Shown here one piece after another: positions 1 to 64,000 of a DNA stretch of 64,000 nucleotides. Source of the DNA: Rubellimicrobium thermophilum DSM 16684 (GTDB lineage Bacteria > Pseudomonadota > Alphaproteobacteria > Rhodobacterales > Rhodobacteraceae). Under the pieces are notes generated by a model. It was not told the DNA's origin. It was given only the letters and a program-made list of their open reading frames with translations, and ran no database searches. Position 1 is the first letter of the stretch; the number at the start of each line of letters is the position of its first letter. Both the position numbers and the translations under genes were made by a program. The stretch covers positions 212,447-276,446 of the forward strand of contig NZ_KE557322.1 in NCBI RefSeq assembly GCF_000442315.1, read 5' to 3'.

Positions 1-1953
1 GAGAAGTCGGGTGGTCGCGACGCCGACAAGAAGGTCAAGCCTGTCCGCGAGCTCGAGGAGCGCCGGGGCGGCAAGCTCAGCCTGTCGCAGGTCCTCGATG
101 CCGAAGGCCGTCAGCGCAGCCTGGCCGCGATCCGCCGCAAGCAGGAGCGCGCCCGCCAGAAGGGCATGGCCCAGTCCGGCGAGCGGGAGAAGGTCGTGCG
201 GGATGTCCAGATCCCCGAGGCGATCACCGTGGGCGAACTGGCCAACCGCATGGCCGAGCGTGTCGCCGACGTCATCAAGGCGCTGATGCGCATGGGCGTC
301 ATGGCGACCCAGAACCAGACCATCGATGCCGACACCGCCGAGCTGATCGTCACCGAATTCGGCCATCGCGTCGTCCGCGTCTCGGACGCGGATGTGGAAC
401 ATGCCATCGACACGGTGCCCGACCGGCCCGAGGATCTGCGCCCGCGTCCGCCCATCGTCACCATCATGGGCCATGTGGACCACGGCAAGACCTCGCTGCT
501 CGATGCGATCCGCAAGACCAATGTGGCCGAGGGCGAGGCCGGGGGCATCACCCAGCATATCGGCGCCTATCAGGTGACCACCGAATCGGGGGCGGTGCTG
601 ACCTTCCTCGATACGCCGGGCCATGCCGCCTTCACCGCGATGCGCGCCCGCGGCGCGCAGGTGACGGATATCGTCGTGCTGGTGGTCGCCGCCGATGATT
701 CGGTCATGCCCCAGACCGTGGAGGCCATCAATCACGCCAAGGCTGCCGGCGTGCCGCTGATCGTCGCCATCAACAAGATCGACAAGCCCGATGCCGATCC
801 GCAGCGCGTGCGCACCGAACTTCTCCAGCACGAGGTCGTGGTCGAGAAGCTCTCGGGCGATGTCCAGGATGTGGAGGTCTCGGCCAAGACCGGACAGGGG
901 CTTGACGACCTGCTCGAGGCGATTGCCCTGCAGGCCGAGATTCTCGAGCTCAAGGCCAATCCCGCGCGGGCCGCGATGGGCGCCGTGATCGAGGCCAAGC
1001 TCGATGTCGGGCGCGGGCCGGTGGCCACCGTGCTGGTCCAGAACGGCACGCTGCGCAAGGGCGATGTCTTTGTCGTGGGCGAGAAATGGGGCAAGGTGCG
1101 TGCCCTGATCAGCGACCGCGGCGAGACCGTGACCGAAGCCGGTCCCTCGGTCCCTGTCGAGGTGCTGGGCCTCAACGGCACGCCCGAGGCGGGCGATGTG
1201 CTCCATGTCGTGGAGACCGAAGCCCAGGCGCGCGAGATTGCCGCCTATCGCGAGAATCTCGCCCGCGAGAAGCGGGCCGCGGCCGGTGCGACGGCGACGC
1301 TCGAGCAGCTCATGGCCCGCGCCAAGGCCGACAAGGCCGTCGCCGAACTGCCGGTGGTGGTCAAGGCGGATGTGCAGGGCTCGGCCGAGGCGATCGTGCA
1401 GGCGCTCGAGAAGGTCGGCAACGAGGAGGTGCGTGTGCGCGTCCTCCATTCCGGCGTGGGTGCGATCACCGAATCCGATGTGGGCCTGGCCGAAGCCTCC
1501 AAGGCACCGGTGATCGGCTTCAATGTCCGCGCCAATGCCCCGGCCCGCGCCGCCGCCAACCAGAAGGGCGTGGAGATCCGCTACTACTCGATCATCTACG
1601 ACCTGATCGACGACATCAAGGCGGCCGCCTCGGGCCTGCTCAAGGACGAGGTGCGCGAGAAGTTCATCGGCTATGCGAAGATCCTCGAGGTCTTCAAGGT
1701 GTCGAATGTCGGCAAGGTGGCCGGCTGCCTCGTCACCGAGGGGGTGGCGCGCAAATCTGCCGGGGTTCGTCTGCTGCGGGACAATGTCGTCGTCCACGAA
1801 GGCACGCTCAAGACGCTCCAGCGCTTCAAGGATCCGGTGCAGGAGGTCCAGTCCGGTCAGGAATGCGGCATGGCCTTCGACAATTACGACGATATCCGCC
1901 AGGGCGACGTCATCGAGATCTTCGAGCGCGAGACGGTCGAGCGCCGGCTGTAA
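1..1953 (+). CDS. infB: Translation initiation factor IF-2 (5'-truncated by window edge)
   Basis: IF-2 is the GTPase that delivers initiator tRNA to the small ribosomal subunit and drives subunit joining. The gene enters from the left edge in frame 1, so the start codon and the variable N-terminal region are absent; 650 residues are visible. A basic, charged linker comes first. Next is the G domain, with G1 GHVDHGKT (bases 469-492), G3 DTPGH (610-624) and G4 NKID (772-783). Domains II-IV follow, ending in TAA. A strong hairpin terminator lies about 40 bases after the stop, so this is the end of its transcription unit (in alphaproteobacteria usually nusA-infB). The visible reading frame is uninterrupted, and only the true start is unknown. 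Confidence 0.97.
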
Positions 1954-1992
1954 CCGCGGCCGGCCATCGCGCGCCCCATCGCCCGCCATGAC

Positions 1993-2017
1993 AAAGGCCC
2001 CCCCTGCGGGGGCCTTT
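1993..2017 (+). terminator. Rho-independent terminator after infB
   Basis: A perfect 10-bp inverted repeat (AAAGGCCCCC / GGGGGCCTTT) with a 5-base loop CCTGC begins 40 bases after the infB stop. The 3' arm ends in TTT followed by C, a short U tract typical of high-GC genomes. The A/T ends of the stem make it usable from both strands. Confidence 0.8.
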
Positions 2018-2225
2018 CGCATGGCCGGAGGGGGTTCGGACGGGGTGGCGCGGGCATTCGGGTCTCCTGTCTGGCGATGGGACCAGGATCCCGGACAGGA
2101 GTTAACAACGCGTAAACGCAACGCGCGCTGGTGTTGCGCTGCGCTGCGGCATCATAACATCATGGCAAACCGGAGGCTTGGCTGGAAAGCCCCCGCCAAT
2201 CAGACCGAAAGCCCGAAAAAAGGGT

Positions 2226-2372
2226 TTACGCGGCGCGAATCAGCGCCCGTTCGACGGGCCAGCCTTCGTAGAGGCGTCCGTCCACGCGGATGACGATACG
2301 CCCCGCTTCGGCATCCCGGACATAGAGGCCCTGGACGAAGCTGCAGCTGCCGATCTGGATGGTGCGGAACAT
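2226..2372 (-). CDS. Conserved small protein, 48 residues, unknown function
   Basis: A short reading frame of 48 codons plus TAA, starting at ATG 2372. The product begins MFRTIQIGSCSFVQG and ends in VERALIRAA. It is compact and beta-rich with alternating hydrophobic residues, has no membrane segment, and contains one cysteine. I recall similar proteins with an N-terminal (K/Q)IGSC.FVQG motif in Rhodobacteraceae, but no function is known to me. It lies about 105 bases downstream of mutT on the same strand and ends in front of the infB terminator. Support comes from the codon pattern (GC-rich third positions throughout) and from the recalled family. No clear Shine-Dalgarno sequence is visible. 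Confidence 0.6.
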   Translation of the reverse strand: MFRTIQIGSCSFVQGLYVRDAEAGRIVIRVDGRLYEGWPVERALIRAA

Positions 2373-2477
2373 CGGATTCACCCCGGAAAGACTGCCGGGG
2401 GCGAGACTGCCACGAATCGAGGCAACAATGAACAGAAATGTGACGGGATTGTGGCGGATCCGGGTCCGCCCTTGGTA

Positions 2478-2948
2478 TCAGAGCCAGTCGCGCAGGACGG
2501 GCAGCAGGGGCCGGTCCGCCGGGGGCATGGGATAGCGGGCCAGATCCCCCGGCCTCACCCAGGCCAGGTCCTGTCCTTCGCGCGGTTGCAGCACGCCCTG
2601 CCAGCGCCGACAGGCAAACAACGGCATGAGCAGGTGGAAATCGGGATAGGCATGGCTGGCGAAGGTCAGGGGGGCCAGACAGCTTTCCTGCGTGTCGATG
2701 CCGAGCTCCTCGCGCAGTTCGCGGATCAGGGCCGCTTCGGGCGTCTCGCCGGGCTCGACCTTGCCGCCGGGGAACTCCCACAGCCCGGCCATGGCCTTGC
2801 CTTCGGGACGGCGGGCCAGCAGCACGCGGCCGTCGCGGTCGATCAGCGCCACGGCCGCAACCAGGACGAGCCGGGGCGGATGCGCCCGCCCCGGATCCGC
2901 CGCGGCCGGTTCAGCTCCGGTAGTCGGCATTGATGGCGATGTAGCCAT
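2478..2948 (-). CDS. mutT: Nudix hydrolase, MutT-like 8-oxo-dGTP diphosphatase
   Basis: Removes oxidised 8-oxo-dGTP from the nucleotide pool to prevent A:T to C:G transversions. Residues about 61-84 form a complete Nudix box (GX5EX7REUXEEXGU pattern: GGKVEPGE..., RELREELGI), preceded by the MutT-type ...RPEGKAMAGLWEFPGG segment. Length of up to 156 residues fits; homologues usually begin near the LVLVAAVALI strand, so the first ~25 residues may be an over-extension. The first ATG (2948) lies inside the 3' end of argJ (38-bp overlap), implying translational coupling with argJ, which lies upstream on the same strand. A general Nudix pyrophosphatase is the alternative, but the spacing and the GLWEFPGG motif favour MutT. 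Confidence 0.9.
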   Translation of the reverse strand: MATSPSMPTTGAEPAAADPGRAHPPRLVLVAAVALIDRDGRVLLARRPEGKAMAGLWEFPGGKVEPGETPEAALIRELREELGIDTQESCLAPLTFASHAYPDFHLLMPLFACRRWQGVLQPREGQDLAWVRPGDLARYPMPPADRPLLPVLRDWL

Positions 2949-4125
2949 GGGTGAGATCGCAGGTCCACACGGTTGCCTGCCCCTCGCCGAGACCGAGATC
3001 GACGCCGAGCACCAGCTCCTGCCGTTTCATGTAGGCCGAGGCGGCCGCTTCGGAATAGTCGGGAACCCGTTCGCCATCGCGCGCGACCCAGAGATCGCCG
3101 AAGCGGATGGCAAGGCGGTCGCGGTCGGCCCGGGCGCCGGACTTGCCCACCGCCATGACGATGCGGCCCCAATTCGCGTCCTCGCCTGCACAGGCCGTCT
3201 TGACGAGCGGCGAATTGGCGATGGCAAAGGCCACGCGTGCCGCATCCGCCTCGGAGGCGGCCCCGGTCACCTGCACCTCGATGAGCTTGCTGGCGCCTTC
3301 CCCGTCGCGCACGACCTGCAGCGCCAGATCGCGGAAGACCGCCTCGAGCGCGGCGGCGAAGGCCGGTTCCCCGGCGGCATCCACGCCCGAAGCGCCCGTG
3401 GCCGCCACGAGCAGCGTGTCGGATGTCGAGGTGTCGCCATCCACGGTGATGCGGTTGAAGGTCCGCGCGCAGGCCGCCGAAACCAGCGTCTGCAGGGGCG
3501 CGCGGGCGATGCGGGCATCGGTCCAGACATAGACGAGCATGGTGGCCATGTCCGGCGCGATCATGCCCGACCCCTTGGCGATTCCGGCGATGTGCACCGT
3601 CCCGCCGGGGAGATCGACCACGGCCCCCGCTCCCTTGGGGAAGGTGTCGGTGGTCATGATGGCGCGGGCTGCCCCCTCGATATCCGGTCCGAGGCGATCC
3701 CGGAGCGTCGGCGGGACGGCGGCGATCCTCTCCCAGGGGAGGGGTTCGCCGATCACGCCGGTCGAGGCGGTGAAGATCCGTCCGCCCGGTATCCCGAGAA
3801 GGCCGGATGCGGCGGCGCAGAGGCCGGCCACGGCCGCCTCTCCCCGCCGTCCGGTGAAAGCATTGGAATTGCCCGAATTGACAAGGAAGGCGGCAGGGCC
3901 GCCTTCGGCGAGGGGCAGCTTGGCCTCGCAATCGCGCACGGGGGCCGATCGGGTGGCCGAACGGGTGAAGGTGCCCGCCACCGTGGCCTCCTCCATGACG
4001 GCGAGCATGACATCGGTGCGCCCCTTGTAGCGCACCCCGGCCTCGGCGGCGGCGAAGCGGACCCCCCGCACGGGCGGGAGATCCGGAAAGCGTGCCGGGG
4101 CAAGCGGCGAGACGGTCCCGGCCAT
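2911..4125 (-). CDS. argJ: Bifunctional ornithine acetyltransferase / N-acetylglutamate synthase
   Basis: ArgJ transfers the acetyl group of N-acetylornithine to glutamate, recycling it in arginine biosynthesis, and in many bacteria also makes N-acetylglutamate from acetyl-CoA. The 404-residue product matches the family length. It carries the self-cleavage region KGSGMIAPDMATMLVY, in which the Thr of ATML is the catalytic nucleophile that becomes the N-terminus of the beta chain. The C-terminal THGYIAINADYRS is also typical. The start MAGTVSPLAP is chosen because its ATG (4125-4123) overlaps the TGA of the upstream isomerase gene as TGATG, giving translational coupling. argG, from the same pathway, is about 14 kb away. 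Confidence 0.96.
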   Translation of the reverse strand: MAGTVSPLAPARFPDLPPVRGVRFAAAEAGVRYKGRTDVMLAVMEEATVAGTFTRSATRSAPVRDCEAKLPLAEGGPAAFLVNSGNSNAFTGRRGEAAVAGLCAAASGLLGIPGGRIFTASTGVIGEPLPWERIAAVPPTLRDRLGPDIEGAARAIMTTDTFPKGAGAVVDLPGGTVHIAGIAKGSGMIAPDMATMLVYVWTDARIARAPLQTLVSAACARTFNRITVDGDTSTSDTLLVAATGASGVDAAGEPAFAAALEAVFRDLALQVVRDGEGASKLIEVQVTGAASEADAARVAFAIANSPLVKTACAGEDANWGRIVMAVGKSGARADRDRLAIRFGDLWVARDGERVPDYSEAAASAYMKRQELVLGVDLGLGEGQATVWTCDLTHGYIAINADYRS

Positions 4126-5099
4126 CAGTCGTCGAGCAGGTCGGGATTCAGGGCCGTCGCCGGATCGAAGCTGCCCTCGGGGGCGCGTTCGACCGTGCCG
4201 GCTGCGGTCAGTTCGGCGATGCGCGCCTCGACCGCCTCGCGGCGGAGTTGCGCCTCGATCTCCTCGCGCACCTCCTCGAGGGTGGGGACGGGCTTGGGGC
4301 GCGTCTCCTCGAGCCGGATGACATGCCAGCCGAACTGGGACTGCACGGGGTCGGACAGCTCTCCCGGTTCGAGCGCGGCCACGCCCTGTTCGAATTCGGG
4401 GACCATCATGCCGGGGCCGAACCAGCCCAGATCGCCGCCCTGCGCGCCCGATCCGGTGTCGGTCGAGACCTCCTGCGCCACGGCGGCGAAATCCTCGCCG
4501 GCCTCGAGGCGGTCGAGAACGGCCTGGGCCTCCTCCTCGGTGGCCACGAGGATGTGCCGGGCGTGCCATTCCACGCCGGGTTCCTGCGAGCCGTATTGCG
4601 CATCATAGGCCGCCTGAACGGCCTCTTCGGAGAGGGGGGCGCTCATGAGGCTGTCGATCGCCTCGCCGGCGAGCAGGCTGCGCCGTTCCACCGCAAGGGC
4701 GAGGGCGGCGCGCGGGGTCAGTTCCGGTACGGTCTGGGCCAGCAGCTCCTGCTGGACGAGCTGATCGACGAGGCCGGGGAAGAGGATGTCGGGCGGCAGC
4801 ATCTGATACTGTGCCGGCAGACGCGAAGCGGCGACCAGCACCTCGCCCAGGGTGATCGCCGTGCCGTTGACCGTCGCCACGACGCTGTCGCGCGTGGGGG
4901 CCGGCGCTTCGGCGGCGGCGTCCGCGGCAGGCGACTCGGCCGCGGGCGACTCGGCCGCGGGCGACTCGGCCGCGGGGGACTCGGGCGCGGGGGTCTCCGC
5001 AGCCTCCGGGGCCTCCTGGGGGGCCTCCTGGGCGGTCAGGGGCAGGGCAAGCGCCAGTGCGATCAGCGAGGCAGTCGTGGGAAGGAACCGTCGGGCCAT
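4125..5099 (-). CDS. Parvulin-type peptidyl-prolyl cis-trans isomerase, exported
   Basis: A periplasmic foldase of the PpiC/SurA type that isomerises X-Pro bonds in exported proteins. Residues 1-23 form a signal peptide (MARRFLPTT, hydrophobic core, cut after LTA). A low-complexity Pro/Ala/Glu/Ser linker follows (about residues 25-68), then a SurA_N-like helical region. The parvulin domain spans about residues 180-270 and shows HARHILV, GGDLGWFGPGMMVPEFE and QFGWHVIRLEE. The gene is divergent from secA across 214 bp and coupled to argJ downstream. The linker is encoded by a 15-bp tandem repeat and may vary in length between strains. It could equally be named plp or ppiC; I do not assign a symbol. 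Confidence 0.93.
   Translation of the reverse strand: MARRFLPTTASLIALALALPLTAQEAPQEAPEAAETPAPESPAAESPAAESPAAESPAADAAAEAPAPTRDSVVATVNGTAITLGEVLVAASRLPAQYQMLPPDILFPGLVDQLVQQELLAQTVPELTPRAALALAVERRSLLAGEAIDSLMSAPLSEEAVQAAYDAQYGSQEPGVEWHARHILVATEEEAQAVLDRLEAGEDFAAVAQEVSTDTGSGAQGGDLGWFGPGMMVPEFEQGVAALEPGELSDPVQSQFGWHVIRLEETRPKPVPTLEEVREEIEAQLRREAVEARIAELTAAGTVERAPEGSFDPATALNPDLLDD
4931..4990. repeat. 15-bp in-frame tandem repeat in the isomerase linker
   Basis: Three exact copies of GCGACTCGGCCGCGG (4931-4945, 4946-4960, 4961-4975) and a fourth diverged copy (4976-4990). On the coding strand each unit encodes one PAAES pentapeptide of the periplasmic linker. The length is a multiple of three, so copy changes would not shift the frame. 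Confidence 0.9.
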
Positions 5100-5313
5100 G
5101 AAAACGAAGCCTTGATGAGGCGGGGCCGGATGGACCGGGGGCCTCCGCGTTGACAGCCGGTCCGCCCCCCCTTATCTCCGCGATCGGCCGGAGGGCGGCA
5201 TGCGGCCCCCCCTTTAGGCCGCGCGCGCCCGGGCCACAAGGAACCTTCTCGGGAGCAGCCACGGGAAATGCGCGGGCGGGGCCGGCCGCCACCACGGGTT
5301 AAGGACGCGAAGC

Positions 5314-8112
5314 ATGGGTCTCGGAACGCTGGCGCGCAAGGTCTTCGGCACCCCGAATGACCGCAAGATCAAGGCTGCGCGCCCCCTTGTCGCCGCCATC
5401 AATGCCAGGGAGGACTGGGCGAAGGCCCTGAGCGAGCAGGGCCTGAAGGACGAAACGGCCCGCCTTCGCGAACGCGCCCGGGCCGGCGAGCCGCTCGATG
5501 CGCTGCTGCCCGAATGCTTCGCCCTCGTGCGCGAGGCCGGGCGCCGCGCGCTCGGCCTGCGGGCCTTTGATGTTCAGCTCCTCGGCGGCATCTTCCTCCA
5601 TCAGGGCAACATCGCCGAGATGAAGACCGGCGAGGGCAAGACGCTGGTCGCCACCTTCCCGGCCACGCTCAATGCGCTGGCGGGCAAGGGTGTGCATATC
5701 GTCACCGTCAACGATTATCTCGCCCGGCGCGATGCCGAATGGATGGGCAAGGTCTATGGCGCGCTGGGACTGACCACCGGCGTCGTTGTCCCCCATCAGC
5801 CCGAGGCCGAGAAGCGGGCCGCCTATCAGGCCGACATCACCTATGCCACCAACAACGAGCTGGGCTTCGACTATCTGCGCGACAACATGCGCTCGGACCT
5901 CGCCCAGATGGTCCAGCGCGGGCATCACTATGCCATCGTGGACGAGGTGGACTCGATTCTCATCGACGAGGCGCGCACCCCGCTCATCATCTCGGGGCCC
6001 TCGCAGGATCGGTCCCATCTCTACCGGGCGGTGGATGCCCTGATCCCCTCGCTGCCCGAGTCGGGCTACGAGGTGGACGAGAAGACCCGCAACGTCACCT
6101 TCACCGACGAGGGCAATGACGCGCTCGAGGCGGCGTTGCGTCAGGCCGGCCTGCTGCCCGAGGGGCAGTCGCTCTACGATCCCGAATCGACCACGCTCGT
6201 CCACCACGTCAACCAGGCGCTGCGGGCCCACAAGCTGTTCCACAGGGACAAGGAATACATCGTCCGCGACGGGCAGGTGGTCCTCATCGACGAGTTCACC
6301 GGGCGGATGATGATCGGTCGGCGACTGTCGGACGGCCTTCACCAGGCCATCGAGGCCAAGGAGGGCGTGGCCATCCAGCCGGAGAACGTCACCCTCGCCT
6401 CGATCACCTTCCAGAACTATTTCCGCCTCTATGAGAAGCTGGCCGGGATGACCGGCACCGCCCTGACCGAGGCCGACGAATTCCGCGAGATCTACGGCCT
6501 CGGCGTCGTCGAGATTCCCACCAACCGCCCCGTCGCCCGCATCGACGAGAACGATCAGGTCTATCGCACCGCGCGCGAGAAATATCAGGCCATCGTCGCC
6601 GCCATCCGCGACGCGCATGCCCGCGGCCAGCCGATCCTGGTGGGAACCACCTCGATCGAGAAGTCCGAGATGCTCTCGGCGCTGCTGCGCAAGGAGGGCA
6701 TCCCGCACAATGTCCTCAATGCCCGCGAACATGCGCGCGAGGCGCAGATCGTGGCCGAGGCCGGCCAGCCCGGCGCCGTGACCATCGCCACCAACATGGC
6801 CGGACGGGGCACCGACATCCAGCTCGGCGGCAATGTGGAGATGCGCGTCCTCGAGGCGCTGTCCGCCGACCCGCAGGCCCATCCCGACGAGGTGCGCGCC
6901 CGCATCGAGGCCGAACATGCGGCCGACCGCCAGCGCGTGATCGAGGCGGGGGGGCTCTTCGTCCTGGCCACCGAACGCCACGAAAGCCGCCGCATCGACA
7001 ACCAGCTGCGCGGCCGCTCGGGCCGGCAGGGAGATCCGGGCCGCTCGGCCTTCTTCCTGTCGCTCGAGGACGATCTCATGCGCATCTTCGGGTCTGAGCG
7101 GCTGGACAAGGTCCTCTCCACGCTCGGCATGAAGGAGGGGGAGGCGATCGTCCACCCCTGGGTCAACAAGTCGCTCGAACGCGCGCAGGCCAAGGTCGAG
7201 GCCCGCAACTTCGACATCCGCAAGCAGCTGCTGAAGTTCGACGATGTCATGAACGACCAGCGCAAGGTGATCTTCGCCCAGCGGCGCGAGATCATGGAGG
7301 CGCAGGATGTCACCGACATCGTCGCCGACATGCGCCATCAGGTCGTGGCCGACCTCGTGGACCGCTTCATGCCGCCCCGCAGCTATCCCGAACAATGGGA
7401 TGTCGAGGGGCTGGCGCAGGCGGTGCGCACGACCCTGGGCCTTGATGCCGAGCGCGCCCCCGTGGCCGCCTGGGCCGCCGAGGAAGGCGTAGATCAGGAC
7501 CGTCTGCGCGAGCGGCTCGAAGAGGCCGCGGACGCCCTCATGGCCGAGAAGGAGACGGCCTTCGGTCCCGAGGCGATGCGCTCGATCGAGAAGCAGCTCC
7601 TTCTGCAGACCATCGACGGCAAATGGCGCGAACATCTGTTGCGCCTCGAGCATCTGCGGTCGGTCGTGGGATTCCGCGGCTATGCCCAGCGCGATCCGCT
7701 CAACGAATACAAGACCGAGGCCTTCCAGCTCTTCGAGAGGCTGCTCGATGGCCTGCGCGAGGAGGTGACGCAGAAGCTCGCCCAGATCCGTCCCATGACC
7801 GCGGAGGAGAGCCAGGCGCTGCTCCAGCAGCTCCTGGCCCAGCGGCGCGCGCAGGGGGGCATGCAGGGGGGCGCGGCGATGCCCGCCGGGGCCATGCCGC
7901 CTGCGCCCGCGGGCGAGAGGACCGGCACGCCGGCACGGGTGGCGGCGCCCCTCCAGGTCACGGTCGGTGTGGAACAGCCCGCAGCCACGCCGGGAACCCC
8001 GCGCGAGGGGTTCCGCGAGGATGACCCCTCGACCTGGGGGAATCCGGGGCGCAACGATCCCTGTCCCTGCGGATCGGGCCGGAAGTTCAAGCACTGTCAC
8101 GGCGCCTACTGA
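5314..8112 (+). CDS. secA: Preprotein translocase ATPase SecA
   Basis: The motor ATPase that pushes unfolded preproteins through SecYEG. The 932 residues match the alphaproteobacterial length. Seen: Walker A MKTGEGKT (about residues 103-110), DEAD-type [20 protein letters not shown], the [15 protein letters not shown] preprotein-crosslinking region, the NMAGRGTDI and [10 protein letters not shown] helicase motifs, and the C-terminal zinc/SecB-binding motif [13 protein letters not shown] (about residues 916-928). ATG 5314 is preceded by AAGGA at 10-base spacing. Transcription is divergent from the isomerase gene, so the 214-bp gap should hold both promoters. The intact 2.8-kb frame contrasts with the many broken frames elsewhere in the window. 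Confidence 0.98.
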
Positions 8113-8265
8113 GGCGCGTCCGCCGCTCCCGGAGACGGCAGGAGCGGGGCAGGGCAGGCCGGCCTCGCCCCCAAGAGTTCATGCCGCCGCCGCCGGCCCG
8201 CCTCGGCAGGGCCGCAAATCCGGAGGAGGATGGCCTTCAGACCCCGATGGTCAGGAGGCTGCCCG

Positions 8266-9343
8266 ATGTCCCGATCGCCATCCCGTCCGATTCCCCCGAT
8301 CCGTCACGCCGTGGCGGCGCTGGGGGCCTTCGCCGTCACGCTGGCCGGTGGCCTGCTCTGGGAGAGTCGTGCGCGGCTGGCCGGATGGGCCGGGGACGCC
8401 ATGCCCGTGCCGGTGACGGCTGCGCTGGCCGTGGTCGGGTTGCGTCCTGCCGTCCCGGCCGCCGAGGCTGCCGCCCCTGTCGTCCGGGGCGGCGCGATGC
8501 CGGCCGACGGGGCGACCCCCGCCGCCCTTGTCATGCCGGCCGCCCGCATCCTGCCGGGCGGGCCGGGGGGGCCTGCCGGGGGTGGGGCGTCGCTGGTCGC
8601 CCGGCTGACCGATGTCGCCCCGTGGCCTTCGTGATGCCCGAGGCGCGTCCCCCGTGGGCGGGGCGTGCGATCTGTCGCTCGGGCTGGAGGTCGAGCCGCT
8701 CGCCCTTGTCGCGGTGACGATCGAGGCGCCCTGTGCCGCCGGTGGGGCCGCCGTGCTGCATCATGAGGGGCTGGACGTCTCGGTGCTGCTCGATGCCGAG
8801 GGGCGGGCCGAGACGATCCTGCCGGCCCTGGCGGTGCAGGCGGCCATCCGGGCCGAGGCAGGGGGGCAGTCCGCCGCCGCGGCCGTGACCGTGCCCGAAG
8901 CGGCCCGGATCGACCGTGCGGTCCTGATGTGGCAGGGCGAGCGGGGGGCCGAGCTCCATGCGCGCGAGTTCGGGGCCGACTATGGCAGCCCCGGTCATGT
9001 CTGGGCCGGGGCGCCTGGCGATGTCGAGGCGGCTCTGCGCGGCGAGGGGGGCATGATGCTCTCGCTGGGCGATTCGCGCATTCCCGGTGCGCGGATGGCC
9101 GAGGTCTATACCTTCCCCACGGGGATGGCGGCGCGGTCCGGCGCGGTGGCCCTCAGCATCGAGACGCCGGTGGCCGCGACGACCTGTGGCCGCGTGATCG
9201 AGGCGCGGACGATCCAGATCTCGCCCGGCGTTCCGGCTCCTCTGACGCGCGATCTGTCCCTGCCCGTGCCGGGCTGCGAGATGGAGGGCGAATGGCTCGT
9301 GCTGTCGGACATGCTTCAGGGGCTGACGATCGCCGCGCGGTGA
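8266..9343 (+). CDS. Membrane-anchored protein downstream of secA (frameshifted)
   Basis: Two adjacent frames appear to form one gene of about 358 residues. The first (from ATG 8266) has an N-terminal membrane segment (HAVAALGAFAVTLAGGLLW) and an Ala/Pro-rich stretch. The second (to 9343) has a beta-rich domain with IHAREFGADYG-like LHAREFGADYGSPGHVW, LSLGD and MAEVYTFPTG. Frame 1 must pass to frame 2 between 8609 and 8634. One extra C in the CCCC run at 8618-8621 would do it. I recall Rhodobacteraceae proteins annotated 'translocase' beside secA with both parts in one chain; the function is unproven. The start at 8266 is preferred because AGGAGG lies 7 bases upstream. Alternative: two coupled genes. 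Confidence 0.6.
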
Positions 9344-9359
9344 TGTTTCACGTGAAACG
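9344..9359. promoter_or_regulatory. parS-like ParB-binding site (15/16)
   Basis: TGTTTCACGTGAAACG matches the bacterial parS palindrome TGTTTCACGTGAAACA at 15 of 16 positions; only the last base differs. It lies between the convergent ends of the secA-linked gene and radC. ParB loads here to form the partition complex near the chromosome origin. Confidence 0.75.
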
Positions 9360-9375
9360 CTCCCCCCCCCGCGCC

Positions 9376-10146
9376 TTACAGCAGGCCTTCGGCGCGGAAG
9401 CTGATCTCCCGTCCGCGGCCGATCACCAGGTGATCATGCAGCGAAAGGCCCAGCGCCTCGGCCCCTGTCTCGATCTGGCGGGTCATGGCGATGTCCGCCT
9501 CTGACGGGGTCGGGTCGCCCGAAGGATGGTTGTGCACGAGGATCAGGGCCGATGCCCCGAGCTCCAGCGCCCGGCGGAGAACCTCGCGCGGGTAGAGCGG
9601 AACATGGTCCACCGTGCCTTCGCCCTGTTCCTCGTCGGCGATGAGACGGTTCTTGCGGTCCAGATAGAGGACGCGAACCTGTTCGCGGTCGCGATGGGCC
9701 ATGACGGTGCGGCAATATTCGAGAAGCTGCGCCCAGGAGGAGACCACGACCCGCCCCATGACACGCGCGCGCGCCATGCGATGGGCCACCGCCTCGGTGA
9801 TCTTCAGCTCGAGCGCGATGGCGGGGCCGACGCCGGGAACCTCGACAAGGCGGGGAATCGGGGCCGCCAGCACCGAGGCGAGATCGCCGAAGGCATCAAG
9901 CAGGGCCCGCGCGACAGGCTTGACATCCTGCCGTTCCATGACGCGGAACAGCAGCAGTTCCAGCAGCTCGTAATCCGGCATCGCCTCTGCCCCGCCGTCC
10001 CGGAACCGCGCGCGCAGGCGGGCGCGATGGCCGGCAATGTAGGAAGGCAGCCGCCCCCCCGCCGGCAGCGGGACAGGGACGGCCTCATCCCCCGCCGGTT
10101 CTGGGGCAGGAAAGAGAGGAAGCGGTTCGGCAAGTTCCCGTGGCAT
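9376..10146 (-). CDS. radC: RadC family (JAB/MPN+) protein
   Basis: A 256-residue member of the RadC family, historically called a DNA repair protein although its biochemical role is unsettled. An N-terminal helix-hairpin-helix-like region (YELLELLLFRV... and VPGVGPAIALELK) is followed by the MPN+ metal-binding motif HNHPSGDPTPSEAD (about residues 205-218) with both His and the Asp present. The start MPRELAEP (ATG 10146) is chosen because further upstream extension is low-complexity. A perfect CtrA-type box lies 24-38 bases upstream of this start. The 3' end converges on the preceding gene with a parS site between them. Confidence 0.93.
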   Translation of the reverse strand: MPRELAEPLPLFPAPEPAGDEAVPVPLPAGGRLPSYIAGHRARLRARFRDGGAEAMPDYELLELLLFRVMERQDVKPVARALLDAFGDLASVLAAPIPRLVEVPGVGPAIALELKITEAVAHRMARARVMGRVVVSSWAQLLEYCRTVMAHRDREQVRVLYLDRKNRLIADEEQGEGTVDHVPLYPREVLRRALELGASALILVHNHPSGDPTPSEADIAMTRQIETGAEALGLSLHDHLVIGRGREISFRAEGLL

Positions 10147-10169
10147 GGGGGCAGTCTGCCAGGCGATGG

Positions 10170-10184
10170 TTAAGGAAACGTTAA
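10170..10184 (-). promoter_or_regulatory. CtrA-type box upstream of radC (8/8)
   Basis: TTAA-N7-TTAA with the N7 spacer CGTTTCC on the minus strand, an exact match to the CtrA full-site consensus. It lies 24-38 bases in front of the radC ATG and reads towards it. In Rhodobacterales CtrA is known to act on genes beyond motility, so control of radC is plausible but inferred. Confidence 0.6.
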
Positions 10185-10329
10185 CGCCGGCGCGCTTCGC
10201 CACCGGATCCCGGGGGGACGATGCACCGGCGGCAAGGTCAGACGCCCTTCCCCCTGCCGGCGCAGGACGGCAGGATGGAGGGCACGGAGAGGGCCGGCCG
10301 GCCGGCCGCCGACGGAAGAAGGGGGCGGG

Positions 10330-10779
10330 ATGGAACAGCGACCGCAGGAGCGGATGGAGGGGCTGGACCGCTTCGTCGCCGCACAGGAGAAGAGCTGGGA
10401 GACCGCGCTTGGAGAATTGCGCGCCGGGCAGAAGACAAGCCACTGGATGTGGTGGATCTTTCCCCAGCTCGCGGCGCTCGGCCGCTCGCCCACCGCGAAG
10501 GCCTTCGGCCTGACGGGGCTGGAGGAGGCACGGGAGTATCTGGCCCATCCGCTGCTGGGGCCGCGCCTTGTGGAGGCTGCGCGCGCCATGCTGGCCCATG
10601 CCGGCCGTCCGCCCGAGGCGATCCTGGGCGCGGTGGATGCGATGAAGCTGCGCTCCTCGGCGACGCTCTTTGCCGCCCTGCCGGACGCCCCGCCCGAGTT
10701 CCGCGCCCTGCTCGAGGCCTTCTGGGACGGACAGGGCGATCCGCTGACACGCGATCTGATCAGGCAGGCATCGTCATGA
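10330..10779 (+). CDS. DUF1810 domain protein
   Basis: A 149-residue soluble protein with the family hallmarks: LDRFVAAQE near the N-terminus, then GQKTSHWMWWIFPQLAALG, then SPTAKAFGL. The second half contains MKLRSSATLFA, also typical of DUF1810 (calpastatin-like annotation in databases). The function is unknown; the domain has been linked to NADAR-like folds, which I cannot verify here. No signal peptide or membrane segment is visible. The stop overlaps the ATG of the following epimerase as ATGA, so the two are probably co-translated. The 183-bp region upstream, shared with radC, holds no other gene. Confidence 0.9.
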   Translation: MEQRPQERMEGLDRFVAAQEKSWETALGELRAGQKTSHWMWWIFPQLAALGRSPTAKAFGLTGLEEAREYLAHPLLGPRLVEAARAMLAHAGRPPEAILGAVDAMKLRSSATLFAALPDAPPEFRALLEAFWDGQGDPLTRDLIRQASS

Positions 10780-11699
10780 CGGCGCCGGTCCTTCTCTCGC
10801 TCGGGCATGGCTATTCGGCCGCGGCGCTGGGGCGGCGGCTTCTGGCGCGGGGCTGGCGCGTGATCGGCACCGGGCGCAGCGCGGAGAGCCTGGCGCGGAT
10901 CCGCGCGGCCGGGGCGGAGGCCGTGCCCTGGCCGGGCACGCCGCTGGGGCCGCTGCTGGCACAGGCCACGCATCTGCTGACCTCCATCGCCCCGGACGAG
11001 GAGGGTGATCCGGTGCTGCGCGCCGAAGGAGAGGCCGTCGCGCAGGCCGCGCCGCATCTGGCCTGGGCGGGCTATCTCTCCACCACCGGGGTCTATGGCG
11101 ACCGCGGCGGCGGCTGGGTGGACGAGGAGAGCGAGCTGCGCCCCGCCACCGCCCGGGGGCGCGCGCGCGTCGCGGCCGAGGCCGCCTGGGCCGCGATCCC
11201 CGGCCTGCCGCTCCACATCTTCCGTCTGGCGGGCATCTACGGGCCGGGCCGCGGTCCCTTCGAGAAGGTCCGCCGCGGCACCGCCCGGCGCATCGTCAAG
11301 CCGGGGCAGGTCTTCTCGCGCATCCATGTGGAGGACATCGCCCAGGCGCTCGAGGCCTCGATCGCCCGGCCGCGGCCGGGGGCGATCTACAATCTCTGCG
11401 ATGACGACCCCGCCCCGCCCGAAGCGGTGATCGCCCATGCCGCCCATCTGCTGGGGCTGCCCCCGCCGCCAGAGGAGGATTTCGAGACCGCTGCCATGAC
11501 CCCCATGGCGCGCAGCTTCTATGCCGAATCGAAGAGGGTCTCGAATGCGCGGATGAAGGCGGAGCTGGGGGTGAGGCTGCTTTATCCGGGTTATCGCGAG
11601 GGGTTGGCCGCGCTTCTGGCCGCCGAGCGTGGCGCCGAGGCCACGGCGGCGCCGGGCGGGGACGGAAAAAGCCCGCCGACCGCTCACGGACAGGGTTGA
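10776..11699 (+). CDS. NAD(P)-dependent epimerase/dehydratase-like (SDR family)
   Basis: A 307-residue extended SDR-type protein. The N-terminus LLSLGHGYSAAALGRRLLARGW is a variant Rossmann nucleotide-binding loop (GxGxxxxxL spacing). Further on are YLSTTGVYGDRGGGWVDEES (active-site region of the 'SDR family / YeeZ-like' group), LAGIYGPGRGPF and SRIHVEDIA. The usual YxxxK is not evident in the standard place; in this subgroup the Ser/Thr-VYG stretch is the marker. The substrate is unknown. The start codon sits in an ATGA overlap with the DUF1810 gene, indicating a two-gene operon. Confidence 0.85.
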   Translation: MTAPVLLSLGHGYSAAALGRRLLARGWRVIGTGRSAESLARIRAAGAEAVPWPGTPLGPLLAQATHLLTSIAPDEEGDPVLRAEGEAVAQAAPHLAWAGYLSTTGVYGDRGGGWVDEESELRPATARGRARVAAEAAWAAIPGLPLHIFRLAGIYGPGRGPFEKVRRGTARRIVKPGQVFSRIHVEDIAQALEASIARPRPGAIYNLCDDDPAPPEAVIAHAAHLLGLPPPPEEDFETAAMTPMARSFYAESKRVSNARMKAELGVRLLYPGYREGLAALLAAERGAEATAAPGGDGKSPPTAHGQG

Positions 11700-11867
11700 A
11701 GCCCGCGCAGGAAGAGCCATATCGGGCCGTGCGGGACCGGGCCCCTCTGACGGTGCGCACAGCGCGTGCCGCCATGTCGGACCGCAACGAGTGCGCTCGA
11801 TGCCCGGTCCGGGGCGTTGCCTCGCGGCCGTGCGGCGGGCGTTCCCCTGACGCCAAAGAGGCCTCGC

Positions 11868-12875
11868 ATGGAATTCCTTCTCGCGCTGTGGCTGGGCAAG
11901 CCCGTCTGGATGTGGCTGCTCTTCCTTGCGCTCGTGCTTACGCTGCTGGTGCTCGATCTCGGCCTCCTCCACCGCGAGGACCGCGAGATCGGTGTCGCCC
12001 AGAGCCTGCGCATGTCGGCGATGTACATCCTGCTGGGCGTGGCCTTCGCGGGCTTCGTCTGGTGGCAGGTGGGGGCAGAGCCGGCCAAGCTCTATCTCAC
12101 GGCCTTCGTCGTCGAGAAGACGCTGGCCATGGACAATGTCTTCGTCATCGCGCTGATCTTCAGCTATTTCGCCATCCCGCGGAAATACCAGCACCGGGTG
12201 CTGTTCTGGGGGATCCTGGGGGTCATCGTGCTGCGCGGGATCATGATCGGCCTCGGGGCCACGCTCGTCGCGCAGTATCACTGGGTGCTCTATCTCTTTG
12301 CGGTGTTCCTCATCTTCACCGGCATCAAGATGATGTTCGCCGGCGACGAGGAGATGGATGTCGCGCAGAACCCGGTCCTGCGGCTGCTCAAGCGGCGGCT
12401 GCGCGTCACCGAGGAGATGGAGGGCCATGCCTTCTTCGTGAAGCGCCCCGACGCCTCGGGGCGGCTGGTGCTCTTTGCCACGCCGCTCTTCCTGGCGCTG
12501 GTGCTGATCGAGATCGCCGATGTGATCTTCGCGGTCGATTCGGTTCCGGCAGTGTTCGCCATCACCACCGATCCCTACATCGTCTACACCTCGAACATCT
12601 TCGCCATCCTCGGGCTGCGGGCGCTCTACTTCGCGCTGGCGGCGATCATCCACCGCTTCCACTATCTCAAATACGCCCTGTCCATCCTGCTGATCTTCAT
12701 CGGCTCCAAGATCTTCGTGGCCGATCTCATGGGCTGGGAGAAGTTCCCGGCGGGCTGGTCGCTGGGCATCACCTTCGCCATCCTCGGGGCCGGGGTGGCC
12801 TGGTCGCTGTGGATGACCCGCAAGACGCAGGAGCAAGCCGTTTCGGCGGAACAGCGCCTGCCCCTGCAGCCCTGA
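11868..12875 (+). CDS. TerC/Alx family integral membrane protein
   Basis: A 335-residue inner-membrane protein of the TerC family, named after tellurium resistance. In some bacteria members export manganese or help metalate exported proteins. At least eight hydrophobic segments are visible. Family signatures include AFVVEKTLAMDNVFV and LIEIADVIFAVDSVPAVFAI, in which the paired acidic residues in membrane helices probably bind metal, and YTSNIFAILGLRALYF. The ATG at 11868 is preceded by AAAGAGG. The 168-base leader upstream was inspected for the yybP-ykoY manganese riboswitch and none was recognised. A separate sodium-channel gene follows after 27 bases. Confidence 0.93.
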   Translation: MEFLLALWLGKPVWMWLLFLALVLTLLVLDLGLLHREDREIGVAQSLRMSAMYILLGVAFAGFVWWQVGAEPAKLYLTAFVVEKTLAMDNVFVIALIFSYFAIPRKYQHRVLFWGILGVIVLRGIMIGLGATLVAQYHWVLYLFAVFLIFTGIKMMFAGDEEMDVAQNPVLRLLKRRLRVTEEMEGHAFFVKRPDASGRLVLFATPLFLALVLIEIADVIFAVDSVPAVFAITTDPYIVYTSNIFAILGLRALYFALAAIIHRFHYLKYALSILLIFIGSKIFVADLMGWEKFPAGWSLGITFAILGAGVAWSLWMTRKTQEQAVSAEQRLPLQP

Positions 12876-12902
12876 ACGGAAGAGACGACCCGAGCAGACC
12901 CC

Positions 12903-13724
12903 ATGACGTCCGATCCCGCCGCTGTCAGCCCGGTCCCCGGCCTGCGTGCCCGTCTGGCCCGGTGGATCGAAAGCCCCCCCGTTCGCCGGGCCATCATGGC
13001 CGTGATCCTGTTCAACGCAGGGCTTCTGGGGCTGGAGACCTCGCCGCGCGTCATGGCCGCGGCCGGGCCTCTGATCCTGGCGCTCGACCGGATCTGCCTG
13101 GCCATCTTCGTGGCCGAACTCGCGGTCAAGCTCTGCGCCTTTGGCGGGCGCTTCTTCCGGTCGGGCTGGAACCTGTTCGATGCCTTCGTGGTCGGGGTGT
13201 CGCTGGCGCCGGCGGGACAGGGGCTGTCGGTGTTGCGCGCGCTGCGCGTGTTGCGGGTGCTGCGGCTGATCTCGATCGCGCCCTCGCTGCGGCGCGTGGT
13301 GGACGGATTCGTGCGCGCTCTGCCGGGGATGGGGTCGGTCTTCCTGCTGATCCTGCTGATCTTCTATGTCGGCAGCGTGATGGCGACCAAGCTCTTTGCC
13401 GCGACCCATCCCGAATGGTTCGGCTCGATCGGCGCCTCGGCCTATACGCTGTTCCAGATCATGACGCTGGAGAGCTGGTCGATGGGCATCGTGCGCCCGG
13501 TGATGGAGGTGCATCCCTTCGCCTGGGCCTTCTTCCTGCCCTTCATCCTGGTGACGACCTTCGCGGTGCTCAACCTGCTCGTGGGTCTCGTCGTCAACGC
13601 CATGCAGGAGGCCGCGAGCGAGGAGAGCGCCGCCGCCGAGGACCGCTGGCGCGAGGAGGTGATCGAGCGGCTGCGTGCCATCGAGCGGCGGATGGAGACG
13701 CGCCAGGGAACAGAAGAGTCCTAG
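12903..13724 (+). CDS. Bacterial voltage-gated sodium channel (NaChBac/NavAb type)
   Basis: A 273-residue single-repeat six-helix channel that assembles as a tetramer. Seen in order: S1 from about residue 27; S2-S3 with acidic positions (LDRICLAIFVAELAVKL, WNLFDAFVVG); an S4 voltage sensor at about 108-123 with Arg every third residue (LRALRVLRVLRLI); a pore helix and selectivity filter TLESWSM (about 188-194), identical to the filter sequence of NavAb; S6 (FAVLNLLVGLVVNAM); and a C-terminal coiled coil (about 235-268). The Glu in the filter and its exact sequence predict Na+ rather than Ca2+ selectivity. Same strand as terC, 27 bases apart; converges on dxs. Confidence 0.95.
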   Translation: MTSDPAAVSPVPGLRARLARWIESPPVRRAIMAVILFNAGLLGLETSPRVMAAAGPLILALDRICLAIFVAELAVKLCAFGGRFFRSGWNLFDAFVVGVSLAPAGQGLSVLRALRVLRVLRLISIAPSLRRVVDGFVRALPGMGSVFLLILLIFYVGSVMATKLFAATHPEWFGSIGASAYTLFQIMTLESWSMGIVRPVMEVHPFAWAFFLPFILVTTFAVLNLLVGLVVNAMQEAASEESAAAEDRWREEVIERLRAIERRMETRQGTEES

Positions 13725-13756
13725 GGCCGCCCCCCGAGGGCGTTCTCGGCACCCCC

Positions 13757-15692
13757 TCAGGCCCGGCGGCTGATCGCCGTCACCCCCAGAAGCGTCAGCA
13801 CCCGGGCCTCGATGCCGGCCGCGTCAAGCCCTGCCTCGGCATGCATCTCGGCCGGGCTGGCCTGCTCCTGGAAGCGGTCGGGGAGAGTGAGGCTGCGGAA
13901 CTTCAGGCCGCCATCGAAGACCCCCTCTTCGGCCAGAAGATGCGCAACATGCGAGCCGAAGCCCCCCACCGCCCCTTCCTCGATCGTCAGCAGGGCCTCG
14001 TGCGTGGCGGCCAGATGCAGGATCAGATCGCGGTCGAGCGGCTTGGCAAAGCGGGCATCGGCGACCGTGGGCCGGATGCCGCGCGCGGCCAGCGCCTCGG
14101 CGGCCTGCAGCGCCGCCCCGAGCCGGGTGCCGTAGGACAAAAGGGCGACGCCCGACCCCTCGCGCACCACGCGGCCCCGCCCGATCTCGAGCGGGGGGGC
14201 GTCCCAGTCGATCTCGACCCCGACGCCTTCGCCGCGCGGAAAGCGGAAGGCGATGGGGCCGGCATCATGGGCGGCGGCCGTGGCGACCATCCGCGCCAGC
14301 TCGGCCTCGTCCGCGGCGGCCATGACCGTGAAGCCCGGCAGATTCGACAGATAGGCCACGTCGAAGGCGCCGGCATGCGTCGCCCCGTCCGCCCCCACCA
14401 GACCGGCCCGGTCGATGGCAAAGCGCACCGGCAGGCCCTGGATGGCCACGTCATGCACGACCTGGTCATAGCCGCGCTGCAGGAAGGTCGAATAGATCGC
14501 GCAGAAGGGGCGCAGCCCCCCCGCGGCCATGGCGGCGCAGAAGGTCACGGCATGCTGTTCGGCAATGCCGACATCGAAGCAGCGCCCCGGAAAGCGTTCG
14601 GCGAATTTCGACAGGCCCGTCCCGTCGGGCATGGCCGCGGTGACAGCGACGATGCGGGGGTCCCGCGCGGCGGCGCGGATCAGCGCCTCGGCGAAGACCG
14701 CCGTGTAGGACGGCGCATTGGAGGGCGCCTTGACCTGCTCCCCTGTCACCACATCGAAGCGGTTCACCCCATGGCCCTTGTCGCGGGCGCGTTCGGCGGG
14801 GGCATAGCCCTTGCCCTTCTTCGTCAGGACATGGATCAGCACCGGCCCGTCGGCGCGCGCCCGCACCGTGCGCAACACGGCCAGGAGACTGTCCATGTCA
14901 TGCCCGTCGATCGGGCCGACATAGGAAAAGCCCAGCTCGTCGAAGAGCGTGCCATGCCCGATGGCAAGATGCTTGAGCGCGTCCTTGGCCCGCCGGGCCC
15001 CTTCGCGCAGGGGAGGGGGCAGAAGATGGGCCGCGGCCTTGGCGGCGGCCTTCAGGTCCTGGAAGGGCGCCCCCGCATAGAGGCGCGAGAGATAGGCCGA
15101 CATCGCCCCCACCGGGGGGGCGATCGACATCTCGTTGTCGTTGAGGATCACGAAGAGCCGTCCGCCCCAGTGACCGGCATTGTTGAGCGCCTCATAGGCC
15201 TGGCCGGCGCTGATGGCGCCATCGCCGATCACCGCGATGCAGTCGCCGATGCCATGGCCGTCGGCCGGCTCTCCCCCCAGATCGCGTGCCGCCGCATAGC
15301 CCAGCGCCGCCGAGACAGAGGTCGAGGAATGGGCCGCGCCGAAGGGATCGTAGACGCTCTCGCTGCGCTTGGTGAAGCCGGACAGCCCCCCCTTCTGGCG
15401 CAGGGTGCGGATGCGGTCGCGTCGCCCGGTGAGGATCTTGTGGGGATAGGCCTGATGTCCGACATCCCAGATCAGCCGGTCGCGCGGCGTGTCGAACACG
15501 GCATGGAGCGCGACGGTCAGCTCCACCACGCCCAGGCCCGCCCCCAGACTGCCCCCCCGTGACCGAGACGGCCGAGATCGTCTCGGCCCGCAGCTCCTCC
15601 GCGAGCTGCTTCAGATCGACATCCGGCAGGCGGCGCAGGTCGGCTGGCTGGCGGATGCGGTCGAGCAGCGGGGTCGGGGGGGGTGTCGTCAT
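13757..15692 (-). CDS. dxs: 1-deoxy-D-xylulose-5-phosphate synthase (frameshifted)
   Basis: Thiamine-diphosphate enzyme condensing pyruvate and glyceraldehyde-3-phosphate, the first step of the MEP isoprenoid pathway. The N-terminal frame (from ATG 15692) encodes [15 protein letters not shown] up to VSVTGG. The rest, from [17 protein letters not shown] onward, is in another frame. The break is the C7 run at 15552-15558. Removing one base restores [11 protein letters not shown] and gives a 644-residue protein, the normal length. The TPP motif [18 protein letters not shown] and the transketolase C-terminal domain are intact. It is last in an operon with ispA and xseB, and precursor supply fits ispA. 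Homopolymer sequencing error is the likeliest cause. Confidence 0.92.
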
Positions 15693-15704
15693 CGGCTTGC
15701 GCCT

Positions 15705-16574
15705 CTACTTGCGGCGGCTGGCGGCGAAGCGGGCGGCCTCGCGCAGGGGATCGGCTTCGGGACCGAAGGCATCGAGGGCGGCCACGGCCTCTTCGGCAAG
15801 CAAGATGGCGCGCCGGCGCGCCGCCTCAAGACCCAGCAGCGCGACGAAGGTGGCCTTGCCGCGTGCCGCGTCCTTGCCGGTGGCCTTGCCGGTCTCGGCG
15901 GCGTCGCCTTCGGCATCGAGCAGATCATCGGCGATCTGGAAGGCCGCGCCCAGCGCCCGGCCATAGGCCAGGAAGGGGCGGACATCGCCCCCCGCCATGC
16001 GCGCCCCCGCCGCGGCCGACCATTCGAGCAGCGCGCCGGTCTTGCGGGCCTGAAGGCGCTCGATCTCGGCCAGGGTCAGGGGGTGTGGCGCCGTCTCGGC
16101 GGCCAGATCCGCAGCCTGCCCGCCGACCATCCCCGTCGCCCCGGCCGCGCGGGCCAGCGACAGGCCCAGATCCACCCGTGCCCGGGACGACAGATCCGCC
16201 GACAGCACCAGTTCGAAGGCGAGCGCCTGAAGCGCATCCCCGGCCAGGACGGCCGTCGCCTCGTCCCAGCGGCGATGCACCGTGGGCCGGCCCCGGCGCA
16301 GATCGTCGTCATCCATGCAGGGCAGATCGTCATGGACCAGCGAATAGGCATGCAGGGCCTCGATGGCGGCGGCGACGGGAAGCGCCGTCTCCTCCGGCAG
16401 GCCGTGGAGGCGCGCCGATTCGAGAACGAGGAAGGCGCGCAGCCCCTTGCCCCCCTCGACCGCCCAGGCCATCGCCTCGGCCAGCGGGCCTTCTGCCCCC
16501 CCGATCGCCAGCAGCAGACGGGCCTGCACCCGCGCCGAGGCCTGCGCCATGCGCCCGGCGAGATCGCCCCCCAC
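15705..16574 (-). CDS. ispA: Farnesyl/geranyl diphosphate synthase
   Basis: Short-chain trans-prenyl transferase that condenses isopentenyl and allylic diphosphates, downstream of the MEP pathway. The 289 residues fit the family. The first Asp-rich motif DDLPCMDDDD is at about residues 82-91, preceded by GGKGLRAFLVLESARL and HAYSLVHDD. The second motif, DDLLDAEGD, carries the expected GAAFQIADD context. The start taken is GTG 16574, 6 bases after the xseB stop; an internal ATG (MAQASARV) is an alternative. The 12-base gap to dxs and the tight spacing to xseB mark an operon, an arrangement common in alphaproteobacteria. Confidence 0.94.
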   Translation of the reverse strand: MGGDLAGRMAQASARVQARLLLAIGGAEGPLAEAMAWAVEGGKGLRAFLVLESARLHGLPEETALPVAAAIEALHAYSLVHDDLPCMDDDDLRRGRPTVHRRWDEATAVLAGDALQALAFELVLSADLSSRARVDLGLSLARAAGATGMVGGQAADLAAETAPHPLTLAEIERLQARKTGALLEWSAAAGARMAGGDVRPFLAYGRALGAAFQIADDLLDAEGDAAETGKATGKDAARGKATFVALLGLEAARRRAILLAEEAVAALDAFGPEADPLREAARFAASRRK

Positions 16575-16580
16575 CGCCGT

Positions 16581-16844
16581 CTACCTGTCCTCGAGGGGTT
16601 GCAGGCCCACGGGCTGTCCGTCCCGGAGCGTGATGCGCGAGACCCGCTCCTCGGCATCGGCGAGCTTCTTCTGGCAATGCGCCCGCAGGAGGGCCCCCCT
16701 CTCGTAGAGAGCGATGGACTCATCGAGGGCGACATCCCCGCGCTCCAGCCGTGTCACCACGGCTTCCAGCTCGGCCAGCGCCTCCTCGAAGCTGAGCGCC
16801 TCCACGGGGTTGCCGGCAGATGGGTCGGCGGGCGTGTCGGTCAT
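16581..16844 (-). CDS. xseB: Exodeoxyribonuclease VII small subunit
   Basis: The 87-residue small subunit of exonuclease VII, which with several copies per XseA large subunit degrades single-stranded DNA. The core LSFEEALAELEAVVTRLE, followed by GDVALDESIALYERG, is diagnostic of XseB, and the C-terminal helix contains LRAHCQKKLADAEERV. The start ATG overlaps the stop of the upstream HDAC-like gene as ATGA, and ispA follows after 6 bases. XseB is often found just ahead of ispA-dxs in proteobacteria with no known functional link. No xseA is present in the window. Confidence 0.95.
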   Translation of the reverse strand: MTDTPADPSAGNPVEALSFEEALAELEAVVTRLERGDVALDESIALYERGALLRAHCQKKLADAEERVSRITLRDGQPVGLQPLEDR

Positions 16845-17755
16845 GCCAGGGCCTCCAGATGTGCACGAACCCCTTCGCGCAGGGCATCGAGGTCATACCC
16901 CCCTTCGAGGCAGGAGACCACCCGTCCCTGGGCATGACGATCCGCCAGGAGGCGCAGCTCGCCCGTGATCCAGGCGAAATCCGATGTCTCCAGCCGCAGC
17001 CCGCCCAGCGGATCGTCGCGATGCGCATCGAATCCGGCCGAGATCAGGATCAGATCCGGGCGATGGGCGGCCACGCGCGGCAGGATCCGCTCGGCCACTG
17101 CGGCGCGGAAGCCGGCCCCGTCCGTGCCCGCCCGCAGGGGGACATTGACCACGGTGCCGTGCGGCCCCTCATGCGAGGCTGCGCCCGTGCCCGGCCAGAA
17201 GGGAAACTGATGGGTGGAGCAGAACAGGATGCGCGGGTCGTCCTCGACCAGCGCCTCGGTCCCGTTGCCGTGATGGACATCGAAATCGACGATGGCCACA
17301 CGCCCCGCCCCGTGCCGGTCGAGCGCCGCCTTTGCGGCCAGGGCGATGTTGGCGAAGAGACAGAAGCCCATGGCCTGCGTGGCCAGCGCGTGATGCCCCG
17401 GCGGACGCATGGCGACAAAAGCCGCCCGCGTCCGACCCCCCATCACCGCGTCCACGGCGGCCAGCGCGCCCCCCGCGGCCCGCCGCGCCGCCTCCAGACT
17501 GCCGGGGGACAGCCAGGTGTCGGGATCGAGCGCCACCGCCCCCTGCGCCGGTTCGGCGGCCGTCAGCGCCTCGATCCAGGCCTGCGGATGGCAGGGGGCG
17601 AGATCGGCGTCCCCCGCTTCGGGCGCCTCGGTCACCGCAAGGCCCAGCCCCGTCACCGCGGCGAGGGCGGCCGCCTGCCGTTCGGGCCGTTCGGGATGGC
17701 CGGCCGGCGGGCGGTGGCGGGAGGCGGCAGGATGCGACAGCACGAGCAGGGACAT
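16841..17755 (-). CDS. Histone deacetylase family hydrolase (acetylpolyamine amidohydrolase-like)
   Basis: A 304-residue zinc-dependent deacylase of the arginase/HDAC fold. Signature elements: GHPERPERQ near residue 20, RPPGHHA with the tandem His charge relay, [12 protein letters not shown] with zinc ligands Asp and His, and [15 protein letters not shown] with the third Asp ligand. Bacterial members hydrolyse acetylated polyamines or other acyl amides; the true substrate here is unknown. The start [10 protein letters not shown] (17755) is preferred over an upstream ATG because family members begin just before this strand. It is first in the hdac-xseB-ispA-dxs operon and divergent from argG across 182 bp, where both promoters should lie. 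Confidence 0.92.
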
Positions 17756-17937
17756 GCGCCCAGCACATCCCGGATGGCCGTCGCATGCAAGGGGCCGGCG
17801 CATGCGAGCCGCCGCGGCCCTCTCGGCCTTTTCGGCCTTCCCGGTCCGCTCTCGGTCCGTTCCGTCCGCCGGCGCCGCCTTGCGGCAGGCGCCGGGCCGC
17901 GCTAGGCGGGCCGGGAATGCCCGCAGGGAGCCCGTCC

Positions 17938-19197
17938 ATGCCTGCCAGACCCGCGCCGAAGAAGGTCGTCCTCGCCTATTCCGGGGGGCTCGACACCTCG
18001 ATCATCCTCAAATGGCTGCAAACCGAATATGGCTGCGAGGTGGTGACCTTCACCGCCGATCTGGGCCAGGGAGAGGAGCTGGAGCCTGCGCGCGCCAAGG
18101 CGCAGATGCTCGGCATCCGCCCCGAGAACATCCGCATCGAGGACCTGCGCGAGACCTTCGTGCGCGACTATGTCTTTCCGATGTTCCGCGCCAATGCCGT
18201 CTATGAGGGGCTCTATCTGCTGGGCACCTCGATCGCCCGCCCTCTGATCGCCCGGCGCCTCGTGGAGATCGCCCGGGAGACGGGGGCGGACGCCGTGGCC
18301 CATGGCGCCACCGGCAAGGGTAATGACCAGGTCCGCTTCGAACTGTCCGTGGCGGCGCTCGACCCCTCGCTGCGGGTCATCGCGCCCTGGCGGCTGTGGG
18401 ACCTGACGAGCCGCACGAAGCTTCTGGAATTCGCCGAGGCGCATCAGATCCCCGTGGCGAAGGACAAGCGCGGCGAAGCCCCCTTCTCGGTGGACGCCAA
18501 CCTTTTGCACACCTCTTCGGAGGGCAAGGTGCTCGAGAACCCCGCCGAGCCGTTCCCCGATTACGTGCTTCAGCGCGTGACCCCGCCTGAACAGGCCCCC
18601 GACAGCCCCGAGATGGTCGAGATCACCTTCGAACGCGGCGATGCAGTGGCCGTGAACGGCGAGGCCCTCTCGCCCGCCACGCTGCTGGCGCGGCTCAACG
18701 AGCTGGGCAGCCGCCATGGCATCGGCATCCTCGATCTGGTGGAGAACCGCTTTGTCGGCATGAAGTCCCGCGGCGTCTACGAGACCCCCGGCGGCACGAT
18801 CCTGCTTGAGGCGCATCGCGGCATCGAACAGATCACGCTGGATGCCGGGGCGGGCCATCTCAAGGACAGCCTGATGCCGCGCTATGCGGAGCTCATCTAC
18901 AACGGCTTCTGGTTCTCGCCGGAGAGGGAGATGCTCCAGGCCCTGATCGACCGCAGCCAGGAACATGTCACCGGCACGGTGCGCCTGAAGCTCTACAAGG
19001 GCAGCGTCCGCACGGTGGCGCGCTGGTCGGATCATTCGCTCTACAGCGAACGGCATGTCACCTTCGAGGAGGATGCCGGCGCCTATGACCAGACCGATGC
19101 GCAGGGCTTCATCACGCTGAATGCCCTGCGGCTGCGGCTGATCGCGGCGCGGCGGGCCCGGCTGGGCGGGGGGCTGGGCGGGGGGCTGGGCGGTTAG
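17938..19197 (+). CDS. argG: Argininosuccinate synthase
   Basis: Ligates citrulline and aspartate with ATP to form argininosuccinate in arginine biosynthesis. The PP-loop nucleotide-binding motif AYSGGLDTS (about residues 13-21) and the signatures [13 protein letters not shown] and [16 protein letters not shown] are all intact. The ATG at 17938 has GGAG seven bases upstream. An in-frame ATG at 17917 is less likely. The 419-residue product carries an odd C-terminal tail, [11 protein letters not shown], encoded by a 12-bp tandem repeat; family members normally end near the preceding Arg/Lys-rich helix. The stop TAG overlaps the stop of the convergent sulfotransferase gene. Confidence 0.97.
19162..19193. 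repeat. 12-bp tandem repeat at the argG 3' end
   Basis: Two exact copies of CTGGGCGGGGGG (19162-19173, 19174-19185) and a partial third (19186-19193), encoding LGGG units at the ArgG C-terminus. The G6 runs are also prone to sequencing error. Confidence 0.85.
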
Positions 19198-19910
19198 ATC
19201 GCCCGCGCCATCAGCCTCTCCCAGGGGGGCAGGCCTTCGGCCGCAAGCCGGGCATAGGCCCCCTCGAGCCGGGGGGGATCTCCCTCGGGCGGTTCGAAGC
19301 CCGTCGAGCGATGGACGGCGCCATACCAGTGCGGCGCCCAGACTCCGTCGAAGGGCTTCGGTCCGGCCGGCCAGGACAGCATCGCCTCGGTGAAGGGCAG
19401 GTCCAGCGCCGCGCAGAGACGCGACAGGGCGCCGCGCGGATCGGCCCGCACCGATTCGGCCGCAATGATCGGCGGAGGGCGGCCGGTCAGATCGGCGATC
19501 TCCTGCCACAGCCTCTCCTGCTGGAGAAAACCCAGATCGGCAGCGGTGGGGGATTCGCGCTTGCGGGCATAGCTGGCCACGACGCGGGCCGGATGACGGA
19601 TCAGCAGCACGTGATCGCAGTCCCGCATCCAGCCGCGGGGGAAATGCGGCAGAAGATGCAGCACCATGTGCTTCTGATAGATCAGCGCCTCCGGCGCATC
19701 CGCGGCACAGGCCCGGGCGACGGCCTGCGGATCCGTGGGCTGGGAGGCCAGCACCGCCTCGCGCAGCGGATGATCAAGACCCGTGGCGGCGAGGTAGGCG
19801 GCATAGAAGGGCTCGTCCAGACAGGCGCAATCGCCCCGCGCGGCAAAGGCATACATCAGCGCCGTCGAGAGGTTGCGCGGCCCCGACCAGACGCAGAGCC
19901 GCCGGCTCAT
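19194..19910 (-). CDS. Sulfotransferase family protein
   Basis: A 238-residue P-loop protein resembling PAPS-dependent sulfotransferases. The N-terminal [19 protein letters not shown] (about residues 8-26) fits the 5'-phosphosulfate-binding loop, and [19 protein letters not shown] (about 100-118) fits the 3'-phosphate-binding loop. The acceptor is unknown; this subgroup is often annotated 'sulfotransferase-like, branched-chain aminotransferase associated'. Its ATG overlaps the stop of the class-IV aminotransferase as ATGA, so the two are co-translated. A plausible link is modification of an amino-acid-derived product, but this is inference. Its TAA overlaps the TAG of convergent argG. Confidence 0.82.
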
Positions 19911-20809
19911 GCCCGCACCAGCGCCTGATAGAGCGCGCGCAGGCGCGCCGTCATCGGTCCCATGGCCCCCGTGCCGATCACCCGTCCGTCGATCATCCCC
20001 ACCGGGGTCAGTCCCCCGAAGGTGCCGGTGAGGAAGGCTTCGTCGGCCGAATAGGTCTCCACCAGGGTGAAGTTCTTCTGGAAGACGGGGATGCCCTCGC
20101 GCCGGCAGAGCGCGATGACCTTGGCGCGGGTGATGCCGGGCATGCAGTAGTCGCCCGTGGAGGTCCAGACCTCGCCCTTGCGGACGATGAAGAAGTTGCA
20201 GGCATTGGTCGTGTTCACGAAGCCGTGGACATCGAGCATCAGCGCCTCGTCCGCGCCTGCCTTCTCGGCGGCGATGCAGGCGAGGATGCAGTTGAGCTTG
20301 CTGTGGGAGTTGAGCTTGGGATCCTGCGTCATCGGCAGGCCGCGCAGATGCGGCACGGTGGCGAGCCGGATGGGCCGCGGCGCGTTGGGACGCGAATGCT
20401 CCATGATGATGACCATGGTCGGCCCCGATCGCGACAGGCGCGGATGCTGGAAGGGGCGGGCCTTGACCCCGCGCGTGACCATCAGCCGCGCATGGACATC
20501 CGTCTGCATCCCGTTCGCGGCCTGGGTCTCGAACAGGGCAGCCTTCACCTCCTCGCGGCTGCGGCCGATCTCGAGATCGATCGCCTTCGCGGCCTCGAAC
20601 AGACGGTCCAGGTGTTCGTCGAGAAAGGCCCAGCGCCCGTCGTGAAGGCGCAGGCCCTCCCATACGCCATCACCCAGCATGAAGCCCGAGTCATAGACCG
20701 AGACGACGGCCTCGGCCCGCGGCAGCAGGCGGCCGTTCACCCAGATGAGGATCGACGCGTTGCGGGGGTCCTCCTCGGCCTGATGGGTGCTCACAGGGGT
20801 GTCAGGCAT
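19907..20809 (-). CDS. Class IV PLP aminotransferase (branched-chain / D-amino acid type)
   Basis: A fold-type IV pyridoxal-phosphate aminotransferase of 300 residues. Seen: WVNGRLLPRAEAVVSVYDSGF at the N-terminus; the catalytic Lys171 in NSHSKLNCILA; a DEALMLD..GFVNTTNACNFF stretch, where the family binds the cofactor phosphate; and YCMPGITRAKVI. Class IV includes IlvE, D-alanine aminotransferase and aminodeoxychorismate lyase. The sequence is closest in style to the IlvE-like group, but substrate cannot be settled by eye. The start MPDTPVS (20809) lies inside the end of the upstream ribokinase-like gene (8-bp overlap), and its stop overlaps the sulfotransferase start. Confidence 0.88.
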   Translation of the reverse strand: MPDTPVSTHQAEEDPRNASILIWVNGRLLPRAEAVVSVYDSGFMLGDGVWEGLRLHDGRWAFLDEHLDRLFEAAKAIDLEIGRSREEVKAALFETQAANGMQTDVHARLMVTRGVKARPFQHPRLSRSGPTMVIIMEHSRPNAPRPIRLATVPHLRGLPMTQDPKLNSHSKLNCILACIAAEKAGADEALMLDVHGFVNTTNACNFFIVRKGEVWTSTGDYCMPGITRAKVIALCRREGIPVFQKNFTLVETYSADEAFLTGTFGGLTPVGMIDGRVIGTGAMGPMTARLRALYQALVRA

Positions 20810-21668
20810 CGAAGGCCTCCGCTTCGGCAAGGCTGGGGGTGGCGTCGGCAGCGCCCGGCCGCGTGACCTGAAGGGCGGCTGCCCGCAGCGCGAGCGACAG
20901 CGCATCCCCCATCGGCAGGCCGCGGTCGAGGCCGCCCAGCAGGAAACCGGTGAAGGCGTCGCCGGCCCCGGTCGTGTCCACCGCCTGCACGCGCGGCGCG
21001 GGCAGGCGCCGCTCTCCGTCGGCGCCGATCCACAGACAGCCCTCGGCCCCCAGCGTGACCACCACATCGGCAACCCCGAGCGCGCCCGGACCCCGTCCCG
21101 TGGCGGCGCGAAGCTGATCGGCCTCCACCGCATTGAGGATCAGCAGATCCGCAAAGGGGAGCATGGCCCGCACGGCCGCTGCCTCGAACGGGGCGGCGGC
21201 ATAGGCGACGGACAGTCCTCGCTCGCGTGCCGCCCGGGCGGCCTCCTGTGTCCAGGCGGTCTCGTTCTGGGTCAGGAAGCGGTCGCCCGGCCGGGCGCGG
21301 GCCAGCGCCCCTTCGACCTTTGCCCAGGGCAGGGCACGATTGGCCCCGCCATGGATGACGATCAGGTTCTCGGCCGCATCGTCCACGAAGATGATGGCAT
21401 GGCCGGTCGGGGCGTCCAGGACAGCCACCTCGGCGACATCGACGCCGAAGGCGGCCAGCCGGTCGCGGGCCCAGAGGCCGTCCGCCCCCACCGCCCCCAC
21501 ATGGCGCACATCGGCCCCGGCCCGGGCCAGTGCCGCAGACATGTTGGCCCCCTTGCCCCCGAGTCCCTGCGTGAGGCCCCGCGCGGCCAGCGTCTCGCCC
21601 GCCTGCGGCAGGCGGGGCAGTGCATAGACATGATCGATATTGATCGAGCCGAGATTCCAGACCGTCAC
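20802..21668 (-). CDS. PfkB family sugar kinase, ribokinase-like
   Basis: A 288-residue PfkB carbohydrate kinase. The N-terminal NLGSINIDHVYALPRLPQAGET and GLGGKGANMSAALARAGA match the PfkB signature 1 region of ribokinases. DTTGAGDAFTGFLLGGL near the C-terminus is signature 2, with the catalytic Asp and the anion hole. Ribose or a related sugar/nucleoside is the probable substrate; adenosine kinase-like function is not excluded. The start is GTG 21668 (V-T-V-W-N-L-G), with a purine-rich GGGGGGG tract upstream. It leads a three-gene operon with the aminotransferase and sulfotransferase and is divergent from mutS. Confidence 0.88.
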   Translation of the reverse strand: MTVWNLGSINIDHVYALPRLPQAGETLAARGLTQGLGGKGANMSAALARAGADVRHVGAVGADGLWARDRLAAFGVDVAEVAVLDAPTGHAIIFVDDAAENLIVIHGGANRALPWAKVEGALARARPGDRFLTQNETAWTQEAARAARERGLSVAYAAAPFEAAAVRAMLPFADLLILNAVEADQLRAATGRGPGALGVADVVVTLGAEGCLWIGADGERRLPAPRVQAVDTTGAGDAFTGFLLGGLDRGLPMGDALSLALRAAALQVTRPGAADATPSLAEAEAFDA

Positions 21669-21812
21669 GGGCTGCCCCCCCTGCACGCACGGATGCCCGC
21701 GGCACCATGCCCGGGCCAGGGCCGGCCTGCAACGGGGCCGGCCTGCAACGGGTCGTGACTCCGAGCGGCCAGGGGCTGGCCGGCAACCCGGCGGAGGGCT
21801 AGCCTGAGCGCC

Positions 21813-24472
21813 ATGGCGGACGGATCGCAGCGGCGCGGAACACAGGGGCAGGGGGCAGGCGGGGACGGTGCGACCCCGATGATGGCGCAGTATCTGGCGC
21901 TCAAGGCCCGGCATCCCGATGCGCTCCTGTTCTATCGCATGGGCGACTTCTACGAGCTGTTCTTCGAGGATGCCGAACGGGCGGCGGCAGCGCTCGACAT
22001 CGCGTTGACGAAGCGCGGTCAGCATCAGGGCCGCGATGTGCCGATGTGCGGGGTGCCCGTGGACCGGGCCGAGGGCTATCTGCTGTCCCTGATCCGGCAG
22101 GGCTTCCGCGTCGCGGTCGCCGAACAGATGGAGGATCCGGCCGAGGCCCGCCGCCGCGGCTCCCGGGCGTTGCTGCGGCGCGAGGTCGTCCGCCTTGTCA
22201 CCCCCGGCACCCTGACCGAGGAGGGCCTGCTGGAGGCGCGCAGCGCCAACCGTCTGGCCGCCTGGGTGCGGGTGGGGGGCGATGGCGCGCTGGCCTGGGC
22301 CGACATTTCCACCGGCGAGTTCCGCGCCGCCCCCTGTGTGCCGGACGCGCTGCCGGCGCTGCTGGCCCGGCTGGCCCCGCGCGAGGTGCTGATGGCCGAG
22401 GAGGAGGAGCAGGGCAGCGCCGGCCGCACCGCGCGCGAGGCCGGGGCGGCCGTCACCCCGGTGACGATCGACCTGCGCGGAGCGGCGCGGCGGGTCTGCG
22501 ACTGGTTCGGCCTGGCCACGCTCGATGGGCTGGGCGCCTTCGGCCGGGCCGAGACGGCCGCGCTGGCCGCGATCCTCTCCTATCTCGCTCTCACCCAGCG
22601 CGAGGCGCGGCCCCGTCTCGACCCCCCCTCGCGCGAGGCGACGGGCGAGACGATGATTCTCGATCCGGCGACCTGCGCCTCGCTCGAGATCCTGCGCGGA
22701 TCGGGCGGCGGACGGGCCGGATCGCTGCTGGCCTGCATCGACCGCACCCTGACGCCGCCGGGGGGGCGTCTGCTGGAGGCGCGCCTCGCCGCCCCGTCCT
22801 GCCGGCTCGATCGCCTCGCCCGCCGTCACGAGGCGGTGGCCCATCTGCTCGAGGATGCCCCCCTGCGGCAGGCCCTGCGCGAGGCGCTGAAGGGGGCCGG
22901 CGATCCCGAGCGCGCCCTCGGGCGGCTGGCGCCGGGGCGGGGCGGGCCGCGCGATCTGGGGGCGCTGCGGGCCGCTTTGCGGGCGGGGGCGCGCCTGCGC
23001 GCCCTTCTGGGCGAGGGGGGGCTGCCCGCCGGGCTCGAGGCGGCGCGGGCCGCCCTGGAGGACCCGGATCTCGCCGCGCTGGCCGCCCGGCTCGAGGCGG
23101 CGCTGACCGAGGATCTCCCCCTCCAGGCCCGCGACGGGGGCTTCGTGCGGGGCGGCTTCGATCCCGATCTCGATGCCGCACGGGCCCTGCGCGACGACGG
23201 GCGGGCCGTGATCGCAGCGATGCAGGCGGATTACGTCCAGGCCACGGGAATCCCCTCGCTCAAGATCCGCCACAACGGCTCGCTGGGCTATGTCGTCGAG
23301 GTCACCCCTGCCCAGGCGGCCCGGCTCACCCGGCCGCCGCATGATGCCGTCTTCCGCCATCGCCAGACGACCGCCAGCGCGGTGCGGTTCGGCACCGATG
23401 CCCTGGCGCAGACCGAGGCGCGGATGCTCTCGGCCGCCGAGGAGGCGCTGTCGCGCGAGATGGCCATCTTTGCCGCCCTGCGCGAGGAGGCGCTGGCCGC
23501 GGCCCCTGCGCTGGCCCGCCTCGCCGGGGCGGTGGCGCGGATCGATGTCGCCGCCGCCTGGGCGGAGCTCGCCGCTGAAGGGGGCTGGACGCGGCCGCGC
23601 CTCGATGCCTCGCGCGGGTTCTGCGTTGCGGGGGCTGGCATCCCGTGGTGGCCGCCCATCGCCGCCGCGAGGGCCAGCCTTTCGTCGCCAATGACTGCGA
23701 CCTCAGCGAGCGGCCGCTGCTGCTCGTGACGGGGCCCAACATGGGCGGCAAGAGCACCTATCTGCGCCAGCAGGGGCTGATCGCGGTGCTGGCACAGGCG
23801 GGCGGCTTCGTCCCCGCCGCCTCCTGCGAGATGGGCCTGGTCAGCCGCCTGTTCAGCCGCGTCGGCGCCGCCGACGACATTGGGCGTGGGCGGTCCACCT
23901 TCATGGTCGAGATGGTCGAGACCGCCGCCATCCTCAACGGCGCCGATGACCGCGCGCTGGTCCTGCTCGACGAGATCGGGCGCGGCACGGCGACCTGGGA
24001 CGGGCTTGCGATCGCCTGGGCGACGCTCGAACATTTGGAAGGCGTGATCGGCTGCCGCACGCTCTTTGCGACGCATTATCACGAGCTGGCGGGTCTGGCC
24101 GCCCGCCTGCCCGGTGCGGGCAATGTCCATGTCGCGGCGACCGAATGGGAAGGCCGCCTCATCTTCCTGCACGAGGTCCGCGAAGGGGCGGCCGACCGCA
24201 GCTGGGGGGTTCAGGTGGCCCGTCTGGCCGGACTGCCACCGCGCGTGGTGGCCCGTGCGAAGGCGGTGCTGCGCGCTCTTGAGGCGCGGGCACGCGAAGG
24301 CGGACCCCGCGCGCTCGAGGATGAGCTGCCCCTCTTTGCCAGCGCCCCCCCGCCCGAGGCGCCTGTCCCCTCGGCGCTGGAGGAACGCCTGCGGGCCCTC
24401 GATCCCGATGCGCTCAGCCCGCGCGAGGCGCTCGAGGCACTTTATGCGCTGAAGGGGCTCCTGGACGGCTGA
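21813..24472 (+). CDS. mutS: DNA mismatch repair protein MutS (frameshifted)
   Basis: Mismatch-recognition ATPase that starts methyl-independent or MutL-dependent repair. The N-terminal frame (to about base 23630) holds the mismatch-binding domain with [13 protein letters not shown] (Phe-Tyr-Glu contact motif), the connector, core and clamp. The second frame carries the ATPase: Walker [10 protein letters not shown] (about 23731-23757), [14 protein letters not shown] and FATHYHEL. The break lies in the G5 run at 23630-23634. Adding one G restores A-G-G-W-H-P-V-V and gives 886 residues, the normal length. Both halves are fully conserved, so a base-call error is likelier than gene loss. The start at 21813 is reasonable; a perfect parS follows the stop. 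Confidence 0.94.
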
Positions 24473-24475
24473 GGA

Positions 24476-24491
24476 TGTTTCACGTGAAACA
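24476..24491. promoter_or_regulatory. parS ParB-binding site (16/16)
   Basis: TGTTTCACGTGAAACA, a perfect match to the bacterial parS consensus, begins four bases after the mutS stop and lies between the convergent mutS and grpE genes. It is the second of three such sites in the window. Confidence 0.9.
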
Positions 24492-24502
24492 GCGCCCCTC
24501 CT

Positions 24503-24554
24503 TCATCCGACCCCAAATATCCCGCGGGGGTTCGGGGGCGCGAAGCCCCCGGCT
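24503..24554 (+). repeat. Interspersed palindromic repeat, copy 1
   Basis: Starts TCATCCGACCCCAAATATCC and ends in a GC-rich stem-loop (GGGGGCG..CG..AGCCCCC type). An inverted relative is at 27873-27916. The common part (TCATCCGACC-CAAATATCCCG) differs at one position. This resembles the terminator-like intergenic element widespread in Rhodobacteraceae. Here it lies between the converging mutS and grpE genes and may serve as a bidirectional terminator. Confidence 0.75.
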
Positions 24555-24575
24555 GCCTTTCCGGGGTGCCTCTCC

Positions 24576-25142
24576 TCAGGATGCGGGCATCGAGGAGACA
24601 CCGACCTGTGCCGGGCGCAGCAGGCGGTCATGCAGCAGGAATCCGTCCGCCGAGACCTGGATGATGTCGCCGGCCCGTGTTCCGGGGAGGGGGGCCTCGA
24701 ACATCGCCTCGTGCAGGGCAGGGTCGAACCGGTCGCCCACCCGGGGACTGACCACCGTGATGCCGTGACGGCCGAAGACGTTCAGCAGCTCGCGCAGCGT
24801 CAGCTCGATCCCCTCGATCAGCGCCGCATTGGCCTCGCGCTGCTCTTCGGTCACCGACTCCATCGCGCGCTTGAGTGCGTCATGAACGGTCAGCAGGTCG
24901 CGGGCGAGGCGACTGCCCCCATACTGCTCGGCCTCGCGGCGCTCGCGCTCGGCCCGCTTGCGCAGGTTCTCGGTCTCGGCCAGGGCGCGCAGCAGGCGAT
25001 CCTTCAGCTCGTCCCGCTCGGCCTCGAGCGCGGACAGGCGCGCCTCGAGTTCGGCCTGAGCCTGTTCGAGAGCGTCGCCCTCGGCGGCCAGCTCGTCAAG
25101 CGTCAGGGGTTCGCGGTCTTCCGGCTTGGGGGAGGAGGGCAT
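24576..25142 (-). CDS. grpE: Nucleotide exchange factor GrpE
   Basis: Co-chaperone that releases ADP from DnaK. The 188 residues show an N-terminal acidic region, a long coiled coil (about residues 20-75, EARLSALEAERDELKDRLLR, then ALAETENLRKRAERER), and the C-terminal beta domain with ERFDPALHEAM-like DRFDPALHEAMFE and a hydrophobic strand leading to DRLLRPAQVGVS. It lies 10 bases downstream of hrcA, the usual heat-shock pair. No CIRCE element was found in front of hrcA-grpE, so regulation in this organism may rest on another promoter. The 3' end converges on mutS. Confidence 0.96.
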   Translation of the reverse strand: MPSSPKPEDREPLTLDELAAEGDALEQAQAELEARLSALEAERDELKDRLLRALAETENLRKRAERERREAEQYGGSRLARDLLTVHDALKRAMESVTEEQREANAALIEGIELTLRELLNVFGRHGITVVSPRVGDRFDPALHEAMFEAPLPGTRAGDIIQVSADGFLLHDRLLRPAQVGVSSMPAS

Positions 25143-25152
25143 GGGAAATCCT

Positions 25153-26247
25153 TCAGCTTCTCTCGGAAAGCAGGCGGCCCACCAGCTGGGCCGTGTAATC
25201 GACGATGGGCACGATGCGCCCGTAATTGAGCCGCGTCGGCCCGATCACGGCCACCGCACCGACGATGGTCCGTTCGGCATTGGTGTAGGGCGAGACGACA
25301 AGTGCCGATCCGGCCAGGGAAAACAGCGGGTTCTCCGATCCGATGAAGACGCGCACGCCCTCGGCCTGCTGGGCCAGCTCGAGGAAGCGGGCGATGTCGC
25401 TCTTGCGCTCCAGATCGTCCATCAGCCGGCGCAGCCGGTCCAGATCGGCCTGGGCCTCGGGATCGCCGAGCAGGTTGGCCGTCCCCCGCACCAGAAGCCG
25501 GCCTGTCACCGCATCGTCCCCGCTGTCGCGCTCATCGACCCAGACGGCAAGCCCCTGCTCGACCATCTCGCGGGCCAGCCCGTCGATCTCCTGCCGGCGG
25601 CGCGCCATCTCCGCGGCGATGGCCCGGGCCAGTTCGGCCAGCGTCCGGTCTCCGGCGAAGGCATTGATGAAATTCGCCGCCTCGCGCATGGAGGACGGCG
25701 TCTGACCGGGCGGGGGGACGAAGACGCGGTTCTCCACATGCCCGTCGGCGAAGACGAGCACGAGAAGCGCCCGATCCGGCGCCAGGGGAACGAACTCCAC
25801 ATGTCGCACCGGGGCATGGTCGCGCTTGGGCGCCAGCACCAGCGAGGCCCCGCGCGTCAGCCCCGACAGCGCCGCACCCACCCGGTCGAGCACCGCGGTG
25901 ACATCCAGCCCGTTCCGCGAGGGGACGGAGGCCACGGTCTGCTCGAGCCGCTCTCGGTCCTCGCCCGCCATCGGTCCGACCTCGAGCAGACCGTCCACGA
26001 AAAGCCGCAGCCCGGCCTGTGTCGGCACGCGGCCGGCGCTGACATGGGGATGGCCCAGAAGGCCCATCTCCTCCAGATCCTGCATCACGTTGCGGATCGT
26101 CGCGGCCGAGATCGGCTCGGACATGCTGCGCGTGAGCGTGCGCGATCCGACGGGCTGTCCCGTCTCGAGATAGGCTTCAACCACACGGCGAAACACCTCG
26201 CGCGAGCGGTCGTTCATCTCCTCGATCAGCGGCAAACGGTCCGGCAT
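25153..26247 (-). CDS. hrcA: Heat-inducible transcription repressor HrcA
   Basis: Repressor of heat-shock genes through the CIRCE operator. The winged-helix N-terminus is clear: NDRSREVFRRVVEAYLETGQ, PVGSRTLTRS, SAATIRNVMQDLEEMGLL, HVSAGRVPTQAGLRLFVD. The remaining ~280 residues form the GAF-like and dimerisation domains, ending GRIVPIVDYTAQLVGRLL. Several in-frame ATGs exist upstream (26280, 26262, 26247, 26217). 26247 (MPDRLPLIEEMNDRS) gives the usual length of leader before the helix-turn-helix, 364 residues in all. The gene is divergent from rph; the 248-bp gap contains no recognisable CIRCE inverted repeat. Confidence 0.93.
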   Translation of the reverse strand: MPDRLPLIEEMNDRSREVFRRVVEAYLETGQPVGSRTLTRSMSEPISAATIRNVMQDLEEMGLLGHPHVSAGRVPTQAGLRLFVDGLLEVGPMAGEDRERLEQTVASVPSRNGLDVTAVLDRVGAALSGLTRGASLVLAPKRDHAPVRHVEFVPLAPDRALLVLVFADGHVENRVFVPPPGQTPSSMREAANFINAFAGDRTLAELARAIAAEMARRRQEIDGLAREMVEQGLAVWVDERDSGDDAVTGRLLVRGTANLLGDPEAQADLDRLRRLMDDLERKSDIARFLELAQQAEGVRVFIGSENPLFSLAGSALVVSPYTNAERTIVGAVAVIGPTRLNYGRIVPIVDYTAQLVGRLLSERS

Positions 26248-26495
26248 GCGGCGGTCCGGCATCCTCGGTCTGGCATCCATGGCCCCAAATCCCCGTCGGG
26301 CCCAGATTCCCCCCTCGGGCACGCTCCCGGCAACCCCCGGGACCGACGCATGTAAGCACCGCATCGACGGGCGTCAATGCGCGGCAGGCCCGGGGTCCCA
26401 TCCGGGGGGGCACGACGGGTTCCCTTTGATCGCGCCCTCGCGTAAGGGGCATGGCAAGCCCGCCTCCGGGACGGAACCCCCAAGGGAGATCCCTC

Positions 26496-27206
26496 ATGCG
26501 CCCTTCCGGCCGCGCCCCCGACGCGCTCCGACCCCTTTCGATCGAGCCGCATGTCAACCTGCATGCCGAAGGGTCCTGCCTCATCCGGCTCGGGAATACC
26601 CATGTCCTGTGCACCGCCAGCGTCGAGGAGCGCGTGCCGCCCTTCCTGCGCAACAGCGGCAAGGGCTGGGTGACGGCCGAATACGGCATGCTGCCGCGCG
26701 CCACGGCGACGCGCATGCGCCGTGAGGCCAAGGAAGGCCTCTCGGGCCGCACGCAGGAGATCCAGCGCCTGATCGGGCGCAGCCTGCGGGCAGGTTGCGA
26801 TCTCGTCGCGCTGGGCGAGCGGCAGGTCGTCGTGGACTGCGACGTGATCCAGGCCGATGGCGGCACGCGCTGCGCGGCGATCACGGGGGGCTGGGTGGCG
26901 CTGCGCCTCGCCTTCGACCGTCTTCTGAAAGCCGGCTCGATCCAGCGCGACCCGCTGGGCGATCCGGTCGCGGCCGTCTCGGTGGGGCTCTATGGCGGGG
27001 TGCCGGTGCTCGATCTCGATTACCCCGAGGACAGCGAGGCCGGCGTGGACGCCAATGTCGTCATGACCGGCGAACGGCTGATCGAGGTGCAGATGTCGGC
27101 CGAAGGCGCGACCTTCGGACGCGACCAGATGACGGCGCTGCTCGATCTGGCGGCGGCCGGAACAGCCGCCCTCGCGGCGGCACAGCGGCAGGCGACAGGG
27201 CGATGA
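26496..27206 (+). CDS. rph: Ribonuclease PH
   Basis: Phosphorolytic 3'-5' exoribonuclease that trims tRNA 3' ends and helps degrade structured RNA, acting as a hexamer. The 236-residue chain begins [14 protein letters not shown] (the basic start important for RNA binding), followed by [55 protein letters not shown] and [12 protein letters not shown]-like [18 protein letters not shown], all diagnostic. ATG 26496 has AAGGGAG eight bases upstream. The stop overlaps the ATG of rdgB as ATGA. The operon continues into rdgB and probably hemW. Confidence 0.97.
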
Positions 27207-27844
27207 CGCGCCGCCTGGCCCCGGGGACGACGCTTCTCTTCGCCACGCATAATGCGGGCAAGGTCGAAGAGGTGCGCGCCCTCCTCGCCCCCCATGGGGT
27301 GCATGTCGAATCGGCCGCCGATCGCCGCCTGCCCGAACCGGCCGAGACCGAGGCCACTTTCCTCGGCAATGCCCGCCTGAAGGCCCGGGCCGCCGCGGCC
27401 GCAACCGGCCTGCCGGCCCTGGCCGACGATTCGGGGCTGGCGGTGGATGCGCTGGACGGGGCACCCGGCGTGCGCAGCGCCGACTGGGCCGAAACCCCTG
27501 CAGGGCGCGATTTCCTTCTGGCGATGACGCGTGTGCATGAGGCTCTGCGCGCCGCCGGCGCACCCGAACCCTGGACAGCGCGCTTCGTCTCGGTCCTCGT
27601 TCTGGCCTGGCCCGACGGAGAGGAGGCCGTCTTCGAAGGCGTGGTCGAAGGCCGCTTCGTCTGGCCCCCGCGCGGGGCACTCGGGCATGGCTATGATCCG
27701 GTCTTTCTCCCCCGGGGCGAGACGCGGACCTTTGCCGAGATGAGCGCCGAGGAGAAGAACGCCCGCAGCCATCGTGGCCGCTCGATCCGGGCCTTCGCGG
27801 CGGCCTGCCTCGGCGGGACCGCGGGAGAGGGAGACCGGGGCTGA
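27203..27844 (+). CDS. rdgB: XTP/dITP pyrophosphatase (RdgB/HAM1)
   Basis: House-cleaning enzyme that hydrolyses dITP, XTP and ITP so that deaminated purines do not enter DNA or RNA. In the 213 residues: [17 protein letters not shown] (nucleotide-binding N-terminus), [41 protein letters not shown] as one continuous conserved block (Asp of ADDSGL is catalytic), and [12 protein letters not shown] plus SHRGRSI near the C-terminus. It starts in an ATGA overlap with rph. A copy of the palindromic intergenic repeat follows, which may terminate the rph-rdgB transcript. Confidence 0.96.
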
Positions 27845-27872
27845 GGTCGGGGGACCGAGACCGGGGGGTGAG

Positions 27873-27916
27873 GCCGGGGCTCTGCCCCGGACCCCGGGAT
27901 ATTTGAGGTCGGATGA
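27873..27916 (-). repeat. Interspersed palindromic repeat, copy 2
   Basis: Read on the minus strand it begins TCATCCGACCTCAAATATCC and continues into a GC stem (CCGGGGC / GCCCCGG), matching copy 1 at 24503-24554 in inverted orientation. It lies between rdgB and hemW, where the hairpin could terminate rdgB transcripts. Confidence 0.75.
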
Positions 27917-27970
27917 GGGAGCCGGCCGGCGCGTCTTGCGGGACGGGGCCGCCGGGCCTAAGGGGCGCCG

Positions 27971-29173
27971 ATGACCGCTGCCTCTGGCCCGAACCCTGTC
28001 GCCTCTGCCGCCGCCCCCGAGGACGGACGCGCAGGGGGGTTCGCACTCTATGTCCACTGGCCCTTCTGCCAGGCCAAATGCCCCTATTGCGACTTCAACT
28101 CCCATGTTGCCGGGCGGATCGATCAGGCCGCCTGGGCCGCCGCCTATGAAGCCGAGATCGCCCGCGCCGCGGCCGAGACGCCGGGCCGGCGGCTCGATTC
28201 GATCTTCTTCGGCGGCGGCACCCCATCGCTGATGGCGCCGGAGGTGGTCGAGACGGTGCTGGCGGCCGCGCGCTCTGCCTGGGGCTTTGCGAATGGCATC
28301 GAGATCACCATGGAGGCCAATCCCACCTCGGCCGAGGCGGCGCGCTTTCGCGCCTATCGCGCAGCCGGGGTGGAGAGGCTCTCGCTCGGGGTGCAGGCGC
28401 TCGATGACCGGGATCTGCGGGCGCTCGGGCGGCTCCACTCCGCCGAGGAGGCAGTGGCCGCCTATCGCCTGGCCCGCGACATCTTCGCCCGCACCAGCCT
28501 CGATCTGATCTATGCCCGGCAGGACCAGACCGAAGCCGCCTGGGAAGCCGAGCTGACACGGGCCCTGGCCCTGGTCGCGGGCGAGGGCGGGGGCCATCTG
28601 TCGCTCTATCAGCTGACCATCGAGGAGGGCACCGCCTTCGGCGAGCGCCTGCGCGCCGGGCGCCTGCGCGGCCTGCCCTCCGAGGACCGTGCGGTCGCGC
28701 TCTGGGAGGTGACGCAGCGCCTGACCGAGGCGGCCGGCCTGCCCGGCTACGAGATTTCCAACCATGCCGTCCCGGGGCAGGAAAGCCGCCACAATCTGAT
28801 CTACTGGCGCGGCGGCGACTGGGTCGGCATCGGGCCCGGTGCCCATGGGCGGCTCACGCTTGGCGGCATCCGCTGGGCGACCGAGGCCGAACGCGCCCCG
28901 GCTGCCTGGCTGGCCCGTGTCACGCGCACGGGCAGCGGGGAAAGCCGGCGCGAGGCGCTCAGCCCGTGCGAGGCGGCTGAGGAGTGGCTGCTGATGGGGC
29001 TGCGGCTGGCCGAAGGGGTGGAGGAGGCGCGCCTGGCCGCCCTGACCGATCTGCCCGAGCGGGCCGCGGAGCTGGTGCAGATGGGTCTTCTGACACGCGG
29101 GGACGGGCGGCTCCGGGCGACCGCGGCGGGGCGCCCCCTGCTCGATGCGCTGCTGCGCAGGCTGCTGGCCTGA
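27971..29173 (+). CDS. hemW: Radical SAM heme chaperone HemW
   Basis: HemW-type radical SAM protein, once called coproporphyrinogen III oxidase-like, now regarded as a heme-trafficking chaperone. The CX3CX2C iron-sulfur cluster motif is at Cys33, Cys37 and Cys40 in VHWPFCQAKCPYCDFNSH. Later motifs are FFGGGTPSLM, TMEANPTS, RLSLGVQALDD and GYEISNHAVPG, then GIGPGAHGR and the C-terminal HemN-type domain. The His before the cluster is typical of HemW. The extra ~25 residues ahead of the radical SAM core are low-complexity. It is 126 bases downstream of rdgB on the same strand; rdgB-hemW adjacency is common in alphaproteobacteria. Confidence 0.93.
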   Translation: MTAASGPNPVASAAAPEDGRAGGFALYVHWPFCQAKCPYCDFNSHVAGRIDQAAWAAAYEAEIARAAAETPGRRLDSIFFGGGTPSLMAPEVVETVLAAARSAWGFANGIEITMEANPTSAEAARFRAYRAAGVERLSLGVQALDDRDLRALGRLHSAEEAVAAYRLARDIFARTSLDLIYARQDQTEAAWEAELTRALALVAGEGGGHLSLYQLTIEEGTAFGERLRAGRLRGLPSEDRAVALWEVTQRLTEAAGLPGYEISNHAVPGQESRHNLIYWRGGDWVGIGPGAHGRLTLGGIRWATEAERAPAAWLARVTRTGSGESRREALSPCEAAEEWLLMGLRLAEGVEEARLAALTDLPERAAELVQMGLLTRGDGRLRATAAGRPLLDALLRRLLA

Positions 29174-29200
29174 CGGATCACAGGGGCCGTCGCAGGGCGG

Positions 29201-29866
29201 TTACGGTATCGGCCGGGACGGTTGCCCCCCCTCCATCACCAGCACGGCCTGACCGGCTTCGGAACGCACCTCGCGCACAAGGCCGTAGACCTCGGCCGGG
29301 TCGGTGCGGACCGGCTGCCCCGCGACGAGGCTCACCACCTCGAAGCGGTAGAGGCCGGTGGGCAGCGGATGACCGTCCGCCGTCACCCCGGCCCATTCGA
29401 TCGGCGCCGCCGAGACGGGAATGCTCCGGCGCTCGATCTCCTGACCGCGATCGTCGCGGACGACAAGCTCGGCCGTCTCGGCCGTGGCCAGCGGATTGGG
29501 AGAGACGGTCACGGGGCTGCCCGAGAAGTAGGCGGGCATTGCCGCACGCACCTCCTGGCCGACCCAGCCCGCCAGCTGGCCCAGGCCCGAGACCCCCATC
29601 CGGGCCGACAGGGTGGTCAGAAGCTCATTGGTGCGGACCTGCTGCTCCACCCCTGCGAAGGTGGCGAGCTGGACGGCATAATCGGCCGAATCCATCGGAT
29701 CGGTTGGATCCTGGTTGCGCAGCTGGGCGGTCAGCATGCGCAGGAAGGTGTCGAAATCGCCGAGCGTGCCGCGTCGCGCGGCCCCGGCAGCCCCGGCCGT
29801 GCCGGAGCCGGTGGCCGCGTTCGGGACAGCGGACGGGGCAGTGGCAGTTGCGGCGGTGATGTCCAT
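29201..29866 (-). CDS. flgD: Flagellar hook assembly scaffold FlgD
   Basis: FlgD caps the growing hook and is replaced when the hook is complete. In the 221-residue protein the N-terminal conserved block FDTFLRMLTAQLRNQDPTDP, followed by MDSADYAVQLATFAGVEQQ (about residues 38-76), is unmistakable. The C-terminal half is a tudor/FlgD-Ig-like region with GLYRFEVVSLVAGQPV. The start ATG at 29866 is nine bases after the fliK stop, giving a fliK-flgD operon, logical because FliK measures the hook that FlgD builds. It is transcribed towards hemW (convergent). Confidence 0.94.
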   Translation of the reverse strand: MDITAATATAPSAVPNAATGSGTAGAAGAARRGTLGDFDTFLRMLTAQLRNQDPTDPMDSADYAVQLATFAGVEQQVRTNELLTTLSARMGVSGLGQLAGWVGQEVRAAMPAYFSGSPVTVSPNPLATAETAELVVRDDRGQEIERRSIPVSAAPIEWAGVTADGHPLPTGLYRFEVVSLVAGQPVRTDPAEVYGLVREVRSEAGQAVLVMEGGQPSRPIP

Positions 29867-29875
29867 GGGTCGTCC

Positions 29876-31506
29876 TCAGAGACGCAGATCGAGAGAACCC
29901 CGCCCCGCGGCACTGGCGGGCCCGGGCGGGGCAGACGGGAGGGCGGCGCTGTCCGGCGGGGCGGGCGAATCCCGGATCGGCGCCCCGTTGGGACCGGGGC
30001 GCCCCCCGCCGTCTGCCCGATCGCCGGTGCCGCTGTCCGTGCCGATGGTCACGGCAATCCCCGCAAGGCCTTCGGCGCGCAGGTCCTGACGCAGCATTTC
30101 GGCATGGCGGCGCAGCAGATCGGCGGTTTCGGGGCGCTGCGCCTCGATGATCAGATGCAGTGCCTCCTCCCCCCCCTCACGCGGAGCGACAGCAGGCCGA
30201 GCTCCCCGGAGGACAGGTGCAGGGCGCCGCCGCCTTCGGCCGGGGAAAGGCCGAAGGGCCCGGACGCAGGAAGGCGGGCCCCCTGGCCCGTTCCTCCCCC
30301 CCCTCCCCATGACCGCTGCCGGTCCCGCTGCCGCCGGTCGGGGACGAGGCGGACGGAAGCCCCGCGCCCGGCAGCAGGAGAGAGGACAAGCCCGTCGGGC
30401 CGGCGGCGTCCGGCTTCGGGTCGGATCCTCCGGTGGCCGGAAGCCGGGCGGAGGGATCGCCGGAACCGTCATCCGGATCCATCCTCGGAATCCCCGGCCG
30501 GGCAGGAGCGGCAGCGGATGCGGGGGCGATGCGGGGGGCCATGCGCTCCGCAGCGGGGGGGCGGGGCCGGCACCCCCACGGGCTGCCGCAGGGCAGGCCC
30601 GGTCGGCCTGGGGTCGGTCACGGGAGCCATCCCGCAGGGCGGGAAGGATCCGGCCGCCGTTGCAATACCCGGGGGACAATCGGCAGGGGACAGCGCAGGG
30701 ATCCCTCCGGGGCGGGAAGACCCTGCGCTGTCCTGCCCCGCCTGTCCCGGCTGCGACCGGGACAGGAGGACCGGCAGGCCGGCGCCCCGAGCCGCCTGCC
30801 CTGCGGCTGCCGGGCGGGAAGGGCCTGCCGCATCCGTCAGGGGAGCAGCGTCCCGATCCCCGCAGGCCGCAGAGCCGGGGCCTGACGGTCCCGTGTGTGC
30901 CGGGCCGTCGGCCAGCGGCAGGGCGGATTCACGCAGGGCGGGCTCGGGCCCATCGTCCCCGGCAAGGCCGGCGCCCGGGAGGGCAGACGGCACGGGCGAA
31001 GCGACGGACATGCCCTGCGGCCGTCCGGCGCTGCGCCTGCCGGGGTGCGGCATGGCGGCCCTCTCTGCCGCCGGATCCGGGGGCGCATCGGCCCCTTCCC
31101 CATCAGACAGATCGCCCCATTCCGCATGGGACGGGAGGGCGTCCGGGAACGGCGGGGCCGCCCCCGCGACAGGCGCGGCGGTGTCCGTGCAGGCGGCGAT
31201 GTCCGGCCCTTCCCCCGGAGGTGGGGACGGCTCCCCCCCGGATCCGGCGGGGGGCGGCGGTTCCCCCGCCGATCCGGCGCGATCCTGGCTGCTGCCCCCG
31301 CCGTTCTCTCCGGCGGCGGTCGGTCTGCCTTCCCCCCCCGCCGGTCCACAGGGGGGTGGCTCGTCCTCGGCTCCGGACCGGGGAGCGGGTGAAACAAGAA
31401 GGCGGGCGAATCCCGCCCCGTCGGCAACGGAACCGGGAAGGGGGCGTGCCTTGCGCGGGGGATGGGTCTCCGGTCCCCGGGGACCGGCGGCTGTCAGGGT
31501 CTCCAT
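29876..31506 (-). CDS. fliK: Flagellar hook-length control protein FliK (multiple frameshifts)
   Basis: FliK acts as the hook-length ruler and switches export specificity. The C-terminal domain is recognisable: LHLSSGELGLLSLRV in one frame and EEALHLIIEAQRPETADLL, then RRHAEMLRQDLRAEGLAGI, in the next. The N-terminal part is a long Pro/Gly/Ala-rich disordered region, as usual. The gene is read in different frames across three C/G runs: 30555-30561 (7 bases), about 30279-30303 (G/C runs of 5 and 8) and 30169-30176 (8 bases). Correcting them gives roughly 543 residues. The start (ATG 31506) is tentative. The operon fliK-flgD and the CtrA-like box upstream support identity despite the damage. 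Confidence 0.68.
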
Positions 31507-31549
31507 ACGATTCGCCTCCGTTCGGAGAACGCAGCATGGCAGGGAAAAC

Positions 31550-31564
31550 TTACGGAATGTTTAC
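31550..31564. promoter_or_regulatory. CtrA-like box between fliK and flgJ (6/8)
   Basis: TTAC-GGAATGT-TTAC keeps the TTAA-N7-TTAA spacing with the last base of each half changed. It sits in the 111-bp divergent gap between fliK and flgJ, so one site could serve both. Confidence 0.4.
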
Positions 31565-31617
31565 CGCCACCGGAGAGAATGGGCAGACGACAGTCCCATT
31601 TCGCCGGAGGTTCCGTC

Positions 31618-31937
31618 ATGATGTCTGCCCCTGCCGTCCCTTCAGCCGTCTTCTCAACCGTTCGCCATGTTCCCCCGCCTGTCTCCCAGACCGCGCCTCT
31701 GCGCGAGGCGGCTGTGGCGATCGAGGCGAGTTTCCTGCGCGAGATGCTCGCTGCCGTGGGTCTGGGGCGCGTGCCGTCGGCCTTTGGCGGTGGCGAGGGG
31801 GAGGGGCAGTTCACGTCCTTCCTGCTTGAGGCTCAGGCCCGTCATCTGGCGGAGCCGGGGGGATCGGGCTGGCCGAATCGATCCTGCGCGGGCTGACCGC
31901 GGCGTCCTCGATGGGGGAGGGGGGCCATGCGCGCTGA
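31618..31937 (+). CDS. flgJ: Rod-binding protein, FlgJ N-terminal type (frameshifted)
   Basis: Short rod-assembly protein equivalent to the N-terminal scaffolding half of enterobacterial FlgJ; no muramidase domain is present. Seen: EAAVAIEASFLREMLAAVGL, then AFGGGEGEGQFTSFLLEAQARHLAE, both family hallmarks. The frame breaks at the G6 run 31857-31862. With one more G it continues GGIGLAESILRGL and ends at TGA 31937, giving 106 residues. ATG 31618 has GGAGG seven bases upstream (a second ATG follows directly). The 3' end overlaps the flgN-like gene by 11 bases. It is divergent from fliK with a CtrA-like box between. Confidence 0.85.
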
Positions 31938-32250
31938 GGCCCTTCTTGCCCTTCTGGAGGAGGAGCGGCGTCTGCTTCTTGCGGCCGACTGGGACGCGCT
32001 CGAGGGGCTGTGGCCCCGGAAGGCTGCGGCGCTTGGGGGGCTGGCGGGGGCCACGCCGGCCGAAGGCGCACGCCTGGCCGAGGGGCTTGCGCGCAATCAG
32101 GCCCTGCTGGCCGCGGCGGCGGAAGGGGTGCGCGAGGCGCTGCGCCGCCGGGCCGCCCTGCGCGAGGCGCAGCAGCTTGTCACCTATGACGCGACGGGTG
32201 TGCGCAGCCCCCGCGAAGCCTGCCCCCCCCGGCTGGAGCGGCGGGCATGA
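31927..32250 (+). CDS. flgN: FlgN-like flagellar export chaperone
   Basis: A 107-residue, almost entirely helical Leu/Ala/Glu-rich protein (LLALLEEERRLLLAADWDALE, then LWPRKAAALGGL) matching the FlgN pattern. FlgN chaperones the hook-filament junction proteins FlgK and FlgL before export. The start ATG lies inside the end of flgJ, so the pair is translationally coupled. The C-terminal ~15 residues (SPREACPPRLERRA) are basic and probably disordered. Sequence conservation in FlgN is low, so identification relies on size, helicity and position between flgJ and fliC. An unrelated coiled-coil protein is the alternative. Confidence 0.72.
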   Translation: MRAEALLALLEEERRLLLAADWDALEGLWPRKAAALGGLAGATPAEGARLAEGLARNQALLAAAAEGVREALRRRAALREAQQLVTYDATGVRSPREACPPRLERRA

Positions 32251-32300
32251 GCGGCTTGATTCAACTTGTGACTAGAAAACGGGCTGGCAACGGGCCGGAA

Positions 32301-32315
32301 TTAGGACGGCGTTAA
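32301..32315 (+). promoter_or_regulatory. CtrA-like box upstream of fliC (7/8)
   Basis: TTAG-GACGGCG-TTAA fits TTAA-N7-TTAA with one mismatch and lies 161-175 bases before the flagellin start in the 225-bp fliC leader/promoter region. Confidence 0.5.
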
Positions 32316-32407
32316 GACATGCCGCGCCAGGCTGCCCCTGCATCCCGGAACCGGGGTGGCGCGGGCGGCTCCCCTCCCGCAGCTGTCAGAAGGAGCGTTC
32401 CATGCCG

Positions 32408-32458
32408 CGCGCCAGAGGGGTGGCGCGGCGTCCCGAAACCCCGGCGCATAATGCGCCG
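32408..32458 (+). promoter_or_regulatory. Two stem-loops in the fliC leader
   Basis: Stem 1: CGCGCCA (32408-32414) pairs with TGGCGCG (32421-32427) around loop GAGGGG. Stem 2: CGGCGC (32442-32447) pairs with GCGCCG (32453-32458) around loop ATAAT. Stem 2 ends just before the fliC ribosome-binding site (AAGGA about 32463-32467, ATG 32476). FlbT and FlaF, encoded next door, are known regulators of flagellin mRNA in related bacteria; these hairpins are candidate targets (inference). Confidence 0.5.
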
Positions 32459-32475
32459 CTCCAAGGACTGACGCG

Positions 32476-33675
32476 ATGTCCAGCATTCTCACCAATACCA
32501 GCGCGATGGTCGCGCTCCAGACCCTCAAGGGGATCAATGCGAATCTGGCCAGGGTTCAGGACCAGATCTCGACCGGCAAGTCCGTCGCCACGGCCAAGGA
32601 CAATGCGGCCGTCTGGTCGATCTCGAAGGTCATGGAAAGCGATGTCCAGAGCTTCAAGGGCATCTCCGATTCGCTCTCGCTCGGCCAGTCCACCGTAAGC
32701 GTGGCGCGCAAGGCGTCGGAAACGGTGACGGATCTGCTGACGCAGATGAAGACGAAGATCGTCGCCGCGCAGGAGGAGAATGTCGATCGCGCCAAGATCC
32801 AGGCGGATGTGGCGGCGCTGCGCGATCAGATCGCCTCGGTTGTGGGGGCGGCGCAGTTCAACGGGCTCAACCTTGTGAACGGCTCGCGCAGCTCGGTCGA
32901 TTTCCTGTCCTCGCTGGATCGCTCGGGCAGCACGGTGACGGCCTCCTCGATCACCGTGGCGGCGCATGACCTGTCGATCGGGGCCTATGCGGCGAAGGCG
33001 GCCTTCTCTGCGGGGACCGGCGTGACCGCGGCGCAGGATGCCCAGGCCTTCAATCTCGATGCCGGGGCCTCTGAGACGATCACCATCGATGCCGGTGCCG
33101 GCTTTGTGGCGGGGGACAAGATCAGCATTCGCATCGGCAACCGTCAGGCGAGCTATACGATCACGGCGGAGGACGCCGCTTCGACGACGCCGGCCGACAT
33201 CGTTGCGGTGGGCCTCAAATCGGCGATCGAGACGCTGGGCATCGACGGGCTGACGGTGGACTATGACAGCGGCACGCCGGGGCAGCTGACGCTCAACAAT
33301 GGCGGCACGCGCGATCTGGCCGTGTCGGCCCAGTTCCAGAATGCCGGTTCGGGCGGTCTGGGCGCGCTGGGGGGCATCGATGTCTCGACCGGGGCCGGGG
33401 CGGCCGCGGCCCTCGGGGTCATCGATGGGCTGATCGACACGGCGGTTGCCGCGGCGGCGGATTTCGGTTCGGCCCAGGGGCGGATCGAAAGCCAGGCCGA
33501 CTTCGTCAGCAAGCTCAGCGATGCGCTGCGCACCGGGATCGGCTCGATGGTGGACGCCGACATGGAGGAGGCCTCGGCCCGCCTCCAGGCGCTGCAGGTG
33601 CAACAGCAGCTCGGCGTGCAGGCCCTGTCGATCGCCAATCAGGCGCCGCAGTCGATCCTGTCGCTGTTCCGTTGA
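32476..33675 (+). CDS. fliC: Flagellin
   Basis: Structural subunit of the flagellar filament, 399 residues. Conserved D0/D1 helices lie at both ends: MSSILTNTSAMVALQTLKGI, QISTGKSVATAKDNAAVWSI, DVAALRDQIASVVGAAQFNG at the N-terminus, and RIESQADFVSKLSDALRTGI, QQQLGVQALSIANQAPQSIL at the C-terminus. The surface-exposed middle (about residues 155-305) is beta-rich with many Ser/Thr and could carry glycans. The ending ILSLFR is typical of alphaproteobacterial flagellins. The leader holds a CtrA-like box and two hairpins. flaF and flbT follow and control flagellin output in related species. A single flagellin gene is visible. Confidence 0.97.
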   Translation: MSSILTNTSAMVALQTLKGINANLARVQDQISTGKSVATAKDNAAVWSISKVMESDVQSFKGISDSLSLGQSTVSVARKASETVTDLLTQMKTKIVAAQEENVDRAKIQADVAALRDQIASVVGAAQFNGLNLVNGSRSSVDFLSSLDRSGSTVTASSITVAAHDLSIGAYAAKAAFSAGTGVTAAQDAQAFNLDAGASETITIDAGAGFVAGDKISIRIGNRQASYTITAEDAASTTPADIVAVGLKSAIETLGIDGLTVDYDSGTPGQLTLNNGGTRDLAVSAQFQNAGSGGLGALGGIDVSTGAGAAAALGVIDGLIDTAVAAAADFGSAQGRIESQADFVSKLSDALRTGIGSMVDADMEEASARLQALQVQQQLGVQALSIANQAPQSILSLFR

Positions 33676-33684
33676 ACGCGGCCC

Positions 33685-33711
33685 GGGCGGGGACGCAGGG
33701 CGCCCCCGCCC
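33685..33711 (+). terminator. Probable hairpin terminator after fliC
   Basis: GGGCGGGG (33685-33692) pairs with CCCCGCCC (33704-33711) across an 11-base loop, nine bases after the flagellin stop, followed by TTCCCCTTC. The pyrimidine tail is weak, so partial termination that lowers flaF-flbT relative to fliC is plausible. Confidence 0.45.
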
Positions 33712-33769
33712 TTCCCCTTCGTCCGGCCGGCATCTTCGCCGGGTCCCTCCGTCCTGAAAGGACTGTTCC

Positions 33770-34159
33770 GTGAATGCCATGCATCAGGCGCAACAGGCCT
33801 ATGCCGCCGCTGCCCCCGTCCGCACACCCCGTCAGGCCGAACATCAGATCGTCGCCGCGGTGACTGCGCGGCTTGCTGCCGCGCTCGCTGCGGGCGATGC
33901 GGCGCGTCTGGCGGCCGCCGTCCATGACAACAACCGCCTGTGGTCGGCCCTGGCTGCCGATCTGGCGTCTGCCGGCAATGCTCTTCCGGTGGATCTGCGC
34001 GCGCGTCTTCTGGGTCTTGCCGGCTTTGCCCTGCGCCAGGGGCATCGCCTGCTGCGCGGCGAGGGCGGCGGAGAGGCCCTTGTCGATCTCAACACGGCCG
34101 TGCTGCGCGGTCTGGCCGGCCAGCCCAACGCAGAGACTGCAAGCGGAGCTGCGGCATGA
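33770..34159 (+). CDS. flaF: Flagellar biosynthesis regulator FlaF
   Basis: FlaF is an alphaproteobacterial protein that promotes flagellin translation and secretion and opposes FlbT. The 129-residue helical product begins MNAMHQAQQAYAAAAPVRTP and contains HQIVAAVTARL, HDNNRLWSALAADLA and ARLLGLAGFALRQGH, matching the family pattern. GTG 33770 is taken as start because homologues begin MNA and a GAAAGGAC Shine-Dalgarno lies upstream; ATG 33779 is the alternative. It starts about 95 bases after fliC and overlaps flbT as ATGA. Confidence 0.92.
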   Translation: MNAMHQAQQAYAAAAPVRTPRQAEHQIVAAVTARLAAALAAGDAARLAAAVHDNNRLWSALAADLASAGNALPVDLRARLLGLAGFALRQGHRLLRGEGGGEALVDLNTAVLRGLAGQPNAETASGAAA

Positions 34160-34596
34160 CCGGACTTGTCCTCAAGCTGGGTCCTCATGAGCGGGTGCTC
34201 GTCAACGGTGCGGTGATCGAGAATGGGGACCGCCGTTCGCGGTTGTCGATCCTGACGCCGCATGCCCATATCCTGCGCCTGCGCGATGCGATCCGCCCGG
34301 GCGAGGCCAATACCCCCGTGCGTCGCGTCTGCTACATCGCTCAGCTGGCCCTGTCGGGCGACGCGCCCGAGGGCGAGGCCCGCCGCCAGCTTCTGCTGGG
34401 CATCGAACAGCTGTCCCAGGCCCTGCGCGATCCCGACAGCCGTCAGACCCTGGCCGAGGCGACGGCCGCTGTCGGTGCGGGAGACTTCTACCGCGCTCTC
34501 AAGCGGCTGCGCACGCTGCTGCCGCGGGAGGAGCGTCTGCTGGCCGCCGCGGCCGGCGGCGAGATGCCTCCCGCGCCGCCCCGGGTCGGCTCATGA
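34156..34596 (+). CDS. flbT: Flagellar biosynthesis repressor FlbT
   Basis: FlbT binds flagellin mRNA and in Caulobacter triggers its decay when the hook is unfinished, coupling filament synthesis to assembly. The 146-residue product shows the family start LVLKLGPHERVLVNGAVIEN and DRRSRLSILTPHAHILRLRDA, followed by TPVRRVCYIAQLAL and a helical C-terminus with EQLSQAL and DFYRALKRLRTLLP. Its ATG overlaps the flaF stop (ATGA), and its own stop overlaps the next gene. Together with FlaF and the structured fliC leader it suggests post-transcriptional control of flagellin here. Confidence 0.95.
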   Translation: MTGLVLKLGPHERVLVNGAVIENGDRRSRLSILTPHAHILRLRDAIRPGEANTPVRRVCYIAQLALSGDAPEGEARRQLLLGIEQLSQALRDPDSRQTLAEATAAVGAGDFYRALKRLRTLLPREERLLAAAAGGEMPPAPPRVGS

Positions 34597-35369
34597 CCTT
34601 TCAGGCGATCGTTCCGCTGTCCGGCCATGCCGGCTGGCGCTATCTGACGCGCAGCACAGAGGTCCAGATGGCCCGCCTGCGCGAAAGCCCGGAGGTGAAA
34701 CGCCTGACCGATCATTTCCGCGCCCATGTCGCCAAGGCGCAGACAGCCGCCGATCTGGTGTCCGATCGCCGTCTGCTCGAGGTGGCGCTGGGTGCCTTCG
34801 GTCTCAAGGCGGATCTGAACGCCCGTGCCTTCGTGCAGAAGGTGCTGGAGGGCGGGACGCTGCGGCCCGATTCCCTGGCGAACCGCCTTGCGGACAAGCG
34901 CTATGCGGCTCTGGCGCTTGAATTCGGCTATGGCGATCTGGGGGCGCGCACGGGCCTGCCCGGTTTTGCCGAACGGATCATTGCCCGCTACGAACGGCAG
35001 GTGTTCCAGGAGGCGGTGGGCGAGCGCGACGGGGCGATGAGGCTGGCGCTGAATCTCGCCCCGGCGCTGGCCGATCTGGCCGAACGGACAGGGAATGCCA
35101 ATGCCCAGTGGTATTCGGTGATCGCCAGCGCCCCATTGCGCGAGGTGTTCCAGACTGCCTTCGGCTTTCCCGCCTCCTTTGCCACGATCGATCTGGACCG
35201 GCAGCTGGCCGGCTACAAGGCCCGTGCTGCTGCGATGGGGGCGAAGGCTCCGACGGATTTCGCCGATCCTGCCCTGCAGGATCGGCTGCTGCGTCTCTAC
35301 TTTCTGCGCAGCGGGGCGCAGCAGGCTGCGACCTCTCCGGTTCTTGCGCTCCTGCGCCAGGGGGGATGA
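34593..35369 (+). CDS. DUF1217 flagellar-associated protein
   Basis: A 258-residue, mostly helical soluble protein of the DUF1217 family, found beside flbT or flgF in alphaproteobacteria. Recognisable elements are KRLTDHFRAHVAKAQTAADL, VSDRRLLEVALGAFGLKAD, LADKRYAALALEFGYGD and an ASAPLREVFQTAFGFPASFA block near residue 180. No signal peptide or membrane span is seen, so it is probably cytoplasmic or exported through the flagellar apparatus. The role is unknown. Its ATG overlaps the flbT stop, and the operon flaF-flbT-DUF1217 ends here, converging on fliI. Confidence 0.85.
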   Translation: MTFQAIVPLSGHAGWRYLTRSTEVQMARLRESPEVKRLTDHFRAHVAKAQTAADLVSDRRLLEVALGAFGLKADLNARAFVQKVLEGGTLRPDSLANRLADKRYAALALEFGYGDLGARTGLPGFAERIIARYERQVFQEAVGERDGAMRLALNLAPALADLAERTGNANAQWYSVIASAPLREVFQTAFGFPASFATIDLDRQLAGYKARAAAMGAKAPTDFADPALQDRLLRLYFLRSGAQQAATSPVLALLRQGG

Positions 35370-35429
35370 GGGGCCGCACCCTGCCGGCAGGGCCGCTGTC
35401 CTTCCCGCCCGGTTGCGCCTCAGCGGCCC

Positions 35430-36797
35430 TCAGCGCGCCCCCGGCCGGGCCGCCGCCAGAACCTGCCGGAGCGCGGCAAAGCTGGCCTGCGGGCTGGCCA
35501 TTCCGGTCTGCGCCAGGAAACGGTCGAGGCCCGCCTGCACGGCGATGGCGGCATCCACCTCCGGATCGGTGCCCGGCTGATAGAGCCCGGCGCGGATCAT
35601 CGGGGCGGCCCGCTCCCAGGCGCCCATCAGGGCGCGGGCCTCGGCAATCAGGGCATTCTCGGCCCGCCCCGCAACCTCCGGCAGCGAGCGCGAGACCGAG
35701 CGGAGGATGTCCACCGCCGGAAAGCGCCCCCGTTCGGCGATGGCGCGGTCGAGCACCACATGACCGTCAAGCACGCCGCGCAGCCAGTCTGCCACGGGTT
35801 CCTCCATGTCGGAGCCCTGCACCAGGACCGAATAGATGGCGGTGATGTCGCCTTGATCGCCCGCGCCCGGGCCCGCCCGTTCGCAGAGCGCGGCAATGGC
35901 GGGGACGGTCGATGCAGGAAAGCCACGCAGGACGGCCGGCTCTCCGGCGGCGGCGGCGATTTCGCGATGGGCTTCGGCAAAGCGCGTGACCGAATCGATG
36001 AGAAGGAGCACCTGGGCCCCCTCGTCGCGGAAATGCTCGGCCACGGCGGTGGCGGCCAGGGCGCAGCGCCGCCGGATCTGGGGGGCGCGGTCGGAGGTGG
36101 CGGCGACGACGACTGTCCGCGCCATCCCCCCCGCGCCGAGGACCGCTTCGACGAAATGGCGCAGCTCCCGCCCCCGTTCGCCCACAAGGCCGATGACGAT
36201 GACATCCGCCGCCACCTGCCGCGCCAGCCCGCCCAGAAGCGTTGACTTGCCCACTCCGGATCCCGCGAAGAGCCCGATCCGCTGTCCGCGGGCGAGAGGC
36301 AGCAGCGTGTCGAAGACGGCATGGCCGGTGGCAAGGCGCGCCCCCATCGCGCGGCGGGCCCCGGCGGGGGGGGGATCGGCCCGCAGGGGACGGGCGCCCA
36401 GCCCCGGCAGAAGGGGTCGGCCATCAAGGGGGCGACCGTCGGGGTCCACGACCCGGCCGATCCAGGAGCGGTCCGGTGCGAATCGCGGGGGCGGTTCCAG
36501 CCGGACGGGATCGCCGAGCGAGACCCCCTCTGCCCCCTCCTCGGGCAGCAGATGCAGCTGCCCTTCACCGATGCGCACCACCTCGGCGCCGATCGAGCCG
36601 CCCCCCCGCGGATGAACGGTGGCGCGGTCGCCCAGACGGGCATGCTCCGACAGACCGCTGACGCAGAGCATGCCCCCGCTGGCCCCGGCGATGCGGCCCA
36701 AGGGGCGCAGCGGCGCCAGATCCCCCACCGCCGCCGCGATGCGGGCCAGGATCGGATCGGGGATCGGATCGGGGATCGGATCGGGTTGGGCGGTCAT
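35430..36797 (-). CDS. fliI: Flagellum-specific ATPase FliI
   Basis: The F1-like ATPase of the flagellar type III export apparatus, which with FliH delivers substrates to FlhA. The 455 residues include Walker A GLFAGSGVGKST (about 174-186), GLVGERGRELRHFVE, the Walker B region VLLLIDSVTRFAEAHREIA, GFPASTVPAIAALCERAG, and YSVLVQGSDMEEPVAD, all diagnostic of FliI over F1-beta. The N-terminus begins with an odd PIPDPIPDPI run encoded by a 12-bp tandem repeat. It is transcribed alone and divergently from flgB; a CtrA-like box sits in the 100-bp gap. Confidence 0.96.
   Translation of the reverse strand: MTAQPDPIPDPIPDPILARIAAAVGDLAPLRPLGRIAGASGGMLCVSGLSEHARLGDRATVHPRGGGSIGAEVVRIGEGQLHLLPEEGAEGVSLGDPVRLEPPPRFAPDRSWIGRVVDPDGRPLDGRPLLPGLGARPLRADPPPAGARRAMGARLATGHAVFDTLLPLARGQRIGLFAGSGVGKSTLLGGLARQVAADVIVIGLVGERGRELRHFVEAVLGAGGMARTVVVAATSDRAPQIRRRCALAATAVAEHFRDEGAQVLLLIDSVTRFAEAHREIAAAAGEPAVLRGFPASTVPAIAALCERAGPGAGDQGDITAIYSVLVQGSDMEEPVADWLRGVLDGHVVLDRAIAERGRFPAVDILRSVSRSLPEVAGRAENALIAEARALMGAWERAAPMIRAGLYQPGTDPEVDAAIAVQAGLDRFLAQTGMASPQASFAALRQVLAAARPGAR
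36749..36784. repeat. 12-bp tandem repeat in the fliI 5' end
   Basis: Three exact copies of GGATCGGATCGG (36749-36760, 36761-36772, 36773-36784). On the coding strand each unit encodes four residues of the DPIP type at the extreme N-terminus of FliI. Copy changes stay in frame. Confidence 0.85.
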
Positions 36798-36835
36798 GGT
36801 CCCCCTCGCATGAACAGGCCGATTCGGCTTCGGCG

Positions 36836-36850
36836 TGAACCGAATCTTAA
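36836..36850. promoter_or_regulatory. CtrA-like box between fliI and flgB (7/8), with TTAAGGCTT repeat
   Basis: TGAA-CCGAATC-TTAA matches TTAA-N7-TTAA with one mismatch, 48-62 bases upstream of flgB. The right half is part of CTTAAGGCTT, which recurs exactly 14 bases downstream (36846-36855 and 36860-36869). It may serve both flgB and divergent fliI. Confidence 0.55.
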
Positions 36851-36897
36851 GGCTTGTCCCTTAAGGCTTCCTTTCGCCGATCGAGGGAGAAGCCCCG

Positions 36898-37281
36898 ATG
36901 TTCGAATCACTCGAGCTGTTTCGCACTGCCGGCGCGCTCATGCGCCATGCCGCCGCGCGTCAGGCGCAGGCGGCCATCAACGTGGCCCAGGCCGATACGC
37001 CCGGCTATCGCGCGCGGATGCTGCCCTCCTTTGCCGAGACGCTGGCAGAGGGATCGCTGCGTGCCACCCGGCCCGGCCATTTCGGCGCGGCGTCGGATCC
37101 GACGGCGGCCAGCCGGCTCCGCGCTGTGGATGCCGGGGGGGAGGCCGCCCCCAACGGCAACACCGTCTCGCTCGAGCGGGAGATGTCCGCCTCGGTCCAG
37201 GCCTCGCGCGAGCATAATCAGGCTCTGGCGGTCTGGCGCCATGCGGTGACGGTGCTGCGCACCTCGCTGGGGGGGCGCTGA
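36898..37281 (+). CDS. flgB: Flagellar basal-body rod protein FlgB
   Basis: Proximal rod subunit, 127 residues. It starts MFESLELFRTAGALMRHAAA and contains the rod-family motif INVAQADTPGYRAR (family N.AN.dTPGy). NTVSLEREMSASVQASREHN near the C-terminus is the segment that pairs with the N-terminal helix. It is first in a nine-gene operon (flgB-flgC-fliE-fliQ-flgF-flgG-flgA-flgH-fliL2), preceded by a CtrA-like box. It is exported by the flagellar type III system, so no signal peptide is expected or seen. Confidence 0.95.
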   Translation: MFESLELFRTAGALMRHAAARQAQAAINVAQADTPGYRARMLPSFAETLAEGSLRATRPGHFGAASDPTAASRLRAVDAGGEAAPNGNTVSLEREMSASVQASREHNQALAVWRHAVTVLRTSLGGR

Positions 37282-37284
37282 GCG

Positions 37285-37665
37285 ATGAGCGATCTGCAGG
37301 ATGCGCTTGGCGCGGCGCTGTCGGGAATGCGGGCCCAGTCGCTGCGCCTTCGGCTTTCGGCCGAGAACATCGCCAATGCCGACACGCCGGGTTACCGCCG
37401 CAAGCTCGTGTCGTTCGAGGGGATGGTCGATGGCGCGGGCGTGCAGACCGGGCCGGTCCGGCTCGATCCCGCGCCGCCTGCCCGCCGTTACGATCCGACC
37501 AGCCCCCTGGCCGATGCCGAAGGCTATGTGACGGGGTCCAATGTCAATCTCGTGCTGGAGATCGCCGATGCCCGCGAGGCGTCGCGCTCCTACGAGGCCA
37601 ATCTCAAGATGTTCGAGCAGACCCGCGCCATGTCTCAGGCCCTGCTCGATCTGCTGCGCCGCTGA
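37285..37665 (+). CDS. flgC: Flagellar basal-body rod protein FlgC
   Basis: Proximal rod subunit, 126 residues, starting three bases after the flgB stop. It shows the N-terminal SGMRAQSLRLRLSAENIANADTPGY-type rod motif (around residues 12-36) and the C-terminal GYVTGSNVNLVLEIADAREA and RSYEANLKMFEQTRAMSQAL segments. Both termini form the coiled coil of axial proteins. FlgC stacks on FlgB in the rod. The order flgB-flgC-fliE is the standard one and supports the call. Confidence 0.95.
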   Translation: MSDLQDALGAALSGMRAQSLRLRLSAENIANADTPGYRRKLVSFEGMVDGAGVQTGPVRLDPAPPARRYDPTSPLADAEGYVTGSNVNLVLEIADAREASRSYEANLKMFEQTRAMSQALLDLLRR

Positions 37666-37683
37666 CATCACAGGGAGTCCAGA

Positions 37684-37962
37684 ATGGACCTGACCAGTCT
37701 TCGTGCCGCCCAGGGCGGCTATCTCGCTGCCCGCTCCGTGACCGAACCGGGCGAACCGGGGGGGGCTCTCGGGGCGCTGGGGGATTTCGCCCGCACCCTT
37801 GCCGAGGGGGAGCGCACGGCGATGGCCGCCATGACCGGGCAGGCCGATCCCCATGCCCTCGTGCAGGCCTTGAGCCAGGCGGAACTGGCTGTCGAAACGG
37901 CCGTGACACTGCGCAACAAGGTCGTCGAGGCCTATCAGGAACTGCTGCGGATGCCGGTGTGA
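37684..37962 (+). CDS. fliE: Flagellar hook-basal body complex protein FliE
   Basis: A 92-residue adapter joining the MS ring (FliF) to the rod, and the first substrate of flagellar export. The C-terminal conserved region is clear: DPHALVQALSQAELAVETAV, then TLRNKVVEAYQELLRMPV, the FliE signature. The N-terminal half is variable. It is separated from flgC by 18 bases with an AGGGAG ribosome-binding site, and followed after four bases by fliQ. Confidence 0.93.
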   Translation: MDLTSLRAAQGGYLAARSVTEPGEPGGALGALGDFARTLAEGERTAMAAMTGQADPHALVQALSQAELAVETAVTLRNKVVEAYQELLRMPV

Positions 37963-37966
37963 CGCC

Positions 37967-38245
37967 ATGGCCGGACCGCTTTCCGAGGCTGTTCTTCACG
38001 ATGTCATGCGCCAGGGGCTCTGGGCCGCAGCGGTGATGTCGCTGCCGATCCTGGCCGTGGCGCTGGCCGCGGGCCTTGTCATCGGGCTTTTGCAGGCGCT
38101 GACCTCCGTGCAGGAGGCGACGCTGACCTTCGTGCCGAAGCTAGCTGCCATTGCCGCGGTGTTCTGGGTCACGATGGGCTTCATGACCGGCACGCTGGTC
38201 TCCTTCCTGCGCGAGACGGTCGCGCCCCTGATCGCGGGGGGCTGA
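37967..38245 (+). CDS. fliQ: Flagellar export protein FliQ
   Basis: A 92-residue inner-membrane component of the export gate, which forms a FliP5-FliQ4-FliR1 channel. Two hydrophobic hairpin segments are visible (AAAVMSLPILAVALAAGLVI and LAAIAAVFWVTMGFMTGTLV) with the conserved linker GLLQALTSVQEATLTFVPK. Size and pattern are diagnostic. Unusually for many genomes, fliQ is split from fliP (53.8 kb) and fliR (43 kb), the arrangement seen in Rhodobacterales. Confidence 0.95.
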   Translation: MAGPLSEAVLHDVMRQGLWAAAVMSLPILAVALAAGLVIGLLQALTSVQEATLTFVPKLAAIAAVFWVTMGFMTGTLVSFLRETVAPLIAGG

Positions 38246-38249
38246 GGGG

Positions 38250-38963
38250 ATGGAGAACGCCATCTATGCCACGCTGACGCGGCAGGCGGGTCTTATGGCC
38301 CAGATGCAGGTGGTGGCGAACAACATCGCCAATCTCTCCACCGTCGGCTTCAAGGCGGAGGGGGTGACCTTCACCGAATATGTCCGCCGCACGGGGACGG
38401 GCGAATCGCTCTCGATGGCGGCGGCCCATGGGCGCGAGACGGCCCTGGCCCAGGGGCCGCTCGAACGCACCGGCGGGTCCTTCGACCTGGCCATCGAGGG
38501 GGAGGGGTTCTTCCTCGTGGAGACGCCGCAGGGGCCGCGGCTGACGCGGGCGGGGGCCTTCACCCCCGATGCCGCAGGGAATCTCGTGACGGCCCAGGGT
38601 TATCGGCTGCTCGATGCAGGCGGGGCGCCGGTCTTCGTGCCGCTGGCTGAGGGGCCGGTGGGGATCGCGGCGGATGGCACGATCTCGGCCGGGGGGCGCC
38701 CTGTGGGGCAGATCGGACTTGTCGTCCCGCGCGATCCGCTGGCGCTGCGGCGCGAGGCCGGCACGCTCTTTTCTGCGCCCCAGACCGATCCTGCCCCCGC
38801 CGGTCGCATCCTCCAGGGCTTTCTCGAGAAGAGCAATGTCGATCCGGTGATGGAGGTGGCCCGCCTGATCGCGGTGAGCCGCGCCTATGAGGCGGGACAG
38901 GCCTTCCTCGACCGGGAGGACGAGCGGATCCGCAAGACCATCCAGGCCATCCAGACCCGATAA
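38250..38963 (+). CDS. flgF: Flagellar basal-body rod protein FlgF
   Basis: Rod subunit, 237 residues. It begins MENAIYATLTRQAGLMAQMQ with VVANNIANLSTVGFKAEGVT, the rod/hook N-terminal signature; the start MENAIY is typical of FlgF. The central DLAIEGEGFFLVETPQG and the C-terminal GFLEKSNVDPVMEVARLIAV complete the family pattern. It starts four bases after the fliQ stop. flgG follows after 12 bases, the usual neighbour. Confidence 0.95.
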   Translation: MENAIYATLTRQAGLMAQMQVVANNIANLSTVGFKAEGVTFTEYVRRTGTGESLSMAAAHGRETALAQGPLERTGGSFDLAIEGEGFFLVETPQGPRLTRAGAFTPDAAGNLVTAQGYRLLDAGGAPVFVPLAEGPVGIAADGTISAGGRPVGQIGLVVPRDPLALRREAGTLFSAPQTDPAPAGRILQGFLEKSNVDPVMEVARLIAVSRAYEAGQAFLDREDERIRKTIQAIQTR

Positions 38964-38975
38964 GGAGACTGTTCC

Positions 38976-39761
38976 ATGCGCGCGCTCGAGATTGCGGCCG
39001 CCGGGATGGCGGCACAGGCGATGCGGGTCGAGGTGATCTCGCACAATCTCGCCAACATGAGCACGACGGGCTATTCGCCCCGGCGGGCGGAATTTGCGGA
39101 TTTGCATTACCAGCAGATGGCCCGCCCCGGCACCGTGACGGCGGCGGATGGCAGCGTTCTGCCCACGGGCATCCAGCTCGGCCTCGGCGTGCGGCCCGCC
39201 GCCGTGTCCGTCATGCTGGCGCAGGGGGCCTTGCAGGCCACCGGCAACGATTTCGACCTGGCCATCGAGGGGGCGGGCTATCTCGAGGTGCAGATGCCCG
39301 ACGGGCGTGCCGCCTTTACCCGCGATGGGGCGCTCAAGCTGACGGGGGACGGGCTTCTGGTCACCTCGGACGGGTTTCCGATTGCGCCGGGGATCACGAT
39401 CCCGGCCGATGCCCGTTCCGTCTCGATCACGGCCGAAGGGGCAGTCTGGGCCTATTTCGCCGACCGGACCGAGCCGGAGCAGCTCGGCACGCTGACCCTT
39501 GCGGGCTTTACCAATCCCAAGGGGCTCGAGGCGATCGGCTCCAATCTCTATCTCGAGACGGCGGCCTCCGGCCCGCCGCTTGTCGCCGATCCGGGGCAGG
39601 AGGGGCTCGGCCTTCTGCGGCAGGGTTATCTCGAGGAATCCTCGGTCGATGCGGTGCGCGAGGTGACCGAGCTGATCGAGGCCCAACGCGGCTACGAGAT
39701 GAACTCCAAGGTCATCACGGCCGCCGACCAGATGCTTGGCGCGACGGTGCAGATCCGATGA
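38976..39761 (+). CDS. flgG: Flagellar distal rod protein FlgG
   Basis: Main distal-rod subunit, 261 residues, the family's standard length. Hallmarks: MRALEIAAAGMAAQAMRVEV, ISHNLANMSTTGYSPRRAEF, the GLGVRPAAVSVMLAQGALQA block with QG, DLAIEGAGYLEVQMPDGRAA and the C-terminal GYLEESSVDAVREVTELIEA with RGYEMNSKVI. An AAGGAG ribosome-binding site precedes the ATG. Its TGA overlaps the ATG of flgA (ATGA). Confidence 0.96.
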   Translation: MRALEIAAAGMAAQAMRVEVISHNLANMSTTGYSPRRAEFADLHYQQMARPGTVTAADGSVLPTGIQLGLGVRPAAVSVMLAQGALQATGNDFDLAIEGAGYLEVQMPDGRAAFTRDGALKLTGDGLLVTSDGFPIAPGITIPADARSVSITAEGAVWAYFADRTEPEQLGTLTLAGFTNPKGLEAIGSNLYLETAASGPPLVADPGQEGLGLLRQGYLEESSVDAVREVTELIEAQRGYEMNSKVITAADQMLGATVQIR

Positions 39762-40185
39762 AGGCGCTGCTTCCCCTCCTGCTGATGATCATCGCCGGGG
39801 CCGGTCCGGCCGCGGCGCAGTCCCTTGTGCCTGTCCGGACGATTCCCCCGCGCACGGTGGTGACGGCCTCCGATCTTGCCATCGCGGAGACGGCCGTGCC
39901 CGGCGCCCTGACCGATCTGGCCGCTGCCGTGGGGATGGGAGGCGCGTGTGGCGCTCTATCCCGGCCGCCCGATCCGGGAGGGCGATCTCGGCCCGCCCGC
40001 CCTGGTGGAACGCAATGCCCGGGTGCCGCTCGTCTATCGTTCGGGCGGTCTTCTCATCGTGGTCGAGGGGGCGTGCCCTCGACCGTGCGGGCGTGGGCGA
40101 AACCGTCCGCGTCATGAATCTCGATTCGCGCGTGACCGTCACCGCCCGGATGGGCGCCGACGGCATGGCCCATGTCTCGCCCTGA
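39758..40185 (+). CDS. flgA: Flagella basal body P-ring formation protein FlgA (two frameshifts)
   Basis: Periplasmic chaperone for assembly of the P ring (FlgI). A signal peptide is visible (MKALLPLLLMIIAGAGPAAA). The SAF domain follows (VPVRTIPPRTVVTASDLAIA), then ARVALYPGRPIREGDLGPPA and NARVPLVYRSGGLLIVVEG in a second frame, and RALDRAGVGETVRVMNLDSR in a third. Each shift is one extra G: in the GGG at 39937-39939 and in the G5 run at 40067-40071. Corrected, the protein has 141 residues, the normal size, ending MAHVSP. The ATG overlaps the flgG stop. Confidence 0.87.
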
Positions 40186-40197
40186 AGGATGTCGCCG

Positions 40198-40930
40198 ATG
40201 ACCCGCTTCTTGTCTCCGCTCGCTGCCCTGATCGCACTGGCCGCCTGTTCCTCGACCCCGGTGGGCCGTCCGCCGGCCTTCACCTCGCCGGCGCCCTCGC
40301 CGGAAACCCAGGCGATGCTGGCCCCCACCCCGCGCGAGCCTGCTCCCCCGCCTGCCCAGCTCGCCCGGGCGGCCTCTGCGGCCTCGCTCTGGGCGGTGGG
40401 GGGGAAGGCGCTCTGCTGGGGGATGACCGGGCCATGCCCGGGGCGACCTGCTGACCGTGGTCATTTCCATTGATGATCGGGCCGCGATCTCCAACCGCAC
40501 GGCCCGCTCTCGCCAGGCCTCGCAGGAGATGAGCGTGGGGGCCCTGTTCGGTCTGCCCGAATCGGTTGATCTGCCGGGGGGCGCGGGCTGGTCCCCGGCT
40601 GTCGAATTCGGGGGGGACTCGCAGTTTGCGGGCGACGGATCGGTGCGGCGCTCTGAGACGATTGCCCTGCGCATCGCCGCAACCGTGACCGATGTGCTGC
40701 CCAACGGGCTGCTTGCCATCGCCGGCTCTCAGGAAGTGCGCGTCAACAACGAGCTGCGCGAGCTGATGGTCACGGGCTATGTGCGCCCCTCCGACATCAA
40801 CCGCCGCAACGAGGTGAGCTATGACCGCATTGCCCAGGCACGCATTTCCTATGGCGGACGCGGGCAGATCACCGACATGCAGCAGCCGCGCTGGGGCAAC
40901 CAGATGCTCGAGGCGGCCCTGCCGTTCTGA
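40198..40930 (+). CDS. flgH: Flagellar L-ring lipoprotein FlgH (two frameshifts)
   Basis: Outer-membrane L-ring subunit. A lipoprotein signal with lipobox LAAC (Cys17) opens the chain. The conserved SLWAVGG..ALLGDDRAMP segment spans two frames, and DLLTVVISIDDRAAISNRTA to the end is in a third, with QEVRVNNELRELMVTGYVRP and RWGNQMLEAALPF as family signatures. One G is missing in the run at 40398-40404 and one at 40440-40443. Corrected length is 244 residues, as expected. ATG 40198 has AAGGA upstream and is preferred over ATG 40189. Neighbours flgA and fliL2 fit the operon. Confidence 0.9.
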
Positions 40931-40942
40931 GAGGGCAGCGCG

Positions 40943-41464
40943 ATGAAGGCTCTGTTGCTGCCGATCGGGCTTCTGGCGCTCGGCACCGCGGGGGGGGTCG
41001 GGGCGGGCTATCTGCTCGCCCCTTCGGCCGATCCGGCCGGGGAGCATGCGCCGGAGGCGGTCTGCCCGTCACCGGGACAGCCCGTCGCGGCGGCGGCGCC
41101 CCCACCCCCCGCGCCGGAGGGGCATGGAGCGGCGCCCGGGGCGCGCGACTATGTGCGTCTGGCGAACCAGTTCGTCGTTCCTGTCGTCCATGAGGGGCGG
41201 GTGGCCGCGCTCGTGCTGCTGTCTCTGTCGGTCGAGACAGCCGCCGGGCAGGAGGAGGCCGTGCGCGCCATCGAGCCCCGGTTGCGGGACGGGCTGTTGC
41301 AGGTGCTGTTCGACCACGCGAACGCCGGGGGCTTCGAGGGCGTGTTCACCGCTGCTTCGGCGATGCGCAGCCTGCGTGCGGCGCTGCTGGCCGCCGCGCG
41401 GGAGCAGAGCGGGGGCCTCGTGACGGATGTGCTAGTCACGGATCTCGTGCGGCAGGATGTCTGA
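40943..41464 (+). CDS. FliL-like flagellar basal body-associated protein (second copy)
   Basis: A 173-residue single-pass membrane protein (hydrophobic LLLPIGLLALGTAGGVGAGY at residues 4-23) with a periplasmic domain. The domain shows DYVRLANQFVVPVVHEGRVA, VEPRLRD-like IEPRLRDGLLQVLFDHANAG and DVLVTDLVRQDV. I recall this pattern from FliL-family proteins encoded after flgH in Rhodobacteraceae. A more canonical fliL is at 50801-51303, so the cluster has two. FliL proteins surround stators and modulate torque; a specialised role for this copy is inference. It ends the flgB operon, and a perfect parS follows. Confidence 0.78.
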   Translation: MKALLLPIGLLALGTAGGVGAGYLLAPSADPAGEHAPEAVCPSPGQPVAAAAPPPPAPEGHGAAPGARDYVRLANQFVVPVVHEGRVAALVLLSLSVETAAGQEEAVRAIEPRLRDGLLQVLFDHANAGGFEGVFTAASAMRSLRAALLAAAREQSGGLVTDVLVTDLVRQDV

Positions 41465-41562
41465 TCCCTGCGGCGGGTCCGGCAATGTCGGGTTGCCGGT
41501 TCCCCTCCGCTCTTCTGGACCTGTCGGCCGGTCTGCCCCCCTGCGGGGGGATGGGGCGGCCC

Positions 41563-41578
41563 TGTTTCACGTGAAACA
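41563..41578. promoter_or_regulatory. parS ParB-binding site (16/16)
   Basis: TGTTTCACGTGAAACA, a perfect parS, lies in the 122-bp gap between the convergent fliL-like gene and the flhB-linked coiled-coil gene. A small CCCCC-CTGC-GGGGG hairpin (41536-41549) is just to its left. It is the third parS of the window. Confidence 0.9.
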
Positions 41579-41586
41579 GAGAGGCC

Positions 41587-41970
41587 TTACCATCCCCGCT
41601 CTTGCTGTCGCTCGCGCCGGCGGATCCGTCCGAGGCGTTCCTCGCGTGCCAGGGCCTCTGCCGCCTGTGCCCGGCCCCAGGCGCGGGCCAGCGCGTCGCG
41701 GGCGATCTCGATCTCGACCAGGCAGCGGGCCAGATCGCTGCGCAAGGCCGCCGCCCGCGCCTCGACCCAGCCTTCCCACCGCAGATCGGCCCCGGCCAGA
41801 AGCGCCGGATCGTCCGCCCGGGCCCGCGCGGCCCGATCACGCCGCGCCGTCTCGAGCGCGGCCAGACGTGCCCGCAGATCCTGCTCCCGACGGCGCAAGG
41901 CCGCGCAGCGCGCCTCGGCCGCCGCGGAGGCGAGGGCCGCCACATGCGCGAGCGTCCCGGCCCCCTTCAT
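41587..41970 (-). CDS. Coiled-coil protein after flhB, FliJ-like candidate
   Basis: A 127-residue, highly charged helical protein (Arg/Ala/Glu rich; ARCAALRRREQDLRARLAAL and ALAREERLGRIRRRERQQER). There is no signal peptide or membrane segment. Size, helicity and basic C-terminus resemble FliJ, the export-apparatus stalk/chaperone escort that works with FliI and FliH, and no other FliJ candidate is present in the window. Sequence similarity cannot be judged by eye. The start ATG 41970 overlaps the flhB stop as ATGA, making it the last gene of flhA-fliR-flhB-orf. A hypothetical coiled-coil protein of other function is possible. Confidence 0.6.
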   Translation of the reverse strand: MKGAGTLAHVAALASAAAEARCAALRRREQDLRARLAALETARRDRAARARADDPALLAGADLRWEGWVEARAAALRSDLARCLVEIEIARDALARAWGRAQAAEALAREERLGRIRRRERQQERGW

Positions 41971-43055
41971 GGCCCCTTTCCTTTCGCCCTGTTGCGCACA
42001 CGCTCGGCAAAGCGGATCGCTGCGGCGACGGCCCGCCATTCGGGTCGAGCCACGGCTTCGCCCAGATCGACAGTGGCAAAGATCGCTCGCGCGGTGGGCG
42101 GATCGCGGCGGATCGGCACCCCCGCGGCAACCGCCCGTTCGCGGATGCGGGCCGCCATCTCATCCACCCCCTTGGCGACGCAGATCGGCGCGCCCCCTGC
42201 CGCCGGATCCCAGCGGAGCGCAACAGCATAATGGGTGGGATTGACGATGACGACCGTGGCCGTGGGCACCGCGTCGAGCATCCGGTTCATGGCGATGCTG
42301 CGGCCGCGGCTGCGCCGTTCCTGACGCATGTGCGGATCGCCCTCGCTCTCCTTCATCTCTTCGGTCATCTCGCGCCGGGTCATCATCAGCCGCCGGCGCT
42401 GACGCAGGCGCTGCCAGACGAGATCCGCGATCCCCAGCACACAGGCCACGAGAACCACCTTGGCCAGCAGATCCGTCAGCAGCGTCAGCATCCCCGTCAT
42501 CGCCACCCGCGCGTCCTGGGCAGCCCCGCCGATCAGGCGGGGCGTGGCCGCGGCCAGGCTGTGGCCGAGGACCGTCGCATAGGCGGTGAGCTTCAGAAGA
42601 GCCTTGAGGAACTCTGCCAGACCTTCCGGGCCGAAGCGCTGCCGGGCCTGGGCCAGGGGCGACAGGCGCGATCCCCTGGGGCGCAGCCGTTCGGGCGCCA
42701 CCACCAGCGCCCCCTGCGCCAGGAGCGTGAGCAGCGCCGCAATCGCCGGTAAGGCAAGCCAGGGGCCCAGCGCGCCGGCCACCCGCCCGAGCACTGCCCC
42801 CCCAAGCGGCTTTCCCGAAGCCCCGAAGGCCGCCTCCGAGAGGGGCCCCGCCTGGGCCAGCAGCGTCGTGAGAAGCCCGCCCAGCGTGACGAGCGATCCG
42901 GCCCCGAAGGCCAGAACAGCGAGGAGAAAGCCGCCATAGGCCGCCGCCGTGACAAGATCCGGGGACTGGGCCACATCGCCGCGGCGACGGGCCTCCTCGA
43001 GTCGCTTCTGCGTGGGCTCGAAACTCTTTTCGCCCTGATCGTTGCCGTCGCTCAT
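41967..43055 (-). CDS. flhB: Flagellar export apparatus protein FlhB
   Basis: Inner-membrane export-gate protein that autocleaves to switch from hook to filament export. The 362 residues comprise a cytoplasmic N-terminus (EKSFEPTQKRLEEARRRGDV), four hydrophobic segments, then a cytoplasmic domain with the autocleavage motif NPTH (about residues 271-274, in VVIVNPTHYAVALRWDP). KEMTEEMKESEGDP-like REMTEEMKESEGDPHMR is the FlhB linker signature. The frame is intact. The start overlaps the fliR stop and the stop overlaps the downstream coiled-coil gene, both as ATGA. Confidence 0.97.
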   Translation of the reverse strand: MSDGNDQGEKSFEPTQKRLEEARRRGDVAQSPDLVTAAAYGGFLLAVLAFGAGSLVTLGGLLTTLLAQAGPLSEAAFGASGKPLGGAVLGRVAGALGPWLALPAIAALLTLLAQGALVVAPERLRPRGSRLSPLAQARQRFGPEGLAEFLKALLKLTAYATVLGHSLAAATPRLIGGAAQDARVAMTGMLTLLTDLLAKVVLVACVLGIADLVWQRLRQRRRLMMTRREMTEEMKESEGDPHMRQERRSRGRSIAMNRMLDAVPTATVVIVNPTHYAVALRWDPAAGGAPICVAKGVDEMAARIRERAVAAGVPIRRDPPTARAIFATVDLGEAVARPEWRAVAAAIRFAERVRNRAKGKGP

Positions 43056-43844
43056 GGCAGATCCCCACCGGGCAGGGCGAGTGCGGCCTCAAGCGCCGCG
43101 CCCCAGACATCGAGCAGGACCGGCAGGGCGATCGCCATCAGGACAAGGCCCCCGAAGGTCAGCGCCGGCGCCCCGACAAAGGTCACCATGAGCTGCGGCA
43201 TCGCCCGGTTGATGACGCCCAGCACGACATTGTAGAGCAGGGCCGCCGCCACGAAGGGCACGGCCAGCGACACGGCAAGGGTGAAAGCCCGGGTCACCCC
43301 CCCCCAGACCGGCTTCGAGCATGAGCCCGGGGTCGAGAACCGCCCCCGCCGGAATCAGCGCATAGCCATCCACCATCCAGAGGGCGAGGCGGATATGCAG
43401 CCCCATCGCCGCGGCCAGCGCGAGCCCCCCCATGACCAGCAGATGCCCCATCGCCGGCGAAGGCTCTCCGCCCGGCCCTGCGCCGAAGAGCTGCGAAAGG
43501 GAGGTCGCCTGCCCTGCGATCGCCCCTGCCGTCTGGAGCGCGATCACCAGAAGCCGCAGCAGAAGCCCCAGGGCCAGACCTGCCGCGGCCTCGCCCAGCA
43601 GGAGGGCCAGGAACCGCCCCGGCCCGCCCGGATCAGGCAGTGAGGCGGCCACGGCCGGGGCGACGACCAGCGTGAAGGCAAATGCCAGGGCAAGACGGAT
43701 GCGGACCGGCACCGCCTGTTCCCCGAAGAGCGGCAGCAGCGCCATCATCGTCCCCAGCCGCAGGAACACCACGAAACCGGCCCAGAACATGTCCTGTACC
43801 GGCGCCAGCAGCGGGGCCAGAGCGGAGGCGAGATCGACGCTCAT
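43052..43844 (-). CDS. fliR: Flagellar export protein FliR (frameshifted)
   Basis: Core subunit of the FliPQR export channel. The first frame from ATG 43844 gives hydrophobic helices with FVVFLRLGTMMALLPLFGEQ, VPVRIRLALAFAFTLVVAP and QTAGAIAGQATSLSQLFGAG (FliR signatures). After VLDPGLMLEAGL the frame changes, and MTRAFTLAVSLAVPFVAAAL to the end completes the protein. The break is the C9 run at 43297-43305. One base fewer gives L-G-G-V-T-R-A-F and 263 residues, normal for FliR. The gene sits between flhA and flhB with ATGA overlaps on both sides. Confidence 0.93.
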
Positions 43845-45919
43845 GCCGGCACCAGACCGACCAGGGCGGGACGTGCATCCAGCCCGATCTCCTCGAAGGA
43901 CAGGACCGGATTGGGGATGCCCCGCGCGGCCAGCACCGTCCGCAGGAAGCGGCGGCGGCGCATCGGGCAGACCAGGGCGGCCTGCGTGCCCCCTTCGGCC
44001 GCTTGCGCGACCTTGGCCGCCACAGCCTGAGCCAGGCGGTTGAATTCGTCCGGCGGCAGGGCAACATCGACCGGACCGGGGCCCGTGCCGATCTGATGGG
44101 CGGCAAAGATCTCCTCCCATTCGGGGGCAAGCTGGATCAGGGGCAGCGTGCCGTCAGGGCGGCGCAGCTCGGCCACGAGCTGAAATCCCAGACGCTGGCG
44201 GACATGTTCGGCGATCGCCTCGGGTGTGGGATGGACCGGGCGCGCCTCAGCGATCGATTCGAGGATCAGGGGCAGGTTCCGGATCGAGACCCGCTCCTCC
44301 AGCAGCAGGCGCAGAACGGCCAGCAGCAGATCCACCGGCACCCGGTCGGGGATCAGCTCGTCGAGCATGCGCCGGTTGGCCTCGGCCCGCGCGCTGTCGG
44401 ACAGGGCCGTCATTTCGTCCAGCAGCCGGCGCAGCGCCCGCAGCGTCATCAGCCGCGGCAGGTTGCGCTTGATCACCTCAAGCAGATGGGTGGCCAGAAC
44501 CTCGGCCGGCCAGACCGTCGTCAGACCGGCGAGCGCGGCCTCCTCCTGCGCGGCAGGAGAGAGCCAGCGGGCCGGGGCGCCATAGACGGGTTCGCGCACA
44601 TCCTCGCCCGGCGGTGCCTCGACCCCGGCCGGAAGCAGCACGAGACAGTGACCCGGCCGCAGGCGGTCGCGCGCCTGTTCCACCCCCTGGATGAGGATGC
44701 GGTAATGGCCGGGCGGCAGGGCAGGGGCATCGGTCAGGCGGATCTCCGGCAGGATCATGCCAAAGCCCTGGGCGACATGCCGGCGCATGCTGCCGATGCG
44801 GGCATCGAGCCCGGTGCCGGGATCGAGCACCATCTCCACCAGGTCCGGGGCGAATTCGACATGGATTTCGTCGAGATCCAGCAGATCGCCCATGGAGGGG
44901 GCGCGTGCGGCCGGGGTGCTGCCGGCCGGGGCCGCATCCTCGGCCGGGACCGGGGCCCGGATCCCGCGCCAGGCCAGAAAGCCCAGGACCGCGGCGCCGG
45001 CCATGAACGGCAGGAACGGCATCCCCGGCACGAGCGCGAGCAGCGCCATCAGCCCGCCCACGGTGGCGAGCGCGGCCGGATGGCGGCCGAGCTGAGAGAG
45101 AACCGCCGCATCGGTGCGCTGGGTCGATCCGCCCCGCGACAGCAGGAGTGCCGTCGCCACCGCGATGATGACGGCCGGGATCTGGCTGACCAGCCCATCG
45201 CCCACGGTGAGGATCGCATAGGTCTCGAACGCCTTGCCGACCGGCATCCCATGGACCAGGATCCCCATCGCCAGGCCCACGACAAGGTTCAGCGCGGTGA
45301 TCAGCAACCCCGCCACCGCGTCCCCCTTGACGAATTTCGAGGCCCCGTCGAGCGAGCCGAAGAAGGTGGTCTCCTGCCCCTCGCGTTCGCGCCGGGCCTT
45401 GGCCTCGGCATGGGTGATGGCCCCGGCGGCCAGATCCGCATCGATGGCCAGCTGCCGCCCCGGCATCGCATCGAGCGCGAAGCGCGCCCCCACCTCGGCC
45501 ATGCGGGCCGCGCCCTTGTTGATGACCACGAAGCTCACGATCAGCAGCACGAGGAACACGACAAGCCCCACCAGCAGCTGCCCGCCCATGACGAACATGG
45601 CGAACCCCTCGATCACATGGCCGGCGGCGGCCGTGCCCGTATGCCCCTGACCGATGATCAGCTTGGTCGAGCTGACATTCAGCGAAAGCCGCAGCATCAG
45701 CGCCGCCAGCAGGATCGAGGGGAAGGCCGAGAAATCGAGCGGCCGTTCGATGAACAGCGTGAGCGTGAAGATCAGGATGGCCAAAGCAAAGCTGACCGCG
45801 AGCCCGATATCGAGCAGCCAGGCCGGCACGGGCAGGACCATCATCACGATGACTGCCATCAGGGCGAGAGCCAGCAGCACACGCGGCTGGAACAGGACAG
45901 AGGCAGACAGCGCAGGCAT
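43841..45919 (-). CDS. flhA: Flagellar export apparatus protein FlhA
   Basis: The largest export-gate protein; its nonameric cytoplasmic ring docks chaperone-substrate complexes. The 692-residue chain has eight N-terminal membrane helices, the conserved loop between them (PSILLAALMLRLSLNVSSTK and INKGAARMAEVGARFALDAM), GDGLVSQIPAVIIAVATALL, and a cytoplasmic domain with EVIKRNLPRLMTLRALRRLL, VSIRNLPLILESIAE and PVLSFEEIGLDARPALVG. The frame is intact. It is first of the flhA-fliR-flhB-orf unit, 6 bases downstream of the transglycosylase gene. Confidence 0.97.
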   Translation of the reverse strand: MPALSASVLFQPRVLLALALMAVIVMMVLPVPAWLLDIGLAVSFALAILIFTLTLFIERPLDFSAFPSILLAALMLRLSLNVSSTKLIIGQGHTGTAAAGHVIEGFAMFVMGGQLLVGLVVFLVLLIVSFVVINKGAARMAEVGARFALDAMPGRQLAIDADLAAGAITHAEAKARREREGQETTFFGSLDGASKFVKGDAVAGLLITALNLVVGLAMGILVHGMPVGKAFETYAILTVGDGLVSQIPAVIIAVATALLLSRGGSTQRTDAAVLSQLGRHPAALATVGGLMALLALVPGMPFLPFMAGAAVLGFLAWRGIRAPVPAEDAAPAGSTPAARAPSMGDLLDLDEIHVEFAPDLVEMVLDPGTGLDARIGSMRRHVAQGFGMILPEIRLTDAPALPPGHYRILIQGVEQARDRLRPGHCLVLLPAGVEAPPGEDVREPVYGAPARWLSPAAQEEAALAGLTTVWPAEVLATHLLEVIKRNLPRLMTLRALRRLLDEMTALSDSARAEANRRMLDELIPDRVPVDLLLAVLRLLLEERVSIRNLPLILESIAEARPVHPTPEAIAEHVRQRLGFQLVAELRRPDGTLPLIQLAPEWEEIFAAHQIGTGPGPVDVALPPDEFNRLAQAVAAKVAQAAEGGTQAALVCPMRRRRFLRTVLAARGIPNPVLSFEEIGLDARPALVGLVPA

Positions 45920-45925
45920 GGCGGA

Positions 45926-46627
45926 TCAGCCGTCCAGCGGCACGAGCGAGCCGAGGCGTGGCGCGCCGGTGCCCGCCTGCAGCAGCGGATAGCTGTTGAC
46001 GCGGGGGACGCCGCCGCCGGCCTCTGCCGCCCCGGCCAGGCGCAGCACAGCGCCCTCGCCCCCCAGGGCCGCAAGATGGGCATCGAAGCGGGCGCGGTAG
46101 GGCGCCGCCAGATCGGGCGTGCGGGAGTGATAGGCGCCCGCCGCCTCGGACCAGCTGGCCCCATCGGACCGCAGGGAGCGCAGGAAACCGGCAGCATAGC
46201 TCGCATTGGCAAGGGGATCGAACATCTGCGCGACGGAGACGAAATTCTCCCCATGCCAGTGCCAGTTGAGCTGGAAACAGCCGATGTCGAAACCTGTCCT
46301 CCCCTGGGCGAGGGCCGATTCGGCAAAGGCCTCGGCCTCGGCCCGGGTGGCGAACCAGTGCCCTTCCCCCTCCAGATTGACGGTCCAGGGCCAGGGGCGG
46401 GCAGGGCGGCCGCGGCCCGTTTCGGTCAGCGAGAGGGCAAGAAGGACCGTGGCCGGCACGCCGGACAGCCGCGCGGCATCCTGCGCCGCCTGTTCGCAGA
46501 GAGCGGCATCATCACCCCGCGCCGGCCCGGCCGGAAGCGCCGCCAGAAGCAGTGCCGCGATGCACAGGCCCCGCCCCGCCGGACGGAACAGGGCAAAAGG
46601 AGATGGCAGGGCGATTCTTCCGATCAT
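45926..46627 (-). CDS. Lytic transglycosylase, SLT domain, flagellum-linked
   Basis: Periplasmic peptidoglycan-cleaving enzyme that would open the wall for rod penetration. The 233-residue protein has a signal peptide (about residues 18-38, LCIAALLLAALPAGPARG) and an SLT-like domain with catalytic Glu69 in LSLTETGRG. GFDIGCFQLNWHWHG and FDPLANASYAAGFL are typical of the group. In Rhodobacter sphaeroides a similar enzyme (SltF) is needed for flagellation, and the position just ahead of flhA supports the same role here, as the cluster's FlgJ lacks a muramidase. A CtrA-like box lies 48-62 bases upstream of the ATG. Confidence 0.86.
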   Translation of the reverse strand: MIGRIALPSPFALFRPAGRGLCIAALLLAALPAGPARGDDAALCEQAAQDAARLSGVPATVLLALSLTETGRGRPARPWPWTVNLEGEGHWFATRAEAEAFAESALAQGRTGFDIGCFQLNWHWHGENFVSVAQMFDPLANASYAAGFLRSLRSDGASWSEAAGAYHSRTPDLAAPYRARFDAHLAALGGEGAVLRLAGAAEAGGGVPRVNSYPLLQAGTGAPRLGSLVPLDG

Positions 46628-46674
46628 GGCATGGCGCGTTCTGCTGCGTGCCGGGCCATGATCGCAGGCAAGGG

Positions 46675-46689
46675 TTGAGAAAAGGTAAA
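46675..46689 (-). promoter_or_regulatory. CtrA-like box upstream of the transglycosylase (6/8)
   Basis: On the minus strand TTTA-CCTTTTC-TCAA keeps the TTAA-N7-TTAA spacing with two mismatches, 48-62 bases before the transglycosylase start. It is weaker than the others, but the placement towards the slt-flhA-fliR-flhB unit is fitting. Confidence 0.35.
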
Positions 46690-46767
46690 TATTGGGATGG
46701 CTGCAGGGGGGCGGCGTCCGCGGACGCGAGGCCTGTCGCGATGTCCGGGCTGCGCCGGGCGGGGGGC

Positions 46768-46820
46768 GGTCGCTCCCCCCCCTGCCAGCGGAAGTGGTCG
46801 CTCCACCCCTGCCAGCGGAA
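46768..46820. repeat. Tandem 28-bp-period direct repeat between two flagellar genes
   Basis: GGTCGCTCC followed by CCCCTGCCAGCGGAA occurs twice (46768-46793 and 46796-46820), differing by a C-run length and one A. It abuts the stop of the motA-linked gene. A perfect 14-bp palindrome GCGTCCGCGGACGC (46714-46727) lies nearby in the same 193-bp gap. Confidence 0.7.
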
Positions 46821-48923
46821 TCAGCCGTTGCGCTGGGCCAGCAGCGCGAGAGCGCGGGACCGTTCGGCCTCCGCCTCGTCCAGCAGGGCGCGGCGTGCCG
46901 CGAGGGGAGAGAGTGCGGGAGCCTCCGCTTCGGGAAGGGATGGCGGCGAAGGCCGTTCTGCGGGTTCGGGCGCCTGCAGGCGCTCTTGCAGCGCTGCGGC
47001 ATCGGGGCCGACGAGCCCCGCCAGCGCCGCCTCGGCCCCGGCCCGGTCACCCAGGGCGGCCAGCGCCTCGGCCCGCAGCAGGCGTCGCGCGGCGCTTCCT
47101 CCTTCGGGGTCCGATCACGGCCAGCGCCTCGGGCGGGAAACCCATGGCGAGCAGACGGCGCGCGACGGCATTGGCGGCGGCCTCCGGCAGGCGCGCGGGC
47201 AGTGATTCGAGTGCGAGGGTCAGGAAGACGGGATCCGGGGCATCGCGGACAAGGGCCTGCACCACCTCGCCTGCGGCGGCTGCAAGACCGGGGAAGGGAT
47301 CGCTCTGCTCCCCCTCGGCCAGACGGGCCAGCGCCTCTGCGTGCCGCCCGGTGGCGGACAGGGCCCGGATCTCGGCCAGCAGCAGTTCGCGCCCGGCGGG
47401 GCTGCTGCCGTGCTCGGCCCGCAGGGCGGCAGAGAGCGTCAGCAGATCCTCGGCCAGCGTGCCGCGCAGCTCGGCCGACAGGCGCAGAAGGAGGGCCATG
47501 GCCTCGGGCGGAAGGCGGGCATCCGATCGGGCAAGCGCCTCGAGCCGGGCCAGGCCATCCTGCGGATGCGGACCCTGCACGGCGACAAGAGCCTCGGCCA
47601 GGGCGGTGCCCGTCCCCCCGCCCCCGCCCCCGCGGCAAGCGGGAGCAGAGCCGCAGCGTCCTCGGCTTCGCCTTCGGCGAGGTGGATCTCGGCCAGGCGC
47701 AGGGCCAGGGATCCGCGCAGCGGCGTGGGCAGGGCCCGCAGTGCCACGAGGATGGCGCTGCGCTCCTGCGGACTGGTGCCGGCGACGCTCTGGCGTGCCA
47801 GGGCCCGCCAGAGCGCGACCGGGCCGAGACAGCCGGCCTGCCCCTCCAGCGCGTCAGGGTCCACCGCCTCGCCGTCCACGAGGCGGGCCAGCAGGCGCAG
47901 CCTGTCGCGCCCGGCAGAAGCCCCCCCATCCGCGGCCAGGGCGACAAGCGCCTCCCGCCCGAGGCCGAAGGCGACATAGGTCCGCGCCAGGGCTTCGGCC
48001 CCTTCGGGATCGACCCGGTCGCGGGCATCCGTGAAGGCGGCGAGACGGGGGGCGATCGCCGCCGCGAACCCCTCCTCCCCCGCCCAGGCCGCCAGATCGA
48101 AGGCCTCGGGCGGCAGACAGGATTCCCCGGTGGGACCGAGCGCCGGCGGGGCGGCCGGATCGGGGATTTGTGCGGCATCGTGCAGCGCCAGCCCGGGCAG
48201 GGCAGGCGGCAGCAGGGCCGGATCCGGATCGGGATCGGGCGGAAGCGCGACCGCCGTCGGGGGGCGACGGACCGGGCCGGGATCGGAGGGCGGGGGCAGA
48301 CCGGGCACGGGCTCCAGCAGGCCCAGACTGGCCGCACGGGCGATCGCTTCGGCCAGCGTCTGCTCGTTCGGGCCCGCGGCGGGCAGAGCGGGAGCCGGAC
48401 CGGCGGGAGGAGCCGCACCATCGGCGGCCCCCGCAGAGACCGGATCAGGCCGATCCTCGGCCCCCGCGGTTTCGGGAACGGGTTCGGCCGGCTGGCCGGG
48501 ACGCAAGGCGCCCTCCGGACCGGGACCGTCATGCAGATCGATCACAAGCCACCTGTCGCGGTGAAGGAAGGTTTCGGCATGGCAGTCGCAGGGCACGGCC
48601 AGAGTCAGGACGCCCCCCTCCTCCTCCGTCAGGGCGGTCAGACGGCTGCGCGGGATGCGCGCGAAGACCTCGGACAGATCGAAGGAGACCGGCATGGACA
48701 GGCGCAGGGCGAATCCCCCCTCGGCGGGCGCAAATGTCCAGTCCACCCCGTCGGGCAGCGGCAGGACCAGACGGGTGAAATCCCCATGCTCCCCCCCGCG
48801 CAGCCTGACCGGTTGCTGGGCCAGGGCCGGCAGCCCGATCAGCACCGCCAGCAGCATGCCGGGACCGCCCCCCCGCAGGACGGCGCGGATCAAGCCAGGA
48901 AGAGAACGGCTCATGCGGCTCAT
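46821..48923 (-). CDS. Large secreted helical-repeat protein linked to motA (two frameshifts)
   Basis: About 700 residues after correction. An N-terminal signal (GMLLAVLIGLPALAQQ) precedes a beta-rich domain of about 110 residues (VRLRGGEHGDFTRLVLPLPD, LHDRWLVIDLHDG-like). A Pro/Ala-rich linker follows, then a long run of Ala/Leu-rich helical pairs resembling TPR repeats (EGAEALARTYVAFGLGREAL; ALRALPTPLRGSLALRLAEI). One C is missing at 47614-47619 and one extra is present at 47106-47109 (reading the plus strand G/C runs); these two cancel. The start overlaps the motA stop as ATGA. I recognise no named family; a periplasmic motor partner is proposed by context only. Confidence 0.72.
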
Positions 48924-49786
48924 GCGGCCTCCTTGGCGGCCTTCAGCGCCTCCTCCACCTCGGCAAAGCTCGGCCGGCGGGGGGCAGGGGTGGCCTGACG
49001 GCCGACCTCGATGCAGATGGCGGGGGGATGGGCGTGGAGATTGGCCACCAGGACGGCACGGATCAGCCCGTAGAACTGGGCCTCTTCCTCCAGAACCGCC
49101 TTCAGCCGCGCGGCAATCGGCCCGACAAGGCCGTAGGCCAGGAAGACCCCCAGAAAGGTGCCGACCAGCGCGCCGCCGATCATCTTGCCCAGCACCTCGG
49201 GCGGCTGATCGATCGAAGCCATCGTCTTGATGACGCCCAGCACCGCGGCGACGATGCCAAGCGCCGGCAGCGCATCGGCCACCGACTGCAGCGCATGGGG
49301 GCTGTGCATCGCATGCTGGCGCTGGGCCTCCACCCGCGCGTCGAGAACGGCCTCCACCTGATGGGGGTCGTCGTAGTTCATGCTCCCCGCGCGCAGCGTG
49401 TCGCAGATCATCGCGACGGCCTCCCTGTCGGCGCGGATGCGGGGGTAGCGGGCGAAGAGAGAGGATTCCTGCGGCTTCTCGATATGATCCTCGAGCGCGA
49501 CGGGATTGGACCGGCTCACCCGGATCAGCGCGAAGAGAAGGCACAGCAGATCGCGGTAGTCGGCCGGCTTCCATTTGGGGCCCTTGAACACCTTGGCCAT
49601 GTCCTTGAGCGCATGCTTCACCCCCGCCCCGTCATTGGCGAGCACGAAGGCCCCCAGCGCCGCCCCGCCGATCATCATGAATTCGAAGGGCAGGGCCTTG
49701 AGGATGATCGAAAGCTTGCCCCCGGCCAGGATATAGCCCCCGAAGACCATCGCGAAGATGATGACGATGCCGATGATGCCGATCAT
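48920..49786 (-). CDS. motA: Flagellar motor stator protein MotA
   Basis: Proton-channel stator subunit that couples ion flow to rotor torque. In the 288 residues: first helix IIGIVIIFAMVFGGYILAGG, PFEFMMIGGAALGAFVLAND, the cytoplasmic loop with the charged residues that contact FliG (RYPRIRADREAVAMICDTLR), and the channel helices ADALPALGIVAAVLGVIKTM and GKMIGGALVGTFLGVFLAYG. ATG 49786 is preceded by CAGGAGGGGG, a strong ribosome-binding site. motB is 10 kb away, not adjacent. A CtrA-like box lies 39-53 bases upstream. Confidence 0.96.
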   Translation of the reverse strand: MIGIIGIVIIFAMVFGGYILAGGKLSIILKALPFEFMMIGGAALGAFVLANDGAGVKHALKDMAKVFKGPKWKPADYRDLLCLLFALIRVSRSNPVALEDHIEKPQESSLFARYPRIRADREAVAMICDTLRAGSMNYDDPHQVEAVLDARVEAQRQHAMHSPHALQSVADALPALGIVAAVLGVIKTMASIDQPPEVLGKMIGGALVGTFLGVFLAYGLVGPIAARLKAVLEEEAQFYGLIRAVLVANLHAHPPAICIEVGRQATPAPRRPSFAEVEEALKAAKEAA

Positions 49787-49824
49787 GGCCCCCTCCTGCT
49801 GCAGCCCCTCTTCGCAGACGCGGG

Positions 49825-49839
49825 TTAGGATCCGGTAAA
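49825..49839 (-). promoter_or_regulatory. CtrA-like box upstream of motA (6/8) with a conserved flank
   Basis: On the minus strand TTTA-CCGGATC-CTAA has the TTAA-N7-TTAA layout. Six bases downstream comes TCTGCGAAGAGGGGCTGC (plus-strand 49801-49818), which recurs almost exactly at the same distance from the fliF box. Confidence 0.5.
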
Positions 49840-49844
49840 CGCGA

Positions 49845-50408
49845 TCAGTCGCGAGGCGCGCGGGCGTTGCGCCCGGCAAGGACGGCGCTGATCGCATAGG
49901 CCGCGTCCGGCTCGAGCCCCGCCATCACGGCCGCCGCCGCCTCCGGCCGCATGAGACCCAGGAAACCCGCCGCAAAGGCCGGATCCATCGCCGCGAAAAG
50001 GGCTGCCGCCTCGCGCGGCTTCATCGCCTCGTAGATGCGGGCGAGACGGGCGAGATCATCCTGTGCCGCCGTCTCCGCCAGGGAGAGCGTCGCGGCCAGG
50101 CTCCGCTCGGCCTCTTCCAGCTCGGCGATCCGGGCGGAGAGGGCGGCTTCGGCCTCGGCCAGCGCGGCGGCGCGGGCCTCGATCTCCGCCTCGCGCGAAT
50201 CGAGCCGCTCCTCGCGCCCCGCGAGGGCCGCCAGGACACTGCCGGGCCCCCCGGCCGGTGCCGCGGCCTGCGCGGCAGGGGGGGGGACGGCGCCCCCTTC
50301 GGCCAGCACGGCCCCCGTTCCCCCCGCCAGGCGCAACCCCGCCGAGGCGAAGAGCAGGCCCGCGACAAGAGGGAGGACCCGGCGCGGGCGCAGGGCGCGC
50401 GCGCTCAT
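49845..50408 (-). CDS. MotE-like flagellar protein (MgtE-N-like C-terminal region)
   Basis: A 187-residue protein with an N-terminal membrane/signal segment (VLPLVAGLLFASAGLRLAGG), a coiled coil (about residues 65-120, rich in Glu/Ala/Leu) and a C-terminal region IYEAMKPREAAALFAAMDPA, then FAAGFLGLMRPEAAAAVMAG, which resembles the MgtE N-domain repeat found in MotE. In rhizobia MotE is a periplasmic chaperone of the motor protein MotC. Here it sits between motA and fliL in a fliL-orf126-motE operon with an ATGA overlap to the preceding gene. The symbol is left blank because orthology is inferred. Confidence 0.75.
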   Translation of the reverse strand: MSARALRPRRVLPLVAGLLFASAGLRLAGGTGAVLAEGGAVPPPAAQAAAPAGGPGSVLAALAGREERLDSREAEIEARAAALAEAEAALSARIAELEEAERSLAATLSLAETAAQDDLARLARIYEAMKPREAAALFAAMDPAFAAGFLGLMRPEAAAAVMAGLEPDAAYAISAVLAGRNARAPRD

Positions 50409-50785
50409 GCCCGCCCCCCGGCGCCGGACGCGCGCATCCGGGGATGCCGGACGAAGACCGGGGGCTGAGGGGCCCCCGCCTCGGCCGACTCCTCCGGCAG
50501 ATCATGGAGCGAGGCCATCAGCAGTTCGAGCCGGCGCGCCGCAGCCTCGGCCCGGCCGGAGGCCGCCCCCAGCGTCGCGGCCGATTCGCGCGCCGCCCCC
50601 TCGGCCCGGGCGAGGGCCTGCGTCAGATCGTCCACCTGGGCCGACAGGACCGCGACGGCCCCGCCCAGACCCCGGTCGAGATCGGTGAAACGCCGCAACC
50701 GGCGGCTGAGGACAAGACAGTAGATGCCGGCGGCCACAGCCCCCGCGCCAAGAAGGACATCGCTCAGATCCCCGAGCAGGGTCAT
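50405..50785 (-). CDS. Membrane-anchored coiled-coil protein in the fliL operon
   Basis: A 126-residue protein with one N-terminal membrane helix (LLGAGAVAAGIYCLVLSRRL, residues about 11-30). It continues into a cytoplasmic coiled coil (LDRGLGGAVAVLSAQVDDLT and ASGRAEAAARRLELLMASLH), and a short proline-rich tail. It resembles the small hypothetical proteins seen between fliL and motE in Rhodobacteraceae, perhaps of the DUF6468 type, though I am not certain of that label. Position 15 bases after fliL and overlapping motE implies a motor-related role. Confidence 0.7.
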   Translation of the reverse strand: MTLLGDLSDVLLGAGAVAAGIYCLVLSRRLRRFTDLDRGLGGAVAVLSAQVDDLTQALARAEGAARESAATLGAASGRAEAAARRLELLMASLHDLPEESAEAGAPQPPVFVRHPRMRASGAGGRA

Positions 50786-50800
50786 GGGGATTCTCCCGGA

Positions 50801-51303
50801 TCAGTTCAGTACGAATTCCATGACGAGAAGGTCCCGCGCCCGCGTGCCCCCCGCCACAACCTGCACCCGCCGCAGCATCTGCGAACGCAGCCGCAGCAGC
50901 GCATCGGGCGCCGCCAGCTCCTCGGGCGAGACGGCGCGCAGATAGCCGTTGAGCACGTCCACGATGCGCGGGACGAGCGCGTTCACCGCCTCTGCATCGG
51001 CCGGCGCCGTCTCCACCTGGGCCGAAAAGCGCAGGAACCGGTCCGGCCCGCCCCCGGCAGGTTCACGACGATCGGCGGCAGGGGCACGAAAGCCGCCGCC
51101 GGCGAGGCCTCCGCGACATGCCCTTCGGAATCGGAGGTTGCATGCGAATCACCTGCAGCATGGCCAGCCCCGCCGATCCATCCCGCGCGCACGGCCAGAA
51201 ACCCCCCCGCACCCCCTGCAAGAGCCAGCACAAGGCCCAGCACAAGCGGCAGACGCGCGCGGCGCGCAGGGGCCGGACTGGCAGGAGCATCGGCAGCAGT
51301 CAT
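50801..51303 (-). CDS. fliL: Flagellar basal body-associated protein FliL (frameshifted)
   Basis: Single-pass membrane protein that surrounds MotA/MotB stators. The first frame has the anchor LPLVLGLVLALAGGAGGFLA, a His/Asp-rich linker and FVPLPPIVVNLPGAGR. The second frame supplies VETAPADAEAVNALVPRIVD, VLNGYLRAVSPEELAAPDAL and RRVQVVAGGTRARDLLVMEF, the FliL C-terminal pattern. The join requires one more C at about 51043-51044 (RDRFLRFSAQVE expected). Corrected length is 167 residues. It is divergent from fliF; the 120-bp gap holds a CtrA-like box. Confidence 0.88.
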
Positions 51304-51348
51304 GGGGCGTTCTCCCTTCGGTCATGCCCCGTCCATAACGCGGAGATG

Positions 51349-51363
51349 CTAACCGAATCTTAA
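51349..51363 (+). promoter_or_regulatory. CtrA-like box between fliL and fliF (7/8)
   Basis: CTAA-CCGAATC-TTAA matches TTAA-N7-TTAA with one mismatch, 61-75 bases before fliF. Six bases on is TCTGCGAAGAGGGGGCTGC (51370-51388), near-identical to the block after the motA box. It could serve the fliF and the divergent fliL operons. Confidence 0.6.
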
Positions 51364-51423
51364 GAACGATCTGCGAAGAGGGGGCTGCGGACAGAAGGTC
51401 CGTCTCATCGCGGAGGGTTTCCC

Positions 51424-52961
51424 TTGAACAGTCTCGCGACGGTCTGGCAGCGGCTCGACGGGCGTCGGCGCATCGCGGTGATCGCTGCCACGCTGGCCAT
51501 GTTCGCGGCCATTGCCCTTCTGGCACGCGGCCCGGGCGGGGAGAGATGGCGCTGCTCTATGCAGGCCTGGATCCGGCCGCCGCGGGAGAGGTCGTCGCCG
51601 CCCTGCAGGCCCGCGGCACCCCCTTCGAGGTGCGCGGCGATGCCGTCTGGGTTCCGGCCTCCGCGCGCGATCTCGAACGCGTGGCCCTGGCTGCGGAGGG
51701 GCTGCCTGCCCCTTCGGCCAGGGGATACGAGCTGCTCGATTCGCTGTCGGGGTTCGGCACGACGGCCCAGATGTTCGATGCCGCCTACTGGCGCGCGCGA
51801 GAGGGAGAGCTGGCCCGCACCATCATGGCGGTGCCGCGCGTGCAGGCGGTGCGGGTGCATATTGCCGCAGGGCCGGCCCGGCCCTTCCGCGATGGGGCGG
51901 CGCCCCGTGCGGCGGTGACGGTGACGATGGCGGGCGGACCTCTGGCCCCGGCCCAGGCCCAGGCCCTGCGTCATCTGGTGGCCTCGGCCGTGCCGGGCCT
52001 CGATCCCTCCGGCGTGGCGGTCATCGACGCGGCCGCGGGTCTGCTGCCCGATGCCGTGGAGGATGCCGCCATCCCCGATCAGCGGGCCGAGACGCTGCGG
52101 GAGAAGGCGCTCCGCCTCGTGGAGGCGCGTGTCGGCCCCGGCAATGCCGTGGTCGAGGTCGCCATCGAGACCGTGACGGAGAGCGAGCGGCTGACCGAGC
52201 GGCGGCTCGACCCCGAGAGCCGTGTCGCCATCGCGACCGAGACCGAGGAGAGCGAGCAGTCCTCCACCGGCGCCGGGGGGGCCGTCACCGTCGCCTCGAA
52301 CCTGCCCGAAGGGGACGCGGCCCAAGGCGGCGGGGGGACGCGCTCGGAGGAGACGACATCGCGCACGCGGACCAATTTCGAACTCTCCGAAACCTCGCGC
52401 GAGGTGGTGCGCGGGCCGGGCGCGGTGCGGCGCCTGACGGTCGCGGTCCTTGTCAACGATCTGCCCGGCGAAGGGGGCGGGACGGTGCCGCGCCCGCCGG
52501 AGGAGCTTGCCGCGCTGTCCGAACTCGTGGCTTCGGCGGTGGGGCTCGATGTCGAACGGGGCGATGTCATCACCGTGCGATCGATGCCCTTCGAACCTCT
52601 GCCCTCTCTTGGGAGCGAGCCAGCCGAACCGACCGGGGCACCGCTCGATCTGGCGGGGCTGATTCGGCCCGTGCTGCTGGCGCTCGTGGCGCTGGGCCTG
52701 GGACTGTTCGTGCTGCGCCCGCTTCTGCGCCCTGCCGCGGCGCCCTCCGCCCCGCTGCCGGCGCTGGCCGCATCCGCGGCCGCACCGGCCCTGCCCGCGA
52801 ACGGGGTGGCTTCGGCCGCGCTGGCGCCGCCGGCTGCCGAGGGCGAGGCGCCCCCCGATCCCGTCCAGCGTCTGCGCCGCCTGATCGAGGCCCGCCAGGC
52901 CGAATCGACCCGGCTCCTCCAGTCCTGGATCGAGGGGCCGGCCCGCAGCGAAGGGGTCTGA
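51424..52961 (+). CDS. fliF: Flagellar MS-ring protein FliF (frameshifted)
   Basis: Forms the MS ring, the base on which rod, C ring and export gate assemble. The N-terminal membrane helix (RRIAVIAATLAMFAAIALLA) is in one frame. MALLYAGLDPAAAGEVVAAL and everything after, including SGFGTTAQMFDAAYWRAREG, ELARTIMAVPRVQAVRVHIA and the second membrane helix near LIRPVLLALVALGLGLFVL, is in another. The join lies in the G4 run at 51538-51541; one added G gives GGGEMALLYAGL and 512 residues. The C-terminal FliG-binding tail is short. First of the fliF-fliH-fliN-fliP operon. Confidence 0.93.
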
Positions 52962-52962
52962 G

Positions 52963-53547
52963 ATGGCCTTGCTGCTCGAGAGCTTCGATCCCCCGGAACA
53001 GACCGAATCGAGCGGTCCTTCGGCCGAATGGCTGGCCGGCCATGCCGCGGGCCTGGCCGAGGGGATCGCGCAGGAGGCCGCCCGCGCCGAGGCCGAAGGG
53101 ACGCGGATCTCGCAGGAGCTGGCCGCAGCGCTGCAGGATGCCGCCTTCACCTTCGCCGAGGCGCGGGCACAGGTGATCGCTTCGCTCGGTCCGCTGATCG
53201 AGGTGATTGTGGCGCGTCTGCTTCCGGCTCTGGCCGCCGAGGCTCTGAGCCCATGGCTGCGCGCCGAAGTGGAACGGGCGGCGCGTGCCGATGCCGCCTG
53301 TCCGGTCACGATTCATGTCCACCCCTCGCGCCTGGATGCGGTGCGCGCCTGTCTTCCGCCGGGGGCGGCGCATCGTCTCTCGCCCGATCCGGCACTGGGC
53401 CCGCATGGGGCCCGCCTGTCCTGCGGCACGCGCGAGACGGCCCTCGATCTCGATGCCTGCGTCGCGGGGATCCGCGCCGCACTGTCCAACCTTGCCGAAA
53501 CCCCTGTCCTTTCCGAACCCCAGGACCAGAAGGCCTGCCATGGATGA
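52963..53547 (+). CDS. fliH: FliH-like flagellar assembly protein
   Basis: A 194-residue cytoplasmic protein. The N-terminal helical, Ala/Glu-rich region (AEWLAGHAAGLAEGIAQEAA) is followed by a compact alpha/beta domain (LIEVIVARLLPALAAEALSP; CPVTIHVHPSRLDAVRACL). This is the shape of FliH/YscL, which forms the stator-like stalk regulating the FliI ATPase. FliH sequences diverge strongly, so the assignment depends on this architecture and on the position between fliF and fliN, where other Rhodobacterales carry fliH. It begins one base after the fliF stop and overlaps fliN. Confidence 0.75.
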   Translation: MALLLESFDPPEQTESSGPSAEWLAGHAAGLAEGIAQEAARAEAEGTRISQELAAALQDAAFTFAEARAQVIASLGPLIEVIVARLLPALAAEALSPWLRAEVERAARADAACPVTIHVHPSRLDAVRACLPPGAAHRLSPDPALGPHGARLSCGTRETALDLDACVAGIRAALSNLAETPVLSEPQDQKACHG

Positions 53548-53806
53548 TCCGATCACCGACCACCCGCTTCGTTCGCTGCCCATCGAGATCACGGTCTCGG
53601 TCGGCCGCGCCCGCCCCCTGCTGCGCGACCTGCTGGCCATGGGGCCGGGGGCTGTGCTGCCGCTCGATCGCCGGGTGGCCGATCCCGTCGAACTTTGGAT
53701 CGGTGAACGCCTGATCGCCCGGGGCGAACTACAGGAGGCGGACGAAGAGGGGGGCCTTGCCGTGCGTCTGACCGAGGTGGCCGGCCCGCGGGGGGCCCTG
53801 GCATGA
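53540..53806 (+). CDS. fliN: Flagellar motor switch protein FliN
   Basis: A small SpoA/surface-presentation-of-antigens domain protein of the C ring, 88 residues. Seen: LPIEITVSVGRARPLLRDLL, GPGAVLPLDRRVADPVELWI and GERLIARGEL, which is the FliN core (family ..veV.lGr...l.dLl.l..Gsvi.L). It completes the switch with FliG and FliM, which are not in the window. The ATG lies inside the end of fliH (8-bp overlap), and the stop overlaps the fliP start as ATGA. Confidence 0.93.
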   Translation: MDDPITDHPLRSLPIEITVSVGRARPLLRDLLAMGPGAVLPLDRRVADPVELWIGERLIARGELQEADEEGGLAVRLTEVAGPRGALA

Positions 53807-54651
53807 GCGCGCGCCGGGCCCTTCGGTCTGCCGCCGCGGCCGGTCAGGGTGACCGGCCGGTCCGGCGGTGCTCGCGCAGGCGGGGCAGGGTGCCCCTGTC
53901 CAGCGGCCCTGCCCCATGGCGCCGTCTGGCTCGTCTGGGGGGATGGGCGGCCCTCACGCTTCTCGTTCTGGCGGCTCCGGCTGCCGCGCAGCAGGGGATC
54001 CCGCTGGATCCGGGGGGCAGTCTGGCGGCGCGGTCGGTCCAGCTCCTCCTGCTGGTGACGGTTCTCAGCCTGGTGCCGGGCCTGGCGGTGATGGTGACCT
54101 GCTTTCCCTTCGTCGTCACCGTGCTGTCGATCCTGCGGCAGGGCCTCGGGCTTCAGCAGGCCCCGCCGAACATGCTGCTGGTCAGCCTCGCGCTGTTCCT
54201 GACCTGGTTCATCATGGAGCCGACCTTGTCCGCCGCATGGGAGGCGGGCGTGCGCCCCTTCATCGACGGGACATTGCCTCTCGAGACGGCCTTTGCCCGC
54301 GCGGTGGAGCCGTTCCGCGCCTTCATGGCGGCGCGCGTGGACGGGGACAGCCTGGCAGGTCTGGCTGCGCTGCGCCCCGGCCTCGACCCGGCGATCACGC
54401 CCGATCAGGCGCCGCTGTCGCTGCTCGTGCCCTCCTTCCTGCTGTCGGAGATGGAAAGAGCCTTTCAGGTGGGATTCCTGATCTTCCTGCCCTTCCTGAT
54501 CATCGATCTCGTGGTGGCGGCGGTGCTGATGAGCATGGGCATGATGATGGTGCCCCCTGCCATCGTGGCGCTGCCCTTCAAACTGGCCTTCTTCGTGGTT
54601 GCCGATGGCTGGACGCTGGTGGCCGAAAGCCTTGTGCGCAGCTACGGGTGA
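53803..54651 (+). CDS. fliP: Flagellar export protein FliP
   Basis: Pentameric core of the flagellar export channel. The 282-residue product has an unusually basic N-terminal extension (about 40 residues) before a signal-like hydrophobic segment ending AAPAAAQQ. FliP signatures follow: VLSLVPGLAVMVTCFPFVVT, LRQGLGLQQAPPNMLLVSLA, LLVPSFLLSEMERAFQVGFL and FLPFLIIDLVVAAVLMSMGM with MMMVPPAIVALPFKLAFFVV. The initiator is taken from the ATGA overlap with fliN; a downstream start is possible since most FliP are 245-265 residues. Last gene of the fliF operon, converging on flgI. Confidence 0.95.
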   Translation: MSARRALRSAAAAGQGDRPVRRCSRRRGRVPLSSGPAPWRRLARLGGWAALTLLVLAAPAAAQQGIPLDPGGSLAARSVQLLLLVTVLSLVPGLAVMVTCFPFVVTVLSILRQGLGLQQAPPNMLLVSLALFLTWFIMEPTLSAAWEAGVRPFIDGTLPLETAFARAVEPFRAFMAARVDGDSLAGLAALRPGLDPAITPDQAPLSLLVPSFLLSEMERAFQVGFLIFLPFLIIDLVVAAVLMSMGMMMVPPAIVALPFKLAFFVVADGWTLVAESLVRSYG

Positions 54652-54850
54652 GGGGAGGCCCCGGTCTGCGCCGCTGCCCGGCGGCGCGGATCCGGACCGG
54701 CAAGGCTGCGCAGACGGTCAGGCCCGCATGGAGCGGGACGGCCGCCGCAGCCGGGGCCGACGCGGAACCCGGACCCGAGCTCCGCTCCGGGCTGTCGCGG
54801 ACAGGACCCGACGCAGCGGGGCCGGGAATCATCGGGGGACCACCCCGCCG

Positions 54851-55948
54851 CTACTGCACCACGAATTCCGCATGCAGCGCCCCGGCGGCACGGATCGACT
54901 TGAGGATGTCGATCATGTCCATCGGCGCCACGCCCAGAGCGTTGAGCCCCGCCACCACGTCCGACAGCGTCGTGCCATCCGACAGTTCCACAAGACCGCC
55001 ACGGTCCTGTTCGATCGCGGCTTCGGAGCGGGGGACGACGACGGTCTCACCGGGGGAGAAGGGATTGGGCTGAACGACAAGGGGGGCTTCCTCGACCCGC
55101 AGGGTCAGACCCCCCTGGCTGACCGCGACACGGGAGATGCGCACCCCTTCGCCCATCACGATGGTGCCCGACCGCTGATCCACCACGACACGAGCGCGGG
55201 CCTCCGGCTCGATCAGGAGCCCCTCGAGCCGGGCGAGCGCATGGGCGGGCGAGGGCGCCCCCGTCGCCCCGATATCCACCGTGACAGTCCCCGCATCCTG
55301 CATCCGGGCCACGCTAGCCCCGAAGGCTGCGTTGACCGTGGCCTCGATCCGGGCCGCGGTGGTGAAATCCGGCTCGCGCAGGGCAAGGCGCACCTGATCC
55401 AGCGTGGCGAAGTCGAAATCCACCTCCCGCTCCACGGTGGCGCCGGCAGGGATCGTGCCGGCCGTCGGCACCCCCTGGGTGACGCGCGCCGCCTCGCCCT
55501 CGGCGGTCACGCCGCCGGCGATGACACTGCCCTGGGCCACGGCATAGATCGCCCCGTCCGCAGCCCGGAGCGGCGTCATCACCAGCGTGCCGCCGCGCAG
55601 CGAGGAGGCATCGCCGATCGCACTGACCGTGACATCCAACGTGCTGCCCGCGCGCGCAAAGGGCGGAAGCTGTGCCGTCACCAGGACCGCGGCGACGTTG
55701 CGCGCCCGGATCGCCTCGCCGCCCACGGCGATGCCCAGCCGTTCGAGCACGTCGATCATGATCTCTTCGGTGAAGGGGGAATTGCGCAGCCCATCCCCCG
55801 TGCCGTCAAGGCCGACGACAAGGCCATAGCCCAGCAGGTCATTGCTGCGGACGCCGTCGAATTCGACCAGATCCTTGAGGCGGACAGGGGCGGCGGCGGC
55901 CGGCAGGGCGGTGGCAAGCAGCAGCGCGGCAAGAAGCGGACGGATCAT
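54851..55948 (-). CDS. flgI: Flagellar P-ring protein FlgI
   Basis: Periplasmic P-ring subunit around the rod, 365 residues with a Sec signal peptide (MIRPLLAALLLATALPAAAA). Motifs: RLKDLVEFDGVRSNDLLGYG, LVVGLDGTGDGLRNSPFTEE, NVAAVLVTAQLPPFARAGST, LDVTVSAIGDASSLRGGTLV and the C-terminal GLNALGVAPMDMIDILKSIR, all strongly conserved. It is the last gene of the flgE-flgK-flgL-flgI operon, overlapping flgL as ATGA. FlgA, its chaperone, is encoded at 39.8 kb. The 199-bp gap to fliP holds only GC-rich inverted repeats. Confidence 0.97.
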   Translation of the reverse strand: MIRPLLAALLLATALPAAAAPVRLKDLVEFDGVRSNDLLGYGLVVGLDGTGDGLRNSPFTEEIMIDVLERLGIAVGGEAIRARNVAAVLVTAQLPPFARAGSTLDVTVSAIGDASSLRGGTLVMTPLRAADGAIYAVAQGSVIAGGVTAEGEAARVTQGVPTAGTIPAGATVEREVDFDFATLDQVRLALREPDFTTAARIEATVNAAFGASVARMQDAGTVTVDIGATGAPSPAHALARLEGLLIEPEARARVVVDQRSGTIVMGEGVRISRVAVSQGGLTLRVEEAPLVVQPNPFSPGETVVVPRSEAAIEQDRGGLVELSDGTTLSDVVAGLNALGVAPMDMIDILKSIRAAGALHAEFVVQ

Positions 55949-56932
55949 CGCAGATGGTTCACCAGCGAGAGGGAGGACAGGCGCTGCACCGCCTCGTAAT
56001 GAGTCTCGAGCCGGGTGCGCAGCGCCTCCAGGGTGGAGGCGCTCTCGTAGGGATCGGCAGCGATCATCTCCTGCCGCAGGATGCCCCAGGCCGAGGCGCG
56101 GGCCGCGTGCCGGGCGGTGGCGGCCTCGGCCCGGGCCTCTGATTCGCCGATCCCGGCCCGCAGGCGGGTCAACGCATCGCCGGAGGCCAGCAGGCCATCG
56201 CGGGCACGGGTCAGCAGGGCACGCCCCTCCCCCTCGGGCAGGTCGGCGGCCAGCGCGCCCATCGCGGTGGCCTTGAGCAGGGCCCGCAAGGCAGGATCAT
56301 CCGCACGAGGCAGGATGACGGTCTCTGCATCGTCGATTCCACGCGAGAGCGAGGCCGAGGCCCCGAGATACCCTTCCGTCGCAAAGCCCCCGGACGGACT
56401 GTCGAACCAGTCGTCGAGCACGCTGGCCACCCCGGCAGCCGTCGTCTGCCCCGCGATGGCGCTGCGCAGCGCGGCAAGCAGCGTATCGGCCTCGGCGAGG
56501 GCGGGCCCATCCGTCGCGGTTCCGGCGAACAGACGCCCCTTCGCCGAGGCGCGCATTCAGCCCCGACAGGATGCTGCGGAAGGCGGTTTCCGCAGCCGGC
56601 GCATCGGCGGCGGGATCGGGGCCCGCAGGCCCCGAGGCGAGCAGCCGTCCAAGAAGCCCCTCGCGCGCTTCGGCCGCCTTGTCGAGCGCTGCCCCCATCG
56701 CCGCAAGGCGCATCCCGGCCTCGCGTGCGGCAAGCCCCCAGGCCTCTGCCCGTTCGATACGACGGTCGAGATCGGCCAGCGGACCCGTATCGCCGCGCAG
56801 GGCCCGTACAGGATCGGCCACCTGCCCGGTGGACAGCTCCTGCGCGGCGAGGGCCAGACGGGCGCGCAGATCCGCATTGTGGCGCTGGCTGGCAAAGAGG
56901 GCGGCACGGTCGCCCAAGGCGGCAAGGGTCAT
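55945..56932 (-). CDS. flgL: Hook-filament junction protein FlgL (frameshifted)
   Basis: Second hook-filament adapter (HAP3), a flagellin-like protein. The first frame begins MTLAALGDRAALFASQRHNA and contains RLALAAQELSTGQVADPVRA, the flagellin-type N-terminal helix, up to ILSGLNARLGEG. The second frame resumes RLFAGTATDGPALAEADTLL and ends in the C-terminal helix EALRTRLETHYEAVQRLSSL. The join is the C4 run at 56536-56539 (one base extra). Corrected length is 328 residues, normal for the family. It lies three bases after flgK and overlaps flgI. Confidence 0.9.
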
Positions 56933-56935
56933 GAC

Positions 56936-58363
56936 TCAGATCTCCAGCAGACGGGCCATCATCTCGTCCACGGCGGCAATCAGCCGGGCATTGGCGGCAT
57001 AGGCCTGCTCGACCCGCAGCAGGAGCTGCAGCTCTGCATCGCTGTCCACGCCGCCCGCCAGTTCGGCTTCCCGCAGGGCAGACCAGCGCGCGGCGGCAAA
57101 GCCTTCGGCCTCCTCGGCGGTCAGGCGAGCCCCTGACAGACCTGCGGCCAGATCCGCGGCATGCCCGGCCGCCGAAGCCGGACGCGCCCCGGGGACGAGC
57201 GGACGTGGCGCATCAAGCTCAGCGATCCAGGCATCGATCTGATCCGCGGTGCCCGAAGGACCGGGGGCCGCCGCCCCGACCCCGTCCCGCAACCGCCACA
57301 GCGCCCCGCCCCGCGCCGGATCCACGGCGGCATGAACCGCCAGCCGCCCCGCGAGGCCGGGTTCACCCGTCGGCCAACCGCCTGCATCCGTCAGCAGACC
57401 GGGTTGACCAGGGGGCAGCGTCGAATCAGCCTCGGCAAAACGGGTCAGAAGATCCGTCGCGACCCGGTCCAGGGCGGCCGCCTGTTCCGGCAGGATCCGG
57501 TCCCGCAGATCGAACTGGGCGGCCAGACTGCCGCCCGCGAGCGAGCCGGCCCCCTCGCCCAGGGGGCGGCCGTCCAGGGTCAGACCCGAAAGCCGCCCCC
57601 CCTCGCGCGTCATCGATGCGGTGATCACGGGCGCAGGGTCGAAGCCGATCCGCGCAGCCCCGGACCCCTCGAGCAGAACGGCCCCCTGCGGTGTCACCAG
57701 GGCGATCGCGCCGCCGGGGCGCTCCATCTCGCGCACGGGGACGGCGCGGGCGACGCGATCCACCAGCACCTGCCGGCGGTCGAGCAGCGCGGTCGTATCC
57801 TCGCCCCGGCCAAGGGCGCGGGCGATATCGGTGTTGAGGGCGGCCAGGTCGGCAAGCGCGGCGTTCACCTCCCCCACCTCGCGGGCGATTGCGGCATCGG
57901 CTTCGGCCCGGCGGCGCTGGACGGCTGCCCCTGCCTCGTTCAGGGAGGACACGACCGCCTCCAGCCGCGTCAGCACCGCACCGAGACGGATGTCGGATCC
58001 CGGATCGGCCGAGGCGGAGACCAGCGCCCCCTCCAGCGCGGCGATCCGGTCGGCAAGGCTGTCGCCCGCCACACCCCAGTCTCCCTCCAGCCCCTTGAGA
58101 GCCGCCGTCAGGGGCTTGCGGGATTCGAGCAGCGCCTCGGCCCCCCGCCGGTCGGCGAGCAGCGCCAGATCGACCCCCCGCGAGATCCCGTCGATCCGCA
58201 CCCCCGCCCCGCGTCCGCCGAGGCTGGCCGCGGACAGATCCACCGCGCGGCGGCCATACCCCTCGGTCAGAGCGTTGGCGAGATTGGCCGAGATCACCTC
58301 GGCCATGCGCGAGGTCGCGCGCAGGCCGGACAGAGCATTGGACAGCGCAAGACCGAGGGTCAT
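56936..58363 (-). CDS. flgK: Hook-filament junction protein FlgK
   Basis: First hook-filament adapter (HAP1), 475 residues. The N-terminal rod/hook-family signature is MTLGLALSNALSGLRATSRM with VISANLANALTEGYGRRAVD. The C-terminal helix is ELQLLLRVEQAYAANARLIA with VDEMMARLLEI, which would form the inner coiled coil. The middle is variable and Ala/Asp-rich. The frame is intact. It is 15 bases downstream of flgE and three bases before flgL, and the junction proteins are likely chaperoned by the FlgN-like protein at 31.9 kb. Confidence 0.95.
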   Translation of the reverse strand: MTLGLALSNALSGLRATSRMAEVISANLANALTEGYGRRAVDLSAASLGGRGAGVRIDGISRGVDLALLADRRGAEALLESRKPLTAALKGLEGDWGVAGDSLADRIAALEGALVSASADPGSDIRLGAVLTRLEAVVSSLNEAGAAVQRRRAEADAAIAREVGEVNAALADLAALNTDIARALGRGEDTTALLDRRQVLVDRVARAVPVREMERPGGAIALVTPQGAVLLEGSGAARIGFDPAPVITASMTREGGRLSGLTLDGRPLGEGAGSLAGGSLAAQFDLRDRILPEQAAALDRVATDLLTRFAEADSTLPPGQPGLLTDAGGWPTGEPGLAGRLAVHAAVDPARGGALWRLRDGVGAAAPGPSGTADQIDAWIAELDAPRPLVPGARPASAAGHAADLAAGLSGARLTAEEAEGFAAARWSALREAELAGGVDSDAELQLLLRVEQAYAANARLIAAVDEMMARLLEI

Positions 58364-58378
58364 GGACGCATCCTTCCG

Positions 58379-59683
58379 TCAGCGCTTGAGATTGGTGGTT
58401 TCCTGCAACATCTCGTCCACGGTCTGGATGACCTTGGCGTTCGAGGAATAGGCGCGCTGCGTCCGGATGAGCTGGGTCAGCTCCTGCGCGACATCGACGG
58501 CGGATTCCTCGCGCGCATAGCCCTGGATGGAGCCGGTCGGGCCATCGCCCGCATCCCACAGGATGAAGCCGCCCGAGGCCTGGGACGGCGCATAGGTCTG
58601 GCCGTCGAGCGCCGTCAGGCCGTTGGGATTGGGCACATCCACGACAGGGATCTGATAGAGGCGGCGCGTGTCGCCCGAATCATAGCGGGCGACGACGAAA
58701 CCGGCGGGATCCACCTCCACCCCCGTCATCGAGGCCGCGGGAAAACCGTCGCTCGTCATCGCAATGGGAGAGAAATCGGCCGCCAGCTGGGTGAAACCGC
58801 CAGGCTGGAGCGGACGGCCCAGATCGATCTCGATCGGGCCGGAGGCGGTCGTCACGGCAATGGTGCCGGTGTCGGGATCATAGGCGCCCCCCGACACCGT
58901 GGTCACCGCAGCCAGACGGCCCCCATTGGCGGCACTGCTGTCGAATTCCATCTCGTACTCGCCGATCACGGCCCCGTCCTGCGCGCTGTCGGCAATGGTC
59001 ACGGTCCAGCGGTTCGAGGGCGGATCGCCCGCGGCAGGGACCACAGGGGTGAAGGTGAACAGCAATTGCCGGCCCCGGCCGAGATTGTCGTAATAGGTGA
59101 CCGACAGTTCCTTCGCATCGCCGGGCGATCCGGCCTCGGTCGCGGTGGCGGGCAGATTGGCCGCCACGCGCATCGTCGTCGTCGGGGCCCCGACGATCTC
59201 ATTCGCCTGAATGCGCACGGGCACGAGGGCATCCGCCGTCGTCCGCGGGAAACCCGGCGGCTGCCCATCGGGGCCCACCGGCACACCGAGCAGGACCAGC
59301 CCGCTGGCCGAGCGCAGATAGCCCGAGGCATCGGGATAGAAGGAGCCCGTCGGCGTCATGTAGAAGGGTCTCTCTCCCCCCGCGGCGACGGCCGAGGCCG
59401 TTGTCACGGGCAGCATCCCGCGCCCGGTGATGGCCAGATCGGTGGCGTTCGATGTCGCCGTGAGGGCCCCGCGCGATTCGACAAGGCGCAGATCATGCGC
59501 CCGCACGCCCCCCGCCGTGTAACGCCCCGGCCCGGAATCAAGGACCATCGCGGCGAAATCCGTGGTCATGCGCTTGTAGCCGGGGGTCGAGGCATTCGCG
59601 ATGTTGTCGGAGATGGTGGCGAGATGACTTGCCTGAGCGGCAAGACCGGCGACACCGGCATTCATGGAGGAGGAGATGGACAA
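58379..59683 (-). CDS. flgE: Flagellar hook protein FlgE
   Basis: The hook subunit, 434 residues. N-terminal SISSSMNAGVAGLAAQASHL and ATISDNIANASTPGYKRMTT, central SGLVLLGVPVGPDGQP, and C-terminal GYAREESAVDVAQELTQLIR with QRAYSSNAKVIQTVDEMLQE match FlgE. The start is taken as TTG 59683, because homologues begin M(S/T)ISSS and AAAGGGG lies upstream; the first ATG (59665) would remove this conserved stretch. It is first of flgE-flgK-flgL-flgI, with a CtrA-like box 62-76 bases upstream. Length is controlled by FliK (29.9 kb). Confidence 0.95.
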   Translation of the reverse strand: MSISSSMNAGVAGLAAQASHLATISDNIANASTPGYKRMTTDFAAMVLDSGPGRYTAGGVRAHDLRLVESRGALTATSNATDLAITGRGMLPVTTASAVAAGGERPFYMTPTGSFYPDASGYLRSASGLVLLGVPVGPDGQPPGFPRTTADALVPVRIQANEIVGAPTTTMRVAANLPATATEAGSPGDAKELSVTYYDNLGRGRQLLFTFTPVVPAAGDPPSNRWTVTIADSAQDGAVIGEYEMEFDSSAANGGRLAAVTTVSGGAYDPDTGTIAVTTASGPIEIDLGRPLQPGGFTQLAADFSPIAMTSDGFPAASMTGVEVDPAGFVVARYDSGDTRRLYQIPVVDVPNPNGLTALDGQTYAPSQASGGFILWDAGDGPTGSIQGYAREESAVDVAQELTQLIRTQRAYSSNAKVIQTVDEMLQETTNLKR

Positions 59684-59744
59684 GGCGGAACCCCTTTCGG
59701 CAGGAGGGAACGGCAGCGCTTGATCCCGTCCTAGCAGGGCAATC

Positions 59745-59759
59745 CTAAGATCCGGTTAA
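59745..59759 (-). promoter_or_regulatory. CtrA-like box upstream of flgE (7/8)
   Basis: On the minus strand TTAA-CCGGATC-TTAG fits TTAA-N7-TTAA with one mismatch, 62-76 bases before the flgE start. Its spacer CCGGATC is the same as in the motA box. Confidence 0.6.
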
Positions 59760-59774
59760 CGCCGCAGCGGAACC

Positions 59775-60625
59775 TCAGCGTGCGGGAAAGCGGCGCAGCA
59801 GGGTGATTTCCACCCGGTCGTTGCGCGGGGCCGAAGGGTCTGCGGTGGCGGGGCTGCGGTCGGCATGGCCGGTGACGCGGGCCATGCGGGAGGCGGCCAA
59901 CCCCGCCTGTTCGAGCGCCAGGCGGGTCCGCTGGGCCCGCGCGATCGAGCGATCCCAGGGCGCCGTCCCCATCGCCATGACGGGGCGGGCCGGGACATGG
60001 GCCGCCACCGCAACGGGATTCGTCACCATCCCGGCCGCATGCGCAATCGCCGCCAGCAGGGTCAGCGTCACGGGGCGCGGCTCGGCCCCTTCGCCTTCCC
60101 ACAGCGGCGCGCCCGGGCGGGCGAAGATCTCGATGGTCAGGCCTTCGTCGGTCAGGCGGGTGATGACATGGCGCAGCGCCTCCTCCTCGAGCAGCGATTC
60201 GCCGCCCCGTCCAAGCAGGACATCCTCGACCTCCATCAAGGCGGCCGTCTCGGCGGCGGCTGCGGGATCGACCGCCCCGTTCTCCTCGGGAAAGCCGGCA
60301 TCGCCCAGAAGGCCCGGCGCGGCGCTGCGCCCGTCCGCGGCCAGCACATCCCCCGCAATGGGCGAATCGCCCCCGAACATCCCATCCCCCCCGCGGAGAC
60401 GCGGCTGATCGGCACATCGGGGGCGAAATAGTCCGCCAGCCCCTTCTTCTGCTGTTCGGTGGTGGCATTGAGAAGCCACATGAGCAGGAAGAAGGCCATC
60501 ATCGCGGTCACGAAATCGGCATAGGCCACCTTCCAGGCGCCGCCGTGATGGGCCCCTTCCCCCCCGCCGCGGCGGCGCTTCACGATCAGCGTGGCGGGTG
60601 TCTGCCCCTTCTTCTGTTCGGCCAT
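59775..60625 (-). CDS. motB: Flagellar motor stator protein MotB (frameshifted)
   Basis: Stator partner of MotA that anchors to peptidoglycan and carries protons. The first frame has a basic N-terminus, GGAWKVAYADFVTAMMAFFL with the essential proton-binding Asp37, and NATTEQQKKGLADYFAPDVP. The second frame carries the OmpA-like domain: LTIEIFARPGAPLW, RAQRTRLALEQAGLAASRMA, VTGHADRSPATADPSAPRND and RVEITLLRRF. The join needs one extra base in the C7 run at 60386-60392. Corrected length is 283 residues. It stands apart from motA by 10 kb and follows the glycan-module operon at a 69-bp gap. Confidence 0.92.
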
Positions 60626-60694
60626 TGCGCATCCCTCCGGCCCGGTCTGCGGCGGTGATGGCCGGTCAGGGATGAGCAGGGCGTTAATGCCGCC

Positions 60695-61476
60695 TCATTC
60701 GATGGAAAAGTCACGGCGGCGCCATATTTCGTCCGGCCCGCAGAACTCCACGAGCTCATGGCCCGCGGCCTGCATGATCCGGGCGATGGCGGGCGAGCCG
60801 CGGTTGTTCTCGATCGCCCAGACGCCGATGCGATGCTGCGCGAAGGGAAAACCGGCCAGAACGGCCTCTTCCCCGCCTCGATGTCGAGCGAGACGAAATG
60901 GGGATGAGGAAGGCCCGATTCGGTCAGCAGGCGGGAGAGGCTGCGGGTCTGGACGCGCAAGCGCCGCTCGCGATGGCGGGGATCGGCCCGCACGCGGGCC
61001 AGGATCGCCGGGTCATAGGTGGCGACAAGGCCCGACATCTGGGTATAGCCTTCGGCCACCTCGAGGAACTCGGCCTCGCCATCCTCCGCGGCCACCGCAT
61101 AGGGCAGGCAGGGACAGCGGCGGGCGGCGCGGGCCCTTTCGAGATGGAGGGGAACCGGTTCGACGAGAATCCCGGTCCAGAAGCGGCGCGTTTCGAGAAA
61201 CAGCGTGTTGGAGCCCGTCACCCCGTCATGGCCGCCGATATCGGCAAAGGTCAGATGCGTGCGTCCGCCGAAGAGACGGTCCACCACCGCATCCTGACCG
61301 GCCTGCGAGCTGTAGGCATAGGCCGGGTCGAGCATCCGCGCGATCCCGTGCAGGCGGCGGACCAGCTCGCCCCGCCGCCGGCTGCGATCCTGGGCGAGCT
61401 GGGCGAGCAGATCCGCCCGCATGGCGAGCAGTTCGGCCCGCACCCGGGCGAGGCGCGCATCGATGCCATCGCTCAT
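60695..61476 (-). CDS. FkbM family methyltransferase (frameshifted)
   Basis: SAM-dependent O-methyltransferase-like protein of the FkbM type, usually acting on sugars or surface glycans. In the 260 residues after correction: a charged N-terminal helix, AYSSQAGQDAVVDRLFG, FADIGGHDGVTGSNTLFLE (the SAM-binding loop D-x-G), EPVPLHLERARAARRC, LPHPHFVSLDIEAG and then EEAVLAGFPF and IGVWAIENN in a second frame. One base is missing in the CCCC run at 60871-60874. The corrected frame ends RRRDFSIE with TGA at 60695. The start overlaps the DUF6165 stop (ATGA). Confidence 0.85.
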
Positions 61477-61882
61477 GGGGCACCTGGGGCATCGGGGGGG
61501 GCGTAGGCGGTGTAGGACTTCTCCTCCACCAGGGGCGAGCCCGTCGCCTCGTTGATGGCGCGCTTGATCGCCGCCCGGCGGTCGTTCTGCTGATAAACCG
61601 ACCGGGCGAGCGCCACGAAGCCCGGCCCGAAATCCCCTGCGGCCTCGCAGGCGCGGATGGCATCCTCGATGTCCCAGAGCGATTCGTTGACCGCCCGCAG
61701 CGCCTCGAGAAGGGGTTCGAGGGCCGGATCGGGCGGGATCGCTTCGGCGGCCACCTCCTCGAGCGCGGCCAGCTCGCGCCGGACATTGGCAAGGCGGGCG
61801 GGATCGGCGATCCGCTCGGCCTGATGCGCAGGATGGCGATCTTGTCGAGAAGCTCGCCGGCAGAGACAGGCACGCGGATCAT
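61473..61882 (-). CDS. DUF6165 family protein (frameshifted)
   Basis: About 136 residues. The N-terminal MIRVPVSAGELLDKIAILRI is in one frame and the rest, AERIADPARLANVRRELAAL and NESLWDIEDAIRACEAAGD and ARSVYQQNDRRAAIKRAINE, in another. Together they fit the DUF6165 pattern (vSxGEl.DKlTIL.IK.eri.). One base is missing near 61821-61826. These small helical proteins accompany glycosyltransferases and polysaccharide genes, but no biochemical function is known. It is flanked by ATGA overlaps with both the FkbM and the TPR-glycosyltransferase genes, so it is part of one coupled operon. Confidence 0.78.
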
Positions 61883-63282
61883 GGGCGCCGCCCGTCTGTA
61901 CGTGCCCTCGCCAGCGGCTCGAGCGCGGCGCGGACACGGGCCAGGACGCCCGCCCAGTCGCGCGGCCTGTCCTGCCGCCACAGCCGCATGGAGGGATACC
62001 AGGGGGTCGTCTCCCCCTCCTGTCCCCAGAGCCAGAAGGCATCCCAGTGGAGCAGCGTCCAGCAGGGCAGCCCGAGCGAACCGGCCAGATGCGCTGTCAC
62101 CGTGCAGGTGGTCAGCACGAGGTCCATCCCCTCCATCAGGGCGGCGCAATCGGCGAAATCGCGGTCATGGGAGCCCAGATCGGGGATCAGGGCGGCCGTG
62201 CCGTCGGCGCGGAAGCCCTCGATCGCCGGACCCTTGTAGAGCGAGAGCATCTGCAGGCCGGGAATGTCGAGCAGCGCATGCAGGTCGCGATGGGAGAGCG
62301 AGCGGAAGGCATTGGCCCGATAGGTGACCGATCCCGTCCAGACGACGCCGACGCGGAAGCGGTCGCGGAAGGGGGCGAGGAGGGCGCGGGCGCGGGCACG
62401 GGCATCCTCGGGGATCGTCAGGCGGACCGGCGGCGGGATGGTGCCGCTGCGGGAGAAATGCAGCAGCGGCAGATCCATCATGTCGGCATAGCAGTCGAAG
62501 CCGCCGGGCGGGGCGCCGGGGCCGGTCCAGTCTGCCCCTTCGAGGCGCTGCATCAGCCGCGCGAGCGGCGCTTCGGTCAGAAGAGACACATGGGCGGGGG
62601 CCGCCGCGCGCAGGGCGGGCAGGAAGCGGGCAAAGCAGAGCGTGTCTCCGAAGCCCTGTTCGGGCAGCACGAGGATCCTGCGGCCGGTCAGATCGCCGCC
62701 GTCCCATTTCGGGGCACGCAGCGCGCGCGGCTTCAGCTCTCCTGTCCGCCAGCGGGCCGCATAGTGGCGGAACCCCTGCGCCCAATCGCCGGCCTTGAGC
62801 CGCGTCAGGGCCAGCTGGATCTCGAGTTCGGCATCCTCGGGAAAGCGGCGGCGGGCCTGCTCCAGAAGGCGGGTTCCCTCCTCCAGCCGGCCCAGCGCGC
62901 GCAGGGCCTTGGCGGCCATGGCGGGCTGGGTCGGGTCGTCCGGCATCTCCCGCATCAGGGCCAGCCGCAGTGCGAGCGACCGCTCATGCGCGCCCAGATC
63001 GTTGAGGACATTGGCCAGGTTGTTGCGCACCCCCCGCGACCGCGGATCGAGGGCGAAGGCGCGTTCCTGCGCGGCGAGAGCCAGATCATGCCGCCCCTGC
63101 TGGCGCAGCAGGGCCCCGAGATTGGTCCAGACCCCCGCATCCTTCGGCCCCCGGGCGAGAAAGGCGGCATAGCGGCCCAGCGCCTCGTCCAGGCGGCCGG
63201 CCCGATGCGCGGCGATTGCGGCCTCGCGCAGGGCGGCGGGACTGGTGAGGGGGGCGCCCTCCGGAGCGGGCAGGATCGTCAT
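61879..63282 (-). CDS. TPR-repeat protein with a glycosyltransferase-like C-terminal domain
   Basis: A 467-residue soluble protein. The N-terminal half contains at least three TPR units (AIAAHRAGRLDEALGRYAAF; AGVWTNLGALLRQQGRHDLA; RSRGVRNNLANVLNDLGAHE). The C-terminal half has RILVLPEQGFGDTLCFARFL, VGVVWTGSVTYRANAFRSLS and DLVLTTCTVTAHLAGSLGLP, a pattern common to TPR-fused glycosyltransferase (GT9/GT41-like) proteins. The substrate is unknown. ATG 63282 overlaps the stop of the upstream gene, and its own stop overlaps the DUF6165 gene. Next to a flagellar cluster it may modify flagellin or the surface, but that is inference. Confidence 0.85.
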   Translation of the reverse strand: MTILPAPEGAPLTSPAALREAAIAAHRAGRLDEALGRYAAFLARGPKDAGVWTNLGALLRQQGRHDLALAAQERAFALDPRSRGVRNNLANVLNDLGAHERSLALRLALMREMPDDPTQPAMAAKALRALGRLEEGTRLLEQARRRFPEDAELEIQLALTRLKAGDWAQGFRHYAARWRTGELKPRALRAPKWDGGDLTGRRILVLPEQGFGDTLCFARFLPALRAAAPAHVSLLTEAPLARLMQRLEGADWTGPGAPPGGFDCYADMMDLPLLHFSRSGTIPPPVRLTIPEDARARARALLAPFRDRFRVGVVWTGSVTYRANAFRSLSHRDLHALLDIPGLQMLSLYKGPAIEGFRADGTAALIPDLGSHDRDFADCAALMEGMDLVLTTCTVTAHLAGSLGLPCWTLLHWDAFWLWGQEGETTPWYPSMRLWRQDRPRDWAGVLARVRAALEPLARARTDGRRP

Positions 63283-63650
63283 TCGGCCGCGCGCGACGTG
63301 CGGCGAACCGGCGAGAGGAGGCGTGCCGGCCGCCGCGCCTCTGCCGCCTCGAAGAGGGAGAAGGTCTGGTTGACGTAATTCACCGCGCCCGAGATCAGAT
63401 CCATGTAATCGCGCAATTCCGGCGTCACCTCGGTCTCGACCATGGCCACGCCGCGATCGGGGGGGACCGTCTCGAACAGGACATAGAACAGGGGATCGCC
63501 GCGGTTCAGGCGGATGGGCTTGTCCGGTTCGTGCCATTCGAAGGCCCACATCAGCGGGCGGGGCCAGACATCGATGGGAAAGCGGCCGCCGAAGATCGTG
63601 CCCGGCAGGGGATCGGGGCGGTAATGCATGAAGGGGGCGACCTGGCTCAT
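63279..63650 (-). CDS. Conserved protein of the glycan module, C-terminal part or separate gene
   Basis: 123 residues starting MSQVAPFMHYRPDPLPGTIF and containing RFPIDVWPRPLMWAFEWHEP, FYVLFETVPPDRG and DLISGAVNYVNQTFSLFEAA, with a basic C-terminus. I recall Rhodobacteraceae proteins in which this segment follows directly on the sequence encoded just upstream (ending ..FVADEPV), so the two may be one gene split by a stop and a frame change around 63650-63654. Removing a single base would not clear the TAG, so two genes cannot be excluded. The function is unknown. It overlaps the TPR-glycosyltransferase gene as ATGA. Confidence 0.65.
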   Translation of the reverse strand: MSQVAPFMHYRPDPLPGTIFGGRFPIDVWPRPLMWAFEWHEPDKPIRLNRGDPLFYVLFETVPPDRGVAMVETEVTPELRDYMDLISGAVNYVNQTFSLFEAAEARRPARLLSPVRRTSRAAE

Positions 63651-63651
63651 C

Positions 63652-64000
63652 CTAGACCGGCTCGTCGGCGACGAAGAGATAGGGCAGGGCGAGCTGGATC
63701 GTCGGGACGCCGGGATGGCGCCATTCCACCTCGTTCGTGAGATGGAGCTTCTCGCCCAGCTTGGAGGCGCGGATGGCCGAGGCCTCTCCGGCGAGGTTGC
63801 GCAGCACCGGCCGGCCCTGCCCGTCGCGGGCGAAGCCGACATGGATGTCGAAGGGGCAGCGGATCAGGAAATGGCGCGATTCGAGATTGATGACCGCCGG
63901 ACAGCGCGAGGCGGACTTGGCATGGCGGCGGTTGAGATCGGCCGAGCGGACGCGCTCGGGCGGGGCATAGATGATGCCGCCCTTCTGTTCCGTCAGGCAC
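63652..64000 (-). CDS. Conserved protein of the glycan module (runs off right edge)
   Basis: A reading frame entering from the right edge and ending in TAG at 63652-63654. The visible 115 residues include EQKGGIIYAPPERVRSADLN, CPAVINLESRHFLIRCPFDI, DGQGRPVLRNLAGEASAIRA and VEWRHPGVPTIQLALPYLFV. The start lies beyond the window. The chain probably continues into the following gene at 63650, one base downstream, as a single protein of about 240 residues or more in other genomes as I recall them. No domain function is known; it resembles conserved unknowns found near FkbM methyltransferases. Confidence 0.65.
   Translation of the reverse strand, partial: CLTEQKGGIIYAPPERVRSADLNRRHAKSASRCPAVINLESRHFLIRCPFDIHVGFARDGQGRPVLRNLAGEASAIRASKLGEKLHLTNEVEWRHPGVPTIQLALPYLFVADEPV

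Follow-up and report, generated by a model that had tools for sequence, protein, structure and literature searches.

A Four-Gene Module Upstream of motB

The stretch of DNA analyzed here (64,000 nucleotides from Rubellimicrobium thermophilum DSM 16684; "the window") ends in a set of minus-strand genes leading directly into motB, itself the first gene of a neighboring flagellar set, motB-flgE-flgK-flgL-flgI. In reading order, with the flagellin gene of the window placed last, the features are:

63279..64000, continuing to 64083 of the contig, minus strand: gene A, from a family of no assigned function (N part 63652-64083, C part 63279-63650)
61879..63282, minus strand: TPR-glycosyltransferase gene (TPR-GT), intact, 467 aa; TPR half plus predicted GT9/OGT-like GT-B half
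61473..61882, minus strand: DUF6165 gene; PF19662 match on the C part (E 8.1e-7); frame broken near 61822
60695..61476, minus strand: FkbM-family methyltransferase gene; PF05050 match on the N part (E 2.3e-11); frame broken near 60873
60626..60694, minus strand: fkbM-motB gap, 69 bp
59775..60625, minus strand: motB, frame broken in the assembly; MotB_plug match (E 2.7e-20)
32476..33675, plus strand: fliC flagellin gene, 399 aa; PF00669 match (E 8e-27)

As originally predicted, the TPR-GT, DUF6165 and FkbM genes are consecutive and joined by ATGA overlaps, with fkbM just (69 bp) upstream of motB, and Pfam matches on the gene pieces agree with all three identities: E 1.8e-8 for TPR, 29.3 bits for DUF6165 (PF19662, C part; gathering score 27) and 44.6 bits for FkbM (PF05050, Methyltransf_21, E 2.3e-11, N part; cut-off 22.7), with 60.7 bits for FkbM in a relative and 41.7 against TIGR01444 (cut-off 37.7). 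Intact A-TPR-GT-DUF6165-FkbM sets are found in relatives, both in Rubellimicrobium and in other genera, and exact 4-bp overlaps recur in relatives' loci at 41 of 59 DUF6165/fkbM joints and 29 of 70 TPR-GT/DUF6165 joints. The four-gene set is more than a chance grouping: all of A, TPR-GT, DUF6165 and FkbM are present in 42 of 46 motB-linked loci. Many marine and soil bacteria carry the module on the border of their flagellum gene cluster.

What had been described as an unknown conserved gene pair at the head of the module is a single gene, A, which overruns the window end by 83 bases (to coordinate 64083) and is interrupted by a frameshift at about 63651: ...VADEPV-TAG closes one frame, and the next (MSQVAPF...) opens one base on. 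Two separate genes at this position were rejected, a single open frame of 261-275 aa being present in 8/8 of the first-fetched relatives (those with A, TPR-GT and DUF6165; FkbM is also present in seven of the eight).

Frames are also broken in the window in the DUF6165, FkbM, MotB and FlgL genes, as judged by eye from translated frames. In a comparison with same-genus ORFs of at least 150 aa, for which DUF6165 is too short, a frame change was found in three of 22 filtered window genes (A, FkbM and MotB) and in none of the other 19. One possibility is that the module is decaying in this genome, where A, DUF6165, FkbM and the adjoining motB and flgL are broken although 19 of the 22 compared genes are not. 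This seems improbable to us, as the housekeeping gene dxs, at about 15.5 kb in the window, is likewise broken, while the TPR-GT is intact, relatives carry intact copies, and the assembly (10 contigs) is 88.85% complete, all of which fits indel errors. Because dxs is broken too, we read the breaks as assembly indel errors rather than decay, a preference and not a proof.

Position Relative to the Flagellar Genes

The idea that the module tracks flagellar genes holds by position. Among 149 family genomes, 10 of 13 modules with TPR-GT and FkbM end within 3.5 kb of motB, and of 81 loci, 50 have motB next after the module: 46 F loci and four J loci, the latter keeping motB and flgE. Behind motB in the F loci come flgE (44), flgK (43) and flgI (41), some contigs ending early. 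Module distances correlate with flagellar-gene distances (r 0.65-0.75 in 43 loci, versus at most 0.19 in shuffles). Simple co-occurrence with flagellin is uninformative, because a flagellin match is present in 127 of the 149 family genomes as well as in 12 of the 13 with modules; most family genomes with such a match lack the module.

The fkbM-motB gap measures 29-96 bp in 43 of 46 loci. Module and motB seem to carry different promoter-like elements, in counts that are descriptive only because the patterns were written after viewing the sequences: a sigma70-like element precedes the module in 14 of 32 loci without a GT4 gene before A and in 2 of 28 with one (background 0.2%) and is found at motB in 0 of 50, and a TTTGA-GTTAA-like element lies in the gap in 18 of 50 loci of relatives (background 0.5%). 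One further reading of motB's place after the module (46 of 81 loci, plus the J loci) is that the target is a component of the stator or basal body, or that the module governs motility via the motB operon, instead of glycosylating the filament. We regard this as very improbable, given the separate promoter-like element between fkbM and motB in those 18 loci and given that MotB would be an atypical GT-B substrate.

Gene Families and Modeled Folds

A relative's TPR-GT (the L023 copy) was modeled with pLDDT 86.5 and pTM 0.84, and its best Foldseek matches are SPINDLY and OGT. The modeled catalytic half has a predicted GT-B fold of GT9/GT41-like type, comparable to GT9 structure 3tov (VIA Z 18.6, 255 residues, 3.7 A) and heptosyltransferase II 1psw (Z 16.7, 252 residues, 3.7 A), and the TPR half resembles that of OGT (6eou, Z 17.0). 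The likeness is thus to GT9/heptosyltransferases and to GT41 OGT/SPINDLY in catalytic-half fold and TPR half, although the Pfam match to GT9 itself is just E 0.0075, under the cut-off.

Matches to DUF6165 exceed the cut-off in 20 of 149 family genomes; of the 21 DUF6165 places in the 149, 19 have a TPR-GT match no more than 1.5 kb away. Gene A, about 265 aa in relatives, gave no Pfam or NCBIfam match at E 0.1 when an intact relative was searched. It does match PHROG 17480, phage proteins of no assigned function, over residues 56-232 (E 4.5e-9), but the phage copies are remote: relatives in 10 Synechococcus phage records share 24-28% identity with the L037 copy. The modeled core may be dUTPase-like in fold, by resemblance only (Foldseek E 2.9e-3, without a Pfam match; best VIA Z 8.1, rmsd 2.5, 109 residues, a Z of about 8 being common by chance). 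We do not assign A to the dUTPases on a fold likeness of this strength.

What Does the Module Modify?

Gene content, order, overlaps, modeled fold classes and motB linkage are observed; the module's enzymatic activity, partners, substrate and sugar are inferred, as follows. Our tentative proposal, to which we give somewhat less than an even chance, is a cytoplasmic protein-glycosylation unit of FlmG type (see below), whose likeliest substrates, where a flagellum adjoins, would be exported proteins of the flagellum, either flagellin or hook-type. Within TPR-GT, the TPR half would bind the export substrate, and a nucleotide donor would supply the sugar that the GT9/OGT-like half transfers; DUF6165 may be a small helper subunit of TPR-GT, FkbM may methylate the transferred sugar, and gene A, with its dUTPase-like core, could be a binding or accessory protein. 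If correct, this would provide functions for DUF6165 and the gene A family.

The more specific original prediction, that flagellin is glycosylated and methylated, draws support from positional linkage, the FlmG-type architecture and the FkbM genes of enterobacterial flagellin islands; against it are retention of the module where neither flagellin nor FlhA is matched, the lack of a Ser/Thr signal, the missing NeuB match in the Rubellimicrobium genomes searched and the different promoter-like elements of module and motB. The Ser/Thr-rich central domain of flagellin had been suggested as the target, but this domain is no richer in module genomes (0.219, n=10) than in 14 chosen genomes without a TPR-GT match (0.227; p 0.50), and was rejected as a module signature. 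The ten include one without A (G124), whereas two with partial modules (G004, G120) were set aside beforehand, so that G120 and G124 were treated unequally; two of the 14 (G033, G085) carry a lone A.

The module is not a flagellum-only gene set: R. arenae (G001, 99% complete) and G089 (100% complete) have all four genes and no flagellin or FlhA match. TPR-GT and DUF6165 are present in G159 and G109, again without either match, and in loci L115-L119 with no flagellar gene found in the locus; TPR-GT, DUF6165 and FkbM remain in L107, in which locus no flagellar gene was found. As the module is kept in relatives in which flagellum genes were not found, its target, probably an exported protein, need not be the flagellum. 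Occurrence mainly beside capsule or LPS loci in non-motile species, which would have spoken against the original prediction, is not seen for the four-gene module; the TPR-GT-DUF6165 pair, by contrast, is also found at a distance from flagellar genes.

A real though lesser possibility, then, is that the module modifies a non-flagellar surface or secreted product (polysaccharide, RTX-type or other exported protein), its linkage to the flagellar border being ancient. Besides the genomes without flagellin or FlhA matches (G001, G089) and the three genes kept in L107, this is favored by the module's own sigma70-like element and by other neighborhoods: in G120, TPR-GT-DUF6165-FkbM adjoin a sugar-nucleotide epimerase/dehydratase-like ORF (by eye), 58 kb from motB, and in L109, L124 and L048 TPR-GT has RTX-like repeat genes next to it; such neighbors come from a simple ORF picker and were named by eye. 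The flagellum-poor pair L099/L100 points the same way, with low dN/dS for TPR-GT (0.092) and FkbM (0.035), but as a test of relaxed selection after flagellar loss this is undercut by flgD, which is as constrained (0.083): the losses could be recent enough to have left no trace as yet. Several pairs in this comparison also have nearly saturated dS. Over many genera the motB linkage would be far tighter than under random order, which argues against this alternative.

Deletions Between motB and fliC

In 11 loci the flagellar core is missing with identical breakpoints, motB after GGAWKVA being joined to the fliC start; on the tree this corresponds to about nine separate changes. The first breakpoint is the motB codon for the Ala of GGAWKVA, which ends at 60524 in the window, and the second is the start codon of fliC (32476..33675); in the window these two points enclose a core of about 28 kb. 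An extended direct repeat behind the deletion was rejected, local alignment in five genomes being no better than background. Nor was an 11-bp repeat at the flgE/fliC junction borne out: the longest shared stretch in five flagellated genomes is 6-8 bp, and is the junction's CCAGAC only in the window genome and G088.

These deletions could be explained if a flagellar cassette had the module as its fixed border, with the core removed by base-precise, probably enzyme-driven excision separately in many Rhodobacteraceae lineages and the module kept and modifying another surface protein. As a whole we consider this scenario rather unlikely. Recurrent core loss yields near-relatives with and without the core that share the same module, offering a direct test of its target. 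Our searches of open-licence literature gave no description of the module or the motB/fliC deletion, though one may exist.

Comparison With Known Systems

The closest functional precedent for the proposed glycosylation unit is FlmG of Caulobacter crescentus (CCNA_01524), a proven flagellin O-glycosyltransferase with TPR and GT-B parts (PMC7591256). Compared by architecture, without the FlmG sequence, both proteins have an N-terminal TPR and a C-terminal GT-B region; FlmG acts on flagellins and the module adjoins flagellar genes, in Alphaproteobacteria in both cases. A DUF6165 match is present in the Caulobacter vibrioides control genome (anywhere in the genome). The proteins differ in length (596 aa for FlmG, 467 aa for the window TPR-GT) and probably in sugar: FlmG uses pseudaminic acid made via NeuB, and the window genome has no NeuB match. 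NeuB (PF03102) was not matched in 6/6 Rubellimicrobium genomes, including the 88.85% complete window genome; of 20 genomes tested, 13 lack a match and seven have one, which rules against nonulosonic-acid flagellin glycosylation. In most of these genomes a nonulosonic acid is unlikely to be the donor. If our proposal is correct, FlmG-like cytoplasmic glycosylation would extend to a different donor, in genomes mostly without NeuB.

A second parallel is with enterobacterial flagellin glycosylation islands, in which FkbM genes occur and, together with glycosyltransferase genes, adjoin flagellar genes (PMC4875605). Those islands occupy the fliDC/AZ region and vary greatly (PMC4875605), whereas the module described here is conserved at motB and includes gene A and DUF6165.

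Gene content of the module

Beside motB, at the end of the flagellar cluster, the window carries four genes in close succession:

60695-61476, minus strand: fkbM, beyond motB (Pfam, on an unbroken piece)
61473-61882, minus strand: DUF6165 gene (Pfam, on an unbroken piece)
61879-63282, minus strand: TPR-glycosyltransferase (TPR-GT) gene (Pfam, on an unbroken piece)
63279-64083, minus strand: gene A, family unknown, extending 83 bases past the window end

Pfam agrees with the three families originally named; the “gene pair” described next to them is gene A alone, cut in two in the window assembly by a TAG and a one-base shift. A is a single frame of 261-275 amino acids in all eight of the initial relatives carrying it together with TPR-GT and DUF6165. 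Frameshifts also affect the window's DUF6165, FkbM, MotB, and FlgL genes, and dxs, as a rule essential, is frame-broken too, about 45 kb from the module; the genome is in 10 contigs, with a completeness of 88.85%. We read these frame breaks as assembly indels. Judged by eye, dxs, mutS, and flgL look broken (window positions 15529-15690, 23650-23730, and 55945-56932), pointing to residual indel errors in the window assembly.

Further upstream of A, on the window's contig, are a Gfo/Idh/MocA oxidoreductase gene and a ThuA-domain gene, also found in front of A in 8/8 of these initial relatives and, within the stretch of DNA examined, in 23 of the 46 loci where motB follows the module. A GT4 glycosyltransferase gene lies between Gfo and A in five of those eight relatives, and is absent at the window locus.

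Linkage to the flagellar genes

In a family survey of 149 genomes, one per genus, matches were found to TPR-GT in 22, to the FkbM type in 23, to DUF6165 in 20, and to A in 28. Thirteen genomes combine close matches to TPR-GT (E 1e-170 or better) and to FkbM (E 1e-98 or better), and 11 of them also have A (absent in G120 and G124). The check originally suggested, whether the module tracks flagellar genes, comes out in favor as far as position goes: in 10 of these 13 a MotB match is no more than 3.5 kb away from it (G171 being counted by the FkbM end, as its contig breaks inside DUF6165). The exceptions are G013 and G089, where the flagellar core is deleted beside the module, and G120, whose module contig has motB at a distance of 58 kb and flagellin at 31 kb. 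A flagellin match is by itself uninformative, being found in 12 of the 13 module genomes (weakly in G156, E 9.5e-8) versus 127/149 in the family; MotB is likewise matched in 127/149. A also occurs alone, apart from TPR-GT, in other family members.

A TPR-GT alignment scan of genome contigs gave 94 relatives; the best 80 loci of the 94, plus L039 (G089), were classified by script. In 46 of these 81 loci motB follows the module (F), in 10 motB is joined to the fliC start (D), in four the flgE end is joined to fliC (J), and 21 were placed as others, one of which, L078, turned out to be D. All four module genes are present in 42/46 F loci, with flgE (44), flgK (43), and flgI (41) behind motB. The fkbM-motB gap is 29-96 bp in 43 of the 46 F and J loci with both genes, and exact 4-bp overlaps join DUF6165 to fkbM in 41/59 loci, TPR-GT to DUF6165 in 29/70, and A to TPR-GT in 11/61. 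Pairwise TPR-GT distances correlate with those of MotB, FlgE, and FlgK (r 0.70, 0.65, and 0.75 over 43 loci; shuffles at most 0.19), so that, judged by sequence divergence, the module appears to share its line of descent with the flagellar genes. The module is a genuine, conserved neighbor of this flagellum.

Transcription may nonetheless be separate. By patterns that were both defined after viewing the sequences, a TTTGA-GTTAA-like element precedes motB in 18/50 loci and A in 1/60 (background 0.5%), while a TTTGAC...GATTC-like element precedes A in 14/32 loci with no GT4 gene found in front, in 2/28 with one (background 0.2%), and motB in 0/50. These different elements suggest two transcription units.

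Recurrent deletions beside the module

Eleven loci have the D joint (L039, L056, L058, L077, L078, L084, L090, L100, L102, L108, and L130); in a census of the motB site, 51 others have the normal next codon. At the joint motB is intact through its GGAWKVA codons and is followed directly, in antisense, by the fliC start codon and then sequence matching the fliC leader, the material lying between in F genomes being missing; the fliC side was compared with real fliC in some genomes and elsewhere judged by leader likeness. By correspondence to relatives, the breakpoints map to the window at:

60524: motB side
32476: fliC side

The genes flgJ, fliK, and flgD are still present in the 10 D loci tested, as is flgN where recognizable; L056 additionally lacks fkbM. 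In G013 (L090) flagellin, FlhA, and MotB are present on a different contig. At the four J loci (L068, L086, L091, and L099) the flgE end meets fliC at about codon 46, again in antisense.

A TPR-GT tree covering 64 loci, made by a quick method and with 10 D loci labeled (L078 was unlabeled), requires nine changes for D, at least eight of them forced by well-supported branches, and four for J; neither label clusters more than shuffled labels do. L099 (J) and its near-twin L100 (D) have almost identical fliC leaders up to the joint, indicating that the joint arose in place. A search for a repeat explaining the D joint found none, and the two ends of the J joint share at most 6-8 bp in flagellated genomes. 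Recurrence of the deletion at the same points suggests a site-specific cause.

Predicted folds and remote relatives

The TPR-GT model (relative L023; pLDDT 86.5, pTM 0.84) pairs a TPR half with a GT-B half. Foldseek places SPINDLY and OGT on top, with the GT9 structure 3tov 13th; in VIA, 3tov aligns over 255 residues (Z 18.6) and heptosyltransferase II over 252 (Z 16.7). Of the 21 DUF6165 places in the family, 19 have a TPR-GT match no more than 1.5 kb away (the exceptions are G129 and one of the two places in G089). DUF6165 occurs in 50/385 genomes of the class at large, some just 0.8-1.7 Mb. Of 30 class-level loci read, eight have a TPR-GT detectable by the Rubellimicrobium query, about five others have an ORF like a GT9 enzyme by eye, and one has flagellin adjoining. 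DUF6165 thus seems often to accompany GT9-type transferases, flagella present or not. At L136 (G200, another family of the class) the DUF6165 gene is directly upstream of a flagellin gene.

Gene A matched nothing in Pfam or NCBIfam at E 0.1, and no solved structure by sequence better than E 0.97. Its model (L023; pLDDT 79.9, pTM 0.78) has a core that may resemble the dUTPase fold (best Z 8.1 over 109 residues at rmsd 2.5). Remote phage relatives were found (structure library E 4.5e-13; phrog_17480 E 4.5e-9), including in 10 Synechococcus phage records. In one of three phage stretches read a UDP-glucose 4-epimerase gene adjoins the A relative; in the other two it lies among tRNAs, with psbA a few kb off. 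Those in phages S-T4, S-H38, and S-CAM3 (L174-L176) are remote and annotated as hypothetical proteins.

Does the module act on flagellin?

The original suggestion was that the module could glycosylate and methylate flagellin, whose Ser/Thr-rich center is a possible target. The target finds no support in composition: Ser+Thr in the middle part of flagellin is 21.9% in 10 module genomes versus 22.7% in 14 without (p 0.50). Position beside the flagellum favors the idea of a flagellin-modifying module, but the module survives in some genomes with no flagellin match. G001 (R. arenae, 99% complete) and G089 (100%) have no match to flagellin or FlhA, and keep all four genes; G159 and G109 have TPR-GT and DUF6165 with neither flagellin nor FlhA matched (G109 has a MotB match), as is also the case for flagellin and FlhA in G003, a genome only 85% complete. 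In G007 (R. roseum) there is no flagellin match and no FkbM, but a separate contig keeps flhA and further core genes. Its motB is cut at the module, and fliP, fliF, motA, flhA, and flhB were read on contig C55 (L171), away from the module's contig. At L107 (Cognatiyoonia sediminum) TPR-GT, DUF6165, and FkbM occur with no flagellar gene found at the locus, FkbM being directly adjoined by an apparent ubiB ORF.

On selection after flagellar loss, dN/dS in the L099/L100 pair is 0.092 for TPR-GT, 0.036 for DUF6165, and 0.035 for FkbM, but also 0.083 for flgD, a flagellar gene as constrained as the module. In G156, to which L099 belongs, the frame of A is broken. Genes with RTX-like repeats adjoin TPR-GT or A genes at L109 and L124 (Tropicimonas), L048 (G109), and L036 (G075), and their products may be other glycosylation targets. 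By its position the module may act on the flagellum, and its persistence in genomes where flagellin is unmatched argues that this would not be its sole target.

Among known systems, eight kinds of enterobacterial flagellin island, from 67 strains, include FkbM genes (PMC4875605). The Caulobacter flagellin glycosyltransferase FlmG has a TPR plus GT-B layout, its TPR part mediating interaction with flagellins, and is required and sufficient for flagellin modification provided that pseudaminic acid is produced (PMC7591256). Counting against the flagellin idea, neither the window genome nor any of five further Rubellimicrobium genomes searched gave a match to the nonulosonate synthase NeuB, which was matched in 7/20 module or TPR-GT genomes. 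The module's TPR-GT has the same two-part layout as FlmG, a precedent counted for the flagellin idea; the module resembles an FlmG-type unit for protein glycosylation, apparently using a different donor in most genomes.
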